A program made the translations under genes and the position numbers. The notes under the pieces are model-generated. The model did not search any database, was not told the DNA's origin, and saw nothing but the letters and a program-made list of their open reading frames with translations. This document shows, in pieces, positions 1 to 64,000 of a stretch of DNA of 64,000 nt; positions within the stretch are counted from its first letter, which is position 1; each line of letters begins with the position of its first letter. The DNA comes from Herbaspirillum rubrisubalbicans (GTDB taxonomy: Bacteria; Pseudomonadota; Gammaproteobacteria; Burkholderiales; Burkholderiaceae_D): positions 4,774,001 to 4,838,000 of the forward strand of contig NZ_CP024996.1 in assembly GCF_003719195.1 (NCBI RefSeq). The letters are read 5' to 3'.

Positions 1-2
1 AT

Positions 3-1340
3 TCCAATAAAGTCCTCTGGGGCGAAGGCCTCTTCCTCCGGCCGCAGCACTTCCAACGCCAGGATCACTATCACGAAACACGCCTGCACCAGACCGCTCT
101 GGCCCTCAATCCCTATTGCTGGGGCGTGTCTTCGCTGCAGGTCGATCGCGATGCACTGAACAACAATACGCTGCGTATCCTGGAGCTGTCGGCCATCTTC
201 CAGGATGGAGAGATCTATAAGGCCCCCGACGGCGACGACCTGCCGGACCCGATCGAACTGGCCGAAATCCCCTTGTCTCAACAATCCGTCACTTTCTATG
301 CGGCGCTGCCGGCACTGAAGAGCTTCGGCAGCAATTTCGCCACCGGGACCGGCAATCACCAGTCCAGCCGCTACATCCAGGACAACGTCGAAACCCCGGA
401 CCTGTTCACCGAAGCCGCCAAGGCGGAAATGAGCTTTCTGAAGAAGGCGGTGCGGCTGGTTTCCGAAAACGAGCCACGCGATTCGCTGGTCTGCATTCCC
501 ATCGTGCGTCTGCGCCGCGCCAGTTCCTCCGGCTTTGAAATGGATCCGGATTTCGTGGCCCCGAGCCTGTCGGTCCATGCATCACCCTTGCTGTTCCAGC
601 GTCTGCGCCGGCTGCTCGACGCCTTGCAGGCCAAGGTCAGCGCGCTCTATGGCCATCATCGCGAACCGAGCAAGAGTGTGGTGGAATTCCGTTCCGGCGA
701 CATCACCTCGTTCTGGCTACTACACACGGCCAGTACCGCCTATGCCAACCTGTCGCACTACCTGAACCATCCCCAGTTGCACCCCGAGCGCCTCTACGAA
801 CAATTGCTGGCCCTGGCCGGCTCGCTCATGACGTTCTCGCGCAGCCTGGCCCTGGCCGATCTGCCGCCCTACGAGCACCGCGATCCGGGGCCACCGTTCG
901 CACGCCTGGACAGCATCATCCGCGAGCTGCTCGACACCGTCATTTCGTCCCGCTACTTCGCCATCGCCCTGCACGAGAACAAGCCGTCCTATCACATGGG
1001 GATGCTCGACTCCGGCAAGATCGACGACAAGACCAGCTTCTACCTGGCCGTCAATGCCGACCTGCCGGCCATCGAACTGGTCGACGTGGTGCCGCTGCGC
1101 TTCAAGATCGGCGCCCCCGAGGACGTCGAGAAATTCGTGCTGGCGGCGCTACCGGGCGTGAAGCTGGTGCACTCACCGCAAGTACCAGCCGCCCTGCCGG
1201 TGCGGCCCGATACCTATTACTTCACGCTGGAAAGCAAGGGGGCGATGTACGAACGCATGTTGCAGGCGCAGTCGATCTGCATCTACGTACCCTCTGGCAT
1301 CCGCGACCTCAAACTTGAACTCCTGGCGGTGACACAATGA
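3..1340 (+). CDS. tssK: Type VI secretion baseplate subunit TssK (5' end outside window)
   Basis: Component of the T6SS baseplate that links the phage-tail-like complex to the membrane complex. The open frame is already running at base 3 and reads NKVLWGEGLFLRPQHFQ, the typical TssK N-terminus, so only a few residues are missing. About 445 residues are visible, the normal family length. The body continues with family-typical text (ALPALKSFG, YAALP, VPLRFKIGAPEDVEKFV) and ends with the C-terminal segment rich in IYVPSGIRDLKLELLAV. An internal GTG at 126 would drop the conserved N-terminus and is not the start. The stop overlaps the start of tssL by 4 bp, indicating translational coupling within the T6SS operon. 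Confidence 0.95.
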   Translation, partial: SNKVLWGEGLFLRPQHFQRQDHYHETRLHQTALALNPYCWGVSSLQVDRDALNNNTLRILELSAIFQDGEIYKAPDGDDLPDPIELAEIPLSQQSVTFYAALPALKSFGSNFATGTGNHQSSRYIQDNVETPDLFTEAAKAEMSFLKKAVRLVSENEPRDSLVCIPIVRLRRASSSGFEMDPDFVAPSLSVHASPLLFQRLRRLLDALQAKVSALYGHHREPSKSVVEFRSGDITSFWLLHTASTAYANLSHYLNHPQLHPERLYEQLLALAGSLMTFSRSLALADLPPYEHRDPGPPFARLDSIIRELLDTVISSRYFAIALHENKPSYHMGMLDSGKIDDKTSFYLAVNADLPAIELVDVVPLRFKIGAPEDVEKFVLAALPGVKLVHSPQVPAALPVRPDTYYFTLESKGAMYERMLQAQSICIYVPSGIRDLKLELLAVTQ

Positions 1341-2116
1341 ACATGACCTCGGCCCCCTCCCTGCTCGACCCCGACCACCGGCCACCCACCCAGGCGGCCA
1401 GCGCGCCAGTCAACGCGCGCTCGCTGCTAGACCTGATGTACGACGGCTTCTATGCCTTGTTCATGCTCAAGAACGGCAGTGCGCCGGTGGATGAAGCCTC
1501 CTTCTCCATGAAGATGCAGAAATTCCTGGGCGACGTCGAGCGCAATGCCAAGAAGCTCGATGTCTCGCCGGAGGATGTCTATGCCGCCAAATATGCCTTC
1601 TGCGCCTCGGTCGATGAAATCATCCTGCGCTCCAATTTCGGCATCCGCGATGCCTGGGAACGCCGCCCCCTGCAACTGACCATGTTCGGGGATCAACTGG
1701 CAGGTGAAAATTTCTTCAAGCAGCTGGAAGACCTGCGCATCCGTGGCAACGCGCACATCCAGGCGCTGGAGGTGTTTCACATGTGCCTGCTGCTGGGTTT
1801 CCAGGGCAAGTACGCATTGGAAGGACCAGAAAAACTGAATTATCTGACCGCCCGCCTGGGTGACGAAATTGCCCACCTCAAGGGCAAGAGCGCCGGCTTC
1901 GCGCCGCATTGGGCAAGACCGGACGCCATCGTCAACAAGCTGCGCAATGATGTACCGCTGTGGGTGGTGGCCTCGCTGTTTGCCTTCATCGCCATGTTTG
2001 CCTACCTGGGGCTGAACTGGATGCTGACCAGCGGCACCGAAAACGGCCTGGCCGGTTATGCCGACATCGTCAAGCTGGCGCCGCGCACGGCCAACCTCAC
2101 CATTACGCTGCCCTGA
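1337..2116 (+). CDS. tssL: Type VI secretion membrane protein TssL (DotU/IcmH family)
   Basis: Inner-membrane component of the T6SS membrane complex (TssJLM). It has 259 residues with the DotU pattern: a cytoplasmic helical domain (DEIILRSNFGI, DQLAGENFFKQLEDL, LEVFHMCLLLGFQGKY, all DotU signatures) followed by one C-terminal transmembrane helix at about residues 207-230 and a short periplasmic tail. It has no peptidoglycan-binding extension of the OmpA type, so it is the short form. It overlaps tssK by 4 bp and lies 30 bp before vgrG. Confidence 0.95.
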   Translation: MNMTSAPSLLDPDHRPPTQAASAPVNARSLLDLMYDGFYALFMLKNGSAPVDEASFSMKMQKFLGDVERNAKKLDVSPEDVYAAKYAFCASVDEIILRSNFGIRDAWERRPLQLTMFGDQLAGENFFKQLEDLRIRGNAHIQALEVFHMCLLLGFQGKYALEGPEKLNYLTARLGDEIAHLKGKSAGFAPHWARPDAIVNKLRNDVPLWVVASLFAFIAMFAYLGLNWMLTSGTENGLAGYADIVKLAPRTANLTITLP

Positions 2117-2146
2117 GCAGGATTCCCTCATCAGAAGGCGACTCAG

Positions 2147-4861
2147 ATGAATCTGCCGTTTCCCGATTCTCTCTCCCCCGTCATCTCCGCCCTGTTCGGC
2201 CCCGGCCTGTCGCAACATGCGCGCCTCATCACCCTGGACAGCGCACAGCCCGATGGCTTGCCCGAATCCCTGGTGGTGGAACGCTTCCACGGCCAGGAAA
2301 GCGTCAATGACAACTTTCATTTCGACATCGATGCGCTCTCGGTCTCCACCGATCTCGACCTGAAGCAATTCATCGGCACCGAGCTCACCCTGCGCCTGCT
2401 GCAAGCCGACGGCAGCCGGCGTGCCTGGCATGGCTACTGCACGCAAGCCTCCTGGCTGGGTGCGGATGGTGGCCTGGCGCGCTATCGCCTGCGGCTGGAA
2501 TCCTTCCTCGCCTTCCTGGAGCGACGACACGACAGTTTCCTGTTCCAGGACATGGATGTCACCGAGATCGCCAGCGCCCTCTTCAAGGAATACCCTCAGG
2601 CCAATTTCGCCCTGAACGTCACCCAGACACTCATCAAGCGCGATATCTGCACCCAGTACCGAGAAAGCGACTTTCATTTCCTGCGCCGCATCCTGGCCTC
2701 GGAAGGCTTGAACTTCCGCTTCGAGCACCAGCAGGAAAGCGATGACGCCGGTCAGCAAGGACAACAGGGGCAACAGGGGCAACAACAAGCACGCCACAAA
2801 CTCATCATCTTCGACCGCCAAGCGAAGATGCCAGCCATCCCCGGTGCCGACGACACCATCCGCTTCCACCGCGTGGCCGCCATGGAGGCCAGCGATGCCA
2901 TCACCGACTTCAGCGCCGTGCGCAGCGTGCAATCCAATGGCGTGGCGCTGGCCAGTTGGCACCCGGAAAAGATCTCCTCGCCATCGGCCGAAGAAAACTC
3001 CAGCCTGGATGCTGGTGACCTGCCGCTCTTACCTATCTATGACGGCACCGGCCAGCAGGACTTCGCCGACCAGGATGCCGCCGCCACCCACGCCTTGCTG
3101 ATGCTGCAAGCGCTGGAGATGCAGAACAAACGCTTCGAAGGCGCCGGCGCGGCGCGTCAACTCGCCGCCGGCACACAGTTCTCATTGCGCCAGCACGACC
3201 ACTATCCCGCAGGAGAAAACCGCTTCAAGGTACTCTCGGTCAAGCACAGCGCACGCAACAACTTCGAGCACAATATCGCGCGCATCCTCGACGACATCCT
3301 GCCGGACAGTGCCCAGATATCAGATATCAGCGCCGACGACGAACTGAAGGCCGGCACCTACCGCAACCGTTTCACGGTCGTGCGCGACGCCGTTCCCATC
3401 CTGCCCACCGCCATCACGCAACGCCTCAAGCCCACCTCCCGCGGCACCCAGACTGCGCTGGTGACCGGCTTGCCTGGCACTGCCGTCACGACCGACCGCA
3501 ATCACCGGGTCAAGGTGCAATTCCATTGGCAACGCGGCCAGTCGCCCAATCCGGGCGGCCTGCGCGAAACCGGCAATCTGGATGACAAACAAGGCAATGC
3601 CCCCGGCAACGATGCCTCCGGCACCTGGGTGCGCGTGGCCGAAGCGCAGTCCGGCCCCAACTGGGGCAGCCAGTTCACGCCACGCATCGGCAGCGAAGTC
3701 TTGATCGACTTCATCGAAGGCGACATCGACCGCCCCGTGGTGGTAGCCCAGCTCTACAACGGCAATGACACTCCCCCCTTCCCGGCCGGCGCCGATTCGG
3801 GCGTCAATCATGCCGGCACGATTTCCGGCTGGCACAGCCTGTCCCACGATGGCAGCGGCTTCAACCAATGGGTGGTGGACGACACGCAATCGCAGTTGCG
3901 GATGCGGCTGGCCTCCAGCCAGGCCAGATCGCAACTCAATCTGGGCCACCTGATCGACCAGGCCGACACCGGCGCCCAGCGCGGCAACTACCGCGGCCAG
4001 GGCTTCGAGCTGCGCAGCGATGCCTGGGGCGTGGTGCGCGGTGAAAACGGCTTGCTGCTTTCCGCCACCGCGCGCCCGGCTGCCGGGGCCAGTGTCACCA
4101 GCACGCAGATGGACGCCACCGAAGCGATTGCCCAACTGAAAGGCGCCAGTGAACTGACCAACAACATGGGCAACGCCGCCACCCAGCAGCAGGCGCTGCA
4201 TAGTGCGGCAGCTTTCCAGGCCAAGTCCGACTTCATCGCCGCCATCGACCCGGCCGACCAGGGCAAGCATCCGGCCAGCGTCAATGGCCAGGAAGCCTTC
4301 AAAACCAAGGGCGAATCGCGCCAGACCGACGCCGCACAACCGGTCGAGAAATTCGCCAAGGCCGCCGTGCTGATGGAGTCCCCGACCAACATCAACTGGG
4401 CCAGCGCCGCCTCCACGCTGCTCTATGCGGGCGAGAGCCTGCACTGGACCAGCCAGGGCGACACCCACTGGACCGCAGCCGACACCGCCAGCCTGGCCGC
4501 CGGCAAGGCCGCCACTCTGTTTGCGCATGAGGGCGGCATCCAGGTCTTTGCCGGCAACGGACCGGTCTCGCTCCAGTCGCATACCGATGCGCTGGAGATC
4601 CTGGCCGACCAGCAGGTGAGCGTGACCAGCGTCAATGACAGCATCGAGATCAAGGCGCGCCACAAGATCGTGGTACAGGCGGGGCAGTCTTGCGTGACGC
4701 TGGAGGACGGGAACATCACGTTTGCTTGTCCGGGGACGTTTTCGGTGAAGGGAGCGGCACATGCGTTTCCGGGTGGGGCGAGCGCTGCGGCAAGCCTGCC
4801 ACCTTTACCGAACAGCGTTGTGAACGTTAAAAATTCGCGGAGATTCTCCTTCTCACGGTAA
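2147..4861 (+). CDS. vgrG: Type VI secretion spike protein VgrG (TssI) with DUF2345 extension
   Basis: Trimeric spike protein that carries effectors out of the cell on the Hcp tube. The 904 residues comprise a gp27-like N-terminal part (LITLDSAQPDG, VVERFHGQESVNDNFHFDIDA), a gp5/OB-fold region (TALVTGLPGTAVTTDRNHRVKVQF-type text, WVRVAEAQSGPNWGSQFTPRIGSEV) and a DUF2345-type C-terminal beta-helix ending in SVKGA. No extra catalytic domain follows, so toxicity is probably supplied by the downstream gene. A glutamine-rich insertion lies around residues 203-215. The start ATG at 2147 follows the tssL stop closely; the effector starts 10 bp after its stop with AAGGAAG as ribosome site. Confidence 0.95.
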   Translation: MNLPFPDSLSPVISALFGPGLSQHARLITLDSAQPDGLPESLVVERFHGQESVNDNFHFDIDALSVSTDLDLKQFIGTELTLRLLQADGSRRAWHGYCTQASWLGADGGLARYRLRLESFLAFLERRHDSFLFQDMDVTEIASALFKEYPQANFALNVTQTLIKRDICTQYRESDFHFLRRILASEGLNFRFEHQQESDDAGQQGQQGQQGQQQARHKLIIFDRQAKMPAIPGADDTIRFHRVAAMEASDAITDFSAVRSVQSNGVALASWHPEKISSPSAEENSSLDAGDLPLLPIYDGTGQQDFADQDAAATHALLMLQALEMQNKRFEGAGAARQLAAGTQFSLRQHDHYPAGENRFKVLSVKHSARNNFEHNIARILDDILPDSAQISDISADDELKAGTYRNRFTVVRDAVPILPTAITQRLKPTSRGTQTALVTGLPGTAVTTDRNHRVKVQFHWQRGQSPNPGGLRETGNLDDKQGNAPGNDASGTWVRVAEAQSGPNWGSQFTPRIGSEVLIDFIEGDIDRPVVVAQLYNGNDTPPFPAGADSGVNHAGTISGWHSLSHDGSGFNQWVVDDTQSQLRMRLASSQARSQLNLGHLIDQADTGAQRGNYRGQGFELRSDAWGVVRGENGLLLSATARPAAGASVTSTQMDATEAIAQLKGASELTNNMGNAATQQQALHSAAAFQAKSDFIAAIDPADQGKHPASVNGQEAFKTKGESRQTDAAQPVEKFAKAAVLMESPTNINWASAASTLLYAGESLHWTSQGDTHWTAADTASLAAGKAATLFAHEGGIQVFAGNGPVSLQSHTDALEILADQQVSVTSVNDSIEIKARHKIVVQAGQSCVTLEDGNITFACPGTFSVKGAAHAFPGGASAAASLPPLPNSVVNVKNSRRFSFSR
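2753..2790 (+). repeat. Short in-frame Gln/Gly codon repeat inside vgrG
   Basis: Nine-base units of the type CAACAGGGG are repeated here, encoding QQG three times followed by a run of glutamines. The tract sits between conserved stretches of the gp27-like domain and keeps the frame. Such tracts can change copy number by slippage, in whole codons, without breaking the protein. It is seen directly in the sequence; any functional effect is unknown. Confidence 0.7.
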
Positions 4862-4870
4862 GGAAGTTTT

Positions 4871-7057
4871 ATGCTCATCAGCCCACCTTTTCTTCCTCCT
4901 CGTCTTGCCGAGGACGATGATGCTTATCTAGAGACAGCCATGCGTAGCCCGGAGCATGGAAACTTCCCCGTCAGCCATAAATTATCGTGGCACGGGGGCT
5001 TGCATCTGGAAGCTCCGGCACGCGACAAAGGACGAGAACCCGTGCGCGCCATTGCCGATGGCATCGTCGCCTATGTTCGACAACCGACGGCACGTCCAGC
5101 GACTGCTGCTGAAGATGAACAGCATGTACTTGGCTATATGGGATGGACAGATGACGGTTGCGTCATCATGCGACACGACTCCACGATCGGAGCCCAAAAC
5201 GATAAAGAAACGCAAGTACGTTTCTACTCCATCTACATGCATCTGCAGACGATACGCGGCGTCAAAGCTGGCCAAACAATTTATCGCAAGGCCGAGTTGG
5301 GCAGTGCAGGCTCCTTTGAGGGGCACGCCAACATCCTCCACTTTGAGATCATCTGCGATGACGACAACCTTAAAAGACTGATCGGCCGAAATACGGGTGA
5401 CCTCAATATCACGGCAAACGGTCGTACCGATGCTGTCTTTGGTGAAATCTACTTTAGATTGCCCGCCGATACCCGGCTCTACCCGCGGCGTCCTCCTCTC
5501 ACTGAAAAATCAGGATCCAATGAAACGGTATTGAACGAATCGCTGTTCGTCGGTGTACGTTTTGGAGGAGGAAACGCTTATGTCAGTACCTACCGTGCCG
5601 ATGGGACTCGGGTGGGTGCAACGCTGACGGAAAGCGATGCCGAATATGAACTTTACCGACAGGCAGAAAAAGTCGTTCAGGCATACAGAGCCGCACGTGC
5701 CAGCCAAGTACCGGCGCATAGTGCAGTCTATGAATTGCTGCGCTTCGGGCGGATCTTGGGACCGGATCGCTTGACGCCAGGTGACACGCCACACTGGCGA
5801 CAGATAGCCACGGCGAATGGCCAAGGATGGGTGAATCTGAACGCCACAGGGGTTTTCAAGTACAGCGATGCCGATGCGCCCCATTGGGCTGGCTGGCAAC
5901 TATTGATGGACTACGATGATCAGGATAGCCGCTGCGATATCGATGCCCTTCGAAAAATGCTGGACGAAGACGGCGACGGGATCACCACCCGATCCGAGGC
6001 AGAAAATCGACTGAAAGATGCAGAGGTTCAGCGGACCATGCGTGGCATGGTGTGTAAATTTCCGACTGAATGGCAACGAAGTGGCATTGCGGAGCGCTGG
6101 AATTGGCTGACCCAAGAAGGGCCTGATAGGGAAACCAGCGCGACGCCCAGCCTGAACGACAGCACCTACTTGTCTCAAGCGGACTTTCCCGAATTTCAGC
6201 GTCATGTTGAGGCGCTAGCATTCTGGGAACTTGCTGCGCTGGACGATATTGGGGCCGTGCATTGGCACTTTCATCCCAGGAAATTCATTGAACACTTCAG
6301 AAAATGCGGCTGGCTAAGCATCGAGGAGATGAAGCGCATTTATGCGGACAAGGAGAGCACCTATAAAGATGTTGGTCAGTCAGGGGATACCGTCAAGGAA
6401 AAATTTCGGCTCAGTCTCAATCTCGTTTTTCGGAAATATCTCCTCAATAAGCCCCTCAGGATGGCGCATTTTTTCGGTCAAGCCGCTCAAGAGAGCTATT
6501 TTTTTATGCTGACACGCGAGGCTGCCATAGGAGTCGCCAAGGCAATCAAGGAAAACCATATTTCAGTTCAAGGGGAAGAAGACGGCTATCTTCAGATTAC
6601 AGCGATCAATCGGGATCAACTTCTGTATTTCGCTGAGTCCGGCAATAACGGTTACTACGAAGGCCGTGTCGATTTGGGCAATACGGATCCGGGTGACGGA
6701 ATGAAATTTCGCGGCAGAGGGATGAAGCAATTGACAGGACGCTATAACTATTCAGAGTACTGGGTATTTCGTGGCTGGCTTGATCGAAGCTCTTACGATG
6801 CAGGTTGGTTCAACAATAAGGGGCGAGGGCCGGTCATTAACAATCCGCAAATTGTAGCCGACGTACCTTACAACGCTGTGGACACAGCAGGTTTCTACTG
6901 CTCAAAAACCGTTATTATCAAAGCAGCTGATGGTGGGGCTACTACACAAGCTTCCGCCGCAGTAAGCCGATTGGTTAATCCTTATGAACGCCCACCAAGA
7001 AGTACGCGAGCAACACAAACGATATCTTCCTACCTAATACTCGGCGATGAAATCTAA
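4871..7057 (+). CDS. Probable T6SS effector: M23-like, SH3b-like, EF-hand and GH19-like domains
   Basis: A 728-residue protein directly behind vgrG, best read as a cell-wall-attacking T6SS effector. Residues 35-165 resemble an M23 peptidase (WHGGLHL at 40-46, YMHLQ at 122-126, LHFEI at 156-160), but the usual HxH metal pair is not intact, so this part may bind rather than cut peptidoglycan. Residues about 285-330 look like an SH3b fold (GQGWVNL). Residues 365-376 form a canonical EF-hand loop, DEDGDGITTRSE. Residues about 520-710 resemble GH19 lysozymes/chitinases, with AAQES around Glu541 and GMKFRGRGMKQLTGRYNY at 610-627. Base composition is more AT-rich than vgrG. It has no signal peptide, as expected for T6SS delivery. 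It overlaps the next gene by 11 bp. Confidence 0.8.
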   Translation: MLISPPFLPPRLAEDDDAYLETAMRSPEHGNFPVSHKLSWHGGLHLEAPARDKGREPVRAIADGIVAYVRQPTARPATAAEDEQHVLGYMGWTDDGCVIMRHDSTIGAQNDKETQVRFYSIYMHLQTIRGVKAGQTIYRKAELGSAGSFEGHANILHFEIICDDDNLKRLIGRNTGDLNITANGRTDAVFGEIYFRLPADTRLYPRRPPLTEKSGSNETVLNESLFVGVRFGGGNAYVSTYRADGTRVGATLTESDAEYELYRQAEKVVQAYRAARASQVPAHSAVYELLRFGRILGPDRLTPGDTPHWRQIATANGQGWVNLNATGVFKYSDADAPHWAGWQLLMDYDDQDSRCDIDALRKMLDEDGDGITTRSEAENRLKDAEVQRTMRGMVCKFPTEWQRSGIAERWNWLTQEGPDRETSATPSLNDSTYLSQADFPEFQRHVEALAFWELAALDDIGAVHWHFHPRKFIEHFRKCGWLSIEEMKRIYADKESTYKDVGQSGDTVKEKFRLSLNLVFRKYLLNKPLRMAHFFGQAAQESYFFMLTREAAIGVAKAIKENHISVQGEEDGYLQITAINRDQLLYFAESGNNGYYEGRVDLGNTDPGDGMKFRGRGMKQLTGRYNYSEYWVFRGWLDRSSYDAGWFNNKGRGPVINNPQIVADVPYNAVDTAGFYCSKTVIIKAADGGATTQASAAVSRLVNPYERPPRSTRATQTISSYLILGDEI

Positions 7058-7520
7058 ATTCCCCATTACTTTCTTTTTTCTAACAGCGCTATTTTTCTCA
7101 GGTACGGTCGGTGCCGAAAACCCTGAACTTCGCAGATCGTTCCGAGGAATAGCGAACCAATTCGTGTACGACGTTGGGAGACGTACTATCAAGATAAAAC
7201 TCGATATCCCCGTCAATCACTGGACCGTCAACTGCCATAGAGACCGTGCAATCATATGGGGCCAAGACCTGAGCCAAGCTCGAATAGGCGCTCCACCCGT
7301 TACTAAGGTTTATATCATTGATCTCAAACGGGGCAAGCCTATCAATCACTACACGGGAACCCGTGGCCCCTATGAAGCGGCCTTCAGCAGAGATCAAAAA
7401 ACGGCGATCGTAGACGACGATGTGGTGGACCTGGCGACAGGAAAATTGGTCGACGTGATTGATGAAATGAAACTTGATGTTGAGACTTGCCCATCCTTTC
7501 CAGGAAAGCAGTCGAACTAG
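7047..7520 (+). CDS. Secreted small protein, probable immunity to the upstream effector
   Basis: 157 residues, starting with a clear Sec signal peptide (MKSKFPITFFFLTALFFSGTVGA, cleavage expected after GA at about residue 23). The mature part is small and soluble; I do not recognise a named family. It begins inside the last codons of the effector gene (11-bp overlap), so the two are translated together. Immunity proteins against peptidoglycan hydrolases must act in the periplasm, which fits the signal peptide. The immunity role is inferred from position and export signal, not from a family match. Confidence 0.6.
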   Translation: MKSKFPITFFFLTALFFSGTVGAENPELRRSFRGIANQFVYDVGRRTIKIKLDIPVNHWTVNCHRDRAIIWGQDLSQARIGAPPVTKVYIIDLKRGKPINHYTGTRGPYEAAFSRDQKTAIVDDDVVDLATGKLVDVIDEMKLDVETCPSFPGKQSN

Positions 7521-7792
7521 AGGTAGCTAACGCCAGAAAGAACGCAGCCAAGAATTTCAATTTTTTGCAGGCATTAAATATCCGATGCTCCAATCTCCAA
7601 TTCAATTAAGCCTTACGCAAAAAAGACACGTCTCGCTGCTTTACAATTTCGCCTCGCTCGAATATCTGAAAGGCCTTCAAGTACACCTGCACGAACTCAT
7701 GCAATTCATCGATCCGATGTTAGCCAAGGCCAAGCTTCAAGGCCGCGACGCACTGCTGACCAATAGTCGCTGGGGAACACGTGACACCTCGC

Positions 7793-8148
7793 AGAACTGG
7801 GCCAATAATGGCTGGCCATTTCTTGCCGACTTCGAACTGTCTGTCTCCAGGCAAATCGCACAGCGTGCATTCGAAGTCTATTCATTTACCGATGCGTACA
7901 ATTGTGGGCGCGGCTTGTCGGAGTACTCCCTGAACTGGATGACACCGGAGGAGGAGGATGAATTCCAATCCCGCTTCGATGATCTATACCTGTACGCACA
8001 CAATATCGACAACACATTGACAAAATTCAATGTCGCTGGACGATGGGACGATTTAAGTTTGACGCTATGTCTGGCCGACCACCCCGAGGCACTCAGAGAC
8101 GCCACCGCATTAAGACTTCGAAGCGACATCGTCGCCCGTAGCGGGACA
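7793..8148 (+). repeat. Tandem duplication, copy 1
   Basis: First copy of a direct repeat whose second copy is at 8155-8507. The copies differ at about four bases in the first third and by one 3-bp indel (GAT present in this copy within a GAG-rich stretch near 7958); the rest appears identical. The copies are nearly adjacent, separated by 6 bp. Confidence 0.9.
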
Positions 8149-8154
8149 CCTCCG

Positions 8155-8507
8155 AGAACTGGGCCAATAATGGCTGGCCATTTCTTGCCGACTTCGAACT
8201 GTCTGTCGCCAAGCAAATCGCACAGCGGGCATTCGAAGTCTATTCGTTTACCGATGCGTACAATTGTGGGCGCGGCTTGTCGGAGTACTCCCTGAACTGG
8301 ATGACACCGGAGGAGGAGGAATTCCAATCCCGCTTCGATGATCTATACCTGTACGCACACAATATCGACAACACATTGACAAAATTCAATGTCGCTGGAC
8401 GATGGGACGATTTAAGTTTGACGCTATGTCTGGCCGACCACCCCGAGGCACTCAGAGACGCCACCGCATTAAGACTTCGAAGCGACATCGTCGCCCGTAG
8501 CGGGACA
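8155..8507 (+). repeat. Tandem duplication, copy 2
   Basis: Second copy of the repeat at 7793-8148. Its displacement of 362 bp at the left end and 359 bp at the right end is not a multiple of three at the entry junction, so the duplication breaks the reading frame of the host gene. Deleting one unit would restore a continuous frame of about 310 codons from 7585 to 8879. Confidence 0.9.
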
Positions 8508-9150
8508 ACGCCGCCGCGGACCGGCGTTTATTTGCCGCTCGACGACCCTCATGACACTCCACAATTTTGCTGGACCGGAAATCCGTCTGGGGAACTCAAA
8601 CAGTGCAGTACGTTTAACGATCTTGGACTGGAGGTGCTGGCAAGTGTCGGTCGTCAAGCTCTGTGGCTCGACGATTACCGCATGTATCAGTTCGTGCAAA
8701 GTCACCGTCAAGATCCTCGTTTGACGGCAGATCCAGACTTCAAGGACTGTGTAAATAAACCCAAGCTGGCTGCAAGTCTAGTCGCCGAACACGCTTTCAC
8801 GTCACGTCCCTGCGATTGGATTTACGTAGAACAACTTCACGGACAGCCTATCGACTTCTCCGAAGATAGCTCCTCTTGATCAGGCAAATATGGTGGCTCG
8901 ACAGGACTGAATCCAAGACACGATCCATTTCCCCGGGCACATCGATCCACAAGAAATCTACCTTCTGGAGCGCTATACCTCTGCCACCTATCTCGGCCAG
9001 TTGCGCGACAGCTGGCAAGACATGCAGGAGCCCGAGGTTCACTTGCTGCGCCGGACACTTGGACTATCTCCCCCCAAGTCATGACCTGAATGCTCAGGAT
9101 TTTCGTGGCAGCCTTTGGTAGGTTGTCGGTCCGGGAGAAGATGAGTCGCA

Positions 9151-11361
9151 TCAAGCCGCAGCGGCAGCTTGCGCAAACCTGGCGCGCGCCTTGTGCAGCT
9201 TGCGGTAGCTATCGAGCAAGCGTTGATGACGATCCAGTCCTTCGAGCTTCATGCTGGTCGGAGTCAATCCAAAGAAGCGCACGCTGCCCGTCACCGAACC
9301 GATGGCGGCATCCATGCGCTCGTTGCCGAACATGCGGCGGAAATTGGTCTCGTAGTCAGCCAGTTCCAGCGCATCGTCCAGTTCCACTTCCAGCACGACG
9401 TTCAAGGCCTGGTAGAACAGACCGCGTTCGACCGAGTTGTCGTTGTACTGCAGGAAGGCTCCGACCAGTTCATGCGCCTCTTCGAACTGCTGCAGGGCCA
9501 GATGGATCAGCAGCTTCAGTTCAAGCACGGTGAGCTGGCCCCATACGGTGTTTTCATCGAAGTCGATACCGATCAGGGTGGCGATGTCCGAGTACTCATC
9601 CAGCTCGTTGTTCTCCAGACGGTCAAGCAAGGCGGCCAGCGCCTCATCGTCCAGACGATGCAGGTTCAGGATGTCCTCACGGAACAGCAGCGCCTTGTTG
9701 GTGTTGTCCCAGATCAGGTCTTCCACCGGATAGACCTCGGAATAGCCCGGCACCAGAATGCGGCAGGCCGTGGCACCCAGTTGGTCGTACACGGCGACGT
9801 AGGCTTGCTTGCCCATCTGCTCCAGAATACCGAACAAGGTAGCCGCCTCTTCCGCGTTGGAATCCTCGCCCTGGCTGGAGAAATCCCATTCGACGAATTC
9901 GTAGTCCGACTTGGCGCTGAAGAAGCGCCACGACACGATGCCGGAAGAATCGATGAAGTGCTCGACGAAATTGTTGGGCTCGGTCACCGCATTGCTCTCG
10001 AAGGTCGGCTGCGGCAGATCGTTGAGGCCTTCGAAGCTGCGCCCTTGCAGCAGTTCAGTCAGGCTGCGCTCCAGCGCCACCTCAAAGCTCGGGTGCGCGC
10101 CAAACGAGGCAAAGACCCCGCCTGTGCGCGGGTTCATCAAGGTCACGCACATCACCGGATAGACACCTCCCAGCGACGCATCCTTGACCAGCACCGGGAA
10201 GCCCTGCTCTTCCAGCCCCTGAATGCCCGCCACGATGCCGGGGTATTTCGCCAGGACTTCCTGGGGGACGTCGGGCAGGCAGATCTCGCCTTCCAGGATT
10301 TCACGCTTGACCGCGCGTTCGAAGATCTCCGACAGGCACTGCACCTGGGCTTCGGGCAGGGTATTGCCGGCACTCATGCCGTTGCTGACGAAGAGGTTTT
10401 CTACCAGGTTGGAGGGGAAATACACCACTTCGCCGTCCGACTGACGTACATAAGGCAGCGCGCAGATGCCGCGCTCGGCGTTGCCGGAATTGGTATCGAT
10501 CAGGTGCGAGGCGCGCAGCTCGCCGTCCGCGTTGTAGATCTCCAGGCAATACGCATCCAGGATTTCCTTGGGCAGCTTGTCTGCACGAGCGGGCTTGAAC
10601 CAGCGCTCGTTGGGGTAATGCACGAACTCGGCATGGGCGATCTCCTCGCCCCAGTAGGAACCGGCGTAGAAGTGGTTGTTGCTGATGCGTTCGATGTACT
10701 CGCCCAGAGCCGAGGCCAGCGCGCTTTCCTTGGTGGCGCCCTTGCCGTTGGTGAAGCACATCGGCGAATGCGCGTCGCGGATATGCAGCGACCACACATT
10801 GGGAATGATGTTGCGCCAGGAAGCGATCTCGATCTTGATGCCCAGTTCGGCCAGCAAGCCAGACATGTTGGCGATGGTCTGCTCCAGTGGCAAGTCCTTG
10901 CCCAGGATGTGGGAGCTCACGCCGGCTTCGGGCTTGAGGGTCAGCAAGGATTGCGCATCGGCGTCCAGGCTTTCCACTTCCTCGATGACGAATTCCGGCC
11001 CCTGCTGCACTACCTTCTTGACGGTACAGCGCTCGATCGAGCGCAGGATGCCCCGGCGGTCTGCCTCTTCGATGTCGGCCGGCAGTTCGACCTGGATCTT
11101 GAAGGTCTGCTGGTAGCGGTTTTCCGGGTCGACGATATTGTTCTGGGACAGCCGGATGTTCTCGGTCGAGATATTGCGCGTATTGCAGTACAGCTTCACG
11201 AAGTACGCCGCGCACAGCGCCGATGAGGCCAGGAAGTAATCGAAGGGGCCAGGCGCCGAGCCGTCTCCCTTGTAGCGGATGGGCTGATCGGCGATGACGG
11301 TGAAGTCGTCGAACTTGGCTTCAAGACGCAGCTTGTCGAGGAAGTTGACTTTGATTTCCAT
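9151..11361 (-). CDS. OsmC-YcaO fusion protein (YcaO-type ATP-dependent cyclodehydratase family)
   Basis: 736 residues. The first ~140 are an OsmC-like domain (PIRYKGDGSAPGPFDYFLASSALCAAYFVKLYCNTRNI; OsmC proteins reduce peroxides through conserved cysteines, C50 region here). Residues ~190-560 are a YcaO domain with the family's ATP-binding text (GKGATKESALASALGEYIERIS, SEIFERAVKREI, GAHPSFEVALERSLTELLQG). The tail is helical and TPR-like (LLIHLALQQFEEAHELVGAFLQY). In E. coli YcaO (without OsmC) is an accessory factor for RimO-dependent methylthiolation of ribosomal protein S12; the fused form is a known architecture with no settled function. It stands alone, convergent with the broken immunity gene and downstream of the tRNA remnant. 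Confidence 0.9.
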   Translation of the reverse strand: MEIKVNFLDKLRLEAKFDDFTVIADQPIRYKGDGSAPGPFDYFLASSALCAAYFVKLYCNTRNISTENIRLSQNNIVDPENRYQQTFKIQVELPADIEEADRRGILRSIERCTVKKVVQQGPEFVIEEVESLDADAQSLLTLKPEAGVSSHILGKDLPLEQTIANMSGLLAELGIKIEIASWRNIIPNVWSLHIRDAHSPMCFTNGKGATKESALASALGEYIERISNNHFYAGSYWGEEIAHAEFVHYPNERWFKPARADKLPKEILDAYCLEIYNADGELRASHLIDTNSGNAERGICALPYVRQSDGEVVYFPSNLVENLFVSNGMSAGNTLPEAQVQCLSEIFERAVKREILEGEICLPDVPQEVLAKYPGIVAGIQGLEEQGFPVLVKDASLGGVYPVMCVTLMNPRTGGVFASFGAHPSFEVALERSLTELLQGRSFEGLNDLPQPTFESNAVTEPNNFVEHFIDSSGIVSWRFFSAKSDYEFVEWDFSSQGEDSNAEEAATLFGILEQMGKQAYVAVYDQLGATACRILVPGYSEVYPVEDLIWDNTNKALLFREDILNLHRLDDEALAALLDRLENNELDEYSDIATLIGIDFDENTVWGQLTVLELKLLIHLALQQFEEAHELVGAFLQYNDNSVERGLFYQALNVVLEVELDDALELADYETNFRRMFGNERMDAAIGSVTGSVRFFGLTPTSMKLEGLDRHQRLLDSYRKLHKARARFAQAAAAA

Positions 11362-11526
11362 GGCGGCATTCCGATAATGAGCTGAAAAGGAGGCTGAAAC
11401 GACTGACGGCGTTATTATCCCGCGTCGCGCGCAGGATGCTACAGCGGCCGGAGGGAGTACTGCAACGGCAGCGATTTCCCATCATTGCAGAAATTGCGGA
11501 GCAAAAGCAGAACAGGAGGGCCAAAG

Positions 11527-11553
11527 AAAAACGGCTCACATCACTGTGAGCCG
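11527..11553 (-). terminator. Rho-independent terminator behind the tRNA-Thr 3' fragment
   Basis: On the minus strand a 9-bp perfect stem CGGCTCACA/TGTGAGCCG with a 4-base loop is followed by five T. It lies 10 bp past the CCA of the tRNA fragment, where a tRNA transcript would end, suggesting it is the original terminator of tRNA-Thr, now separated from the intact gene by the islet. Confidence 0.8.
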
Positions 11554-11562
11554 CTTCGGTAT

Positions 11563-11600
11563 TGGTGCTGGCTGCAGGGCTTGAACCCGCCCTCCTGACT
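11563..11600 (-). repeat. 3' fragment of tRNA-Thr (attachment-site-like direct repeat)
   Basis: The first 30 bases (11563-11592) match the 3' end of the intact tRNA-Thr at 15893 with a single A/G difference: CCA, discriminator, acceptor 3' strand and T arm. After that the match fades, with only the right half of an anticodon stem still visible. It lies in the same orientation as the intact gene, 4.3 kb away. This is the arrangement left when an element inserts into the 3' end of a tRNA gene. Confidence 0.75.
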
Positions 11601-11649
11601 GCCATTCCGGCGTGAATGTTGATTATATCAAATACTTACCTCAATTTTT

Positions 11650-12621
11650 TTATGCGACGGGTTTATATACGTCAGCCAAGTCGAACAAGTCCCAATTGCC
11701 ACCGGTCAATACCGCACAGACTTTCTCATCCGGCCGCACGCTGAGACCGCCCGCCAGCAACGCCCCTATACCAATCGAAGCTGCCGGCTCCGCAATGAGC
11801 TTGGCATCTTTTGCCAGGATACGCATCCCCTCGATAATGTGCTCGTCCTCGACGAGAACGATCTCGTCTACATACTTTTCTATGATGGGATAGGGATTTT
11901 GTCCCGGAACACTGATTCTGAGCCCATCCGCGATGGTATTTTTCAGCGGCAATGAAGTTCTTTGCTTGTTGATGCGGCTCTGATAGTACTTGGGTGTGAG
12001 GGCAGGCTCTGCCCCGACCACCCTGATGGAGGGGCGGGTTTCCTTAAGCGCAGTCGCAATCCCGGAAATCAAGCCGCCCCCACCGATGGGAATGATGACG
12101 GTATCCACATCTGGCAAATCATCGATGATTTCGCACCCTATGGTACCTTGGCCGGCCATCACCACGGGATCTTCGAAGGCGTGAACCATCACATAGTGAT
12201 TTTCCTCGGCGATCTCGGCGACCCTTTTCCAACGGGCTGCGGTATCACCGTCGAACAAGATAACCTCCGCACCCAGTGCTTGCGTGTTGGCGATCTTGAT
12301 TTTCGGAGTAGTCACCGGCAACACCAAGAGCGCCTTCACTCCGAGCATCCTGGCGGCATAAGCCAGACCTTGCGCGTGGTTGCCGGAAGAGGTCGCAATG
12401 ATCCCGTTGGCAATCGCCTCCTTCGGTAGCGATAAGGATTTGTTCAGCGCACCTCGAATCTTGAAAGCACCCGTGATCTGAAGTGTTTCGGGTTTCAGAT
12501 AGAGTTCGCAACCAAGCTGTTTTTCGATTTTTTCTGCGCGAAGCAAGGGCGTATGTCTGATATGGGGCAAGAGCCGTTCGCGCGCTTGGTGAATGTCTTG
12601 GAGGGTTGGGTATTCATGCAT
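11650..12621 (-). CDS. Threonine dehydratase-like PLP enzyme (EutB-like)
   Basis: 323 residues of the fold-type II PLP family (serine/threonine dehydratases). The PLP lysine lies in GAFKIRGA, the substrate loop is SSGNHAQG and the phosphate-binding loop is GGGGLISG, all in the usual order. Length and lack of a C-terminal ACT domain match catabolic dehydratases. I choose ATG 12621 (MHEYPTL) because AAGGAA lies 8 bases upstream; a longer form from 12648 has no such site. It is followed upstream by an ornithine-cyclodeaminase-like gene, the same pairing as eutB-eutC of ectoine/hydroxyectoine use, but eutA, eutD and eutE are absent, so that function is a guess. Threonine, serine or hydroxyaspartate-type substrates are alternatives. 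Confidence 0.8.
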   Translation of the reverse strand: MHEYPTLQDIHQARERLLPHIRHTPLLRAEKIEKQLGCELYLKPETLQITGAFKIRGALNKSLSLPKEAIANGIIATSSGNHAQGLAYAARMLGVKALLVLPVTTPKIKIANTQALGAEVILFDGDTAARWKRVAEIAEENHYVMVHAFEDPVVMAGQGTIGCEIIDDLPDVDTVIIPIGGGGLISGIATALKETRPSIRVVGAEPALTPKYYQSRINKQRTSLPLKNTIADGLRISVPGQNPYPIIEKYVDEIVLVEDEHIIEGMRILAKDAKLIAEPAASIGIGALLAGGLSVRPDEKVCAVLTGGNWDLFDLADVYKPVA

Positions 12622-12666
12622 GAAGTGGATTCCTTTTTTTCGCTCCAAAGGAAATGCGAAGCGAAC

Positions 12667-13659
12667 TTACTCAATGAATTCAAAGAACTCACCGATCTTT
12701 TGAGCGACGGCGTTTTGGTAGATTTTCGTAGCAGTCGTATTGTCTTGAATGGCCATCCCGGTGGAATCGAAAATCGTGATTTCCTCATCGTTCTCCCGGC
12801 CTGGCTTCTTACCCAACAGAATCTCTCCGAGCTCACCATGAATATCATTCATGGTAATGATCTGTTGTGTCAGTGGATGCCAGCTCTCCCCTTTTTCACA
12901 GCACTGTGCAGTGGAGTCATGCACGATCTTGGCGTGCTTGAATAACGCGGGGTCCAGTTCCTGTTTTCCCTGCTGATCAGCGCCGATGGCAATGATGTGT
13001 GTGCCCGGCTTGACCCACTCGGCTTTCACGACCGGGCCGGTACCACGCGTGGTGGTAATAAGAATGTCCGAACTGGCGACCACATCCTGTGCCGAGGTGG
13101 CCAGTACCACAGGAAGACCAACATCGCGCTCGATATCGGCCTTGAAGCTGGCCATTTTTTCAGCGGTTCTACTCCATGCTTTGATGCCCTGAATATCCAT
13201 GACTTCGCGCAGAGCGCGAATCTGCATCCGGGCCTGCTGCCCAGTACCAATTGCGCCAATTATCTTGGCGTCCTTTCTTGCCAGCACCTTGGCCGAGACC
13301 GCCCCGGCAGCGCCTGTTCTGAGTCCAGTGACCAAGCTGCCATCCATGACGCAGATCAGGGCGCACGATCTGGCATCAAACAGAAGGATGGTCCCCATGC
13401 TGCTGGGCACACCATAGAGTTTGGGATTATCGGGAAATGCCCCCGAAGAACTCTTCATGGAAATAATTTCGTTGCCCTTGTAATAGCTCAGCTTGAAGTC
13501 GATTTCTCCTCTCGGTTCAGGAAGATGTATGCCGGTATAAGGAGGCTGCATGACGCTGTTTGCACTGAATGCCCGATAAGCCTCTTCGACGGTACCAATC
13601 ACCTCCTTCATGGAGATCAACTTGCGAACTTCCTCTTTTTTCAGCAATAAGGTGCGCAT
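12667..13659 (-). CDS. Ornithine cyclodeaminase/mu-crystallin family protein (EutC-like)
   Basis: 330 residues. The family deaminates ornithine to proline or reduces ketimines, using NAD(P). Recognisable text: [36 protein letters not shown], Rossmann motif [34 protein letters not shown]. The start at 13659 ([11 protein letters not shown]) follows AAGAAAG; an alternative TTG lies one codon earlier. It sits 45 bp before the dehydratase gene and probably shares its mRNA. Pairing with a dehydratase suggests breakdown of an amino acid or ectoine-type compound. The substrate cannot be read from sequence. Confidence 0.85.
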
Positions 13660-13719
13660 CAATACTTTCTTAAATAACTACCGATTCGTGTCACAGCATT
13701 GGAGTGATCAGCCAGAGAA

Positions 13720-13752
13720 CGGTGCAGCATAAAAATACTGCACCGCTTTTTT
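13720..13752. terminator. Hairpin with T run between binding-protein and cyclodeaminase genes
   Basis: Stem CGGTGCAG (13720-13727) pairs with CTGCACCG (13738-13745), with a 10-base A/T loop. On the plus strand it is followed by six T, on the minus strand by TTCTC only. It lies after the stop of the minus-strand binding-protein gene, so it could reduce read-through into the two enzyme genes; as a strong terminator it points the other way. Confidence 0.55.
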
Positions 13753-13772
13753 ACTCAACGACGCGATCTCAC

Positions 13773-15395
13773 TCAGGCATCCAACCAAACATATTCTGCG
13801 CAGGTGTAGTTCATGAATGCTCCCAGTGGAACGGGAGTGATGCCCTTCACCTTGGTATTGACGCCTTCCAGGTTAATGATGAAGACGGGGATGCCGATGC
13901 CGCATTTCTCATGCACGAGAGTCTGCATATCGGCATACATTTGTTTGCGCTTGTTGAAATCGGTCTCCCCACGTGCGGCGACCAGTAATTGATCAAACTG
14001 TGCATTTTTCCATCCCGATTCATTCCATTGCGCATCGGACTTGAACAACTGCGTAAACAGAATGTCTGCACTTGGACGCGGATTGATATTGCCGAAGCCC
14101 AACGGCACCTTCATCCACTGGTTCGACCAATAGCCATCAGGGGGGACGCGTTTCACATCCAGTTTCAACCCTATCTTTTGAGCACTCTGCTGCATCAGCA
14201 CGGCGATGTCGACCGAACCGGTAGCCGCTGCCGACGCCACGAGCGGGATAGTGCTGCCTAAGACGCCGGCCTTTTGCAGGTGAAACTTGGCCTTGTCCGG
14301 GTCGTAAGGACGCTGCGGCAAACCGGGGAAGTAGAAACGATTGGTCGGATCGATAGGTTGATCATTGGCGGTCACGGCATAACCACGGAAGGCAGCGTTC
14401 TTGATTTGCTCCCGGTCCATCAAATACTTCATTCCCAGGGTGAAATCCATGCTATTGCCAGGTGCCACATCCTGACGGATGACCAGATCGGTATAGAGAC
14501 CCGTTCTGGTTTCTATCACGGTATAGCCTGCGCTCGTCCTGACGCGCTCGGTCGAACGGGCATTCACGTCATTGATCCAATGCACATCGCCCGATAGCAA
14601 GGCATTGACCCGGGCAGCTTCATCGGGAATACCAAAGACTTCAACCTCATCGAGATAAGGCATTCCCGATTTCCAGTAGTTTTCATTACGCACGCCAATG
14701 GTTCGCACTCCTGGAGTGAACTCCTTACACTTGAATGCCCCAGTTCCATTGGGCGTGCGGAATTCGGTCGTACCGTCTCGGATGATCAGGAATTGCGCCG
14801 TGGACAAGATCACAGGCAGGTCGGCATTGGCACCGGCCAGTTTGATCTGCACCTCATTGGGGCCAGTGGCTTTGACTGACTCGATCTGATCTGCCACGAC
14901 CTTGACCTTGGAGGCGACAGCCGGATCTTTGTGGCGCATCAGTGAGTACACGACGTCGGCCGGGGTGAACGGCTTTCCATCGTGAAAAATGACATCCTTA
15001 CGTAACTTGACGGTCCAGGTAATGGCATCCGTGGTCAGCAATTCTTCGGCCAGCACCATCTGCGGGCCGAGCTTGCTATCGAGTTTGGTCAGGCCGTTAT
15101 AGAACAGGTTTACTCGCGTGTAGTCAGTGGCGTGTGCCGCTTTGGCGGGATCGAGCGTATCGGCAGTGGAACTGGTTTGGGTGGCCATACGGAGTTTGCC
15201 GCCACGCTTGGGTGTCTGTGCCATGGCGCTACTGCTCACCGCCATAAGGCTGGTCGAACCCAGCGTCAAGAGACTGCCGGCCATCAGGGTGCGCATCATA
15301 TCGCGACGCGTGAAGCCCTCGCGAATGTCGCTTCCAGACTCAGCAGCGCCAGTAAATTCATCGGAGAAGAACCGCTCGTTTTCTTGATTACTCAT
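13773..15395 (-). CDS. ABC transporter substrate-binding protein, family 5 (peptide/nickel type), Tat-exported
   Basis: 540 residues. The N-terminus carries a twin-arginine signal (TRRDMMRTLMAGSLLTLG at about residues 29-46) with a hydrophobic stretch ending in AMAQ. The rest is a typical family-5 binding protein (LDPAKAAHATDYTRVNLFYNGLTKLD, WTVKLRKDVIFHDGKPFTPADVVYSL, GTGAFK, ending with YVWLDA). Such proteins bind oligopeptides, opines or similar solutes in the periplasm and feed an ABC permease. No permease or ATPase gene lies in this islet, so it must work with a transporter encoded elsewhere or be a remnant. It is probably functionally tied to the two catabolic enzymes next to it. Confidence 0.88.
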   Translation of the reverse strand: MSNQENERFFSDEFTGAAESGSDIREGFTRRDMMRTLMAGSLLTLGSTSLMAVSSSAMAQTPKRGGKLRMATQTSSTADTLDPAKAAHATDYTRVNLFYNGLTKLDSKLGPQMVLAEELLTTDAITWTVKLRKDVIFHDGKPFTPADVVYSLMRHKDPAVASKVKVVADQIESVKATGPNEVQIKLAGANADLPVILSTAQFLIIRDGTTEFRTPNGTGAFKCKEFTPGVRTIGVRNENYWKSGMPYLDEVEVFGIPDEAARVNALLSGDVHWINDVNARSTERVRTSAGYTVIETRTGLYTDLVIRQDVAPGNSMDFTLGMKYLMDREQIKNAAFRGYAVTANDQPIDPTNRFYFPGLPQRPYDPDKAKFHLQKAGVLGSTIPLVASAAATGSVDIAVLMQQSAQKIGLKLDVKRVPPDGYWSNQWMKVPLGFGNINPRPSADILFTQLFKSDAQWNESGWKNAQFDQLLVAARGETDFNKRKQMYADMQTLVHEKCGIGIPVFIINLEGVNTKVKGITPVPLGAFMNYTCAEYVWLDA

Positions 15396-15850
15396 GAAAC
15401 CCCCGTCATCAAAGTTGAACTATGAAAATACTGATTGGATCTTGCTGCTATTGGTCCGGCGTAACGCCCATGGACAACTATCTCTCCCGTACAACATCAA
15501 TTGTTTCAATTGGATCCGCGTCCTGATGCTCAGGATTACAACACGGAGGAACTTATAATTTATGTCGATTTATGTGCTAGAAGAGGCAGGAATAAGTGTT
15601 TAGAAAGCGCTCATCAGCACAACTTGCGGAGCAATGCAGCAAGCCTTCTTGATAGCCCCAGAGTGGGGCATCCTCCCCAAATTGGACACGCTTCTGCTCA
15701 TTTCCCTTGCTACGAATTACTCTCAAGTCCGCATCTAGACGACTATTCGGCAAGCGGTGGACAGTCGCTGAAAATAAACAATAAAGCCCGCAGTTGCGGG
15801 CCTTATTATTGATATTCGACTAATTGCGGCGACTAATGCCGCTATAAACG
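15396..15850. other. Intergenic stretch upstream of the binding-protein gene
   Basis: About 455 bases with no credible gene. A plus-strand frame of 103 codons at 15501-15812 has no ribosome site, no recognisable motif and runs through a terminator hairpin, so I do not call it. The stretch is AT-rich and should contain the minus-strand promoter for the binding-protein gene, but I see no convincing -35/-10 pair. A terminator hairpin sits at 15783-15804. Confidence 0.6.
15783..15804. terminator. Terminator hairpin, second behind tRNA-Thr
   Basis: GCCCGC and GCGGGC (15786-15791 and 15796-15801) form a stem with loop AGTT, flanked by AA/TT pairs. On the minus strand it is followed by TTTATTG, on the plus strand by TTATTATT, so it could act in either direction. 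Confidence 0.6.
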
Positions 15851-15886
15851 AAAAAGGGCTTGCGCCTTATGGTCGCAAACCCTTTT
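15851..15886 (-). terminator. Rho-independent terminator of tRNA-Thr
   Basis: Minus strand: AAAAGGGTTTGCG pairs with CGCAAGCCCTTTTT (one G-T pair), loop of about 9 bases, T run at the end. It begins a few bases after the CCA end of the tRNA. It differs completely from the hairpin behind the tRNA fragment at 11527-11553. Confidence 0.8.
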
Positions 15887-15892
15887 AAATAC

Positions 15893-15968
15893 TGGTGCTG
15901 GCTGCAGGACTTGAACCCGCCACCCCCTGATTACAAGTCAGGTGCTCTACCAGATGAGCTAAGCCAGC
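15893..15968 (-). tRNA. tRNA-Thr (anticodon TGT)
   Basis: 76 bases including an encoded CCA. Acceptor stem GCTGGCT/AGCCAGC, D arm GCTC..GAGC, anticodon stem CCTGA/TCAGG with loop CTTGTAA (anticodon TGT, reads ACA), T arm GCGGG-TTCAAGT-CCTGC, discriminator A. All stems pair with only one G-T pair. It lies 24 bp downstream of sspB on the same strand and is the intact end of the candidate islet. Confidence 0.97.
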
Positions 15969-15984
15969 AAAACTTCAGCCGGCG

Positions 15985-15990
15985 ATTATA
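15985..15990 (-). promoter_or_regulatory. -10 box of the tRNA-Thr promoter
   Basis: A perfect TATAAT on the minus strand, followed by a GC-rich discriminator (CGCCGGC) and then the tRNA 5' end 17 bp further on. The -35 region falls in the last codons of sspB and is weak (GTACTG-like). GC-rich discriminators are typical of stringently controlled stable-RNA promoters. Confidence 0.6.
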
Positions 15991-15992
15991 GC

Positions 15993-16481
15993 CTACTTGA
16001 TGCGGGTCAGTACAGGACGGCCACCCTTTTTCGGTGGTTCTGGATCGTCATCGCCCTTGTCGCTGCCTTCGGCAGGCTTCTTTTCGGGCTCGGAGACAGG
16101 CACCGATGACAAAACCGGTGCGCTGCTTTCCTGCTCAGGAGCCTGCTCTGCCTCTCCAGCGGTGGCCGGTGTCGGCGCTTCGAAGGCCATGCCCTGGCCG
16201 TTCTCACGGGCATAGATGGCGATCACATTTTCCACAGGAATCAGGATATCGCGCGAAACGCCACCAAAACGGGCGCTGAAATGTATGTTGTCGTTCTCCA
16301 TCTTCAGGCCGCTGGTGGCCTCGAAGCTGATGTTGAGGACGATTTCGCCATTCTTGACGAATTGCATCGGCACCCGCGTGCGGCTGTCGACGACCACCGC
16401 AATGTGCGGCGTGTAGCCATTGTCGGTACACCATTCGTAGATGGCGCGCAGCAAATAGGGCTTGGTGGAGACTTCTGGCAT
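15993..16481 (-). CDS. sspB: ClpXP adaptor SspB (stringent starvation protein B)
   Basis: 162 residues. SspB binds the ssrA tag and the N-domain of ClpX and delivers tagged proteins for degradation. The conserved domain runs from KPYLLRAIYEWCTDNGYTPHI through VNFSA-type FSARFGGVSRDILIPVENVIAIYARENGQGM; then an acidic, low-complexity linker and a short positively charged tail (KKGGRPVLTRIK), the usual XB-motif layout. I take ATG 16481 (MPEVSTKPYL) as start; a TTG at 16547 would add 22 residues without family resemblance. It follows sspA on the same strand. Confidence 0.95.
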   Translation of the reverse strand: MPEVSTKPYLLRAIYEWCTDNGYTPHIAVVVDSRTRVPMQFVKNGEIVLNISFEATSGLKMENDNIHFSARFGGVSRDILIPVENVIAIYARENGQGMAFEAPTPATAGEAEQAPEQESSAPVLSSVPVSEPEKKPAEGSDKGDDDPEPPKKGGRPVLTRIK

Positions 16482-16601
16482 GACTGATGTGGTGTGCGAT
16501 GCGCCGGTTAGAACCGCATCTGCCGGCAAAGCCGGGGTGGAAAGCAATATGAACTTCTGTGAACTGCACCGCCGCCTGAGCGGCAGTGCAGCCGGACCAG
16601 C

Positions 16602-17213
16602 TTAACGGCGCATGACCTTTTCGGACGGGGTCAGCGCTTCGATGTAGGCCGGACGCGAGAAGATGCGTTCGGCATACTTCATCAGCGGAGCGGCGGTCTT
16701 CGACAGCTCGATGCCATAGTGATCCAGGCGCCACAGCAGCGGCGCCAGGGCCACGTCCAGCATGGAGAACTCGTCGCCCAGCATGTACTTGTTCTTCAGG
16801 AACAGCGGTGCCAACTGGGTCAGGCGGTCACGGATCTCGTGACGGGCCTTTTCCTGGTTCTTTTCGGCCGCCTTGGACTTTTCATTTTCCAAGGTGTGCA
16901 CGTGGACGAACAGTTCCTTCTCGAAGTTGAACAGCATCAGGCGAGCACGGGCGCGCATGAGCGGGTCGGCCGGCATCAGCTGCGGGTGCGGGAAACGCTC
17001 ATCGATGTATTCATTGATGATGTTCGATTCATACAGCACCAGGTCACGCTCCACCAGGATGGGTACCTGGCCATACGGGTTCATGACCGAGATGTCTTCC
17101 GGCTTGTTGAACAGGTCAACGTCGCGGATCTCGAAATCCATGCCCTTTTCGAACAGGACAAGGCGGCAACGTTGCGAAAATGGGCAGGTCGTGCCCGAGT
17201 AGAGAACCATCAT
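16602..17213 (-). CDS. sspA: Stringent starvation protein A (GST-like)
   Basis: 203 residues with a thioredoxin-like N-terminal domain (YSGTTCPFSQRCRLVLFEKGMDFEIRDVD; NPYGQVPILVERDLVLYESNIINEYI) and a helical GST C-terminal domain ending FSRPAYIEALTPSEKVMRR. SspA binds RNA polymerase and is needed for stress survival; it lacks GST activity in E. coli. The pair sspA-sspB behind petABC is a conserved betaproteobacterial arrangement. Confidence 0.96.
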   Translation of the reverse strand: MMVLYSGTTCPFSQRCRLVLFEKGMDFEIRDVDLFNKPEDISVMNPYGQVPILVERDLVLYESNIINEYIDERFPHPQLMPADPLMRARARLMLFNFEKELFVHVHTLENEKSKAAEKNQEKARHEIRDRLTQLAPLFLKNKYMLGDEFSMLDVALAPLLWRLDHYGIELSKTAAPLMKYAERIFSRPAYIEALTPSEKVMRR

Positions 17214-17311
17214 TTTTTCAGAGCCCTAAAAACAAAAGGGGGGCGAGACGCATAACGCTCACCCCGATACGCAATTCCGCAAAAACTGCGCGGATACGTG
17301 ATTGTACGTTT

Positions 17312-18076
17312 TTACTTGATGTTCTTCCAATAGGACGCGTTCAAACGCCACGCCAATACCGAGAAGAGACCCAGGAACAACAGCACCCAGACACCCAACC
17401 GCTTGCGCGTATTCTGCGCCGGCTCACCCATCCATTGCAAATAAGCAACGAGATCGGCGACATTGTTGTCATATTCCGCCGTACTCATCTTGCCAGGCTT
17501 GACTTGTTCGAAGCCGGCAAACTTGTGGATGGTCTTGTTCGCGTCATGAGGATCCTTCTCTTCGACGAACTTGGCTTTGCGAATACCTTGCAATTCCCAC
17601 AACACATGCGGCATCCCAACGTTGGGGAAGAGCATGTTGTTCCAGCCGGTGGGACGACTGTCGTCCGTATAATAACTGCGCAGGTAGGTATAAATCCAGT
17701 CCGGGCCACTGCCCGCTTCCGATGCGCGGGCCCGCGCGATCACCGACAGGTCGGGCGGTGTGGCACCGAACCAGGCCTTGGCATCTTGCGGTGTCATCGA
17801 GATCTTCATCAGATCGCCGACCTTTTCCCCGGAAAACATCAGGTTTTCCTTGATCTGCTCTTCGGTCAGGCCGATGTCGCGCAGGCGGTTGTAGCGCATG
17901 GACGAGGCCGAGTGGCAGTTCAGGCAGTAGTTGACGAACAGCTTGGCGCCATTTTGCAGCGAAGCAACATCCTTGGTGCGATCCGGGGCGCGATCCAGCG
18001 GATAGCCCCCCTCGTTGGCGCAGGCCAGCGCCGGCAGCAGGGCCAGCGCGGCAATCACTTTCTTGAGCAATGTCAT
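17312..18076 (-). CDS. petC: Cytochrome c1 subunit of the cytochrome bc1 complex
   Basis: 254 residues. Electron carrier of respiratory complex III on the periplasmic side of the inner membrane. A signal peptide (MTLLKKVIAALALLPALACA) precedes the haem c motif CLNCH, the later methionine-bearing region (WNNMLFPNVGMPHVLWELQG) and a C-terminal membrane anchor (VWVLLFLGLFSVLAWRLN) with a basic end. The start ATG 18076 has AAAGGAC upstream; the open frame extends further upstream but without meaning. It is the last gene of petABC. Confidence 0.96.
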   Translation of the reverse strand: MTLLKKVIAALALLPALACANEGGYPLDRAPDRTKDVASLQNGAKLFVNYCLNCHSASSMRYNRLRDIGLTEEQIKENLMFSGEKVGDLMKISMTPQDAKAWFGATPPDLSVIARARASEAGSGPDWIYTYLRSYYTDDSRPTGWNNMLFPNVGMPHVLWELQGIRKAKFVEEKDPHDANKTIHKFAGFEQVKPGKMSTAEYDNNVADLVAYLQWMGEPAQNTRKRLGVWVLLFLGLFSVLAWRLNASYWKNIK

Positions 18077-18099
18077 GTTCTTGTCCTTTGGCGGCTGGC

Positions 18100-19506
18100 T
18101 TAGTGCGGGTGGTAGACGACGCGCTCGGGGACCGGCTTGAAGGTGCCGGCAGCACTCCACCACGGCATCAGCAGGAAGAAGCCGAGGTAAATGAAGCTGC
18201 ACACCTGCGAGACGGTGGTGCCGATGGCCGTCGGCGGTTGCACGCCGAGGTAGCCGAGGATGACGAAGGCGATGCCAAAGACCAGATAGATGTACTTGTG
18301 CCAGCTCGGGCGATAGCGGATGGACTTGACCTGCGACTGGTCCAGCCAAGGCAGGCCGCCCAGAATCACCACCGACAGGCCCATCAGCACCACGCCCCAG
18401 AACTTGGCGTCGAAGACCAGCATCCCGGCGATGATGACCAGGCCGATGACGATGGAGGCCATCTTCAGCTTGGCCGTCAGGCGCGACTTGAACACCAGCA
18501 ACGCCACATAGGCCGCCACGCCGGCGATGAGCCAACCCATGAAGTCGGCCGTGGTGGCACGCAGGATCGAGTAGAACGGGGTGAAGTACCACACCGGCGC
18601 AATGTGCAACGGCGTCTTGAGCGAATCGGCCGGGATGAAGTTGTTGTACTCCAGGAAGTAGCCGCCCATTTCCGGCGCGAAGAAGATCACCGCCGAGAAC
18701 ACCAGCAGGAAGATCGAGACACCAAAGATGTCATGCACCGTGTAATACGGGTGGAATGGCACGCCATCCAAGGGCACGCCGTTCTCATCGGTCTTTTCCT
18801 TGATTTCCACGCCGTCCGGGTTGTTCGAACCCACTTCGTGCAGCGCGATGATGTGCGCCGCCACCAGGCCGATCAGCACCAGCGGAATGGCGATCACGTG
18901 GAAGGAGAAGAAGCGGTTCAGGGTGGCGTCGGAAACGACGTAGTCGCCGCGAATGAGCAGCGACAGGTCGGGGCCGATGAAGGGGATGGCGCCGAACAGG
19001 TTCACGATCACCTGTGCACCCCAATAGGACATCTGGCCCCAGGGCAGCAGGTAACCGAAGAAAGCTTCACCCATCAGGCACAGGAAGATGCCCACGCCGA
19101 ACAGCCAGACCAGCTCGCGCGGCTTGCGGTAGGAGCCATACAGCAGGCCCCGCAGCATGTGCAGGTAGACCACGATGAAGAAGGCCGAAGCGCCGGTGGA
19201 ATGCATGTAGCGCACCAGCCAGCCCCAGGGCACGTCGCGCATGATGTACTCGACCGAGGCGAAGGCCAGGTTGGCATCGGGCTTGTAGTGCATCACCAGG
19301 AAGATGCCGGTGACGATCTGGATCACCAGCACCAGCAAGGCCAGCGAGCCGAAGATGTACCAGAAGTTGAAGTTCTTCGGGGCGTAGTATTCGGAAAGAT
19401 GGGCTTTCCAGGTCGCCGTCAGCGGAAAGCGTGCATCAATCCAGTTCAGTGCCTTGGCCGCGGCGGGCGCGTCATCAGGCAGCTTCTTTTCGTGAAATGC
19501 TCCCAT
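18100..19506 (-). CDS. petB: Cytochrome b subunit of the cytochrome bc1 complex
   Basis: 468 residues; the quinol-oxidising, bis-haem membrane subunit. Family landmarks: GWLVRYMHSTGASAFFIVVYLHMLRGLLYGSY (haem ligands), the GYLLPWGQMSYWGAQVI stretch of the Qo site, PHPYYT-like FHPYYTVHDI, and a C-terminal region with four further membrane spans. Starts 2 bp after the petA stop and is followed by petC after 23 bp, so the three genes form one operon. Confidence 0.97.
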   Translation of the reverse strand: MGAFHEKKLPDDAPAAAKALNWIDARFPLTATWKAHLSEYYAPKNFNFWYIFGSLALLVLVIQIVTGIFLVMHYKPDANLAFASVEYIMRDVPWGWLVRYMHSTGASAFFIVVYLHMLRGLLYGSYRKPRELVWLFGVGIFLCLMGEAFFGYLLPWGQMSYWGAQVIVNLFGAIPFIGPDLSLLIRGDYVVSDATLNRFFSFHVIAIPLVLIGLVAAHIIALHEVGSNNPDGVEIKEKTDENGVPLDGVPFHPYYTVHDIFGVSIFLLVFSAVIFFAPEMGGYFLEYNNFIPADSLKTPLHIAPVWYFTPFYSILRATTADFMGWLIAGVAAYVALLVFKSRLTAKLKMASIVIGLVIIAGMLVFDAKFWGVVLMGLSVVILGGLPWLDQSQVKSIRYRPSWHKYIYLVFGIAFVILGYLGVQPPTAIGTTVSQVCSFIYLGFFLLMPWWSAAGTFKPVPERVVYHPH

Positions 19507-19508
19507 GA

Positions 19509-20117
19509 TCAGGCCTCCCCTTTCTCGTCCTTGCCGATAACGAGCTTGTTTTCGCCTTCAAACATGTAACGCGGGACTTGCAGGTTGTCCGGCGACGGTT
19601 TGTTCTTGTAGACGCGACCGGCGAGGTCGAAGGTGGAGCCGTGGCAGGGGCACAGGAAGCCGCCATGCCAGTCGTCCGGCAGCGAGGTCTGCGGGCCGGT
19701 CTGGAAGCGAGAGCTGGGCGAGCAGCCGAGGTGCGGACAGATGCCGACCACGACCAGAATATCCTTGCGCACGGAACGCCACTCGTTGAGCGCGTAATCG
19801 GGCGTCTGGGAGAAATCGGTGCGCTTGGAATTAGGATCGGCCACTTCGCCATCGGTCTGCTTGAGGGAAGCGATCATCTCGGGCGTGCGCTTGAGAATCC
19901 AGACCGGTTTGCCGCGCCATTCGACGGTGCGCATTTCGCCGGGAGCCAGTGAAGAAATATCCACTTCCACCGGTGCACCGGCTGCCTTGGCGCGTTCAGA
20001 AGGTTGCAGGGTGGAGACGAACGCTCCAGCGGTGGCCAAACCCGCTACACCTCCGGCCGCACAAGTCGCAACAAGCAAACCTCGTCGACTTGCGTCGACC
20101 TGATTCTCGTCAGTCAT
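19509..20117 (-). CDS. petA: Rieske iron-sulfur subunit of the cytochrome bc1 complex
   Basis: 202 residues. A twin-arginine-like N-terminus (SRRGLLVATCAAGGVAGLATAGAFV) anchors the protein and exports the folded cluster domain. The 2Fe-2S ligands are in CPHLGCSP and CPCHGSTFD. I choose ATG 20117 (MTDENQV) over the upstream codon at 20135 because homologous Rieske proteins start here. First gene of petABC; the minus-strand promoter must lie in 20118-20300, where I see AT-rich sequence but no firm boxes. Confidence 0.96.
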   Translation of the reverse strand: MTDENQVDASRRGLLVATCAAGGVAGLATAGAFVSTLQPSERAKAAGAPVEVDISSLAPGEMRTVEWRGKPVWILKRTPEMIASLKQTDGEVADPNSKRTDFSQTPDYALNEWRSVRKDILVVVGICPHLGCSPSSRFQTGPQTSLPDDWHGGFLCPCHGSTFDLAGRVYKNKPSPDNLQVPRYMFEGENKLVIGKDEKGEA

Positions 20118-20409
20118 AAACACCCCAATCTCCAAATGTAAGTTAGCGTGGACCTTCTAAGTGACCCTCATGCAACTTTTTGATTATATATAAGCTGAAT
20201 AGGGTTTTGTAGCTAACGGCCGGTATGGTACCTGCTCGCGAAAATCAACATTTGACGCAGCGCAACCCATTGTCAATCTGCTCTTTTTATCCGTTTTCTG
20301 GCAGTGCAGCGTCAGTTCTTGTCCGATTTACTTTTCCTGGCAGGCAGGATATAACCCGTTGTAAGCCCGCCTCATGTTTAAACAGCAACTTTCAAAGGAG
20401 AAACCAGGG

Positions 20410-20850
20410 ATGAGTATGCTCAAGGATTTTCGCGCCTTCGCGATCAAAGGAAACGTGATCGACCTGGCCGTGGGTGTCATCATCGGTGGCGCCTTCGGCA
20501 AGATCGTCAGTTCCCTGGTCGAGGATATCATCATGCCCATCGTCGGCAAGATCTTCGGTGGCCTGGACTTCGCCAATTACTACCTGCCCCTGAACGGCCA
20601 GGCCTATGGCCTGCCGCTGGCCGAGGCCAAGAAGGCCGGCGCAGTGTTCGCTTACGGCAACTTCCTGACCATCTTCATCAACTTCCTGATTCTGGCCTTC
20701 ATCATCTTCCAGATGGTGCGCGCCATCAACAAGGCCCGCGACCTGGCCACCAAGAATGAAGAAGCCGCTCCGGCAGCGCCCGCCCCCACGCCGGAAGACG
20801 TGCTGCTGCTGCTGCGCGAAATCCGTGATTCGCTCAAGAAGCAGGCCTGA
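20410..20850 (+). CDS. mscL: Large-conductance mechanosensitive channel MscL
   Basis: 146 residues. Opens under membrane tension to release solutes on osmotic downshock. Family text is complete: [40 protein letters not shown] (helix TM1), a periplasmic loop, [23 protein letters not shown] (TM2), and a C-terminal helix ending [16 protein letters not shown]. Start ATG 20410 is preceded by AAAGGAG; an upstream ATG at 20374 lacks this. A TATAAC at 20350-20355 may be its -10 box, but no good -35 is at the right distance. Confidence 0.97.
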
Positions 20851-20921
20851 AGCGCTTCCTCAATTTATCGGCTTCACATTTTCAATTCTTAAAGTGAAGC
20901 TTGACGCATCACAGTCGGCTC

Positions 20922-21686
20922 TCACACCGGATTGTCGATATCAATGAACCGGTGCTCGATGCCGAAATGCGCCGCCACATGTTCACCCAGCGCCTGGATG
21001 CCGTAGCGCTCGGTGGCATGGTGGCCGGCAGCGAGATAGACCGTGCCGCTCTCGCGGGCCAGGTGCACGGTCGGTTCCGAAATCTCGCCACTGATGTAGA
21101 CCGTGGCGCCAGCATCGATGGCCTCCCCCAGCATCCCTTGCGCCGCCCCCGTGCACCAGGCTACCTGACCGATGGCTTGCTGCGGATCACCGATCAACAG
21201 CGGCCTACGGCCCAGGCGCTTTTCGATCAGCAGCACCAAGTCGGCGGCGGTCCTGACGGCAGTAGAATGGCAACGACCGATCCAGCCGATATCGTTTTCG
21301 CCGAAGCGGCCCGTCGCGTCCAGATCCAGTCGCTTGGCCAGTTGAGCGTTGTTGCCCAGCTCAGGATGGGAATCCAGCGGCAGGTGGTAGCCGAACAGAT
21401 TGATGTCATTGGACAGCAAAAGCTTCAGGCGACGTTGCTTCTGCCCGATCACGCGCATGTCTTCACCGCGCCAGAAATAACCGTGATGGACCAAGATGGC
21501 ATCGGCCTGCCAGGCCAGCGCCGCCTCGATCAAGGCCAGGCTGGCAGTCACGCCGCTCACCACGCGCCCAATGGTGGTGCGCCCTTCCACCTGCAAGCCG
21601 TTTGGGCAATAATCGCGATACTGCGCAGTGTTAAGGGCGCGTCCCAGATATGCTGAGAGCTCGTCTCTGTTAATGTGGCGGGTCAT
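20922..21686 (-). CDS. NIF3-family dinuclear metal-binding protein (YbgI type)
   Basis: 254 residues. Metal-binding residues appear in [13 protein letters not shown] and in the C-terminal [16 protein letters not shown] motif; [12 protein letters not shown] is also diagnostic. The family has a GTP cyclohydrolase I type 2-like fold; its physiological role is not settled. Start ATG 21686 ([15 protein letters not shown]) has AGGAAG just upstream. It is divergent from the protease gene at 21729, sharing a 42-bp spacer. Confidence 0.93.
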
Positions 21687-21728
21687 TTCTTCCTCATCCG
21701 ATTTCAAATCAAAATCAAGAATTCTTTT

Positions 21729-22910
<1,182 letters not shown>

Positions 22911-22927
22911 GCCAGGAGAGCCACCCC

Positions 22928-23617
22928 ATGCATGTGCGTGACCTGATCCAGTTCCTGGGCGAGCTGTCCGAGAACAACAACCGCGCCTGGTTCGTCATGA
23001 ACAAGCCGCGCTACGACATCCTGCGCGAGGAATTCCTGGCGCTGACCATCAAGCTCATCGCCGAGATCAGCAAGTTCGATCCGGCCATCGCCGGTTGCAA
23101 TCCGAAGAAGGCGCTGTTTCGTATCAACCGCGACATGCGCTTTTCGCATGACAAGCGCCCCTACAAGACGCACTTCTCGGCAGCCATCACCGCCAGCGGC
23201 CTGAAAAAGCCCAGTCAGGGCGGTGGTCCGGCCTATTACTTCCACATCAACGAAACCGGTCAGTTGCTCATCGCTGGTGGTGAATATCTACCACCCACGC
23301 CGCGCCTGCGCGCCATCCGCAACCGCGTGGTGGAGGACGCAGCGGGCTTCACCAAGATGCGCAAGAACAAGAAGCTTGTTGCGACATATGGCGACCTGCA
23401 GGAAGAAGGCAAGCTGCAGCGCCCACCCAAGGGTTTCGATCCGGACACACCCAACATCGACTATGTGAAGCTCAAGAGCTTCATCGTCTGGACCGAAGAA
23501 GATATCCGCAAGAAGATTCCGGCCGACCTCGGCAAGCGGGTGCTGGAAGGCTTCAAGGATGCCTATCCGCTGGTGCAGTGGTTGCGCGAGATCCCACTGG
23601 TGAGCGCCGAGGAATAA
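22928..23617 (+). CDS. DUF2461 family protein
   Basis: 229 residues of the DUF2461 (TIGR02453) family: FLGELSENNNRAWFVMNKPRYD at the start, FRINRDMRFSHDKRPYKTHF in the middle and GGEYLPPTPRLRAIRNRVV after it. Function unknown; no signal peptide or membrane segment. It starts 17 bp after the protease gene and probably shares its transcript, which ends at the strong terminator 36 bp downstream. Confidence 0.92.
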   Translation: MHVRDLIQFLGELSENNNRAWFVMNKPRYDILREEFLALTIKLIAEISKFDPAIAGCNPKKALFRINRDMRFSHDKRPYKTHFSAAITASGLKKPSQGGGPAYYFHINETGQLLIAGGEYLPPTPRLRAIRNRVVEDAAGFTKMRKNKKLVATYGDLQEEGKLQRPPKGFDPDTPNIDYVKLKSFIVWTEEDIRKKIPADLGKRVLEGFKDAYPLVQWLREIPLVSAEE

Positions 23618-23653
23618 GCCCGCCACCTGGTGCCATCCATCGCTGAACGCGAT

Positions 23654-23688
23654 AAAGACAAAGCCCGCTCGAAGCGGGCTTTGTCTTT
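23654..23688. terminator. Strong bidirectional terminator
   Basis: A perfect 16-bp stem (AAAGACAAAGCCCGCT with its complement) and a 3-base loop CGA. A/T-rich stem ends give T-rich tails in both directions. It separates the plus-strand protease/DUF2461 pair from the minus-strand tat/his/mla series, whose last gene tatC ends at 23705. Confidence 0.9.
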
Positions 23689-23704
23689 GGATGAGCGACG
23701 ATAC

Positions 23705-24478
23705 CTAGTCGGAAGAAGCCGAACTGCTGGGCTCGGCATCCGGGGCCCGCGTGGCGCGCTCGAAGATGGGCGCCACCAGCAGGCCGATTTCATACAACAG
23801 CACCAGCGGCACGGCCAGCATCAACTGGCTCATCACGTCAGGGGGAGTAACCACGGCAGCGACGATGAAGGCGCCGACGATGACGTAGGGACGAATCTGC
23901 TTCAACTTGGCCAGCGGCACCAGGCCCATGCGCACCAGCACGATCACGATCACCGGGACTTCGAAGGTCACGCCGAAGGCTACGAACATGGTCAGCACGA
24001 AATCGACATAGCTATCGATATCCGGGGCCACCGAGACCGACTTGGGCGCGAAGTTGTTGATGAAGGGGAACACCACGCCGAAGACGAAGAAGTAGCAGAA
24101 CGCCACCCCGGTGACGAACAGCACGGAAGACGAGATCACCAGCGGTGCGATCAGGCGCTTCTCGTGCGCATAGAGGCCCGGCGCGACGAAGGCCCACAGC
24201 TGGTAGAGCACCCAAGGCAGCGAAATCAGCACGGCCACCAGCATGGTGACCTTGATGGGAATGAGGAAGGGCGTGATCACGCCAGTGGCGATCATCTTGC
24301 TGCCGGCGGGCAACGCATGGATCATCGGCGCGGCCAGCACGTCGAAGATGTGGGCCGCGAACGGCATCAGGCACAGGAACACCACCAGCACCACCGCAGC
24401 CGCCTTGACGATGCGGCTGCGCAATTCGATCAGGTGCGAGATGAAGGTATCTTCGGCCTGGGTGTTTTCTTCAGCCAT
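23705..24478 (-). CDS. tatC: Twin-arginine translocase subunit TatC
   Basis: 257 residues; six-span inner-membrane receptor for twin-arginine signal peptides. Typical text: FISHLIELRSRIVKA, LPWVLYQLWAFVAPGLYAHEKR, FVTGVAFCYFFVFGVVFPF, FGVTFEVPVIVIVL, RPYVIVGAFIVAAVVTPPDVMSQLMLAVPLVLLYEIG. Start ATG 24478 (MAEENTQAED). It completes tatA-tatB-tatC, which serves Tat substrates such as the Rieske protein and the Tat-type binding protein in this window. Confidence 0.97.
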   Translation of the reverse strand: MAEENTQAEDTFISHLIELRSRIVKAAAVVLVVFLCLMPFAAHIFDVLAAPMIHALPAGSKMIATGVITPFLIPIKVTMLVAVLISLPWVLYQLWAFVAPGLYAHEKRLIAPLVISSSVLFVTGVAFCYFFVFGVVFPFINNFAPKSVSVAPDIDSYVDFVLTMFVAFGVTFEVPVIVIVLVRMGLVPLAKLKQIRPYVIVGAFIVAAVVTPPDVMSQLMLAVPLVLLYEIGLLVAPIFERATRAPDAEPSSSASSD

Positions 24479-24518
24479 GGGGTCGGAATTCTGATGAAGT
24501 GAGACGCGCTGCGCCAAA

Positions 24519-25043
24519 TTAGAAGAAACCGGCCGACTTGCCGGTGCCGACCGGACGGCGGTACTTGGCCACGCGGGCTGAAGCCGAGATGACACGGGTC
24601 TTGTGACCGCTCTGGTGCTTGTACCAAGCCGGCACGCCGGTGGTGCGCGAGAGCTTCTTGCGACGGAAGGCCTTGGCCTTGATCGCCAGCAGCGAAGCAT
24701 CCGGCGTGCGGGTCCAGCTGCCGCCGGCGCTGGCGCTGTCGGAACTGGAGGAATCATCGCCGCCATTCCAGGCATCGTTGATCGAAGCTTCAGTTTCTGA
24801 CATGCTTTTGTGAATGCTATTACTGACGTCGCTGGCAGCGTCCTGGACGTCCTTCTGCATCTTGCGCAGCTCATCGAGTTCCATCTCGCGGCTGACTTCG
24901 GACTTGACGTCGTTGATGTAGCGCTGGGCGCGGCCGAACAGGGTGCCGGCCATGCGCGCCACCTTGGGCAGGCGCTCGGGGCCGATCACGACCAGCGCGA
25001 CCACGCCGATCAAGGCCAGCTTGGTAAGGCCGATATCAATCAT
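24519..25043 (-). CDS. tatB: Sec-independent translocase subunit TatB
   Basis: 174 residues. N-terminal membrane helix followed by an amphipathic helix (MIDIGLTKLALIGVVALVVIGPERLPKVARMAGTLFGRAQ), then a long helical and basic tail. TatB with TatC forms the substrate-binding complex. The glutamate-proline at the helix junction (GPERLP) is diagnostic for TatB against TatA. Confidence 0.95.
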   Translation of the reverse strand: MIDIGLTKLALIGVVALVVIGPERLPKVARMAGTLFGRAQRYINDVKSEVSREMELDELRKMQKDVQDAASDVSNSIHKSMSETEASINDAWNGGDDSSSSDSASAGGSWTRTPDASLLAIKAKAFRRKKLSRTTGVPAWYKHQSGHKTRVISASARVAKYRRPVGTGKSAGFF

Positions 25044-25167
25044 GAGTCTGTGTGGACATTAAGGAGGACAGCGATGGCGCGGCAAGCGCATCAAGACTGG
25101 AGTGCCCGGCCCATGCAGGCTGCGGGCTCATGCGGCCCGCCAGTCGGAACTGGCGGGTGCGGCCTGG

Positions 25168-25371
25168 TCAGCTACCGGACTTGTCCTTTTCCTTGGCCTG
25201 CACGTCGATGGCCACATCCTTCTTTTCCTCGTCGGCGCCCTTGACGCCATCCTTGAAGCCCTTGACTGCCTTGCCCAGGTCGGAACCCATGTTGCCGAGC
25301 TTCTTGGTGCCGAAGACCAGCATCACGATCACCAGAACAATCAGCCAATGCCAAATACTGAACGAACCCAT
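25168..25371 (-). CDS. tatA: Sec-independent translocase subunit TatA
   Basis: 67 residues: one membrane helix ([21 protein letters not shown]) and the amphipathic helix [20 protein letters not shown], then a charged tail. TatA polymerises to form the Tat pore. The FGTKKL hinge is the family signature. First of the three tat genes and 71 bp downstream of hinT. Confidence 0.96.
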
Positions 25372-25442
25372 TCTCTTCTCCTAAGCGGACATCCCTGCCC
25401 TGTGTACAAGTGAAACCTGCCAGCCCCCGGGCCGGCGAATGC

Positions 25443-25823
25443 TTATTGTTGCACGAACTGTACCCGCCAGGGATGCGGACCGCCAATCACGTGCATGTGC
25501 AGATGGTACACCTCCTGGCGGCCGTCCGGCCCGGTGTTGATCAGGATCTTGAACCCGCCAGTAGGCTGGCCTTGCGCATCCAGACCATAACCGCAACCCT
25601 GCTCGGCCGCCAGGCGCGGCGCCAGCGCCAGCATCTTGCCCAGCATGGCGGTATGTTCGTCGGTGCAATCGGCCAGGGTCGCCACATGCTGGCGCGGCAC
25701 GATCAGGAAATGCACCGGCGCGGCCGGGTTGATGTCGTGGAAGGCGATCAGGTCTTCATCCTCGTAGATCTTCTTCGAGGGAATCTGGCCAGCCGCGATC
25801 TTACAGAAAATGCAATTATCCAA
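25443..25823 (-). CDS. hinT: HIT family hydrolase (HinT-like)
   Basis: 126 residues. Purine nucleoside phosphoramidase family; the histidine triad is HLHMHVIGG near the C-terminus, and CIFCKIAAGQIPSKKIYEDEDLIAFHDINPAAPVH is the typical N-terminus with a zinc-type CxxC. The start is probably the TTG at 25823 (LDNCIF), because AGGAG stands 7 bases before it; a second TTG seven codons upstream has no site. Located between hisE and tatA, as in many betaproteobacteria. Confidence 0.93.
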   Translation of the reverse strand: MDNCIFCKIAAGQIPSKKIYEDEDLIAFHDINPAAPVHFLIVPRQHVATLADCTDEHTAMLGKMLALAPRLAAEQGCGYGLDAQGQPTGGFKILINTGPDGRQEVYHLHMHVIGGPHPWRVQFVQQ

Positions 25824-25870
25824 GTCCGTACTCCTGGGAAACAAGGGGATAAGAGAAGCGATCCAGCCGA

Positions 25871-26209
25871 TCAGTCCTTGCGCGCGGCCTTTTCTTCCAG
25901 GCCGGAGAGCCCTTCGCGGCGCGCCAGTTCATCGAGCACATCCTGCGGGCTCAACTCGAACTGGGCCAACATCACCATGGAATGGAACCACAGGTCGGCA
26001 CATTCGTAGAGCACCTTGGACTTGTCGCCCGAGACGCGGGCATCCTTGGCCGCCATGACGGTCTCGGTGGCTTCCTCGCCGATCTTCTTCAGGATGGCAT
26101 CGTCGCCCTTGGAGAACAGCTTGGCGACATAGGATTTCTCGGGATTGCCGCCATTGGCCAGCTTGCGCGACTCGATGACTTCGGCCAGGCGCTTCAGGGT
26201 TTCGCTCAT
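25871..26209 (-). CDS. hisE: Phosphoribosyl-ATP pyrophosphatase
   Basis: 112 residues; second step of histidine biosynthesis. Family text: [49 protein letters not shown] and [16 protein letters not shown]. The EE and E-x-D clusters bind magnesium. It is a separate gene here, overlapping hisI by 4 bp, rather than a fused hisIE. Confidence 0.96.
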
Positions 26210-26709
26210 GATGGGGTCTTGTCGCTATCGACGGGCTTGGGGATGCTCTTGCGCACGCGCTTGGGCTTGGCTGCCGGCTCGCTGGCCGTGGCCGCAACAG
26301 GGCCGCCACCCGCGCCGGGGGCCAGGTCCTTGAGGACCGGCTCGACCGTGACCCATTCGCCGCTGTCGGCGCTGCCTTCGAATTTCTGGAAGAAGCAGGA
26401 ATGACGACCGGTGTGGCAGGCAATACCGGCCACCTGCTCGACCTTGAGCAGGACCACGTCTTCGTCGCAGTCCAAGCGGATTTCATGCACCTTCTGGAAG
26501 TGACCTGATTCTTCACCTTTGTGCCACAGCTTCTTGCGCGAGCGGCTCCAATAGACCGCCTGACCGATCTCCACGGTGCGCGCCAGCGCCTCGCGGTTCA
26601 TCCAGGCGAACATCAGCACGTCATTGCTGCCTACTTCCTGGGCGATCACCGGCACCAGGCCGACTTCGTCCCATTTGACCTTGTTGAGCCATTTGGCGCT
26701 GATGCTCAT
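26206..26709 (-). CDS. hisI: Phosphoribosyl-AMP cyclohydrolase
   Basis: 167 residues; third step of histidine biosynthesis. Conserved text: [45 protein letters not shown] and the zinc cysteine region [10 protein letters not shown]. The C-terminus is extended by about 35 residues of Ala/Pro/Lys-rich sequence beyond the usual ~130. Overlaps hisF and hisE by 4 bp each. Confidence 0.96.
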
Positions 26710-27470
26710 GCCAGCCTCATGGAAATGTTCTGGTCGGCCATGAAGCGCTTGGCTTCCTGCACGGTGTGCTGGCCATAGTGGAAGATGCTGGCCGCCAGCA
26801 CCGCGTCGGCCTTGCCCTTGGTGATACCGTCAGCCAGGTCCTGCAGGCCGCCCACGCCACCGGAGGCGATCACGGGAATGCTGACTGCTTCCGAGACTGC
26901 ACGGGTCAGGTCGAGGTCGAAGCCGCTCTTGGTACCGTCGCGGTCCATGCTGGTCAGCAGGATCTCGCCCGCGCCCAGTTGCGCCATCTTGCGCGCCCAT
27001 TCGACCGCATCCAGGCCGGTAGCATTGCGGCCGCCGTGGGTGTAGACCTCCCACTTGCCGTCACCGGCGCGCTTGGCGTCGATGGCCACCACGATACATT
27101 GCGAGCCGTACTTGTTGGCAGCGTCGGCTACCAGTTGCGGATTGGTCACGGCCGAGGTATTGATGCCGACCTTGTCGGCGCCGGCATTGAGCAGGCGGCG
27201 CACATCTTCCACCGCGCGCACACCGCCACCCACGGTCAGGGGGATGAAGACCTGCGAGGCCACGGCTTCGATGATGTCCAGGATCAGGTCGCGACCATCG
27301 GAGGAAGCGGTGATGTCGAGGAAGGTCAGCTCATCGGCGCCCTGCTCATCGTAACGACGTGCGATTTCGACCGGATCGCCGGCATCGCGCAGCTCCAGGA
27401 AGTTGACGCCCTTGACCACGCGACCAGCGGTCACGTCCAGGCAAGGGATGATACGTTTTGCAAGGGCCAT
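26706..27470 (-). CDS. hisF: Imidazole glycerol phosphate synthase subunit HisF
   Basis: 254 residues; cyclase half of the HisFH complex, a (beta-alpha)8 barrel. Catalytic aspartates are in [15 protein letters not shown] (Asp near residue 11) and in [21 protein letters not shown] and [10 protein letters not shown] are the phosphate-binding loops. It follows hisA by 1 bp. Confidence 0.97.
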
Positions 27471-27471
27471 G

Positions 27472-28269
27472 TTATTTGCTGCCGGACAGGCGGTTGGCTT
27501 CCAGTTCGCGCGTCAGTTCATCCGCACGATCCTGGCCGCTGCGCAGGTCCAGCGTACCTTCATAGATGGAACGGCCGCAGATGACGGCTTCGATGCCTTC
27601 ATCCTCGACCCGGCACAGCGCCTCGACGTCGCCCACATTGTGCACGCCGCCCGAAGCGATGATGGGAATGGTCACCGCCTGCGCCAGGCGCACGGTAGCC
27701 TCGATGTTGACCCCGCCCATCATGCCGTCGCGGCCGATGTCGGTGTAGACGATGGCTTCGCAGCCATAGCCTTCGAACTTCTGCGCCAGGTCCACCACTT
27801 CGTGGCCGGACAGCTTGCTCCAGCCATCGGTGGCGACCTTGCCATCCTTGGCATCCAGGCCGACGATGATCTGGCCGGGGAAGGCGCTGCAGGCGTCATG
27901 CAGGAAACCGGGGTTCTTCACCGCGGCGGTACCGATGATGATGTAGGACAGGCCATCGTCCAGGTAGCGCTCGATGGTGTCCAGGTCGCGGATGCCGCCA
28001 CCCAGTTGCACCGGGATTTCCTCGACCTCGTTTTCCTCGGCGAAACGGGCGACCACCTGCAGGATGGACTTCACCGCCGCCTCGTTCTTGGGCTTGCCGG
28101 CAAAGGCACCGTTGAGGTCCACCAGGTGCAGGCGGCGCGCGCCCTGCTTGAGCCAGTGCAGGGCCATTTCCGCCGGATCTTCGGAGAAAACGGTGGCTTG
28201 TTCCATATCACCTTGTTTGAGGCGTACGCAATGACCGTCTTTCAGGTCGATGGCGGGTATGAGCAGCAT
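27472..28269 (-). CDS. hisA: ProFAR isomerase HisA
   Basis: 265 residues; isomerises ProFAR to PRFAR. Catalytic aspartates in [17 protein letters not shown] and [27 protein letters not shown] and [11 protein letters not shown] bind phosphate. A C-terminal extension of about 15 residues ([15 protein letters not shown]) is present. Lies between hisH and hisF on the same strand. Confidence 0.97.
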
Positions 28270-28347
28270 GGCTAGGGGATGACTAGTCAGTAAAAAAAGA
28301 GGGGTTATCGAAGCTCAGCAGTGTGCTTCTTGCTGGAAAGACAAAAA

Positions 28348-28986
28348 TCAAGGTTTCCAGTGTACGAAATTCCGATACAGCTGCAAACCCGCCGAGGCAC
28401 TTTTTTCCGGGTGGAACTGAGTTGCAAAGATATTATCGCGGGCCACGGCACAGGCGAAGTCACGGCCATACGGCGTCTGGCCGACCACATGGGCGGTCTC
28501 GGCCGGCACGGCATAGTAGCTGTGGACGAAATAGAAGAAGGCGTCATCCGCAATCCCTTCCCACAGCGGATGAGTGCGGGTCTGGTGCACATGGTTCCAG
28601 CCCATCTGCGGCACCTTGAACAGCGATCCATCATCCTGGCGCAGGCCTTCGAGTTCGAAGCGCACCACCTTGCCGGGCAGCAGGCCCAGGCCGGGAGTGT
28701 CGCCTTCTTCACTCCAGTCGAACAGCATCTGCTCGCCCACGCATACGCCGAACAGCGGCTTGGTGCGCGAGGCTTCGATGACGGCGTCCTCCACGCCCGA
28801 TTCACGCAGGCTGCGCATACAGTCGGGCATGGCACCCTGGCCGGGCAGGACCACGCGGTCAGCAGCGCGGATATCGGCGACTTCACCGGAGATGCGCACA
28901 TCGGCTTCAGGCGCGACATGGCGCAGCGCCTGCGCCACCGAGCGCAGGTTGCCCATGCCGTAATCGACTACAACAATTTTATTCAT
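28348..28986 (-). CDS. hisH: Imidazole glycerol phosphate synthase subunit HisH
   Basis: 212 residues; glutaminase that supplies ammonia to HisF. The catalytic triad is complete: Cys in [12 protein letters not shown], His and Glu in [21 protein letters not shown]. Start ATG 28986 ([14 protein letters not shown]). It lies 59 bp after hisB. Confidence 0.97.
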
Positions 28987-29045
28987 GGTGAAATTGAACG
29001 GTGCTCACGCACCGGAAAACCAGATGATTTAGCGATACCCTGCGT

Positions 29046-29642
29046 TTACAGGCTGCCCTTGGTCGAGGGAATCGTACCCGCAGCGCGTGCATCAAGCTCG
29101 ACGGCCATGCGCAGCGCACGGCCGAAGGCCTTGAACACGGTCTCGGCCTGGTGGTGGGCATTCACGCCACGCAGGTTGTCCACGTGCAGGGTCACCTGCG
29201 CATGATTGACGAAACCGTGGAAGAACTCGCTGGTCAGGTCCACATCGAAGGAACCGATCATCGAGCGGGTAAAGGGAATGTGGTATTCCAGGCCGGGACG
29301 GCCGGAGAAATCGATCACCACGCGCGACAGGGCTTCATCCAGCGGCACGTAGGCGTGGCCGTAGCGGCGGATGCCCTTCTTGTCGCCGATGGCCTTGGCA
29401 AAGGCCATCCCGAGGGTGATGCCCACGTCTTCCACCGTATGGTGCGCATCGATGTGCAGGTCGCCCTTGGCCTGGATATCCAGGTCGATGAGGCCATGGC
29501 GGGCGATCTGGTCCAGCATATGGTCCAGGAAGGGCACGCCGGTATCCAGCTTCTGCTGGCCGGTGCCATCCAGGTTGATGGCAACGCGGATCTGCGTCTC
29601 GTTGGTGTTGCGGACGACTTCCGCGGTTCTCGGTGTAGACAT
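29046..29642 (-). CDS. hisB: Imidazoleglycerol-phosphate dehydratase
   Basis: 198 residues; monofunctional enzyme without the phosphatase domain seen in enterobacterial HisB. Metal-binding histidines are in [38 protein letters not shown] and [19 protein letters not shown]. The missing histidinol phosphatase must be supplied from elsewhere in the genome. Confidence 0.97.
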
Positions 29643-29709
29643 GGTCAGGGTTAGACGGGCTTCTATCGTTGGGTAATGCTGGGAGCTTGCCTGGGCGCGA
29701 TCTTTACCA

Positions 29710-30816
29710 TCACAGTTCGCGCAGTGCTGCTGTCAGGGCCGTCAGGAAGATGGCGTTTTCTTCATCCGAACTGACGGTAATACGCAAACAGTTTTGCAGC
29801 AACATGTGCATTCTACCGGCATTTTTGACAAGTACCTTGCGCGCCAGTAAACCGGCGAAGACTTTATCGGCATCCGGGACGCGGATCAAGATGAAATTGG
29901 CCGCCGACGAGAACACCTGCACCCCGTCCAGCGCCGCCAGCGCGCTGGCCAGATCGCTGCGCGCCGCACGCAGCCGGGCGGCCTGGGACTCCAGTACGTG
30001 CAGGTGATCCAGCACGAACAGGACGGCCGCTTCGGTCAACACATTGACGTTATAGGGCGGGCGCACCTTGTCCAATTCCCGCAACAGCGCCGGCGCCGCC
30101 GACAGGTAGCCCAGGCGCACGCCCGCCAGCCCCAGCTTGGAAACGGTGCGCATGACCACCAGGTTGTTGTGTCGCGGCAATGCCGGCATGAGCGTAGAGG
30201 TGGCAAAGGGCTGGTAGGCTTCATCGACCACCACCAGGCCGTAGGGTGCGGCGGCTTCGATGATGCGCAGCACGTCGGCCATCTCGTAGAGCGTGCCGGT
30301 GGGATTGTTGGGGTAGCCAAGCCAGGTGATGACCGGCTTGTGCGTCTCGATGGCCGCCAGCATGGCTGGCAGGTCCAGGCTCAGGTCGGCGCGCAGCGGC
30401 ACGCCCACGTAGTCCAGCCCGGCCATCTGGGCCGAGATGCCATACATGACGAAGCCCGGCTCCGGCGCCACGATGGTGCGACCGGGCATGGCGCAAGCCA
30501 CCGAGAGCATGGTGATCAACTCATCCGAACCATTGCCCAGCAATACCTCATACCCTGCCGGCACCCCCAGGCGCTCGCAGATGGCCGCCTTGAGCTGCGT
30601 ATAGGACGGTACCGGATAACGGTTCAGCTCCAGCGCAGCCAGTCGCTGCGCCAGTTCCTCACGCAGCGCCACCGGCAACACATAGGGATTTTCCATCGCA
30701 TCGAGCTTGACCAGCCCTGCTGCCGAGGGCACGTGATAGGAGTGCCAGCCGCGCACTACGGGGCGGATCACGTTGGCGACCAGTTGGTCCACGATCTCAG
30801 GCTTGGAGGGATTCAT
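29710..30816 (-). CDS. hisC: Histidinol-phosphate aminotransferase
   Basis: About 368 residues; PLP enzyme of fold type I. Family text: [48 protein letters not shown], and the PLP lysine in [16 protein letters not shown] place the start at ATG 30816 ([13 protein letters not shown]); one ATG directly before and a longer form from 30852 are possible. The start lies inside the last codons of the methyltransferase gene (20-bp overlap), so translation of the two is linked. Confidence 0.96.
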
Positions 30817-31630
30817 CATCTTGGCTCGCAGGGGCCGGCGCATCGAGGGCATCGAGGCGCTGGCGGATCAGTTCGCAATAATCGGGGTTGAGTTCGAAAC
30901 CGGTAAAGTGCCGCCCGCAACGGCGTGCCGCCACGGCCGTAGTGCCGCTGCCCATGAAGGGATCGAGCACCACGCCGCCCGGCGGACAAGAGGCCTTGAC
31001 CATGCGCTCCACCACTTCCAGCGGTTTTTGCGTAGGGTGATCGGCGCGCTCCTTGTGCTCGCGATGCAGGCGCGAGACGCTCCACACATCCTTGGGGTTG
31101 TAGCCCATCTCCAGCCACTTGGCCCCAACAAAGATGGAGCGCGAACGCGCTTTCTTGGTCTGGGCGTCATAGGGAATGCGGATGGCATCGAGATCAAAGA
31201 AATAATCCTTGGCGCGGGCAAAGAAGCCGATAGTGTCATGCACCGAGGAATAACGCCGCACGCTCCCTCCCATGGAGGGCACGCGACGGTCCCAGATGAT
31301 CTCGTTGATCATGGTCATGCGCTGCTTCAACATCACGAAGATCTCCGGCGAATTGCGCCAGGTCAGGAAGATGTAGAGGCTGCCATTGGGCTTCAACTTG
31401 GGCAGCACGGCGTCGACCCACTGCTCGGTCCAGGCCAGATACGCAGCGGTATCGAGCTTGTCGGAATCATTGCCGTAATCCTTGCCCAGGCCATAAGGCG
31501 GGTCGGCGATCAACAGGTCGACACTGCCATCGGGAATGCGCGCCAGCCCACCGCTGACATCCAGCGCATCCTCGCAATACACGCGGTCCAGCCAGCCGGC
31601 GCCTGCGAGGGAGTCGGTGGCGGACGTCAT
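30797..31630 (-). CDS. Adenine-specific DNA methyltransferase (beta-type) within the his operon
   Basis: About 277 residues. Motif IV DPPY (residues 43-46, [11 protein letters not shown]) precedes the AdoMet motif DPFMGSGTT near residue 225, the order of beta-class N6-adenine/N4-cytosine methyltransferases. [14 protein letters not shown] is also typical. No restriction gene accompanies it, so it is an orphan methyltransferase. It starts 4 bp after hisD and overlaps hisC by 20 bp, with composition like its neighbours, so it is a settled operon member, not a recent insert. Conserved orphan adenine methyltransferases are known in Ralstonia and Burkholderia; whether this is an ortholog needs comparison. 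An upstream start at 31708 would overlap hisD and is unlikely. Confidence 0.9.
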
Positions 31631-31634
31631 CATG

Positions 31635-32951
31635 TCACTTCTTGAGCCGCAATTCGGCCGAGCGGGCGTGCGCCTGCAAGCCTTCGCCATAGGCCAGTTC
31701 GGCGGCAATCTTGCCCAGCGTCTGGGCGCCCTGTTCCGACACGCGGATCACGCTGGAACGCTTCTGGAAGTCATACACACCCAGCGGTGAGGAGAAGCGC
31801 GCCGTGCGAGAAGTCGGCAGCACGTGATTGGGACCGGCGCAATAATCGCCCAACGATTCGGACGAGAAACGCCCCAGGAACATGGCACCGGCATGACGGA
31901 TCTGGTCAGCCCACTGCTGCGGTTCCTGTGCGGAAATTTCCAGGTGCTCGGCGGCGATCATGTTGGCGATCTCGCAGGCTTGTTCCATATCGCGCACCTT
32001 GACCAGCGCGCCACGGTCGGTCAGCGAGGTGCGGATCACGTCCTTGCGCGGCATGTCCTCCAGCAGGCGGTTGATCGAGGCTTCCACCTGGGCGATGTAG
32101 TCCGCGTCCGGGCACAGCAGGATGGATTGCGCCAGTTCATCGTGCTCGGCTTGCGAGAACAGGTCCATGGCGATCCAGTCGGGATCGGTGGCGCCATCGC
32201 AGATCACCAGGATCTCGGAGGGACCGGCGATCATGTCGATGCCGACCACGCCGAAGACGCGCCGCTTGGCTGCGGCCACATAGGCGTTGCCGGGGCCGAC
32301 GATCTTGTCCACCTGCGGGATGGTCGCGGTGCCATAGGCCAGTGCGCCCACGGCTTGCGCACCACCGATGGTGAAGACGCGATCCACACCAGCGATGGCG
32401 GCAGCGGCCAGCACCAGTTCATTCTTCACGCCGTCCGGTGTCGGCACCACCATGATGACTTCCTGCACACCGGCCACCTTGGCCGGGATCGCATTCATCA
32501 GTACCGACGACGGATAAGCCGCCTTGCCGCCCGGCACGTAGATGCCCACGCGATCCAGCGGCGTGACCTTCTGGCCCAGTTCGGTGCCATCGGCTTCGCG
32601 ATAGAGAAAACCATCGGAGCCGCATTCCTTCTTCTGGCGCTCATGATAGGCGCGCACGCGGTCAGCAGCGGTCTGCAACGCATGGCGGCGTGCCTCGGGC
32701 AGTCCGGCCAGCGCGGCTTGCAGCGCCTCCTTGCCGATCTCCAGGCCGGCCACGGAAGCAGCCTGCAGGCGGTCGAAGCGCTGGGTGTATTCCAGCACGG
32801 CGGCGTCACCGCGCGCCTTCACATCGGCCAGGATGGTCGCCGCAGCGCGATCGATGGCTTCGTCCTCGCTGGCTTCGAAGGCCAGCACGGCCGACAGCTT
32901 GTCACGGAAGCCGGCTTCGGCGGAATCGAGTTTTCGGATGGCAATGCTCAT
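31635..32951 (-). CDS. hisD: Histidinol dehydrogenase
   Basis: 438 residues; zinc enzyme for the last two oxidations to histidine. Signature text: [80 protein letters not shown] with the zinc-binding histidine, and [14 protein letters not shown]. Length is normal. Follows hisG by 39 bp. Confidence 0.97.
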
Positions 32952-32990
32952 GGTCTCACCTGCTCTGCGAAGATATCTGGGGTCGTGGAA

Positions 32991-33641
32991 TTACTTGGCC
33001 TTGGATGCCTTCTCGAAGGCATCGAGAATCGGCTGCAAGCGCTCGCGCTTCAATTTCAGCGCGGCCTGGTTCACCACCAGGCGTGAAGAAATGTCGATGA
33101 TGTGCTCGACTTCCACCAGCTTGTTGGCACGCAACGTGCCACCGGTGCTGACCAGGTCGACGATGGCGTCCGACAGGCCCACCAGCGGGCCCAGTTCCAT
33201 CGAGCCATACAACTTGATCAGGTCGACGTGCACGCCCTTGGAGGCGAAGTGCTCGCGCGCGGTGTTGACGTACTTGGTCACCACGCGCAGGCGCGCACCC
33301 TGGCGCACCGCGTTGGCGTAGTCGAATCCTTCCTGCACCGCCACCGACAGGCGGCACTTGGCGATGTTCAGGTCGATGGGCTGGTACAGGCCTTCACCGC
33401 CATGTTCCATCAGCACATCCTTGCCGGCCACGCCGAAATCGGCGGCACCGTATTGCACATAGGTCGGCACGTCCGAAGCGCGCACGATGATCACGCGCAC
33501 GTTGGGATCATTGGTGGGCAGGATCAGCTTGCGCGAGGATTCTGGATCCTCGGCCACGGTGATGCCGGCGGCTTGGAGCAGCGGCAGGGTCTCTTCGAAA
33601 ATGCGGCCCTTGGAGAGCGCCAGCGTCAGTTGTTGGGTCAT
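32991..33641 (-). CDS. hisG: ATP phosphoribosyltransferase, short form
   Basis: 216 residues; first, regulated enzyme of histidine synthesis. Short HisG lacks the C-terminal ACT-like domain and normally needs HisZ, which is not in this window. Text: [70 protein letters not shown]. Lies 30 bp after murA. Confidence 0.96.
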
Positions 33642-33671
33642 GATGGTGTGCTTTTCTGGAATCCGGAAAAC

Positions 33672-34931
<1,260 letters not shown>

Positions 34932-35168
34932 TTATTTCTGGAATTCTTCGGGGGTCAGGGTCTTCATCGACAGCGCGTGGATTTCCTCGCGCATCCGGTC
35001 GCCCAGCGCGGCATAGACCAATTGGTGGCGCTGGATCAGGCGCTTGCCGGCGAAGGCCTCGGCAACGATGACGGCGGTGAAGTGCTGGCCGTCGCCTTCC
35101 ACTTCCAGGTGCTGGCAATCGAGGCCGGCGGCGATATAGCTTTTGACGAGTTCGGGTGTGGGTAGCAT
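34932..35168 (-). CDS. BolA family protein (IbaG-like)
   Basis: 78 residues from ATG 35168 (MLPTPELVKSYIAAGLDCQHLEVEGDG...). The BolA fold text FTAVIVAEAFAGKRLIQRHQLVYAALGDRMREEIHALSM is complete, with the helix-turn and conserved histidine. IbaG proteins next to murA work with monothiol glutaredoxins in iron-sulfur or acid-stress roles. Only 9 bp from murA, so co-expressed. Confidence 0.93.
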   Translation of the reverse strand: MLPTPELVKSYIAAGLDCQHLEVEGDGQHFTAVIVAEAFAGKRLIQRHQLVYAALGDRMREEIHALSMKTLTPEEFQK

Positions 35169-35223
35169 GTTGAGGCTCTTCACGGGAATAGGGGGAGATG
35201 GCGGGGCAGGTGGTCCCGGGGAT

Positions 35224-35988
35224 TCAATGGGAACCTGCGCGCAGCTTGTAGCCGCTCTTGAGCATATGGACGGCCAGGGTAGAGAGCGCCAAGAAGAACA
35301 CGACGACGATACCGAGGCTGGTCATGGGAGCAATGTCGGACTGGCCGAAGAAGCCGTAGCGAAAGCCATCGATCATATAAAAAAACGGGTTGAAATGCGA
35401 TACCGCCTGCCAGAACGGAGGCAGCGAGTGTATCGAATAGAACACGCCGGCCAGGAAGGTCAGCGGGACGATCAGGAAATTCTGAAACGCCGCCAACTGG
35501 TCGAATTTCTCGGCCCAGATGCCGGCGATCAAGCCCAAGCTGCCCAGGATGCCCGCGCCCAAGAGCGCGAAGACCAGAATCCACAGCGGCGCCACGAAAT
35601 CGATGTGGCCGAACCAGACGGTCACCACGAACACCCCCGCGCCTACCACCAGCCCGCGCACCACGGCCGCCAGCACATAGCCGCCGAACATTTCCCAGTG
35701 CGACAGCGGCGTCAACAGCACGAACACCAGGTTGCCGGTGATCTTGGACTGGATCAGCGAAGAAGAGCTATTGGCGAAGGCATTCTGCAACACGCTCATC
35801 ATCACCAGTCCCGGCACCAGGAAGCCAGTGTAGTTCACGCCCGGATAGACCTGCACGCGATCCTGCAGCACGTGGCCGAAGATCAGCAGGTACAGCAGCG
35901 CCGTGACCACCGGGGCAGTGATGGTCTGGGTAGCGACCTTCCAGAAACGCAGGATTTCCTTGTAGAACAAGGTACGGAAACCGATCAT
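35224..35988 (-). CDS. ABC-2 type exporter permease (YadH-like)
   Basis: 254 residues with about six membrane spans. Text such as RTLFYKEILRFWKVATQTITAPVVTALLYLLIFG, PGLVMMSVLQNAFANSSSSLIQSKITGNL, LTPLSHWEMFGGYVLAAVVRG and FYMIDGFRYGFFGQSD is typical of the ABC-2 family found beside mla genes. Overlaps its ATPase gene by 4 bp. Substrate unknown. Confidence 0.93.
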   Translation of the reverse strand: MIGFRTLFYKEILRFWKVATQTITAPVVTALLYLLIFGHVLQDRVQVYPGVNYTGFLVPGLVMMSVLQNAFANSSSSLIQSKITGNLVFVLLTPLSHWEMFGGYVLAAVVRGLVVGAGVFVVTVWFGHIDFVAPLWILVFALLGAGILGSLGLIAGIWAEKFDQLAAFQNFLIVPLTFLAGVFYSIHSLPPFWQAVSHFNPFFYMIDGFRYGFFGQSDIAPMTSLGIVVVFFLALSTLAVHMLKSGYKLRAGSH

Positions 35989-36896
35989 TTTTCATCTCCC
36001 ATGATCTGGATGAAGACATCTTCCAGGTCAGCCTGCTGCAATTGCAGGTCGTCGATCTCCACGCCCGAGGTCCGCAGCGTGGCCAGGATCGGTTCGAATT
36101 CCTTGTAGTCCGTCACGCGCAGCGTGAATTTATTGCCCGCCAACAGCTCTTCAGGACGCATGACCAGCGCCTTCAAGCCATCGGGCAGGCTACCGCGCTT
36201 CAAGCGCAACACCATCTGCGAACCGGAGATGCGGCGGATCAGCCCTTCGGTAGAGTCCAGCGCCACCACCTTGCCGAACTTCAACATGGCGATGCGATTG
36301 CACAGGGCCTGGGCTTCTTCCAGGTAGTGCGTGGTCAACACGATGGTATGGCCCTCGCGATTCAGGCGCCCGATGAAGTGCCACAGGGTCTGGCGCAATT
36401 CCACGTCGACCCCGGCAGTGGGCTCATCCAGCACGATCACGGGCGGCTTGTGCACCAGCGCCTGGGCCACCAGCACGCGCCGCTTCATGCCACCGGAGAG
36501 CGCGCGCATGTTGGTATCAGCCTTGTTGGTGAGGTCCAGGTTTTCCATGACCTCATCGATCCACTTGTCGTTGTTGCTCAGGCCAAAGTAGCCGGACTGC
36601 ATCCGCAAGGTCTCGCGCACCGTGAAGAAGGGATCGAACACCAGTTCCTGCGGCACCACACCCAGCTTCATGCGGGCGGCACGGTAGTCGCTGACCACGT
36701 CGTGGCCATGGAGGGTGACCGAGCCGGAATCAGCCCGGTTCAGGCCGGCGATGATGGAAATGAGCGTGGTCTTGCCAGCGCCGTTGGGGCCGAGCAAGCC
36801 GAAGAATTCACCTTCTTCGACCGCCAGCGACACGCCGCCCAGGGCCTGCAGCGACTGGTAACGCTTCTTGATGTCAGTGATTTGGAGAGCGGCCAT
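35985..36896 (-). CDS. ABC exporter ATP-binding protein (YadG-like)
   Basis: 303 residues. Walker A GPNGAGKTT, signature ALSGGMKRRVLVAQAL, Walker B PVIVLDEPTAGVD, H-loop VLTTHYLEEAQ. Partner of the permease that follows. Stands downstream of mlaB, a frequent betaproteobacterial order, but the pair is not part of the Mla complex as such. Confidence 0.94.
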   Translation of the reverse strand: MAALQITDIKKRYQSLQALGGVSLAVEEGEFFGLLGPNGAGKTTLISIIAGLNRADSGSVTLHGHDVVSDYRAARMKLGVVPQELVFDPFFTVRETLRMQSGYFGLSNNDKWIDEVMENLDLTNKADTNMRALSGGMKRRVLVAQALVHKPPVIVLDEPTAGVDVELRQTLWHFIGRLNREGHTIVLTTHYLEEAQALCNRIAMLKFGKVVALDSTEGLIRRISGSQMVLRLKRGSLPDGLKALVMRPEELLAGNKFTLRVTDYKEFEPILATLRTSGVEIDDLQLQQADLEDVFIQIMGDEK

Positions 36897-37213
36897 GGCC
36901 TCGCCCGTTCAATACGTTACTTGCAAGAAAGAAATGAGGAGCAGCCCATCCCATACGGAATTGGCTGCACGCCTCGCCCTGGCCGCGCCATCGCTCTCCG
37001 TGGGAAGAGGCCTGTGCGACGCGACCATATTGTCGTTATGCCATTAACAATGGCGTAGTATTTCGGTTTTGCCCGGCAGGTGAGACGCCGTGTCCAAGGG
37101 AAGGGAATCCGCTGTACCAGTCGCCAATGCGCCTGCAAAAACCTTCGATTATAGGGGAATTCGATTTTCCGGGCCGCCGCAGAGCGTCAGGGGGCCGCAA
37201 GGGGGGGGACGGA
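36897..37213. other. Intergenic stretch between mlaB and the exporter ATPase gene
   Basis: 317 bases without a credible gene. It begins (at the mlaB side) with a run of eight G at 37201-37208, just past the mlaB stop. It should hold the minus-strand promoter for the exporter-murA-his series, but I see no firm promoter and no terminator with a T run. Confidence 0.6.
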
Positions 37214-37507
37214 TCAGTGATGTCGATCGGTGGCGGAGGTGGGTGCAGCCGCGCCTTGCAGCAGGGCGGTCACGCCGTAGAGGTCGGCCAGGCTTTGCAG
37301 GTTGGCCGGCAGGATGCCGAAGTCCAGTGCGGCGCCACGACCGGCTGCGGCGCGACGCCAGGCCAGCAGCGTGGCCACGGCCGAAGAGTCGACCACGCTC
37401 ACGCCGCTGACATCGATGCTGGCCTGACCCGCGGCGATGGCCGAGAGGCCCTCGCGCAGGACAGCGCTGGCATTGGTGAAGGTCAGCGAGGTGCCGGGCT
37501 TGAACAT
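37214..37507 (-). CDS. mlaB: STAS-domain protein MlaB
   Basis: 97 residues. STAS fold with the conserved serine in IDVSGVSVVDSSAVATLLAWRR; cytoplasmic subunit that stabilises the MlaFE ATPase-permease. The end (LLQGAAAPTSATDRHH) is loose. In this operon it comes last, after mlaC, separated by 33 bp. Confidence 0.92.
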   Translation of the reverse strand: MFKPGTSLTFTNASAVLREGLSAIAAGQASIDVSGVSVVDSSAVATLLAWRRAAAGRGAALDFGILPANLQSLADLYGVTALLQGAAAPTSATDRHH

Positions 37508-37540
37508 GGTGCGCTCTTTCGGATCAGGGATCGGTACAGA

Positions 37541-38182
37541 TTACTTCTTGCCGTTGCCGCGCGAGGCCAACTGCTGGTTCTTGTCGGTCAGCGCTTTGAT
37601 CAGGCCGTCGATGCCGCCCTTGTTGATCTCGCTGGCGAAGGTGCCGCGATAGGCTTCCACCAGCCAGGCGCCCAGCACGTTGACGTCATACAGCTTCCAG
37701 CCATCGCCCTTCTTTTCCAGGCGATAGCTCAACTGGATGGGCTCGCCGCCGCGATCGGAGATCACCTGCGAATTGACTTCCACTTCGGTGTCGCCGGGCG
37801 CTGCGCGCAGCGGCTTGAAGACGATCTTCTGGTCACGCACCTGCGACAGTGCCCCCGAATAGGTGAACACCAGCAGGCTGCGGAACTGGGTGATCAGCTG
37901 CTTTTGCTGGTCCGGCGTCGCCTGGCGCCAGTAGCGGCCGGCCGCCAGCTGGGTCATGCGTTCGAAGTCCACGTAGGGCAGGATCTTCTGTTCCACCAGT
38001 TGCATGATGCGGGAGTTGTCGCCGGCCTGGATGTCCTTGTCGTTCTTGGCGGTATCCAGCACTTCCGAGCTGATGCGCTTGACCAGTGCGTCCGGGGCTT
38101 CCTGGGCTGCGGCCACGCCGGAGAAGGACAGCGCGGGAATCGCAAAGGCCGCGATGGCGAAAAGTTTGGTGAGCATCTTCAT
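37541..38182 (-). CDS. mlaC: Periplasmic phospholipid-binding protein MlaC
   Basis: 213 residues. Signal peptide MKMLTKLFAIAAFAIPALSFSGVAAA, then the MlaC/Ttg2D domain (ILPYVDFERMTQLAAGRYWRQATPDQQKQLITQFRSLLVFTYSGAL). Ferries phospholipid between MlaA in the outer membrane and MlaD in the inner membrane. Separated from mlaA by 251 bp with two hairpins. Confidence 0.96.
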   Translation of the reverse strand: MKMLTKLFAIAAFAIPALSFSGVAAAQEAPDALVKRISSEVLDTAKNDKDIQAGDNSRIMQLVEQKILPYVDFERMTQLAAGRYWRQATPDQQKQLITQFRSLLVFTYSGALSQVRDQKIVFKPLRAAPGDTEVEVNSQVISDRGGEPIQLSYRLEKKGDGWKLYDVNVLGAWLVEAYRGTFASEINKGGIDGLIKALTDKNQQLASRGNGKK

Positions 38183-38290
38183 AAGTTGTTTTCCATTCGA
38201 GTCAGCAGAAGAAGCCAGTCACCTCCCCCGCACGACTGTGCCCCCCTGCGAGGCAACAGCTTGCGGCAGCAGGCCGGCAACTCCTTCGAA

Positions 38291-38335
38291 ACCCGCCCGA
38301 GAGCGGGGTTCCCGTGCCGTCACAGATCGGCACGG
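38291..38335. other. Two adjacent hairpins between mlaA and mlaC
   Basis: CCGTGCCG (38312-38319) pairs perfectly with CGGCACGG (38328-38335); next to it CCCGC (38292-38296) pairs with GCGGG (38303-38307). On the minus strand the second hairpin is followed by only TTTCG. It may be a weak or partial terminator that sets mlaC and mlaB expression, or a processing site. Nothing more can be said. Confidence 0.4.
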
Positions 38336-38433
38336 ATGTTACAGATTGAGCGATTGATCTGGATTTCAAGACCACGGCAAGCGGCTGCGCCACGTGGCCT
38401 TGTAACACTCAGTACATCCTGCGCATCCAACCC

Positions 38434-39183
38434 TTAGGGCTTGATGGTTTCTTCCTTCTGTTCACCGCCACTGGAGGAGGCGCCATTGATCTGGCTCTGG
38501 CGACGTTGCAGGTAGGCATCGCGCACGAAGTCGTACTTGTCCAGCGCGGCATCTTCCAGCAGGGTCGAGGCATCCAGCAACTGGGCACGGCGGTCAACGA
38601 TGCGCACCACCGCACCGACGTTGCGCCAGCGCGCCGGACGCTTGTAGGTCCACAGGTCACCGTACAGGTCCACCGGCATCCCGGCGGTATCACGCACGGT
38701 GGAGGGTCCAAAGAACGGCAGCACCACGTAAGGACCGGAGCCTACGCCCCACTTGCCCAAGGTCTGGCCGAAATCGGACTTCTCACGCGGCAGGCGCGCT
38801 TCGGTTGCCACGTCCAGCACGCCACCCAGACCGAAGGTGGTGTTGATGGCCACGCGCATGAAGGTCGAGACACCCTGCTCGATACGCCCCTGCAGCAGTT
38901 GGTTGATGGACGACCAGACATCGCCGATGTTGCCAAAGAAATTACCCACGCCATGCTGGACCGGCGTCGGCACCACGGTGTCATAGGCTTGTGCGGCCGG
39001 CTTCAAGGCCACCTTGTCGACCGTGTCGTTGAAGCTGAACATGGTGCGGTTGAAGCCTTCCAGCGGATCGTTGGGATTATTGCTGGTGCTGGCACAGCCG
39101 CTCAGGGCAGCGGCAGCCAAGGCGAAGGCGCCCAGGCGGCCCGCGTAGGCGGTGTTGATGGCTTTTTTATTCATTTGATTCAT
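38434..39183 (-). CDS. mlaA: Outer-membrane lipoprotein MlaA (VacJ)
   Basis: 249 residues. Lipobox ALSGCAS at about residue 30, then the MlaA domain: NDPLEGFNRTMFSFNDTVDKVALKP, GVGNFFGNIGDVWSSINQLLQGR, SDFGQTLGKWGVGSGPYVVLPFFGPSTVRD. Removes mislocalised phospholipid from the outer leaflet. Here it is inside the mla operon between mlaD and mlaC, unlike in E. coli where it is unlinked. The start overlaps the mlaD stop (ATGA). Confidence 0.96.
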   Translation of the reverse strand: MNQMNKKAINTAYAGRLGAFALAAAALSGCASTSNNPNDPLEGFNRTMFSFNDTVDKVALKPAAQAYDTVVPTPVQHGVGNFFGNIGDVWSSINQLLQGRIEQGVSTFMRVAINTTFGLGGVLDVATEARLPREKSDFGQTLGKWGVGSGPYVVLPFFGPSTVRDTAGMPVDLYGDLWTYKRPARWRNVGAVVRIVDRRAQLLDASTLLEDAALDKYDFVRDAYLQRRQSQINGASSSGGEQKEETIKP

Positions 39184-39656
39184 TTGGAATCATCCTTTCC
39201 CTCTGCCGCCTTGCTGTACAGGAATTGACCGATCAGGTTTTCCAGCACGATGGCGGATTGTGTCATCTTAATCGTATCGCCTGCGGCCAGATTGGCCGTG
39301 TCGCCCCCCGGCTCGATGCCGATGTATTGTTCGCCCAACAGGCCCGAGGTCAGGATCTTGGCCGAGCTGTCCTTGGGGAATTTGTAGCTCTCATCCATGT
39401 TCAACGTGACCACGGCGCGGAAGGTCTGGTCATCGAAACGGATCGAATCCACTCGACCCACCACCACGCCGGCACTCTTGACGGCCGCACGCGACTTCAG
39501 GCCGCCGATGTTGTCGAAGTTTGCCTTGAGGGCATAGGTCTTCTGGCCGAAGGACATGGAGCTCATGTTGCCGACCTTCAGTGCCAGGAAAGCCAGTGCC
39601 GCCACACCCAGCAGCACGAAGATTCCAACCCAGGCATCCAGTGATTTACGTTGCAT
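39180..39656 (-). CDS. mlaD: MCE-domain phospholipid-binding protein MlaD
   Basis: 158 residues from ATG 39656 (MQRKSLDAWVGIFVLLGVAALAFLALKVG, a membrane anchor). MCE domain: TYALKANFDNIGGLKSRAAVKSAGVVVGRVDSI, and DSSAKILTSGLLGEQYIGIEPGGD. Hexameric periplasmic ring of the MlaFEDB complex. Lies 63 bp after mlaE. Confidence 0.96.
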   Translation of the reverse strand: MQRKSLDAWVGIFVLLGVAALAFLALKVGNMSSMSFGQKTYALKANFDNIGGLKSRAAVKSAGVVVGRVDSIRFDDQTFRAVVTLNMDESYKFPKDSSAKILTSGLLGEQYIGIEPGGDTANLAAGDTIKMTQSAIVLENLIGQFLYSKAAEGKDDSK

Positions 39657-39719
39657 AGTCAACCCTTTTATTCACATCGTTGCACCCTGCACGGGCGCTT
39701 TATCCATTGCTTGCGGTAC

Positions 39720-40499
39720 TTAGCTGAACATTAATGCAGTCAGCAGGAAATCCAGCCCCAGCACCGTCAGCGAAGCGATCACCACCGTGCGGGTGGTGGC
39801 GCGGGCCACGCCCTCGGGCGTGGGTTGCGCTTCATAGCCCTGGAACAGGGCCACGAAGGTGACGGCCACGCCGAAGACGACGCTCTTCAACACGCCGTTG
39901 GCGACGTCATTCCAGACATCCACCCCGCCCTGCATCTGCGACCAGAACGCCCCGTCATCGACACCGATCAAGAGCACGCCCACCACGTAACCGCCCATGA
40001 CACCCACGGCACTGAAGATTGCCGCCAGCACCGGCATGGAAATCACGCCCGCCCAGAAACGGGGCGCCACCACGCGTTGCAGCGGGTTCACAGCCATCAT
40101 TTCCATCGCCGACAATTGCTCGCCGGCCTTCATCAGGCCGATTTCCGCGGTCAGCGAAGTACCGGCACGGCCGGCAAAGAGCAGTGCGGTCACCACCGGC
40201 CCCAGTTCACGGGTCAGCGACAAGGCCACCAGCAAGCCCAGCGCCTGCTCGGAACCATATTTATTGAGCGTGTAATAACCCTGCAAACCCAGCACGAAGC
40301 CCACGAACAGGCCCGACACCGTAATGATCACCAGCGAATAGTTACCGATGAAATGGATCTGGTCGGTAATCAGACGCGGCCGGCGCAGTAAGCCCAGTGA
40401 AGCACCCAGCATGTTGATGAACATGCGCGCGGCAAAACCCACGCCGACGACGAACTCACGCACGCTGCGGCCCAGGGCACTGACAGCATTGACGATCAT
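39720..40499 (-). CDS. mlaE: Mla permease MlaE
   Basis: 259 residues, about five membrane spans. Family text: QIHFIGNYSLVIITVSGLFVGFVLGLQGYYTL, LVALSLTRELGPVVTALLFAGRAGTSLTAEIGLMKAGEQLSAMEMM, ALFQGYEAQPTPEGVARATTRTVV. Start overlaps the mlaF stop by 4 bp. Confidence 0.97.
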   Translation of the reverse strand: MIVNAVSALGRSVREFVVGVGFAARMFINMLGASLGLLRRPRLITDQIHFIGNYSLVIITVSGLFVGFVLGLQGYYTLNKYGSEQALGLLVALSLTRELGPVVTALLFAGRAGTSLTAEIGLMKAGEQLSAMEMMAVNPLQRVVAPRFWAGVISMPVLAAIFSAVGVMGGYVVGVLLIGVDDGAFWSQMQGGVDVWNDVANGVLKSVVFGVAVTFVALFQGYEAQPTPEGVARATTRTVVIASLTVLGLDFLLTALMFS

Positions 40500-41332
40500 G
40501 CGCCACCTCCCAGACCCAGATCCTCGGCCAACGACTTGCCGGGATAGTGGAAAGGCACCGGGCCATCGGCCTGGGCATGGACAAATTGCTTCACATAGGG
40601 GTCGGTCGATTCACGCATTTCTTGCGGCGTACCCTGTGCCACGATCTTGCCGGCCGACAGGAAATACACATAGTCGGCAATGGCAAAGGATTCATTGACG
40701 TCGTGCGAGACCAGGATGGACGTCGAACCCAGGGCATCATTGAGACGCCGGATCAGGTTGGCGGTCACGCCCATGGAAATCGGATCGAGACCGGCAAACG
40801 GTTCGTCATACATGATCAGCGCCGGATCCAGGGCGATGGCCCGCGCCAACGCCACGCGCCGTGCCATGCCGCCGGAAATCTCGGCCGGCTTCAAGGCGGC
40901 CGCATTGCGCAGGCCCACGGCGTTCAACTTCATGAGCACCAGGTCGCGGATCAGCGTGTCATCCAGATCGGTATGTTCGCGCAGCGGAAAGGCTACGTTG
41001 TCGAACACCGTCATATCGGTAAAGAGCGCCCCGTTCTGGAACAACATGCCCATCTTGCGACGCAGCAGATACAGTTGCTTGGTCGCCAGCGACGGCACGT
41101 TTTCGCCATCCACTTCCACCCTGCCCTGCTGCGGCTGCAACTGCCCGCCGATCAGACGCAGGATGGTGGTCTTGCCCGACCCGGAACCGCCCATGACCGC
41201 CACCACCTTGCCGCGCGGGAAGTCCATATGCAGACCGGTCAGAATAGGCCGGTCGCCATAACGGAAATGCAGATCGCGGATTTCAACGATATTAGGCAAA
41301 GGGATTCTTTGTGTGCTTTGGAAAACCGACAT
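40496..41332 (-). CDS. mlaF: Mla ATP-binding protein MlaF
   Basis: About 278 residues. Walker A GGSGSGKTT, signature EISGGMARRVALARAI, Walker B PALIMYDEPFAGLDP, H-loop VSHDVNESF. I place the start at ATG 41332 (MSVFQSTQ); a TTG nearer the domain (PNIVEIRDLHF) is possible and an upstream codon at 41362 is not convincing. First gene of mlaFEDACB. Confidence 0.95.
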   Translation of the reverse strand: MSVFQSTQRIPLPNIVEIRDLHFRYGDRPILTGLHMDFPRGKVVAVMGGSGSGKTTILRLIGGQLQPQQGRVEVDGENVPSLATKQLYLLRRKMGMLFQNGALFTDMTVFDNVAFPLREHTDLDDTLIRDLVLMKLNAVGLRNAAALKPAEISGGMARRVALARAIALDPALIMYDEPFAGLDPISMGVTANLIRRLNDALGSTSILVSHDVNESFAIADYVYFLSAGKIVAQGTPQEMRESTDPYVKQFVHAQADGPVPFHYPGKSLAEDLGLGGGA

Positions 41333-41698
41333 TGTAGAGCAAATTTTACAAATCGCTTTCAAGAAGGCAATACACCGTGTAAATGGCCAACGCGGAAAAG
41401 CCCCGTTCTTAACAAGTTACCTACAACTTCACGACAGATGACAACTCTTGCCATCAACCAACTTGTTGACGGCTGGGTCAGTAAAATATTGCATCCCACC
41501 GTAAATTCCCATTACGTGGTATGTATGCAACGAAATAGTGCAATTTCGACAATGTGCGAGACGTGACGTATCGTTCATATAGTAGCAATGATGGCGCAAT
41601 GCCACAGCCTGCACCGAAGGCCGATGCTGCAACGCAAAGCTGTGGGTTGGGGCGCGCGGCTTGCTACAATGACGGTTTTGCTTTCGGAAGAATCTGTC
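41333..41698. other. Intergenic region between divergent mlaF and ychF
   Basis: 366 bases that must contain the promoters of both the mla series and ychF. I see no firm -35/-10 pair. An inverted repeat CGAAAT-N6-ATTTCG lies at 41531-41548, followed by AT-rich sequence; it could be an operator or hairpin. No gene of credible quality is present. Confidence 0.6.
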
Positions 41699-42790
41699 AT
41701 GAGCCTCAAATGCGGCATCGTGGGTCTGCCCAACGTCGGTAAGTCCACTCTTTTCAACGCGCTGACCAAGGCTGGCATCGCCGCCGAGAACTACCCGTTC
41801 TGCACCATCGAGCCCAATGTCGGCATCGTCGAAGTGCCCGATCCGCGCTTGAAGGCGCTGGCCGAAATCGTCAAGCCCGAGCGCATCCTGCCGGCCGCAG
41901 TCGAATTCGTCGACATCGCCGGCCTGGTGGCGGGCGCCTCCAAGGGTGAAGGCCTGGGCAACCAATTCCTCTCGCACATCCGCGAGACCGACGCCATCGT
42001 CAACGTGGTGCGCTGCTTCGAAGACCCCAACGTGATCCACGTCGCCGGCCGCGTAAGCCCGCTGGACGACATCGCCGTGATCCAGACCGAACTGGCCCTG
42101 GCCGACATGGGCACGGTCGAGAAAGCCATCCACCGCGAACAGAAGAAGGCCCGCTCCGGCGACAAGGATGCCGCCAAGCTGGTGGCCCTGCTGGAACGCA
42201 TCATGCCGGCGCTGGACGAAGCCAAGCCGGTACGCGCCCTGGGCCTGGATGCCGAAGAAATGCTGCTGATCAAGCCGCTGTGCCTGATCACCGCCAAGCC
42301 GGCCATGTACGTGGCCAACGTGTCCGATAGCGGCTTCACCAACAACCCGCTGCTGGACCAGTTGACCGCCTATGCTCAGGAACAGAACGCCCCCATCGTG
42401 GCCATCTGCGCGGCCATCGAAGCCGAGATCGCCGACCTGGACGACGCCGACAAGGCTGACTTCCTGGCCGACATGGGCATGGAAGAACCCGGCCTGGACC
42501 GCCTGATCCGCGCCGCCTTCAAGCTCTTGGGCCTGCAAACCTACTTCACCGCAGGCGTCAAGGAAGTGCGCGCCTGGACGATTCCGGTCGGCGCCACCGG
42601 CCCGCAGGCGGCTGGCGTGATCCACACCGACTTCGAACGCGGCTTCATCCGTGCGCAGACCATTGCCTTTGAAGACTTCATCGCCTTCAAGGGTGAGGCC
42701 GGGGCCAAGGAAGCGGGCAAGATGCGCGCGGAAGGCAAGGAGTATGTGGTCAAGGATGGGGATGTGATGAATTTCTTGTTCAATGTCTAA
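41699..42790 (+). CDS. ychF: Redox-regulated ATPase YchF (Obg family)
   Basis: 363 residues, the exact usual length. P-loop GLPNVGKST at residues 8-16, switch region [25 protein letters not shown], and the C-terminal TGS domain ([59 protein letters not shown]). Binds ribosomes and prefers ATP over GTP. Start ATG 41699 chosen since [12 protein letters not shown] is the family N-terminus; the frame runs 37 codons further upstream without meaning. Confidence 0.97.
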
Positions 42791-43068
42791 AACTGATCAT
42801 ACGAAATTTGTCTAGTAGGAATTCCGCGCCCCCGCGCCCGTGCGCGGAATTGCTTACCTGGCTGCGATTATTAAGGTGATCTAGCACAGGCAATTCTTGA
42901 GCAGTTCTTCAATTTCCGATCTTCGCGCTCCCATCAATGCGCTGCAGCATTCAAGGACGGCTACGCCAGAATACCGATCGCAGACTATCTCAAGATGCCA
43001 GCTTTTCGTATTACGCCATCTCCACTGAAGTCATGAAGGCTTACCAAGTCTGAGGAAAAGAGAAAAGC
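42791..43068. other. Spacer between ychF and the ATPase-TOPRIM module
   Basis: 278 bases. A 10-bp inverted repeat (AATTCCGCGC at 42820 with its complement at 42842-42851) may end ychF transcription but has no T run. The rest is AT-richer than ychF and probably carries the promoter of the following module. AGGAAAAG lies about 10 bases before the ATG at 43069. I see no gene. Confidence 0.6.
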
Positions 43069-44280
43069 ATGACACAGGCCCCTTTCATTGACCGCGTGGC
43101 TCTCCGAAACTATAAGAGCATCGGCTATTGTGATGTGCGTTTAAACCCGCTGACTTATCTCGTCGGACATAATGGCGCGGGCAAAAGCAATTTCATGGAT
43201 GCGCTCCATTTCGTGCGCGATGCGCTTTTCAACTCACTGGACAGTGCGCTCAATGAACGAGGCGGTATAAATGAGGTACGGCGCCGCAGTGGTGGCCATC
43301 CTACCCATTTTGCGATCCGGATTGAATTCGTTTTGCTTGGTGGTCAACGAGGGCACTATGGCTTCGTCATCGGTGCATTGAAAAACGGAGCCTACGAAGT
43401 CCAAAAAGAAGAGTGCGTTGTATCCGGTATTGGCAAAGGGCCTTTCTTTCGCATACAAAAAGGAAAGTTGCGTGATAGCAGCGAGCCCACTTTTCCGTCA
43501 GTCACAGCAGACAGGTTGGCATTAGTTGCGGCATCCGGCCTGACAGCTTTCCGCCCTGTATTCGATGCGCTAACAGCGATGGGTTTCTACAACCTAAATC
43601 CAAAGCTGATGCGTGAATTACAGAAACCGCAGGACGGTCGTCTGCTGCGGCCAGCCGGAGAAAATATCGTTAGCGTAATTGGACATCTGGAAAAGGTCGC
43701 ACCTGACCAGATCACGCTGATTCAGGAATATCTTCACTCAGTGGCACCCATGGTTCATGGCGTCGAGCGAGAGTCCATCGGTCCGATGGAAACACTTGAG
43801 TTTCGCCAGGAAATGGCTGGCTCCAAACATCCGTGGCGCTTCCTTGCACAAAATATGTCCGACGGCACACTACGCGCATTGGGTGTGCTTACGGCATTAC
43901 TACAAAGCAACGTAGATTATTCCCCAACTTTAATCGGCATCGAAGAACCTGAAACAGCGTTACATCCAGCAGCAAGTGGTGCGTTACGCGAGGCACTAGT
44001 ACGTGCCTCAAAAAACACACAAGTGCTGGTGACAAGCCATAGCCCGGATCTGCTTGACGATAGGAACATCGACGCCGACGCTGTACTGGCAGTGGTATCT
44101 GAAGCAGGAGAGACGAAAGTTGCACCGCTTGACGATGCCTCGCGACAAGTGATGCGGGACCATCTCTTCTCGGCTGGTGAACTGCTGCGCATGAATCAAC
44201 TTGCACCGGACCGAGCCAGCATTGAACATCAAGATAAAGGCAGCGCTGGAGACCTTTTCAGCGAGATCGACTCGTTATGA
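43069..44280 (+). CDS. AAA/ABC-type ATPase of a putative two-gene defence module
   Basis: 403 residues. A RecF/OLD-like ATPase of the AAA_21 kind: N-terminal FIDRVALRNYKSIGYCDVRLNPLTYLVGHNGAGKSN with Walker A at 33-40, ABC-type signature NMSDGTLR at 262-269, Walker B LIGIEEPETALHP at 288-300, and the H-loop VTSHSPDLLD at 321-330. No nuclease domain is fused to it. The stop overlaps the start of the DUF4276 gene by 4 bp, so the two are a translationally coupled pair. Such ATPase plus TOPRIM pairs act against phages in several known systems. Composition is more AT-rich than ychF and pxpA on either side. The defence role is inferred. Confidence 0.85.
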   Translation: MTQAPFIDRVALRNYKSIGYCDVRLNPLTYLVGHNGAGKSNFMDALHFVRDALFNSLDSALNERGGINEVRRRSGGHPTHFAIRIEFVLLGGQRGHYGFVIGALKNGAYEVQKEECVVSGIGKGPFFRIQKGKLRDSSEPTFPSVTADRLALVAASGLTAFRPVFDALTAMGFYNLNPKLMRELQKPQDGRLLRPAGENIVSVIGHLEKVAPDQITLIQEYLHSVAPMVHGVERESIGPMETLEFRQEMAGSKHPWRFLAQNMSDGTLRALGVLTALLQSNVDYSPTLIGIEEPETALHPAASGALREALVRASKNTQVLVTSHSPDLLDDRNIDADAVLAVVSEAGETKVAPLDDASRQVMRDHLFSAGELLRMNQLAPDRASIEHQDKGSAGDLFSEIDSL

Positions 44281-44876
44281 TTTCTGTAGCCAGCATTGTC
44301 GAAGGGGATGGTGAAGTGGCCGCTTTACCAGTGCTTTTGAGGCGCCTAAATGAATGGCGCCCTGGTACAGACTATGCGCGAATACTGCCGCCCATTCGAG
44401 TGCATAGAGACCGCTTCCTCAATCGTGACGACGAATTCCGAAAACAACTGCTACTAGCTGCCGCCAAGTGCGGCGATGGAGGTTGGATTTTAGTGGTCTT
44501 GGATGCTGATGACGACTGCCCAGCAAACCTGTCGCAGCAGGTATATCTACGCGCCATGAAACATGTACCCCATCGGCGCGTGTCGGTGGTGTTAGCCAAT
44601 CGCGAATACGAGGCCTGGTTCATTGCGTCGGCTCGGTCACTTGACGGACAACGAGGATTCCGTTGTCCAGATGAAAAATGCATCGATGCCGAAACACCCA
44701 GAGATGCCAAAGGCTGGCTACGTCGAAATATGGAAAGTGGCACCTACAGCGAAGTGCTTGATCAACCAGCATTCACGGCGCACTTCGATCTGCAACAAGC
44801 TTTCGACAATAGTCGTTCGTTCCGCAAACTATGCAAAGAGTGGCAAGTCAACATCGCAGATCAACATCCAGGCTGA
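44277..44876 (+). CDS. DUF4276 family protein, TOPRIM-like
   Basis: 199 residues. The start VASIVEGDGEVAALPVLLRRL (Glu9, Glu13) and the motif VVLDADDD (Asp76, Asp78) have the spacing of a TOPRIM metal site, as in OLD nucleases and DnaG. LANREYEAWFIASA at 106-119 is typical of DUF4276. It is encoded only together with the ATPase through a 4-bp overlap. A nuclease or nucleotide-processing activity is inferred from the acidic motif. Its stop lies 40 bp from the convergent LysR gene. Confidence 0.8.
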   Translation: MISVASIVEGDGEVAALPVLLRRLNEWRPGTDYARILPPIRVHRDRFLNRDDEFRKQLLLAAAKCGDGGWILVVLDADDDCPANLSQQVYLRAMKHVPHRRVSVVLANREYEAWFIASARSLDGQRGFRCPDEKCIDAETPRDAKGWLRRNMESGTYSEVLDQPAFTAHFDLQQAFDNSRSFRKLCKEWQVNIADQHPG

Positions 44877-44916
44877 AGCATCGTACCTATGTAACTACGT
44901 TTGTGGCTTACAGATT

Positions 44917-45834
44917 TCACCTCCTTCCACTACTCAACTGCGGCGTCAAAAACGACTGCCTGAAATACTCCCGCACCGCCTCCATCGCCGGCGTAAACTT
45001 CACCCCCTTGCGCCAGGCCAGCCCCACATTCATGGCCGGCACATGATCCATCAGCAGCACCGTCTCAATCCGCAACCCCTCCAGCGACCAGGGCCGATAC
45101 ACCAGGTCCGACAGGATCGCCACCCCTGACCCATTGGCCACCATGCTGCGCACCGCCTCGATGGAACTGGTGCGCATGAGGATGTTGGGCTTGCGTCCGC
45201 TCTGGTTCCAGTAGCGCAATGCCGTCTTGTCGGCCTCATCCACCGTCAGCAGGATGAAGGGTTCATTGACCACCTCGGAAAGATTCACCACCGAGCGCTC
45301 GCCCAGCCGATGGCGCGCTGGTAGCCATAGCCGCCGCACCGAACCGAACAAGGTCTCATAGGCAATGTCACGATGGCGCAGGTTGGATGTGAGCACCACC
45401 GCCATATCGATATCGCCCTCCACCAGGCTCTGCTCGATCTCGGCGCGCTCCTTTTCGTGGACATGCAGCTTGATGCCCGGATAGGACTGCGACAAGCGCT
45501 GCAAATGGTGCGGCAAAAAATATCCCAGCACCGTATAACTGGCCGCCACCCGCAAGCTGCCGCTGGCGGTGTTGTCGGGCAGCGGACTCTTCATCGCGTC
45601 GTCTACGCTGCGCAGAATCGAATACGCGTGATTGAGAAAATGCCGGCCGCTATCGGTCAGGATCATCCCCTGCGGCGAGCGGATGAACAGCGGTGCGCCC
45701 AGCAGCGCCTCCAGCTCCTGGATGGCGCTGGTGACCGAGGATTGCGAAATATGCAGATGGATCGCGGCCTGCGAAATCTGTCCCACTTCCGCTGTGGCAA
45801 CGAAATAGCGGATCTGCCGGAGGGTAATGGCCAT
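44917..45834 (-). CDS. LysR-type regulator, divergent from pxpA
   Basis: 305 residues. N-terminal winged helix-turn-helix (LRQIRYFVATAEVGQISQAAIHLHISQSSVTSAIQELEALLGAPLFIR), then an effector-binding domain. Start ATG 45834 gives the normal LysR length; the frame extends 81 codons upstream across the promoter region, without meaning. Divergent placement 130 bp from pxpA suggests it controls the 5-oxoproline operon and itself. Confidence 0.92.
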   Translation of the reverse strand: MAITLRQIRYFVATAEVGQISQAAIHLHISQSSVTSAIQELEALLGAPLFIRSPQGMILTDSGRHFLNHAYSILRSVDDAMKSPLPDNTASGSLRVAASYTVLGYFLPHHLQRLSQSYPGIKLHVHEKERAEIEQSLVEGDIDMAVVLTSNLRHRDIAYETLFGSVRRLWLPARHRLGERSVVNLSEVVNEPFILLTVDEADKTALRYWNQSGRKPNILMRTSSIEAVRSMVANGSGVAILSDLVYRPWSLEGLRIETVLLMDHVPAMNVGLAWRKGVKFTPAMEAVREYFRQSFLTPQLSSGRR

Positions 45835-45855
45835 GTTGTGACGCCCTTCATAAGC

Positions 45856-45898
45856 TATCGGATTTTTCGATATCAAGCCCTCTGATAATACATCTATC
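45856..45898. promoter_or_regulatory. Candidate LysR binding sites in the pxpA-lysR spacer
   Basis: TATCG-N7-CGATA (45856-45872) is a perfect interrupted palindrome containing the T-N11-A core of LysR boxes. A second interrupted palindrome GATA-N7-TATC lies at 45884-45898, about 28 bp further. Two sites in a divergent spacer are usual for LysR regulation. Binding is inferred. Confidence 0.45.
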
Positions 45899-45964
45899 CA
45901 ATACCAGCCTCGATTTCTATACTCATTTTCACGCGCTGATTCCGGCAGCGCAGGAGAGCACGAG

Positions 45965-46723
45965 ATGAGAAAAATCGATCTGAATTCGGACATGGGCGAA
46001 GGCTTCGGTCCCTGGACCATCGGCGATGGCGTCGATGAAGCCATCATGCCCCTGATCAGTTCAGCCAATATCGCCACGGGTTTTCATGCGGGCGATCCCA
46101 ACATCATGCGGCGCACGGTGGAACAGGCTCGGCGCCACGGCGTGGCCATCGGTGCGCATCCGGGTTTCCGGGATCTGGTCGGCTTCGGTCGCCGCCATCT
46201 CAATGCCCCCGCCACCGAACTGGTCAACGACATGCTCTACCAGTTGGGCGCGCTGCGCGAGTTCGCCCGCCTCAACGGCATGAACCTGCAACACATCAAG
46301 CCCCATGGTGCGCTCTACATGCACCTGGCCCGCGACGAAGAGGCGGCGCGGGTGTTCGTGCAGACCCTGCGCCAGCTGGACTCGAACTTGCTTCTGTTCT
46401 GCATGAACGGCTCGGCCATCTGGCGCGTGGCGCAGGAACTGGGGCAGGCGGTGGTCTGCGAGTTCTATGCCGATCGCGATTACGACCACAGCGGCTCGAT
46501 CGTCTTCACCCGCCGCGTGGGCGCACTCGACCCCGACCAGGTGGCCGCCAAGGTATTGCGGGCCTGCCGCGAGGGCGTGGTGCGCACCGTCGACGGGCAG
46601 GATATTCCGATCCGCTTCGACTCGGTCTGCATCCACAGCGACACCCCCGGGGCGCTGGCCCTGGTCCAGGCCACGCGCGCCAGCCTGGAGGCGGCCGATA
46701 TCGCAGTGGCCGCACCGCGCTAA
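45965..46723 (+). CDS. pxpA: 5-oxoprolinase subunit PxpA (LamB/YcsF family)
   Basis: 252 residues. Family start [15 protein letters not shown] and later [75 protein letters not shown]. With PxpB and PxpC it hydrolyses 5-oxoproline to glutamate using ATP. First gene of the operon. Confidence 0.96.
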
Positions 46724-46773
46724 GTCAGTACATCGTCACGCATCATCACGCATCATCACAAAGGAGAAAAGTC

Positions 46774-47022
46774 ATGGCAGTCCACGAAGTGCACTCACCT
46801 TTGCCCGGCACCTTCTATCGCCGGTCCAGCCCGGAGGCGCCGCCCTATGCCGAGATCGGCGATGAGGTCCAGGCCGGTGCGGTCATTGGCCTGATCGAAG
46901 TGATGAAACAATTTACGGAATTGCAGGCCGAGCAAGGCGGCAAGCTGATCGGCTTCCATATCGAGAACGGCGATCCGGTCGAACCGGGCCAACTGGTCGC
47001 CTCCATCGACAGTGCCGCCTGA
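46774..47022 (+). CDS. Small biotin carboxyl carrier protein
   Basis: 82 residues, only the biotinyl domain. The biotin lysine is in LIEVMKQFTEL (about residue 45) with the mirrored half GDPVEPGQLVASID. It lacks the long N-terminus of housekeeping AccB. Ribosome site AAGGAG at 46761-46766. It partners with the biotin carboxylase directly downstream. Confidence 0.93.
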   Translation: MAVHEVHSPLPGTFYRRSSPEAPPYAEIGDEVQAGAVIGLIEVMKQFTELQAEQGGKLIGFHIENGDPVEPGQLVASIDSAA

Positions 47023-47032
47023 GGAGCAGGTG

Positions 47033-48421
47033 ATGAATTCTTCCATCCACAAGCTGCTGGTGGCCAATCGCGGCGAGATCGCGGTGCGCATCATCCGCGC
47101 CGCGCAAGCGCTGGGCATCCCGACGGTGGCCGCCTGCAGCGAGGCCGATCAGGATTCCCTGGCCGCGCGCATGGCCGATGAAGTCCAGATCATCGGCCCG
47201 GCCCGCGCCGACCGCAGCTATCTGAATGGCGAGGCGCTGCTGCACGCCGCGAAGGCCAGCGGCGCCAATGCCATCCATCCGGGTTATGGTTTCCTGTCCG
47301 AGAATGCGGACTTTGCCGAGGCGGTGACGGCGGCCGGCTTGATCTTCGTGGGGCCGCAAGCCGAGACCATCCGCCGCATGGGCGACAAGGCCGAGGCGCG
47401 GCGCACCGCTGCCGCAGCGGGGGTGCCGGTGGTGCCGGGCTCGCCGGGGGAACTGGAGGATCTACCATCGGCCCTGGCTTGCGCCGAACAGATCGGCTAT
47501 CCCCTGCTGATCAAGGCCTCGGCCGGGGGCGGTGGGCGCGGCATCCGCATCGCCCACGATGCGGCCGAGCTGGCACGTGAATTTCCGGTGGCGCAAGGCG
47601 AAGCCAAGGCCGCCTTCGGGTCCGGTGCGGTCTACCTGGAGCGCTTCATCGGCCAGGCGCGTCATATCGAAGTGCAGATCCTGGGTGATGGCCAGCGCGC
47701 CGTGCACCTGTTCGAGCGCGAATGCTCGCTGCAACGTCGCCGCCAGAAGGTCTTCGAGGAAGCCCCTTCGCCGGCGCTGACTCCGGCCCAGCGCAGCGCC
47801 CTGTGCGACAGCGCGGTGCGCTTGGCCGAGGGCTTGCGCTATCGCGGTGCGGGTACGCTGGAATACCTGTTCGATGCCCACAGCGGCGAGTTCTTCTTCA
47901 TCGAGATGAATACCCGCATCCAGGTCGAACATCCGGTCACCGAGATGATCACCGGCATCGACCTGGTGCAAGCCATGTTGCGCATTGCCGGCGGCGAGCC
48001 GCTGCCATGGCAGCAATCCGAGATCCAGATGGAAGGCGCGGCGCTGGAGATGCGCATCAATGCCGAAGACCCGGCACGCAACTTCTTCCCCTGCCCTGGC
48101 ACCGTGGCCGAACTGCGCTGGCCGCAAGGTCCAGGCATCCGTGTGGAAAGCCACCTGTACCCCGGTTACCGCGTGCCGCCCTATTACGATTCGCTGCTGG
48201 CCAAGCTGGTGGTGCACGGCGCCGACCGCGTGCAAGCCATCGCCCGCGCCCAGGCCGCGCTGGCCGCCACGCAGTTGACCGGCATGGCGACCACGCTGCC
48301 GCTGCACCAGTGGCTGCTGGCCGATGAACGCGTGCGCCACGCCCGCTTCGATACCGGTGCGCTGGAAAGCTGGCTGGCCGAACGCGCCGCCCAGCGTAGC
48401 GCGCAACTAGAGGAGGCATGA
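47033..48421 (+). CDS. Biotin carboxylase (AccC-like) in the pxp operon
   Basis: 462 residues. N-terminal [26 protein letters not shown]-grasp glycine loop [12 protein letters not shown], catalytic [19 protein letters not shown] and [24 protein letters not shown]. Start ATG 47033 (MNSSIHKL) follows GGAG. This is a second, operon-specific AccC paralogue; its carboxyl acceptor is not encoded nearby as a classical carboxyltransferase, so the substrate is open. Confidence 0.93.
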
Positions 48422-48422
48422 G

Positions 48423-49322
48423 ATGTCCACCCGCTTAGCTACCGCAAACCCCGCCATCCGTTACAGCATCGCCGGCGATGAACACCTCTTTGCCGAGGTG
48501 TCGGAGGCGATGTCGCTGGAGGCCTTCTTCCGCGCCATGGCCATCACTCGCGCCGTCGAGCAGTTGGCGCTGCCGGGCGTGCTGGATGTCTGCCTGGCCA
48601 ATGCCTCGTTCCAGATCCGCTTCAACCCCGACCTGATCCATCCGCTGGAGCTGCTGGAACAGGTCAAGGCACTCGAAGCCAGCACCACCGCCGAGCGTCG
48701 CATCCAGACCCGCATCATCGAAATCCCGGTGCTCTACGATGATCCCTGGACCAATGAAACCCAGGCGCGTTTTCGGGACCGTCACCAGGACCCGAGCTCG
48801 ACCGACCTGCAATACGCGGCGCGCATCAATGGTCATGCCGATGTCGCCGCCTTCATCGCAGCCCACAGCGGCAGCCCCTGGTTCGTCTCCATGGTGGGCT
48901 TCGTGGCCGGCTTGCCCTTCATGTTCCAGATGGTGGAGCAACACCAGCAATTGCAGGTGCCCAAGTACCTGCGTCCGCGCACCGACACGCCCAAGCTGAC
49001 GCTGGGTCACGGCGGCTGCTTCGGCTGCATCTACTCGGTGCGCGGGGCCGGTGGTTACCAGATGTTCGGGGTCACGCCCGCACCCATCTATGACCCGCAA
49101 CAGGCCCTGCCCTACCTGCAGGAATCGATGGTGTTCTTCCGCGCCGGCGACATCGTGCAATTCAAACCGATCACCCGCACCGACTACGATGCCGCCATCG
49201 CGGCGGTAGAAGCGGGGCGCTTCGACTTGCGCATCCGCCCCGCCAGCTTCGACCTCGACGCCTTCCAGGCCGACCCCAAGGCCTGCATCCAAGCCCTCAA
49301 GGAGGCCCTCCATGACGATTAA
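48423..49322 (+). CDS. pxpB: 5-oxoprolinase subunit PxpB (KipI/AHS1 family)
   Basis: 299 residues. Text: LDVCLANASFQIRFNPDLIHPLELLEQ, PVLYDDPWTNETQARF, MVGFVAGLPFMFQM, RTDTPKLTLGHGGCFGCIYSV. Longer than B. subtilis KipI and close to the AHS1 domain of urea/allophanate enzymes. Overlaps pxpC by 11 bp. Confidence 0.93.
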   Translation: MSTRLATANPAIRYSIAGDEHLFAEVSEAMSLEAFFRAMAITRAVEQLALPGVLDVCLANASFQIRFNPDLIHPLELLEQVKALEASTTAERRIQTRIIEIPVLYDDPWTNETQARFRDRHQDPSSTDLQYAARINGHADVAAFIAAHSGSPWFVSMVGFVAGLPFMFQMVEQHQQLQVPKYLRPRTDTPKLTLGHGGCFGCIYSVRGAGGYQMFGVTPAPIYDPQQALPYLQESMVFFRAGDIVQFKPITRTDYDAAIAAVEAGRFDLRIRPASFDLDAFQADPKACIQALKEALHDD

Positions 49323-50292
49323 GGTCAAACAGCCCGGCCTGGCCACCTCGGTGCAGGATGGCGGGCGCGAAGGTTATTACCACCTCGGCATTCCGCCCTC
49401 GGGCGCACTGGACCAATATGCCCTGCGCGCCGCCAACCTGCTGGTGGGCAATGCCGCCACCACCTCGGCACTGGAATGCACGCTCCTGGGCCCGCAACTG
49501 CAGTTCCAGCGCGACGCCCTGGTCGCGGTCACCGGCGCCCGGATGCAGCCGCGCGTGGATGGACTGGAACAGCCGCTGGATACCGCCTTCAAGGTGCGCA
49601 GCGGGCAGGTGTTGAGCTTCGATTACCCCAAGTCCGGTGCGCGCAGCTATATCGCCATCGGCGGCGGCATCGATGTGCCGGTGGTGCTGGAAAGCCGCTC
49701 CACTTATGGCCTGGGGGCATTGGGTGGATGGCAGGGACGCAAGCTGGCCAAGGACGATGAAATCCCGCTGGGCCGTCCCAGCGCGCAGGCACTGGAAGGT
49801 CGCGCCCTGCCCTTGTCGCTGGTGCCGGTGTATGCGCGCCAGACGACGCTGCGCGTGGTGCCCGGCCTGTATATACATCGCCTCACCGATGACGCCGTGG
49901 AGCGCTTCTTCGCCGACACCTGGACCGTCGGTTCCGAAGCCGACCGCATCGGCTACCGCTTCAAGGGCGGCCAGCCCATGCAATTCAGGCCGCGCGAGCA
50001 ACCCTTCGGCGCCGGCTCGGATCCCTCCAACATCGTCGATGCCTGCTATCCCATCGGCTCGATCCAGATCCCGGGCGGCCTGGAACCCATCGTGCTGCTG
50101 CGCGATGCGGTCTCCGGCGGCGGCTACGCCACCATCGGCACCGTCATCAGCGCCGACCTCGACCTGATCGGACAACTGCAACCCAATCACCAGGCGCAGT
50201 TCGAACGCGTCACGCTGGAACAGGCGCTGGAGGCCCGACGCCATTACCAGCAGCGCTTGCAGCGCCTGGGCAGTCTGTTGCACCACCTCTAG
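49312..50292 (+). CDS. pxpC: 5-oxoprolinase subunit PxpC (KipA/AHS2 family)
   Basis: 326 residues. AHS2 text: QPGLATSVQDGGREGYYHLGIPPSGALDQYALRAANLLVGN, ALECTLLGPQLQF, YIAIGGGIDVPVVLESRSTYGLGALGGWQGRKL, EADRIGYRFKGG, DAVSGGGYATIGTVISADLDLIGQLQP. Completes the oxoprolinase. Followed after 122 bp by the permease gene. Confidence 0.95.
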   Translation: MTIKVKQPGLATSVQDGGREGYYHLGIPPSGALDQYALRAANLLVGNAATTSALECTLLGPQLQFQRDALVAVTGARMQPRVDGLEQPLDTAFKVRSGQVLSFDYPKSGARSYIAIGGGIDVPVVLESRSTYGLGALGGWQGRKLAKDDEIPLGRPSAQALEGRALPLSLVPVYARQTTLRVVPGLYIHRLTDDAVERFFADTWTVGSEADRIGYRFKGGQPMQFRPREQPFGAGSDPSNIVDACYPIGSIQIPGGLEPIVLLRDAVSGGGYATIGTVISADLDLIGQLQPNHQAQFERVTLEQALEARRHYQQRLQRLGSLLHHL

Positions 50293-50414
50293 GCGTATCC
50301 CGCTCTCCCCCCAACACCAGGCCCACCCGCCTGGTGGGGGGAGCGGCTTGCCTGCAGCTTGCTTTCCTCTCAGCCTCATCGTTACCACTCTTTCATCTCT
50401 CCTGGAGAACTGAT

Positions 50415-51746
50415 ATGGCCGGCTTATCACAAACGCAGAACAAGGAAATCGACCTCTCCACCCAAAGCATTCCCGCCAGCGCCCGCATGGGCAAGCTCTC
50501 GCTGACGATGGCCTGGTGGGCCGTCTGCAGCGCGATCTTCTACATCGTGGTGGGGGCTTCGCTGGCGCTCACCTATGGCGCGCGCAATGCCTTGATCGGC
50601 ATGGTGCTGTCAGTCATCAGCTACGGGCTCATCAATGCCTGCATCAGCCGCTACGCCATGCGCACCGGGCTGTCGGTGGCGCTGTTCTCGCGCGTCCTGT
50701 TCGGCCGGCTGGGCGCTTCGCTGGCCACGCTGATCTTCTTTTCCACGGCGATCTATTACGCTGTATTCGAGGGCTCAGTGATCGCCGTGGCCCTGCATCA
50801 TCTGTATCCCTCGCTGCTCTATCCGGTGGCCGCGCTCATCGTGGTGCTCTATAGCGTGCCGCTGGTGTTTGGCAGCGTGCAGCACTGGCTGGACAAGTTC
50901 AACGGCGTGCTGCTGCCGTTCTACCTGCTGGGGCTATTGATGGCGCTGGTGCTGGCGGTGAGCCAGTATGGCTATCAGCCGCAGTGGCTCGACTTCGGCC
51001 CGGCGGTGCCGCCTGCCGATGGCTGGTGGAGCTGCTTCACCTATTACATGGGGGTGTGGGTGCTGATGATGTTCACCTTCGACTATGCCCGCTTCGGCAA
51101 GCCCGAAGATGCGACCTACCATGGCCGCTTCAATTTCGGGATGCCCTTCTACCTGGTCACCATTCTGCTCAATGGCGCCGCCGGCATCTACCTGGCCAGC
51201 AGCATCCCGCAGGAGGGCGCGCTCTCGGAAGTGTCGGTGGTGATGGCGATCCTGAAGCTGATGGGCGTCTGGGGCCTGCTCTTCGTATGGGTTACGCAGA
51301 CCCGCATCAACACGGCCAACTACTACCTGGCCACGGTGAACATGCAAGCCTTCTTCGGCAACCTGCTGGGGCTGCGCGCCTCACGGCTGGTATGGGCGGT
51401 GGTGGTGGGCGCGGTGGTGTATGGGCTGATGCTGGCTGACGTGTTTTCTTACCTGCTCAAGGCGCTGGCCTACCAGGGCGTGTTCGTGGTGGCCTGGGTG
51501 GGCGTGGCGCTGGCGCATATCCTCACTGCCAGCGACCACGGCGTGGTGGCCGATGGCGCGCCGGGCATCAACCGCGTGGGGCTGGGGGCGTGGTTCTGCG
51601 GCGTATTGCTGGGCTTCGTGCTGATGGAGATGGCGGGCTTCTGGCAGTCGCTGTCGGCGCCGTTGACCTTTGTGGTGTCGATGGGGGTGTATGCCTTGTT
51701 GCAGCAGCGGGGGCGCGCGGGCAAGACCTGGCAGACGGCAGATTGA
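50415..51746 (+). CDS. NCS1-type (cytosine/purine/hydantoin-like) permease
   Basis: 443 residues with about 12 hydrophobic spans (for example AWWAVCSAIFYIVVGASLALTYG and GVLLPFYLLGLLMALVLAV). MMFTFDYARFGKPEDATYHGRFNFGMPFYLVT fits the NCS1 family, and FVWVTQTRINTANYYLATVNMQAFF follows. Its place behind pxpC suggests import of 5-oxoproline or a related cyclic amide. Start ATG 50415 follows GGAG; earlier codons are not convincing. Confidence 0.88.
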   Translation: MAGLSQTQNKEIDLSTQSIPASARMGKLSLTMAWWAVCSAIFYIVVGASLALTYGARNALIGMVLSVISYGLINACISRYAMRTGLSVALFSRVLFGRLGASLATLIFFSTAIYYAVFEGSVIAVALHHLYPSLLYPVAALIVVLYSVPLVFGSVQHWLDKFNGVLLPFYLLGLLMALVLAVSQYGYQPQWLDFGPAVPPADGWWSCFTYYMGVWVLMMFTFDYARFGKPEDATYHGRFNFGMPFYLVTILLNGAAGIYLASSIPQEGALSEVSVVMAILKLMGVWGLLFVWVTQTRINTANYYLATVNMQAFFGNLLGLRASRLVWAVVVGAVVYGLMLADVFSYLLKALAYQGVFVVAWVGVALAHILTASDHGVVADGAPGINRVGLGAWFCGVLLGFVLMEMAGFWQSLSAPLTFVVSMGVYALLQQRGRAGKTWQTAD

Positions 51747-51766
51747 TTTCATTCCAACGCAACACG

Positions 51767-51791
51767 AGGGCACCCATGGGTGCCCTTTTTT
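51767..51791 (+). terminator. Rho-independent terminator of the pxp operon
   Basis: AGGGCACCC pairs with GGGTGCCCT around a 2-base centre, directly followed by a run of T. It lies 20 bp after the permease stop and closes the operon before the PAAR cassette. Confidence 0.9.
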
Positions 51792-51959
51792 GATGGCTCA
51801 ACGACCTGCAGTCGGTCACCGTGCGACACCGGCCACCAAAGATTTTCGAGGATCGCCAAGCGTTAGCGCCGATTGACCTGATTTGCCCGTAGAGGCAACT
51901 TATCCCGCCAAAAAGAGATTGATAGTCTCGACCGCTTTGACAGCGATCAGGAGCTAGGC

Positions 51960-52529
51960 ATGGCAATCATCGGTTTCATCGTGATGGGCGACCGCACGTC
52001 ACACGGCGGGGTAGTGATGTCGGGCGATCCGACCTGGACAGTGGACGGCCAGCCCATCGCCCGCATCGGCGACAAGGTGATCTGTCCGCGCTGCAAACGC
52101 GTGGCGACCATCAACAGCAGCCGCTTTCCGACAATCATGGATCACGGCCAGCCGGTGGTCTATGACCAGGACGTCACCGACTGCGGCGCAATCCTCTACT
52201 CACGGCACAACAATCACGCTGGCTGGGGCTCGCCAGACGAAGACAGCATCACGAACGAGCCGCCGGAACAGACCGCGCCGCGCCAAGCACCGCGCTTTCA
52301 GGAGCACTTTGTCCTGAGCAACAACACCACCGGCGAATTGCTCGCAGGCGTTCCCTACCTGATCAAGACAGGCGATGGCCGGACGGTGGAAGGCGAGACC
52401 GATGCCCAAGGCCGCACCGCTGTGGTCTGGACTGATTCACCCCTGCCTCTGCAAGTGATCGCGCGTCCCAAACCGATGGGCGGTGATGATCCCTACCATG
52501 TGCCGGATCGGCGTTGCGAGGATCTCTGA
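51960..52529 (+). CDS. PAAR-domain protein (T6SS spike tip/adaptor)
   Basis: 189 residues. N-terminal PAAR domain (GDRTSHGGVVMSGDPTWTVDGQPIARIGDKVICPRCKRVATI...) that caps the VgrG spike; C-terminal part LSNNTTGELLAGVPYLIKTGDGRTVEGETDAQGRT, a small beta domain often joined to PAAR or effectors. Its stop overlaps the effector ATG by 1 base (TGATG). It carries the nuclease effector to a VgrG, possibly the one at 2147-4861. Confidence 0.92.
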   Translation: MAIIGFIVMGDRTSHGGVVMSGDPTWTVDGQPIARIGDKVICPRCKRVATINSSRFPTIMDHGQPVVYDQDVTDCGAILYSRHNNHAGWGSPDEDSITNEPPEQTAPRQAPRFQEHFVLSNNTTGELLAGVPYLIKTGDGRTVEGETDAQGRTAVVWTDSPLPLQVIARPKPMGGDDPYHVPDRRCEDL

Positions 52530-53518
52530 TGGGAGAAGGTATCTCGCCATCGTCCCGCCCAATTGGCCGATCAGGTACGCACCAAGGGCCCAGAGGCCGC
52601 GTGTTGTCGCTCGACAATCCCATGGATCGTAGTTACCTGTGCGCGGTGATGTGCATGTGCAATCAGGGGACCAAACTCAAGGATAGCCTCGGGCGGGCCT
52701 TGAAGCAGCGCTGCACCACCGCCAGCATCTGGAATGACGAAGAGCGCAACCAACTGGTCTGGCGCTACAAGGCCGAAGTCGGATACAGCATGGCAAGCCA
52801 TCCGCCTGCGCCGCTGATGAGTCGGGAACAACCCAATCGTCCCAGTCGGTTTCCGCTAGGAAGAGCCATGGCCGATGGACTGCTCAAATGGCAGCTGGAT
52901 GGCAAGCCGCAGAAGGGCCTGTTGCGGATTCCTGACTGCATCATTCTTGCGACTACGGGCGAAGAGCTGGCCGCCATGCGGGCCTCAGGGAAGATTGATT
53001 GGAAGCGGCTGATGCCGGTGCAGGCAAATATTGAGCAGGTGGTGGAGATCAAGTTTGAAGGCGACAAACTGGGCAAAGAACAAATGAGCGACTATCAAAC
53101 GATCGCAGGGGATCCGGATAAGTTTCGCTTGCTCACGATCGCAGAGTGCGATTGTCAACGCGATACATCTGCGCCTGTGCAAGACCCCATCCGTGCCCCG
53201 GTCACCACACCAATGGAACAGGAACGCAAGGCAAAAGATCACTGGTATAGCCGGACGCCACCTCTCCCTGCTCCCATACCAGCCCCACAGCCGGTCAAGC
53301 CGCGCTACGGTCCAATCGCATCACAAGACGAAGGTATGCCGCTTGCCGACTATCTCAAAGGTGCCGCAGTGGTCGGCGGCACGATTCTGGTGGGCGCCAT
53401 CGCCATTGCAGCCCTTCCTCTTGAGGCTGCAGGTGCTGCCGCTGCGGCGTTGGTCGTACTGGTAGCCGGGACAAGAACGGCCAATGCGAATCAAAAAGAC
53501 GACAAGGATAAACACTGA
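52529..53518 (+). CDS. VRR-NUC domain nuclease, probable T6SS effector
   Basis: 329 residues. The VRR-NUC (PD-(D/E)xK) site is visible: Asp136 in RIPDCI, Glu173 and Lys175 in VVEIKFEGD, then GKEQMSDYQTIAGDPDKFRLL. This spacing fits T6SS VRR-NUC toxins that cut DNA. After a Pro-rich linker there is a hydrophobic C-terminal segment (VVGGTILVGAIAIAALPLEAAGAAAAALVVLVAG), possibly a membrane-crossing helper. It starts in the PAAR stop codon and its own stop overlaps the next ATG, so three genes are coupled. Confidence 0.88.
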   Translation: MGEGISPSSRPIGRSGTHQGPRGRVLSLDNPMDRSYLCAVMCMCNQGTKLKDSLGRALKQRCTTASIWNDEERNQLVWRYKAEVGYSMASHPPAPLMSREQPNRPSRFPLGRAMADGLLKWQLDGKPQKGLLRIPDCIILATTGEELAAMRASGKIDWKRLMPVQANIEQVVEIKFEGDKLGKEQMSDYQTIAGDPDKFRLLTIAECDCQRDTSAPVQDPIRAPVTTPMEQERKAKDHWYSRTPPLPAPIPAPQPVKPRYGPIASQDEGMPLADYLKGAAVVGGTILVGAIAIAALPLEAAGAAAAALVVLVAGTRTANANQKDDKDKH

Positions 53519-53568
53519 TGAAACATGGTTTGGAGAAAATCGAAGCCCTGCTTCCGGATTTTTAATAT

Positions 53569-54720
53569 GTGGACGATGACCGGATCATCACAAGCGTCGG
53601 GCTGACCGCCTCTCTTTATTTCTGGGGCGGCCATACACCGGAGAAACGCCAAGCAATCATTGAATTATTCGAGGCGTACGAAGAAGCCTACGGGAGCGAA
53701 TTGAAGTGGGGTTGCGATCCCGAGAGCTGGCAGACCAGAAAACTTGCCGGCAAAAAGTTTCCCAAGCTACGCGACTACGCCGCCAAACTCGATGAAGATG
53801 ACTGCATCGAGTGGTACCTTTCTTCCGGGGAGCATCGCGAGCAGTCCACGGAATATGCGATCTTCTGCCTGACCGAACGAGGCTGGCACAAGGGCCGCAT
53901 ATCAGAACTTTACTTCCAGCTGCCACGCAGTCACGCTTTCGATCCCCATCATCGCAAGACGCTTGACAGCTTGCTCTTGCGCGCGATCGAAACGCTCAAT
54001 CCCTTCCATGGCCGAGTGGGACTGGCCGCCGTCCTGCCCGAGCAAACTATTCCCTACGAGCCGGAAGCTTTTGATCTGGCGACCCGCTACCGCACGCTCT
54101 ACATTCCCGGTGCCGGCGACTTCATGCGTGCGCCCTATGGCCCGAAGAGCGTTGACTGGATCACGATCATCGGTGACGTTCTGGCCGAGCGTTGCGGCGG
54201 GATCGATGCCTATACGAATCATTGTCACCAGCTTGGCATCACATCCATTCGTCACGGAAATTCTCTGGTAATGCGCGCAGGAGAGACGCCGGAAATCGGA
54301 CCAGTGGAAGAGGCGATATCGGAGGCCTATGCCAGAGTCAATGCAGCGCTGCGCCCCTTGCGCGACGGTGCCTACAATTCCATGGGCAGCGCATCCAATT
54401 GGGGCGAGCTGCGCTTCAATTATTGCACCTCCGATCTGTGGATTCGACGCTTTGATCAAAGTGACGCGTGGCCGCCCGTTTTCCCGCTTGATCCCGCAGA
54501 CCTGCTTGCAGGAAGCACTCCCAAAAAGAAAATCAGATTGAAAACAGGCCAGCCCAGCCCCTGCTATGGCCGCTTCCACCGCCCCGGCACAGAAAAATTC
54601 GGCGTGATCCTGATGCCCGGCGACATCGCCCCCTACTGGCTGAACCTGGGACCGCACGGCGAATTCCTCGGACGCGAGGCCATCACCTGGGAACAGGCCC
54701 TAACTATCCTCCCCCTTTGA
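53569..54720 (+). CDS. DUF3396 (type VI immunity) protein, 5' end interrupted by a stop codon
   Basis: 383 residues from GTG 53569 (MDDDRIITSVGLTASLYFWGGHTPEKR). The family is the usual partner of VRR-NUC effectors (ELKWGCDPESW, NPFHGRVGLAAVLPEQ). An ATG at 53518 overlaps the effector stop and reads MKHGLEKIEALLPDF before TAA at 53563-53565, in the same frame as the rest. The expected gene thus starts at 53518 and has a nonsense codon at position 16; the GTG two codons later may allow reinitiation. Loss of about 17 residues may or may not destroy immunity. Cytoplasmic, as expected against a DNase. Confidence 0.8.
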   Translation: MDDDRIITSVGLTASLYFWGGHTPEKRQAIIELFEAYEEAYGSELKWGCDPESWQTRKLAGKKFPKLRDYAAKLDEDDCIEWYLSSGEHREQSTEYAIFCLTERGWHKGRISELYFQLPRSHAFDPHHRKTLDSLLLRAIETLNPFHGRVGLAAVLPEQTIPYEPEAFDLATRYRTLYIPGAGDFMRAPYGPKSVDWITIIGDVLAERCGGIDAYTNHCHQLGITSIRHGNSLVMRAGETPEIGPVEEAISEAYARVNAALRPLRDGAYNSMGSASNWGELRFNYCTSDLWIRRFDQSDAWPPVFPLDPADLLAGSTPKKKIRLKTGQPSPCYGRFHRPGTEKFGVILMPGDIAPYWLNLGPHGEFLGREAITWEQALTILPL

Positions 54721-54835
54721 AGCAACACCCAAAAAGGAATCTGTCCTCAACGTCGAAAATACAAGGCATCTCTGCGGTGAACAGCCCCGAATCACCGCAG
54801 GATGCGCGTTGTTTAACATGCCACGGGCAGCAGGA

Positions 54836-55672
54836 TCAATTAGAACTCACGCTGCGCGGAACCAGGCTCGCCGTCTCGCGCGCCACCCCCAGATAACTCT
54901 CCACGATCTTGCGATCCGCCGCCAACACCCCGGCCGGTCCCTCGCAGACCATCTCGCCCATCTCCAGCACATAGCCATGATCGGCCACCTGCAAGGCGGC
55001 CCGCGCATTCTGTTCCACCAGCAAGGTGGCCACGCCGGTGCTGCGCAACTGGCTGATGATGGACAGAATTTCCTTGGTGATCAACGGCGCCAGTCCCAGG
55101 CTGGGTTCATCGAGCATCAGCACCTGCGGCTTGGCCATGAGCGCGCGGCCCACCGCCAGCATCTGGCGCTCGCCGCCGGAGAGCGTGCCGGCCGCCTGCT
55201 TGCGGCGTTCCTTCAGACGCGGAAAGAGCGTATAGACGAAATCCTGCTGGTCCAGGTAACCCGATTCCCCATTGCGCCGCCGCTTGTAGGCGCCCAGCAG
55301 CAGATTGTCTTCCACCGTCATGCTGGTAAATAATTCGCGCTTTTCCGGTACCAGCGACAGCCCGCGGGCCACGCGCTCTTCCACTTCCATCTGGCTCACA
55401 TCCTCACCCTGAAACAGGATACGGCCACTGGCCTCCGCTCCGGCCGGCATGGCGCCCATCATGGCATTGAGCAGGGTGGACTTGCCCGCGCCATTGGGGC
55501 CGATGACGGTGACGATCTGGCCGGCACGCAGCGACAGCGCCGCATCGGTGAGCGCAGCGACCTTGCCGTAGCGGGCCGACAGACCCGTCACTTGCAGCAG
55601 CACCGGGGCAGTAGTGGCGCGCACTTCGGCCTGGCTGGGGGCGGGGTTCATCACGGTGGCAGCGGTCATCAT
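54836..55672 (-). CDS. livF: Branched-chain-type ABC transporter ATPase LivF
   Basis: 278 residues. Walker A GPNGAGKST, signature TLSGGERQMLAVGRAL, Walker B PQVLMLDEPSLGLAP. Its start overlaps the end of the livM-livG fusion gene. Part of a four-component uptake system placed in the phenylacetate gene region. Confidence 0.94.
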   Translation of the reverse strand: MMTAATVMNPAPSQAEVRATTAPVLLQVTGLSARYGKVAALTDAALSLRAGQIVTVIGPNGAGKSTLLNAMMGAMPAGAEASGRILFQGEDVSQMEVEERVARGLSLVPEKRELFTSMTVEDNLLLGAYKRRRNGESGYLDQQDFVYTLFPRLKERRKQAAGTLSGGERQMLAVGRALMAKPQVLMLDEPSLGLAPLITKEILSIISQLRSTGVATLLVEQNARAALQVADHGYVLEMGEMVCEGPAGVLAADRKIVESYLGVARETASLVPRSVSSN

Positions 55673-57459
55673 TGGGCTCCTCCCAGGTAGGCTTCCAGCA
55701 CGGCCGGGTGGACCTGGATCTGGGCCGGCGTGCCCTCGGCAATCTTGCTGCCGAATTCCATGACCACGATGTGGTCGGTCAATTGCATCACGAAGTCCAT
55801 GTCGTGCTCCACCAGCAGCACCGCCATGCCTTCGCCGCGCAGCTTGTCCAGCAAGGCCGCCAGGGCTTGTTTTTCTTTCAGGCGCAGGCCGGCGGCCGGT
55901 TCATCCAGCAATAGCAGGGCCGGGTCGCAGCACAGCGCGCGGGCGATTTCCAGGATGCGCTGCTGGCCCAGCGCCAGGCTGCCGGCAGGCCGGTGCATCA
56001 GCTCGCCCAGGCCGACGCGTTCCAGTTGGCGCCGCGCTTCGCTCAAGATGCGCGCTTCTTCCCGTCGATTGCCCCGCACCAGGCTGGCCAGGATGCCGCG
56101 CTGGGGCGCGAATTCACCGCGCCGGAAAGCGCCCATGGCGGCGTTTTCCAGCACACTCATGCCCGGCACCAGTCGCACATGCTGGAAGGTGCGGGCAATG
56201 CCACGGCTGGCGATGTCGCGCGAGGACAAGCCCGCCAGCGATTGCCCGCGATAATCGAGCTTGCCGCTGGTGATCGACAGCACCCCGGTCACCAGGTTGA
56301 AGGTGGTCGACTTGCCGGCGCCATTGGGGCCGATCAGACCGACGATCTCGCCCGCCTTGACCGAGAAGCTCACATCGTTGACCGCCACCAATCCGCCGAA
56401 CTGCTTGCGGGCAGCCTGCACGTCCAGGATCACTTCGCCGCGCGTGGGCTTGGGGAGCTGCGCCAAGGCCGCTGCATCGGCCGGCAGGCGCGGCGCCAGG
56501 CGCCGTCCGAAGCGCGCTTGCAGGCGCGGCCATAGACCTTCATTGGCGAACTGCAGGAAGATCACCAGGGCAATGCCAAAGACGATGGCCTCGAAGTTGC
56601 CGCCGGTTCCCAGCACACCGGGCAACCACTCCTGCAGGAAGTTGCTCAACACCGCCAGCAAACCCGCTCCCAGCAGCGCGCCCCACACGTAGCCGGCGCC
56701 GCCCACCACCACCATCAGCAGGTAATCGATGCCGTACTTCAGACCGAAGGGCGTGGGATTGACCGCCTGTTGCAGGTGCGCATACAACCAGCCCGAAATC
56801 CCCGCCAGCACCGCCGCATAGACGAAGATGACGATCTTCAGCCGCGCCGTGTCCACTCCCATCGCCTCCGGCATCACGGTGCCGAAGCGAAGCGCACGCA
56901 CGGCACGACCGGCGCGCGAGTCGAGGAAATTGAGCACCGATACCAGCGCCAGGATCACCACCACCCAGATCAGCAGGTACATCGAGGGGCCATTGCCGAA
57001 CTCGACACTGCCGATGGCGATGGCGGGAATACCGTTGATGCCGTCATGCTTGCCCAGCATCTCCAGATTGCCGAACAGGTAGTACAGCGACAGCCCCCAG
57101 GCAATGGTGGACAACGGCAGGTAGTGGCCGGAGATGCGCATGGTCAGCGCACCGATCAGGAAGGCCGACAAGGCGGTCAGCGCAATGCCGGCCAGCAGGC
57201 CGATCCAGGGCGAAAGTCCAAACTGCGTAGTGAGGTAGGCCGTGGTGTAGGCGCCGATGCCGACGAAGGCAGCCTGGCCGAAGGAGATCAGGCCGGCCAC
57301 GCCGGTCAGCAGCACCAGACCCAGGGCGACGATGGCGTACAGGCCGACGTAGGACAGCAGAGTCACCCAGAATGGCGGCAACCCCAGTAGCGGCAAAGCC
57401 AGCACGATGGCGAAAAACAGCACCGGCAGCGCGGCGCGATGCGATGTGAAAGCATTCAT
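55669..57459 (-). CDS. Fused LivM permease and LivG ATPase
   Basis: 596 residues. Residues 1-320 are a LivM-type permease (GVAGLISFGQAAFVGIGAYTTAYL, YLLMVVVGGAGYVWGALLGAGLL); residues about 345-590 are a LivG ATPase (GLIGPNGAGKST, LALGQQRILEIARALCCDPALLLLDEPAAGL). The two are usually separate genes; natural LivM-LivG fusions are known in betaproteobacteria. Forms the transporter with LivH and LivF. Confidence 0.94.
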   Translation of the reverse strand: MNAFTSHRAALPVLFFAIVLALPLLGLPPFWVTLLSYVGLYAIVALGLVLLTGVAGLISFGQAAFVGIGAYTTAYLTTQFGLSPWIGLLAGIALTALSAFLIGALTMRISGHYLPLSTIAWGLSLYYLFGNLEMLGKHDGINGIPAIAIGSVEFGNGPSMYLLIWVVVILALVSVLNFLDSRAGRAVRALRFGTVMPEAMGVDTARLKIVIFVYAAVLAGISGWLYAHLQQAVNPTPFGLKYGIDYLLMVVVGGAGYVWGALLGAGLLAVLSNFLQEWLPGVLGTGGNFEAIVFGIALVIFLQFANEGLWPRLQARFGRRLAPRLPADAAALAQLPKPTRGEVILDVQAARKQFGGLVAVNDVSFSVKAGEIVGLIGPNGAGKSTTFNLVTGVLSITSGKLDYRGQSLAGLSSRDIASRGIARTFQHVRLVPGMSVLENAAMGAFRRGEFAPQRGILASLVRGNRREEARILSEARRQLERVGLGELMHRPAGSLALGQQRILEIARALCCDPALLLLDEPAAGLRLKEKQALAALLDKLRGEGMAVLLVEHDMDFVMQLTDHIVVMEFGSKIAEGTPAQIQVHPAVLEAYLGGAQ

Positions 57460-57469
57460 GGCGGCCTCC

Positions 57470-58522
57470 TCAGGCTTCTTCGTCGATGTGGTGGCTGGTC
57501 AGCGAGCGCCACAGCAGGATGGGGATGATGACCGTGAAGACGATCAATTCCTTGTAGGAGCTGGCCCAGAAGGAAGAAAAACTCTCGATCAGCCCCACCG
57601 CCACCGAACCCAGCGCCGCAATCGGATAACTGGCCAGGCCACCGAAGATGGCGCCGACGAAACCCTTCAAGGCGATGATGAAACCGGACTCGTAGTTGAC
57701 GATGGTGAAAGGTGCAATCAGGATGCCGCACAGCGCGCCGATGCCAGCGGCCATCGCAAAGGACAGCTTGCCGGCCTGGTTGATGCCCACCCCCACCAGG
57801 CGCGCCCCCAGACGATTGACGGCAGTGGCGCGCAAGGCCTTGCCGGTCAGGGTGCGTTCGAAGAAGACATAGATCACTGCGATCAGCGCCGCCACCGTGA
57901 CCAGCACGATCACGCTCTGGCCCGACACCGGGCTCTCACCCAGGTTGAACTGCAGCTCGGTGAAGGGCCGCGTATTGGTCCCTTCCGGTCCGAACATCAG
58001 CAAGCCCAGGCCGACCATGGCCAGGTGCACACCCAGCGAGACGATCAGCAGCACCAGCACGCTGGAGTGCGCCAGCGGCTGGTAGGCCACGCGATAGATC
58101 ATCGGCCCCATCGGTACCACGATCAAGAGCGCCAGCAAGATCTGCCAAGGCATGGCCAGGGCTTGCAGATCGAGGTAGCGCGTGACGGCATAGAGCGCCA
58201 CCGGCAGCGCGACATGGGTCGCCAGCAGCAACGGCAGGCGCCGCAGCAAGCGCGTGCGGGTAGCGGCCAGGCGCAGGGCGGCGCCGGCTTCCACTGCCAG
58301 GGTCACGCCGCCCAGCGCCACCAGCAGCAGCGCCGTGCCGGGCGCCTGGCCGTTCTGGATGGCCGCCAGCGTCAAGGCGCCGAAGGCGACGAACTCGCCC
58401 TGCGGCAGGAAAATCACCCGTGTCACTGAAAACACCAGCACCAGCGCCAGCGACAGCAGCGCATAGATGGCGCCGGTCGTGATGCCGTCCTGGATCAGCA
58501 CGGTCAGAATGCTCGTATCCAC
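57470..58522 (-). CDS. livH: Branched-chain-type ABC permease LivH
   Basis: 350 residues, longer than usual LivH because of an extra internal loop. Typical text: DGITTGAIYALLSLALVLVFSVTRVIFLPQGEFVAFGAL, VYFFERTLTGKALRATAVNRLGARLVGVGINQAGKLSFAMAAGIGALCGIL, GFIIALKGFVGAIFGGLASYPIAALGSVAVGLIES. Starts 148 bp after paaZ. Confidence 0.93.
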   Translation of the reverse strand: MDTSILTVLIQDGITTGAIYALLSLALVLVFSVTRVIFLPQGEFVAFGALTLAAIQNGQAPGTALLLVALGGVTLAVEAGAALRLAATRTRLLRRLPLLLATHVALPVALYAVTRYLDLQALAMPWQILLALLIVVPMGPMIYRVAYQPLAHSSVLVLLIVSLGVHLAMVGLGLLMFGPEGTNTRPFTELQFNLGESPVSGQSVIVLVTVAALIAVIYVFFERTLTGKALRATAVNRLGARLVGVGINQAGKLSFAMAAGIGALCGILIAPFTIVNYESGFIIALKGFVGAIFGGLASYPIAALGSVAVGLIESFSSFWASSYKELIVFTVIIPILLWRSLTSHHIDEEA

Positions 58523-58635
58523 TTGTCTCCTCCTGTTGATGCCGGCCGCCGCAGTTCGGGCTGCGACTGGCCGGTAGATGCCTGGTTCTTGTCTATATGA
58601 ACCTTTTAGGCTTTTTTTCTGGTCTCTGGCGCGGA

Positions 58636-58647
58636 TACCACTTGGTA
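58636..58647. promoter_or_regulatory. Inverted repeat upstream of livH
   Basis: TACCA-CT-TGGTA, a 5-bp perfect inverted repeat with 2-base centre in the 148-bp paaZ-livH spacer. It could be an operator; the repressor is unknown and it does not resemble the site upstream of paaY. Confidence 0.3.
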
Positions 58648-58670
58648 CATGAAGCTTTCTTCCAGCAACC

Positions 58671-60728
58671 CTAGGCCGGTTTCTTGGCCACCAGGGTCAG
58701 GATGTCGTAGGAAGCCACCAGCTCGCCGTCCTGGTTGCTCACCTCCACATCCCAGGCCACCACGCCCTGACCCTGGCCGTTGGCGTCCTTCTTGTTGCGG
58801 TCGATCTTGCGCTTGCAGGTCAGGCGCGCCGAGATGGTGTCGCCGATGCCCACCGGCTTGACGAAGCGCAGCGTATCCAACCCATAGTTGGCCAGCACCG
58901 GACCGGGAGCCGGCGAGACGAACAGGCCGGCGGCCGCCGAGAGCACGAAGTAACCGTGCGCGATGCGCTTGCCGAAGGGCGACTGGCGGGCCGAAATGTC
59001 GTCGAAGTGCATGTAGAAATGGTCGCCCGAGAGACAGCCGAAATTGACGATGTCGGCTTCGGTAACGGTGCGGCGGTGCGTGGTGTGCGAATCGCCGATC
59101 TGCAGGTCTTCGAAGTAATGACGGAAGGGATGGATGCCCGAGTCGCGCACCTGGGCGCCGCGCACGTGTTCTCCCACCACCGCGGACAGCATGGTGGGCG
59201 AGCCTTGCACGGCAGTACGTTGCAGGTAGTGCTTGACGGCGCGTGCGCCGCCCAGCTCCTCGCCACCACCGGCGCGACCAGGACCGCCATGCTTGAGCTG
59301 CGGCAGCGGCGAGCCGTGGCCGGTGGATTCGGTGGCGGCTTCGCGGTCCAGTACCAGCAGGCGGCCATGCCAAGCCGCCGCCACCGGAATGGCGCGCGCC
59401 GCCACGGCCGGGCTGCGCGTGACCAGGCTGGCTACCAGGCTGCCGCGGCCACGGGCGGCCAGGGCCAGGGCTTCATCCAGATCGTCGTAGGGCATCAGGG
59501 TGCTGACCGGGCCGAAGGCTTCCACTTCATGCACCGGGCTGCCGGCGCCGGTGTCGCGCGCCAGCAGCAAGGTAGGCGCGAAGAACGCGCCCGCGGCCAC
59601 GCCCTCGCCTTGCGGCTGGAAGCTTCCGCCCGCGCCCAGAATCACCTCGGCGCTCTGCTTCAATAAGGCCACCCGTTCTTCGACATCGCGCTGCTGGGCC
59701 TTGGAAGCCAGCGGCCCCATGCGCACCGACTCCAGCGCCGGGTCGCCCACCACGATCTTGGACAGACGCGCAGCCAGCCGTTCGGCCACCGCATCGACGT
59801 GCTGACGCGGCACGATGGCGCGGCGAATGGCCGTGCATTTCTGGCCGGCCTTGGTGCTCATCTCGCGCGCCACTTCCTTGACGAAGAGCTCGAACTCTTC
59901 ATCGTCGGCGGTGACATCGGGGCCGAGGATGGCGCAGTTCAACGAATCGGCTTCGGCATTGAAGGGGATGGCATTGGTGATCAGGTTGGGATGGGCGCGC
60001 AGCTTGGCGGCGGTATCGGCCGAGCCGGTGAAGGTGACCACATCCTGTGCCTGCAGGCGCTCCAGCAGGTCGCCGGTGGCGCCGATGACCAGTTGCAGAC
60101 TGCCCGCCGGCAGCAGCCCCGATTGCTGGATCAGGCGCACCGCGGCTTCGGTCAGGTAGCTGGTGGCGGTGGCCGGTTTGACGATGCAGGGCATCCCGGC
60201 CAGGAAGCTGGGGGCGAATTTTTCCAGCATTCCCCAGATGGGGAAGTTGAAGGCATTGATGTGGACCGCCACCCCGCCGCGCGGCACCAGGATGTGGGTA
60301 CCGGAAAAACGTCCCTGCTTGCCCAGCGCCAGGGCCGGGCCTTCGTGCACCAGGTTGGAGGAAGGGAATTCATTGGTGCCGATGCTGGCGTAGGCAAACA
60401 GCGTGCCGCTGCCGCCTTCGATATCGATCCAGCTATCGTTGCGGGTGGCGCCCGTGTGCGCCGAGACGGCATACAGCGTCTCCTTGTGCTCCATCAGGTA
60501 CTTGCCCAGCGCCTTGAGGATCGCTGCGCGCTGCTGGAAGTCCAGCGCCATCAAGCCCGGCAAGCCTTGCCTGCGGGCATGGTCCAGCGCCTCGCCGAAA
60601 TCGATGGACTCGGCATGGGTGCTGGCCACGGTGTGACCGTTGACGGCACTGTGCAGCGCCTGGGCCGGGCTTTCGCCAAACCAGCGGCCGGCGATGAAAC
60701 TCTGTAGCAGAGGGGGACGGGTAGTCAT
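58671..60728 (-). CDS. paaZ: Oxepin-CoA hydrolase / semialdehyde dehydrogenase PaaZ
   Basis: 685 residues, full length for the bifunctional enzyme. N-terminal aldehyde dehydrogenase with Glu259 ([10 protein letters not shown]) and Cys298 ([11 protein letters not shown]), matching the active residues of E. coli PaaZ; C-terminal MaoC hydratase ([16 protein letters not shown]). Opens the oxepin-CoA ring and oxidises the aldehyde in phenylacetate breakdown. Transcribed away from paaA. Confidence 0.96.
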
Positions 60729-60841
60729 GGGAGGACTCCTGTAGACGAATTGCAGGTCAGTGATGGCAAGCCCGCACGCGGGCGATGGAGGCCCGGGTGC
60801 GAAGGGTGAAAAAGGGTGAACTACGGATGCTGGAATCGGAA

Positions 60842-61987
60842 TCAGGGCTGGTATTGCCAGGCGCCATCGACGATCTTGACCATCACCGTAGCGCGCTGGT
60901 CCAGGCCCAGGTGATCGGTGGCCGACATGTTGTAGACGCCATGCACGCCCGTGACCTCCTTGGTGGCTTCCAGCGCATCACGCAGGGCCGCACGGAATTC
61001 CGGCGTGCCTGGCTTGGCACGTTTCAAGGCCGCCGGAATGGCCGCCTGCAGCAAGACGCCGGCATCCCAGGCATAACCACCGAAGAGCGAGACGCTGCCC
61101 TTGCCATGGGCGGCTTCATACTTGCCGGTATAGTCCAGCGCTACCTTGCGGATGGGGTTGCTGGCCGGCAGTTGCGCCGCCACCAGCACCGGGCCGGCCG
61201 GCAACAAGGTGCCGTCGAGCATCTTGCCGCCCACGCGCAGGAAGTCGGCATTGGCCACGCCGTGGGTCTGGTAGATCTGGCCCTTGAAGCCACGCTCCTT
61301 CAAGGCCCGCTGCGGCACCACAGCCGGGGTGCCGGAGGCGGCAATGAGGATCGCATCGGGCTTGGCCGCCACCAGCTTCAGAGCTTGCGCGGTGGCCGAT
61401 GTATCGTTGGGGGCGAAGCGCTCATTGGCCACCAGTTCCAGCTTCTTGATGCCAGCGGCCTTCTTGAATTCTTCATACCAGCCTTCGCCATAGGCATTGG
61501 CATAGCCGATGAAGGCGATGCGCTGGTAGCCGCGGGCCACCATGTCCTTGGCGATGGCCAGCGACATCATGATGTCGTTCTGCGGGGTCTTGAAGACCCA
61601 TTTCTTCTTGGCGTCCATGGGCTCGACGATGCGCGCGGCGGCCGCCAGCGAGATCATCGGGGTCTGCGCCTCGGCGGCCACTTCGGTCATCGAGATCGAA
61701 TTGGGGCTGATCGAGGAGCCGACGATGACGTCCACATTGTTTTCAGTGACGAAGCGGCGCGCATTCTTGACCGCCTGCGTGGTGTCGGAGGCGTCATCGA
61801 GGACGATGTAGTTGATCTTCTGCCCGGCGATCGTGGTGGGCAAGAGCGCGATGGTGTTCTTTTCGGGGATACCCAGCGAAGCGGCCGGGCCGGTGGTCGA
61901 TACGGTGACGCCGACGTTGATGTCGGCGTGTGCGGCCAGCGCGCAGCCGGCCAGGGCCAGCGCCAGCAAAGGGCGAGCAAACTGCAT
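60842..61987 (-). CDS. Branched-chain-type ABC substrate-binding protein
   Basis: 381 residues. Signal peptide MQFARPLLALALAGCALAAHA, then a type I periplasmic binding protein (INVGVTVSTTGPAASLGIPEKNTIALLPTTIAGQKINYIVLDDAS; PNSISMTEVAAEAQTPMISLAAA). Lies between paaR and paaZ and probably feeds the LivHMGF transporter. The substrate may be phenylacetate or a related aromatic acid, an inference from position. Confidence 0.92.
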   Translation of the reverse strand: MQFARPLLALALAGCALAAHADINVGVTVSTTGPAASLGIPEKNTIALLPTTIAGQKINYIVLDDASDTTQAVKNARRFVTENNVDVIVGSSISPNSISMTEVAAEAQTPMISLAAAARIVEPMDAKKKWVFKTPQNDIMMSLAIAKDMVARGYQRIAFIGYANAYGEGWYEEFKKAAGIKKLELVANERFAPNDTSATAQALKLVAAKPDAILIAASGTPAVVPQRALKERGFKGQIYQTHGVANADFLRVGGKMLDGTLLPAGPVLVAAQLPASNPIRKVALDYTGKYEAAHGKGSVSLFGGYAWDAGVLLQAAIPAALKRAKPGTPEFRAALRDALEATKEVTGVHGVYNMSATDHLGLDQRATVMVKIVDGAWQYQP

Positions 61988-62058
61988 GGAGGTCTCCTTG
62001 ATGTGTTGTCATTGTGGTGCTGCACGCCTGCAATGACGCTCGCGATCAAGGGCTCACG

Positions 62059-62679
62059 TCATCGTTTCTTCTTTCCTGCGCCGTCCAGGCTCACGGCGCC
62101 GATCCCGCCAAACAACAGGTCGGCCACGACCACGGCCATGCGTTCATGGGTCAGCGCGCCATCGGGCTTCAACCACATGAACATCCAGTTGATCATGCCG
62201 AACAACAACATGGCCAACGGCTTGGCCATGCGACTGCGATCCAGTTCCGGCCGTACCGCGCACATGGCCTCGGCGACCGCCTTGACGACCTTGCGCTCGC
62301 CGTTGAGGATGCGCTTCTGGTCTCCCGGCTCCAGGAAACGCACATCCTCGGTCAGTACCCGATGCTCGTTCTGCGCATCGCTGTATTCCTCCACGAAGCG
62401 CTGGATCAGCAGGCGCAGACGCGGCTCGGGGGGCAGATCCTGCTCGGCCACTTCATCGACCAGGGCGCACAGGCGATCGATGTGGCCCTCGCAGATGTGC
62501 ATGAGCAATTGATGCTTGTCGGCAAAGTAGTGATACAGCGAGGCCTTGGACAGGCCGCAGGCCAGCGCCACTTCATTCATCGATGTGCCCACGAAACCGT
62601 TGCGCGCAAACAGGGCGGCTGCCTGTTCGACGATGGTCTCGCGCTGGTTGTCATATCCCGCTGCACGCTTGCGTGGCAT
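62059..62679 (-). CDS. paaR: TetR-family regulator PaaR
   Basis: 206 residues. HTH at about residues 20-50 (NGFVGTSMNEVALACGLSKASLYHYFADKHQLL). Start ATG 62679 (MPRKRAAGYDNQ) is preceded by GAGGAC. TetR-type PaaR controls paa genes in Burkholderiales in response to phenylacetyl-CoA. Divergent from paaY with a 252-bp spacer that contains a matching operator. Confidence 0.9.
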   Translation of the reverse strand: MPRKRAAGYDNQRETIVEQAAALFARNGFVGTSMNEVALACGLSKASLYHYFADKHQLLMHICEGHIDRLCALVDEVAEQDLPPEPRLRLLIQRFVEEYSDAQNEHRVLTEDVRFLEPGDQKRILNGERKVVKAVAEAMCAVRPELDRSRMAKPLAMLLFGMINWMFMWLKPDGALTHERMAVVVADLLFGGIGAVSLDGAGKKKR

Positions 62680-62834
62680 AAGTGCGTCCTCTTCGATATT
62701 TCTGCAAAAGTCATGATTGTGCCGTAAATCAAAACTCTGGCGAAACATCTGCGTTCTGCCTGCACCAGCCACCCTGCCCTGCCCAACATTGCGATGCATC
62801 CCCGAGACGGTCAGAAAAAATCTTCAAAACATTA

Positions 62835-62863
62835 TTGACCAACCGGTCGGTCGAAATTATTAT
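62835..62863 (+). promoter_or_regulatory. paaY promoter with overlapping TetR-type operator
   Basis: -35 TTGACC (62835-62840), 17-bp spacer, -10 TATTAT (62858-62863). The spacer is largely filled by ACCAACCGGTCGGT (62838-62851), an almost perfect 14-bp palindrome (one mismatch) that resembles TetR/PaaR sites. A repressor there would block RNA polymerase. The promoter reads toward paaY. Confidence 0.7.
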
Positions 62864-62931
62864 TCCTCAAAAAACAGCCACAGGCAAATGGTTTTTCCGC
62901 CTCATCGGGAAAACCGAAAAAGGAGACGGCA

Positions 62932-63534
62932 ATGCCTTGTTATTCGATCGAAGGCGTGATCCCGGTAGTCGATGCGAGCGCCTACGTGCATCCCACAGCG
63001 GTGCTGATCGGCGACGTCATCGTCGGGCCGGACTGCTATGTCGGCCCGGCCGCCTGCCTGCGCGGCGACTTTGGCCGCATCGTGCTGCAGCGAGGTGCCA
63101 ACGTGCAGGACACCTGCGTGATCCACGGTTTTCCCGCCCACGAGACGGTAGTGGAAGAAAACGGCCACATCGGCCATGGCGCCGTGCTGCACAGTTGCAC
63201 CGTCAAGCGCGATGCGCTGGTGGGCATGAATGCGGTGGTGATGGATGAAGCGATCGTGGGTGAACAAGCCATCGTGGCGGCCTGCGCCTTCGTGCGCGCC
63301 GGGATGCAGATTGCCCCGCGCAGCCTGGTGGCGGGCGTGCCGGCCAAGGTGGTGCGCGAACTGTCGGTAGAAGAGCTGGCCTGGAAACAGGCCGGTACCC
63401 GCACCTATCACGACCTGGCCCGGCGCAGCCTGGAAAGCCTGCGCGAGGTCAGCCCCTTGCGCGAGCTCGACGCCAACCGGCCAGCGCTGGCCGCGCCCCT
63501 GGTCGAGCCGCTGATTGCGGCCAAGCGGGCTTAG
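62932..63534 (+). CDS. paaY: Phenylacetate pathway protein PaaY (hexapeptide repeat)
   Basis: 200 residues. Left-handed beta-helix of the gamma-carbonic anhydrase type (YVHPTAVLIGDVIVGPDCYVGPAACLRGDFGRIVLQRGANVQDTCVIHGFP, metal histidines in HIGHGAVLHSC). PaaY is a thioesterase that clears dead-end CoA esters of the pathway. Start follows AAAGGAG. Confidence 0.95.
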   Translation: MPCYSIEGVIPVVDASAYVHPTAVLIGDVIVGPDCYVGPAACLRGDFGRIVLQRGANVQDTCVIHGFPAHETVVEENGHIGHGAVLHSCTVKRDALVGMNAVVMDEAIVGEQAIVAACAFVRAGMQIAPRSLVAGVPAKVVRELSVEELAWKQAGTRTYHDLARRSLESLREVSPLRELDANRPALAAPLVEPLIAAKRA

Positions 63535-63658
63535 TAGCGGTGTAGTAGCGGCTTAGTAATCGACGTTACCAGTTTTCCGTTTTCAGTTTCAAGCGGCCAA
63601 GGCGGCCAGGACCCTTTACGTCCATCGTCAGGGCTGCCCCTTTTCATGGAGAAGCACC

Positions 63659-64000
63659 ATGTATGCACAACTCGTAGAAACCGGATTGACCAAGGTGCGC
63701 AGCATCGAGGACATGTCCCCCGAAGAACAGGCCTTCCAGGCGCGCATCGATGCCGGTGTGAAGATCGAGCCCAAGGACTGGATGCCGGAGGCCTATCGCA
63801 AGACCCTGGTGCGCCAGATCTCGCAGCACGCCCACTCGGAAATCGTCGGCCAGCTGCCCGAGGGCAACTGGGTCACGCGCGCCCCCACGCTGGAACGCAA
63901 GGCCATCCTGCTGGCCAAGATCCAGGATGAGGCCGGCCATGGCCTGTATCTCTACAGCGCCGCCGAAACCCTGGGCGTGTCGCGCGACGATCTGCTGGCC
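63659..64000 (+). CDS. paaA: Phenylacetyl-CoA epoxidase subunit PaaA (3' end outside window)
   Basis: 114 codons visible of about 330. [47 protein letters not shown], then the first iron-binding parts ([46 protein letters not shown], with the E-x2-H motif DEAGH). Catalytic subunit of the di-iron epoxidase PaaABCDE. GGAGAAG lies 8 bp before ATG 63659. The gap to paaY is 124 bp. Confidence 0.96.

Follow-up and report, generated by a model that had tools for sequence, protein, structure and literature searches.

A two-gene HEC-01 ATPase and DUF4276 pair, a candidate anti-phage module, in a variable ychF-lysR slot of Herbaspirillum rubrisubalbicans

The stretch analysed here comprises 64,000 nucleotides of Herbaspirillum rubrisubalbicans (contig NZ_CP024996.1, positions 4,774,001 to 4,838,000) and is hereafter called the window; its own numbering is used below. 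Between ychF (assigned by Pfam) and a LysR-type gene on the opposite strand (read by eye) lie two open reading frames that share the 4 bp ATGA. The pair and the motifs of its first member are as follows.

43069..44280, plus strand: HEC-01A (hereafter A), an ATPase resembling ABC and SMC heads, 403 aa (open reading frame, Pfam, PADLOC)
43165..43188, plus strand: Walker A, GHNGAGKS, residues 33-40 of A; G38, K39 and S40 invariant in 45 homologues
43855..43869, plus strand: ABC signature-like MSDGT, residues 263-267 of A; invariant in 45 homologues (S264-T267)
43930..43953, plus strand: Walker B, LIGIEEPE, residues 288-295 of A; E292-E295 invariant in 45 homologues
44239..44277, plus strand: low-confidence C-terminal tail of A, residues 391-403, with DLF at 395-397 (pLDDT 65, then 32)
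44277..44876, plus strand: HEC-01B (hereafter B), a DUF4276 protein and, from its predicted fold, a probable TOPRIM-fold nuclease, 199 aa (open reading frame, Pfam, PADLOC)

A preliminary description of the locus had placed such an overlapping pair between ychF and a LysR gene and called it AT-richer than both. This agrees with a GC content of 0.518 for the ATPase gene and 0.523 for the DUF4276 gene, compared to 0.628 for ychF, 0.586 for the LysR-type gene and a window mean of 0.603; further AT-rich stretches occur near the pair, for example at 41250-41749 (GC 0.48). Pfam assigned the ATPase to AAA_21 (8.2e-27) and its partner to DUF4276 (4.4e-9). In protein searches the partner had 3,220 homologues at E<=1e-3 and the ATPase at least 7,738; the closest named homologue of the ATPase among the matches listed was from Herbaspirillum sp. 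DW155 (96%). Given the two family matches and the 3,220 partner homologues, the pair of ATPase and DUF4276 genes is, judged from sequence, far beyond chance.

The description had further credited the ATPase with complete Walker A, signature and Walker B motifs and with no nuclease of its own. All three motifs were found with their key residues invariant, the Walker B core IGIEEPE occupying residues 289-295, and none of the seven Pfam matches of the protein is a nuclease family. In structure comparisons, the ATPase head resembled those of PtuA and SMC/Rad50, with PtuA as the top Foldseek match (E 8.7e-16).

Both proteins matched models of one candidate system in PADLOC: A matched the HEC-01A model PDLC04178 (1e-184; residues 1-389 on 1-391 of 399) and B the HEC-01B model PDLC04196 (3.6e-89; residues 1-195 on 1-194 of 197). 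By these profile matches, the window pair belongs to HEC-01 as the PADLOC models define it. HEC stands for Hma-embedded candidate (PMC12988326; PMC11411939); antiviral activity has been described for several HECs including HEC-06 (PMC12988326), and HEC-05 and HEC-06 are described as functioning on their own (PMC11411939). A text search of 5.39 million open-access papers returned no mention of DUF4276; HEC-01 occurred as a whole word in five of them, only one of which is on bacteria and gives it as a list item. The HEC candidates reportedly go back to original work by Payne et al. The earlier remark that this family pair is poorly described thus holds for the literature, but the pair already carries a name as a PADLOC candidate.

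The same genome contains a second, divergent HEC-01-type pair (L140, G000:C1:1769414-1769932), made up of a DUF4276 protein (3e-10) and an AAA_21 ATPase (2.5e-31). PADLOC labels look swapped for this subfamily (models PDLC04143 and PDLC04144): the DUF4276 protein matched the model named HEC-01A (5.5e-88) and the ATPase the one named HEC-01B (4.7e-222).

The two genes rarely part. In a sample of 80 loci from genome contigs (L004-L083, the best 80 of 229), 78 have an ATPase homologue, sometimes cut by a contig end, immediately before the DUF4276 gene, and the 4-bp overlap is kept in 70; five of the eight loci with other spacing have a mechanically chosen start upstream of the matched start. The two exceptions to pairing are L009, which starts at a contig edge, and L027, which lacks an ATPase frame.

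Occurrence, in turn, is patchy. The pair was found in 3 of 34 genomes of the genus, while ychF was present in all 34; the 31 genomes with no match include two that are less than 90% complete. Nineteen ychF regions were compared. In 15 of these the LysR flank was not found within the fetched stretch, and the other four (G024, G028, G025 and G008) retain both ychF and the LysR-type gene. In G024 the slot also holds the pair, with protein identities of 96% (ATPase) and 90% (partner) and DNA identities of 88% and 81%. The slot of G028 has only ~370 bp between its flanks. That of G025 holds 2.6 kb encoding an Mrr_cat protein (4.8e-22, Pfam) that corresponds to the PADLOC candidate PDC-S02 (3.2e-156), whereas the 1.1-kb slot of G008 retains the two end portions of that segment (~91% identical) with most of the Mrr_cat gene gone. 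The pair of a further genome, G023, sits away from the ychF slot.

L120:5478-6515, minus strand: Mrr_cat (PDC-S02) protein in the ychF-lysR slot of a relative
42791..43068, plus strand: leader between ychF and the ATPase gene (sequence comparison among 171 loci)

Across five genomes, then, the ychF-lysR slot holds either of two candidate defence cargoes, a remnant of one, or almost nothing. The preliminary description had proposed comparing close strains for presence or absence of the pair at ychF, and the comparison gives a variable slot; a fixed core gene beside ychF is ruled out by the 3 of 34 genus genomes that carry the pair. Neither a small open reading frame in the slot of G028 nor a transposase-like frame in that of G025 matched a Pfam family. 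L119 is the locus with a remnant of the PDC-S02 segment. Among the 171 loci compared, some of them overlapping, the leader at 42791-43068 was found only in the window's genome and in G024 (80.7% identical), and the idea that it is a recognisable gene remnant was dropped, with no relative beyond these two genomes. A scan of the leader for sigma-70-like promoters gave no match, with fewer matches than shuffled sequences.

A phage- or plasmid-borne module was set aside in view of mobile-element records nearly devoid of the pair: it occurs in 3 of 72,556 plasmid records, all from Streptomyces, and in one phage record, and 40 pattern matches in viral contigs yielded no relative. Toxin-antitoxin pairs are usually common on plasmids. 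The plasmid count therefore weighs against reading the genes as a selfish, toxin-antitoxin-like pair in which B would be a toxic nuclease neutralised by A, maintained by addiction, with any defence incidental. Tight coupling and fixed gene order would fit such a pair, as would the Pfam description of AAA_21 as a putative AbiEii toxin and the sequestration of AriB by AriA in PARIS until a trigger arrives (PMC12409363). With every catalytic motif invariant, though, the ATPase appears to be more than a passive antidote, and we regard addiction as a very unlikely explanation.

The chemistry of the module would reside in B, for which the preliminary description had noted Glu9/Glu13 and Asp76/Asp78 in TOPRIM spacing. 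Three acidic motifs were located.

44301..44315, plus strand: TOPRIM motif I, EGDGE (E9 and E13); both Glu invariant in 63 homologues
44502..44510, plus strand: TOPRIM DxD motif, DAD (D76 and D78); invariant in 63 homologues
44604..44612, plus strand: ExE (E110 and E112); invariant in 63 homologues, proposed counterpart of OLD T506/E508

All six residues are invariant in 63 sequences reaching down to 55% identity, which bears out the noted four and adds a third pair. The metal ligands of OLD are described as E400, E404, D455, D457, T506 and E508 (PMC6755086); the acidic residues of B follow the same order with equal steps within the Glu pair (4), the Asp pair (2) and the last pair (2), E110 taking the position of OLD T506. 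We infer from this that E110/E112 corresponds to T506/E508. The predicted structure of B (pLDDT 92.8) fits the TOPRIM region of the OLD nuclease best, though with a thin margin over the Argonaute MID domain. Its best VIA-align match is OLD 6nk8, with residues 1-194 on 392-594, and E9 and E13 would fall on OLD E400 and E404 provided that the start of the alignment is ungapped. Of the comparison with OLD and PARIS suggested earlier, the OLD part thus gives the best match, if narrowly. AriB and RNase M5 structures were not among the 50 VIA-align matches listed for B, which is no evidence against a resemblance to them. A PDB sequence search with the DUF4276 profile gave no match at E<=1; the Pfam matches of B were DUF4276 and, weakly, RloB, with no HNH family among them.

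The fold lacking a TOPRIM metal site that would have spoken against the proposal was therefore not what the model gave: the acidic cluster is present in the predicted structure. This also bears on the reading that B has a TOPRIM-like fold and no nuclease activity, acting for example as a nucleotide- or nucleic-acid-binding sensor for an effector that is an unlinked host enzyme. Invariance of E9, E13, D76, D78, E110 and E112 at this depth, in the order of a two-metal site, argues against a mere sensor, which we consider decidedly improbable.

Do relatives of the pair keep company with defence genes, as the preliminary description had asked? We scanned 117 of 146 nearest genes, taking loci in order up to about 49,000 residues (reached at L069) and leaving out genes above 1500 aa; 117 of 202 distal genes from these loci served as a control. 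Genes in fetched loci were called as longest open frames, and the neighbour sets include some false genes. The near set amounts to 48,639 residues and the control to 35,398, a difference in size that favours near-set matches. PADLOC matches were counted from the families listed and not from proteins, the PDC-S02 models in the control being taken as one protein. At E<=1e-60, at least 12 of the 117 nearest genes matched PADLOC models, compared to three named systems in 117 distal genes (Fisher two-sided p 0.03, at a cut-off picked after the control was seen). At E<=1e-20 the numbers were about 16 and about 10 (p 0.30), and the enrichment near the pair depends on the cut-off chosen. SspA (5.6e-58) and DndA (8.9e-55) of the control lie just outside the stricter cut; the distal matches at E<=1e-20 include four to a MADS ATPase model and these two, which look like housekeeping proteins.

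The near matches at E<=1e-60 include five related type III methylases (L004, L021, L028, L030 and L050 by clustering) that may not be independent, two JetA and a single JetC; type I restriction, type I methylase, type II methylase, DUF1156 methylase and a further HEC-01 are each represented at least once. About 103 of these 117 genes had no PADLOC match at this threshold, and nearest genes of other kinds include tRNA synthetases, aconitase and YicC. Single loci are firmer than these statistics. In L012 (7250-16485) a complete Wadjet JetA-B-C-D operon encloses the pair, which separates its JetA from its JetB. The pair of L022 directly precedes JetA, with JetD further down, and those of L018 and L068 come after type I restriction genes. 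The expected location in defence islands is accordingly borne out for individual loci next to Wadjet or restriction genes, while as a general enrichment it stands at one cut-off and falls at the other. Fixed core positions with a general absence of defence neighbours, which would have counted against the proposal, were not observed, and the window copy itself stands alone.

Two further arrangements were recorded. L004:2757-12679 is an apparent operon of a ResIII type III restriction subunit, a type III methylase, the HEC-01 pair and a UvrD-like helicase that recurs in L007 and L021. On a Streptomyces linear plasmid (L137:6751-13563), HEC-01 precedes an annotated AAA ATPase and a GajB (1.4e-176) by ~1.1 kb, with two small genes in between. 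A profile comparison of DUF4276 with this AAA ATPase gave an unusable 19-column match at VEGxxE (probability 0.2 percent).

The ATPase carries a further feature of possible functional weight in its C-terminal tail. In most homologues examined it carries Q-x-D-L-F, and F397 is invariant in a set of 45 homologues. The sample of 197 homologues combined 77 loci with the 120 best proteins, its tails not being independent of one another, and was set against 484 neighbour ORFs called as longest open frames, some of them false genes. Q..[LM]F occurred within the last 25 residues in 139 of the 197 homologues and in 1 of the 484 ORFs, LF in 194 of the 197, and Q.[DES][LMI]F at the end of 73 of the 120 best proteins; QADLF was the commonest form (53). 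The bacterial clamp-binding consensus is given as C-terminal QL[SD]LF (PMC9690074) or, as revised, Q-aliphatic-x-[LM][FL] (PMC13254535), and Pol II carries QLGLF (PMC3716654). In its C-terminal Q..LF, the tail of most relatives examined is like those of sliding-clamp binders (Pol II QLGLF, UmuC QLNLF, RecB QVEMEF, SocB), but the strict Q-aliphatic-x-[LM][FL] form is present in 91 of 197 homologues (3 of 484 control ORFs), and the window tail, SAGDLF, lacks the Q and falls outside the clamp motif.

In a quick tree that included the tail columns and left 84 of 190 inner branches open, 51 rows without Q, the window protein (P0121) among them, formed one group (SH-aLRT 99). Four more rows scored without Q were placed elsewhere; one of these, L074, has the Q further in and was scored without the motif since its frame runs past 25 residues. 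Two of the three deepest rows carry the motif (L081, QLDLF; L074, QTDLF), and the third, L070, has PADLF without Q. Because the clade of the window copy kept DLF but lost the Q, clamp docking stays a hypothesis about the subfamily; alternatively, the tail may bind the partner protein or the ATPase dimer. The motif was found in none of 25 candidate frames for ATPases beside other DUF4276 genes (24 of 32 loci), and it is absent from the ATPase of the second pair in the same genome. Many other DUF4276-linked ATPases (L142-L171) have a different C-terminus of the type WLEEYSLGELW.

The tail also feeds a different interpretation, namely that the pair is an accessory of replication or DNA repair in which the ATPase travels with the clamp and stalled forks have their DNA trimmed or nicked by B, the patchiness of the pair reflecting niche use. 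The 139 of 197 clamp-like tails, the SMC/Rad50-like head and the scarcity of the pair in plasmid, phage and viral records would suit this role, E. coli RecB is described as using a clamp motif in DNA repair (PMC13254535), and the archaeal OLD-family ATPase Cran1 is described as acting in the cell cycle (PMC12796447). Against it stand the 31 of 34 genus genomes with no match (the two incomplete ones included), a slot shared with a restriction-type nuclease, and loci inside Wadjet or adjoining restriction genes. We consider a repair accessory unlikely, though it deserves to be kept in mind. An intermediate proposal is possible if doubtful: the ATPase-TOPRIM complex of the proteobacterial HEC-01 subfamily could serve immunity or guard forks, held at the clamp by the QxDLF tail of its ATPase, as a complex that inspects or cuts fork DNA or senses a phage takeover of the clamp, with a tail probably ancestral and weakened in the window clade.

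Taken together, the gene pairing, the fold predictions, the invariant catalytic-type residues, the patchy variable slot and the defence neighbours in a minority of loci support an ATPase plus TOPRIM-type candidate defence module as the best reading, as the preliminary description had proposed, and make a defence role likely. More specifically, we lean slightly towards an anti-phage module of the HEC-01 kind whose two genes together act as a split OLD nuclease, with PARIS as the nearest parallel in logic. In the mechanism that we infer, A would dimerise or multimerise through its SMC/Rad50/PtuA-like head and serve as sensor and scaffold, and B would be a two-metal TOPRIM nuclease that A holds or activates. 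Some change brought about by the phage, perhaps at a replication fork or a DNA end, would turn B on; B would then cut nucleic acid (DNA or tRNA), and phage growth would be halted by the cleavage or by cell dormancy. The C-terminal QxDLF tail that A has in most relatives examined may attach the complex to the sliding clamp of the host; in the window clade this tail is reduced to xGDLF.

The comparison gives HEC-01 a concrete candidate chemistry, a putative two-metal TOPRIM site, and the tail a testable docking motif. The ychF-lysR slot is a natural experiment among close relatives at one chromosomal site. If the clamp tail binds DnaN, an OLD-like complex would be linked directly to the replisome, a connection for which no case was found in the literature searched, mostly outside subscription journals and bioRxiv. 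Of 299 genomes sampled throughout the phylum, 61 contain DUF4276, yet the open-access literature searched does not mention it.

Among known systems, AbiL (AbiLi + AbiLii) resembles the pair in that the AbiLi model matches A (7.3e-23, PADLOC), but AbiLii is not among the 12 PADLOC families matching B, from a library that may hold no AbiLii model. Septu and retron PtuA have a head that resembles A, as the Foldseek list indicates, but PtuB, the partner of PtuA, is an HNH nuclease (PMC12409363), whereas here the partner is DUF4276. OLD and GajA would, by prediction, share the ATPase and TOPRIM chemistry and the acidic ligand pattern, and give the best fold match of B; they differ in that Class 1-3 OLD proteins are described as single polypeptides (PMC10568477), whereas here, as in 78 of 80 loci, ATPase and TOPRIM occupy separate frames. 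PARIS (AriA + AriB) has its ABC ATPase and TOPRIM in separate genes too, and its AriA model matches A weakly (5.5e-27), but all 12 families that B matches at E<=1 are HEC-01B and so include no AriB. The library contains an AriAB fusion model and presumably a separate AriB model as well. Membership in PARIS or AbiL was set aside in view of the families matching B, and the earlier comparison with systems of the OLD/PARIS/Abi type stands, for OLD and PARIS, as to the proposed way of working and not as to the filing. PARIS AriA is described as an ATPase sensor that sequesters AriB until a phage protein frees the TOPRIM tRNase (PMC12409363). With PARIS as the best mechanistic guide, we propose for HEC-01 an AriA-like sensing and AriB-like release logic, by analogy, combined with an OLD-like catalytic site. 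HEC-01 itself (PADLOC-DB 2.0 candidate) has its A and B models matched nearly full length and in order, with no feature found to set the window pair apart, and the pair falls within the PDLC04178/PDLC04196 subfamily.
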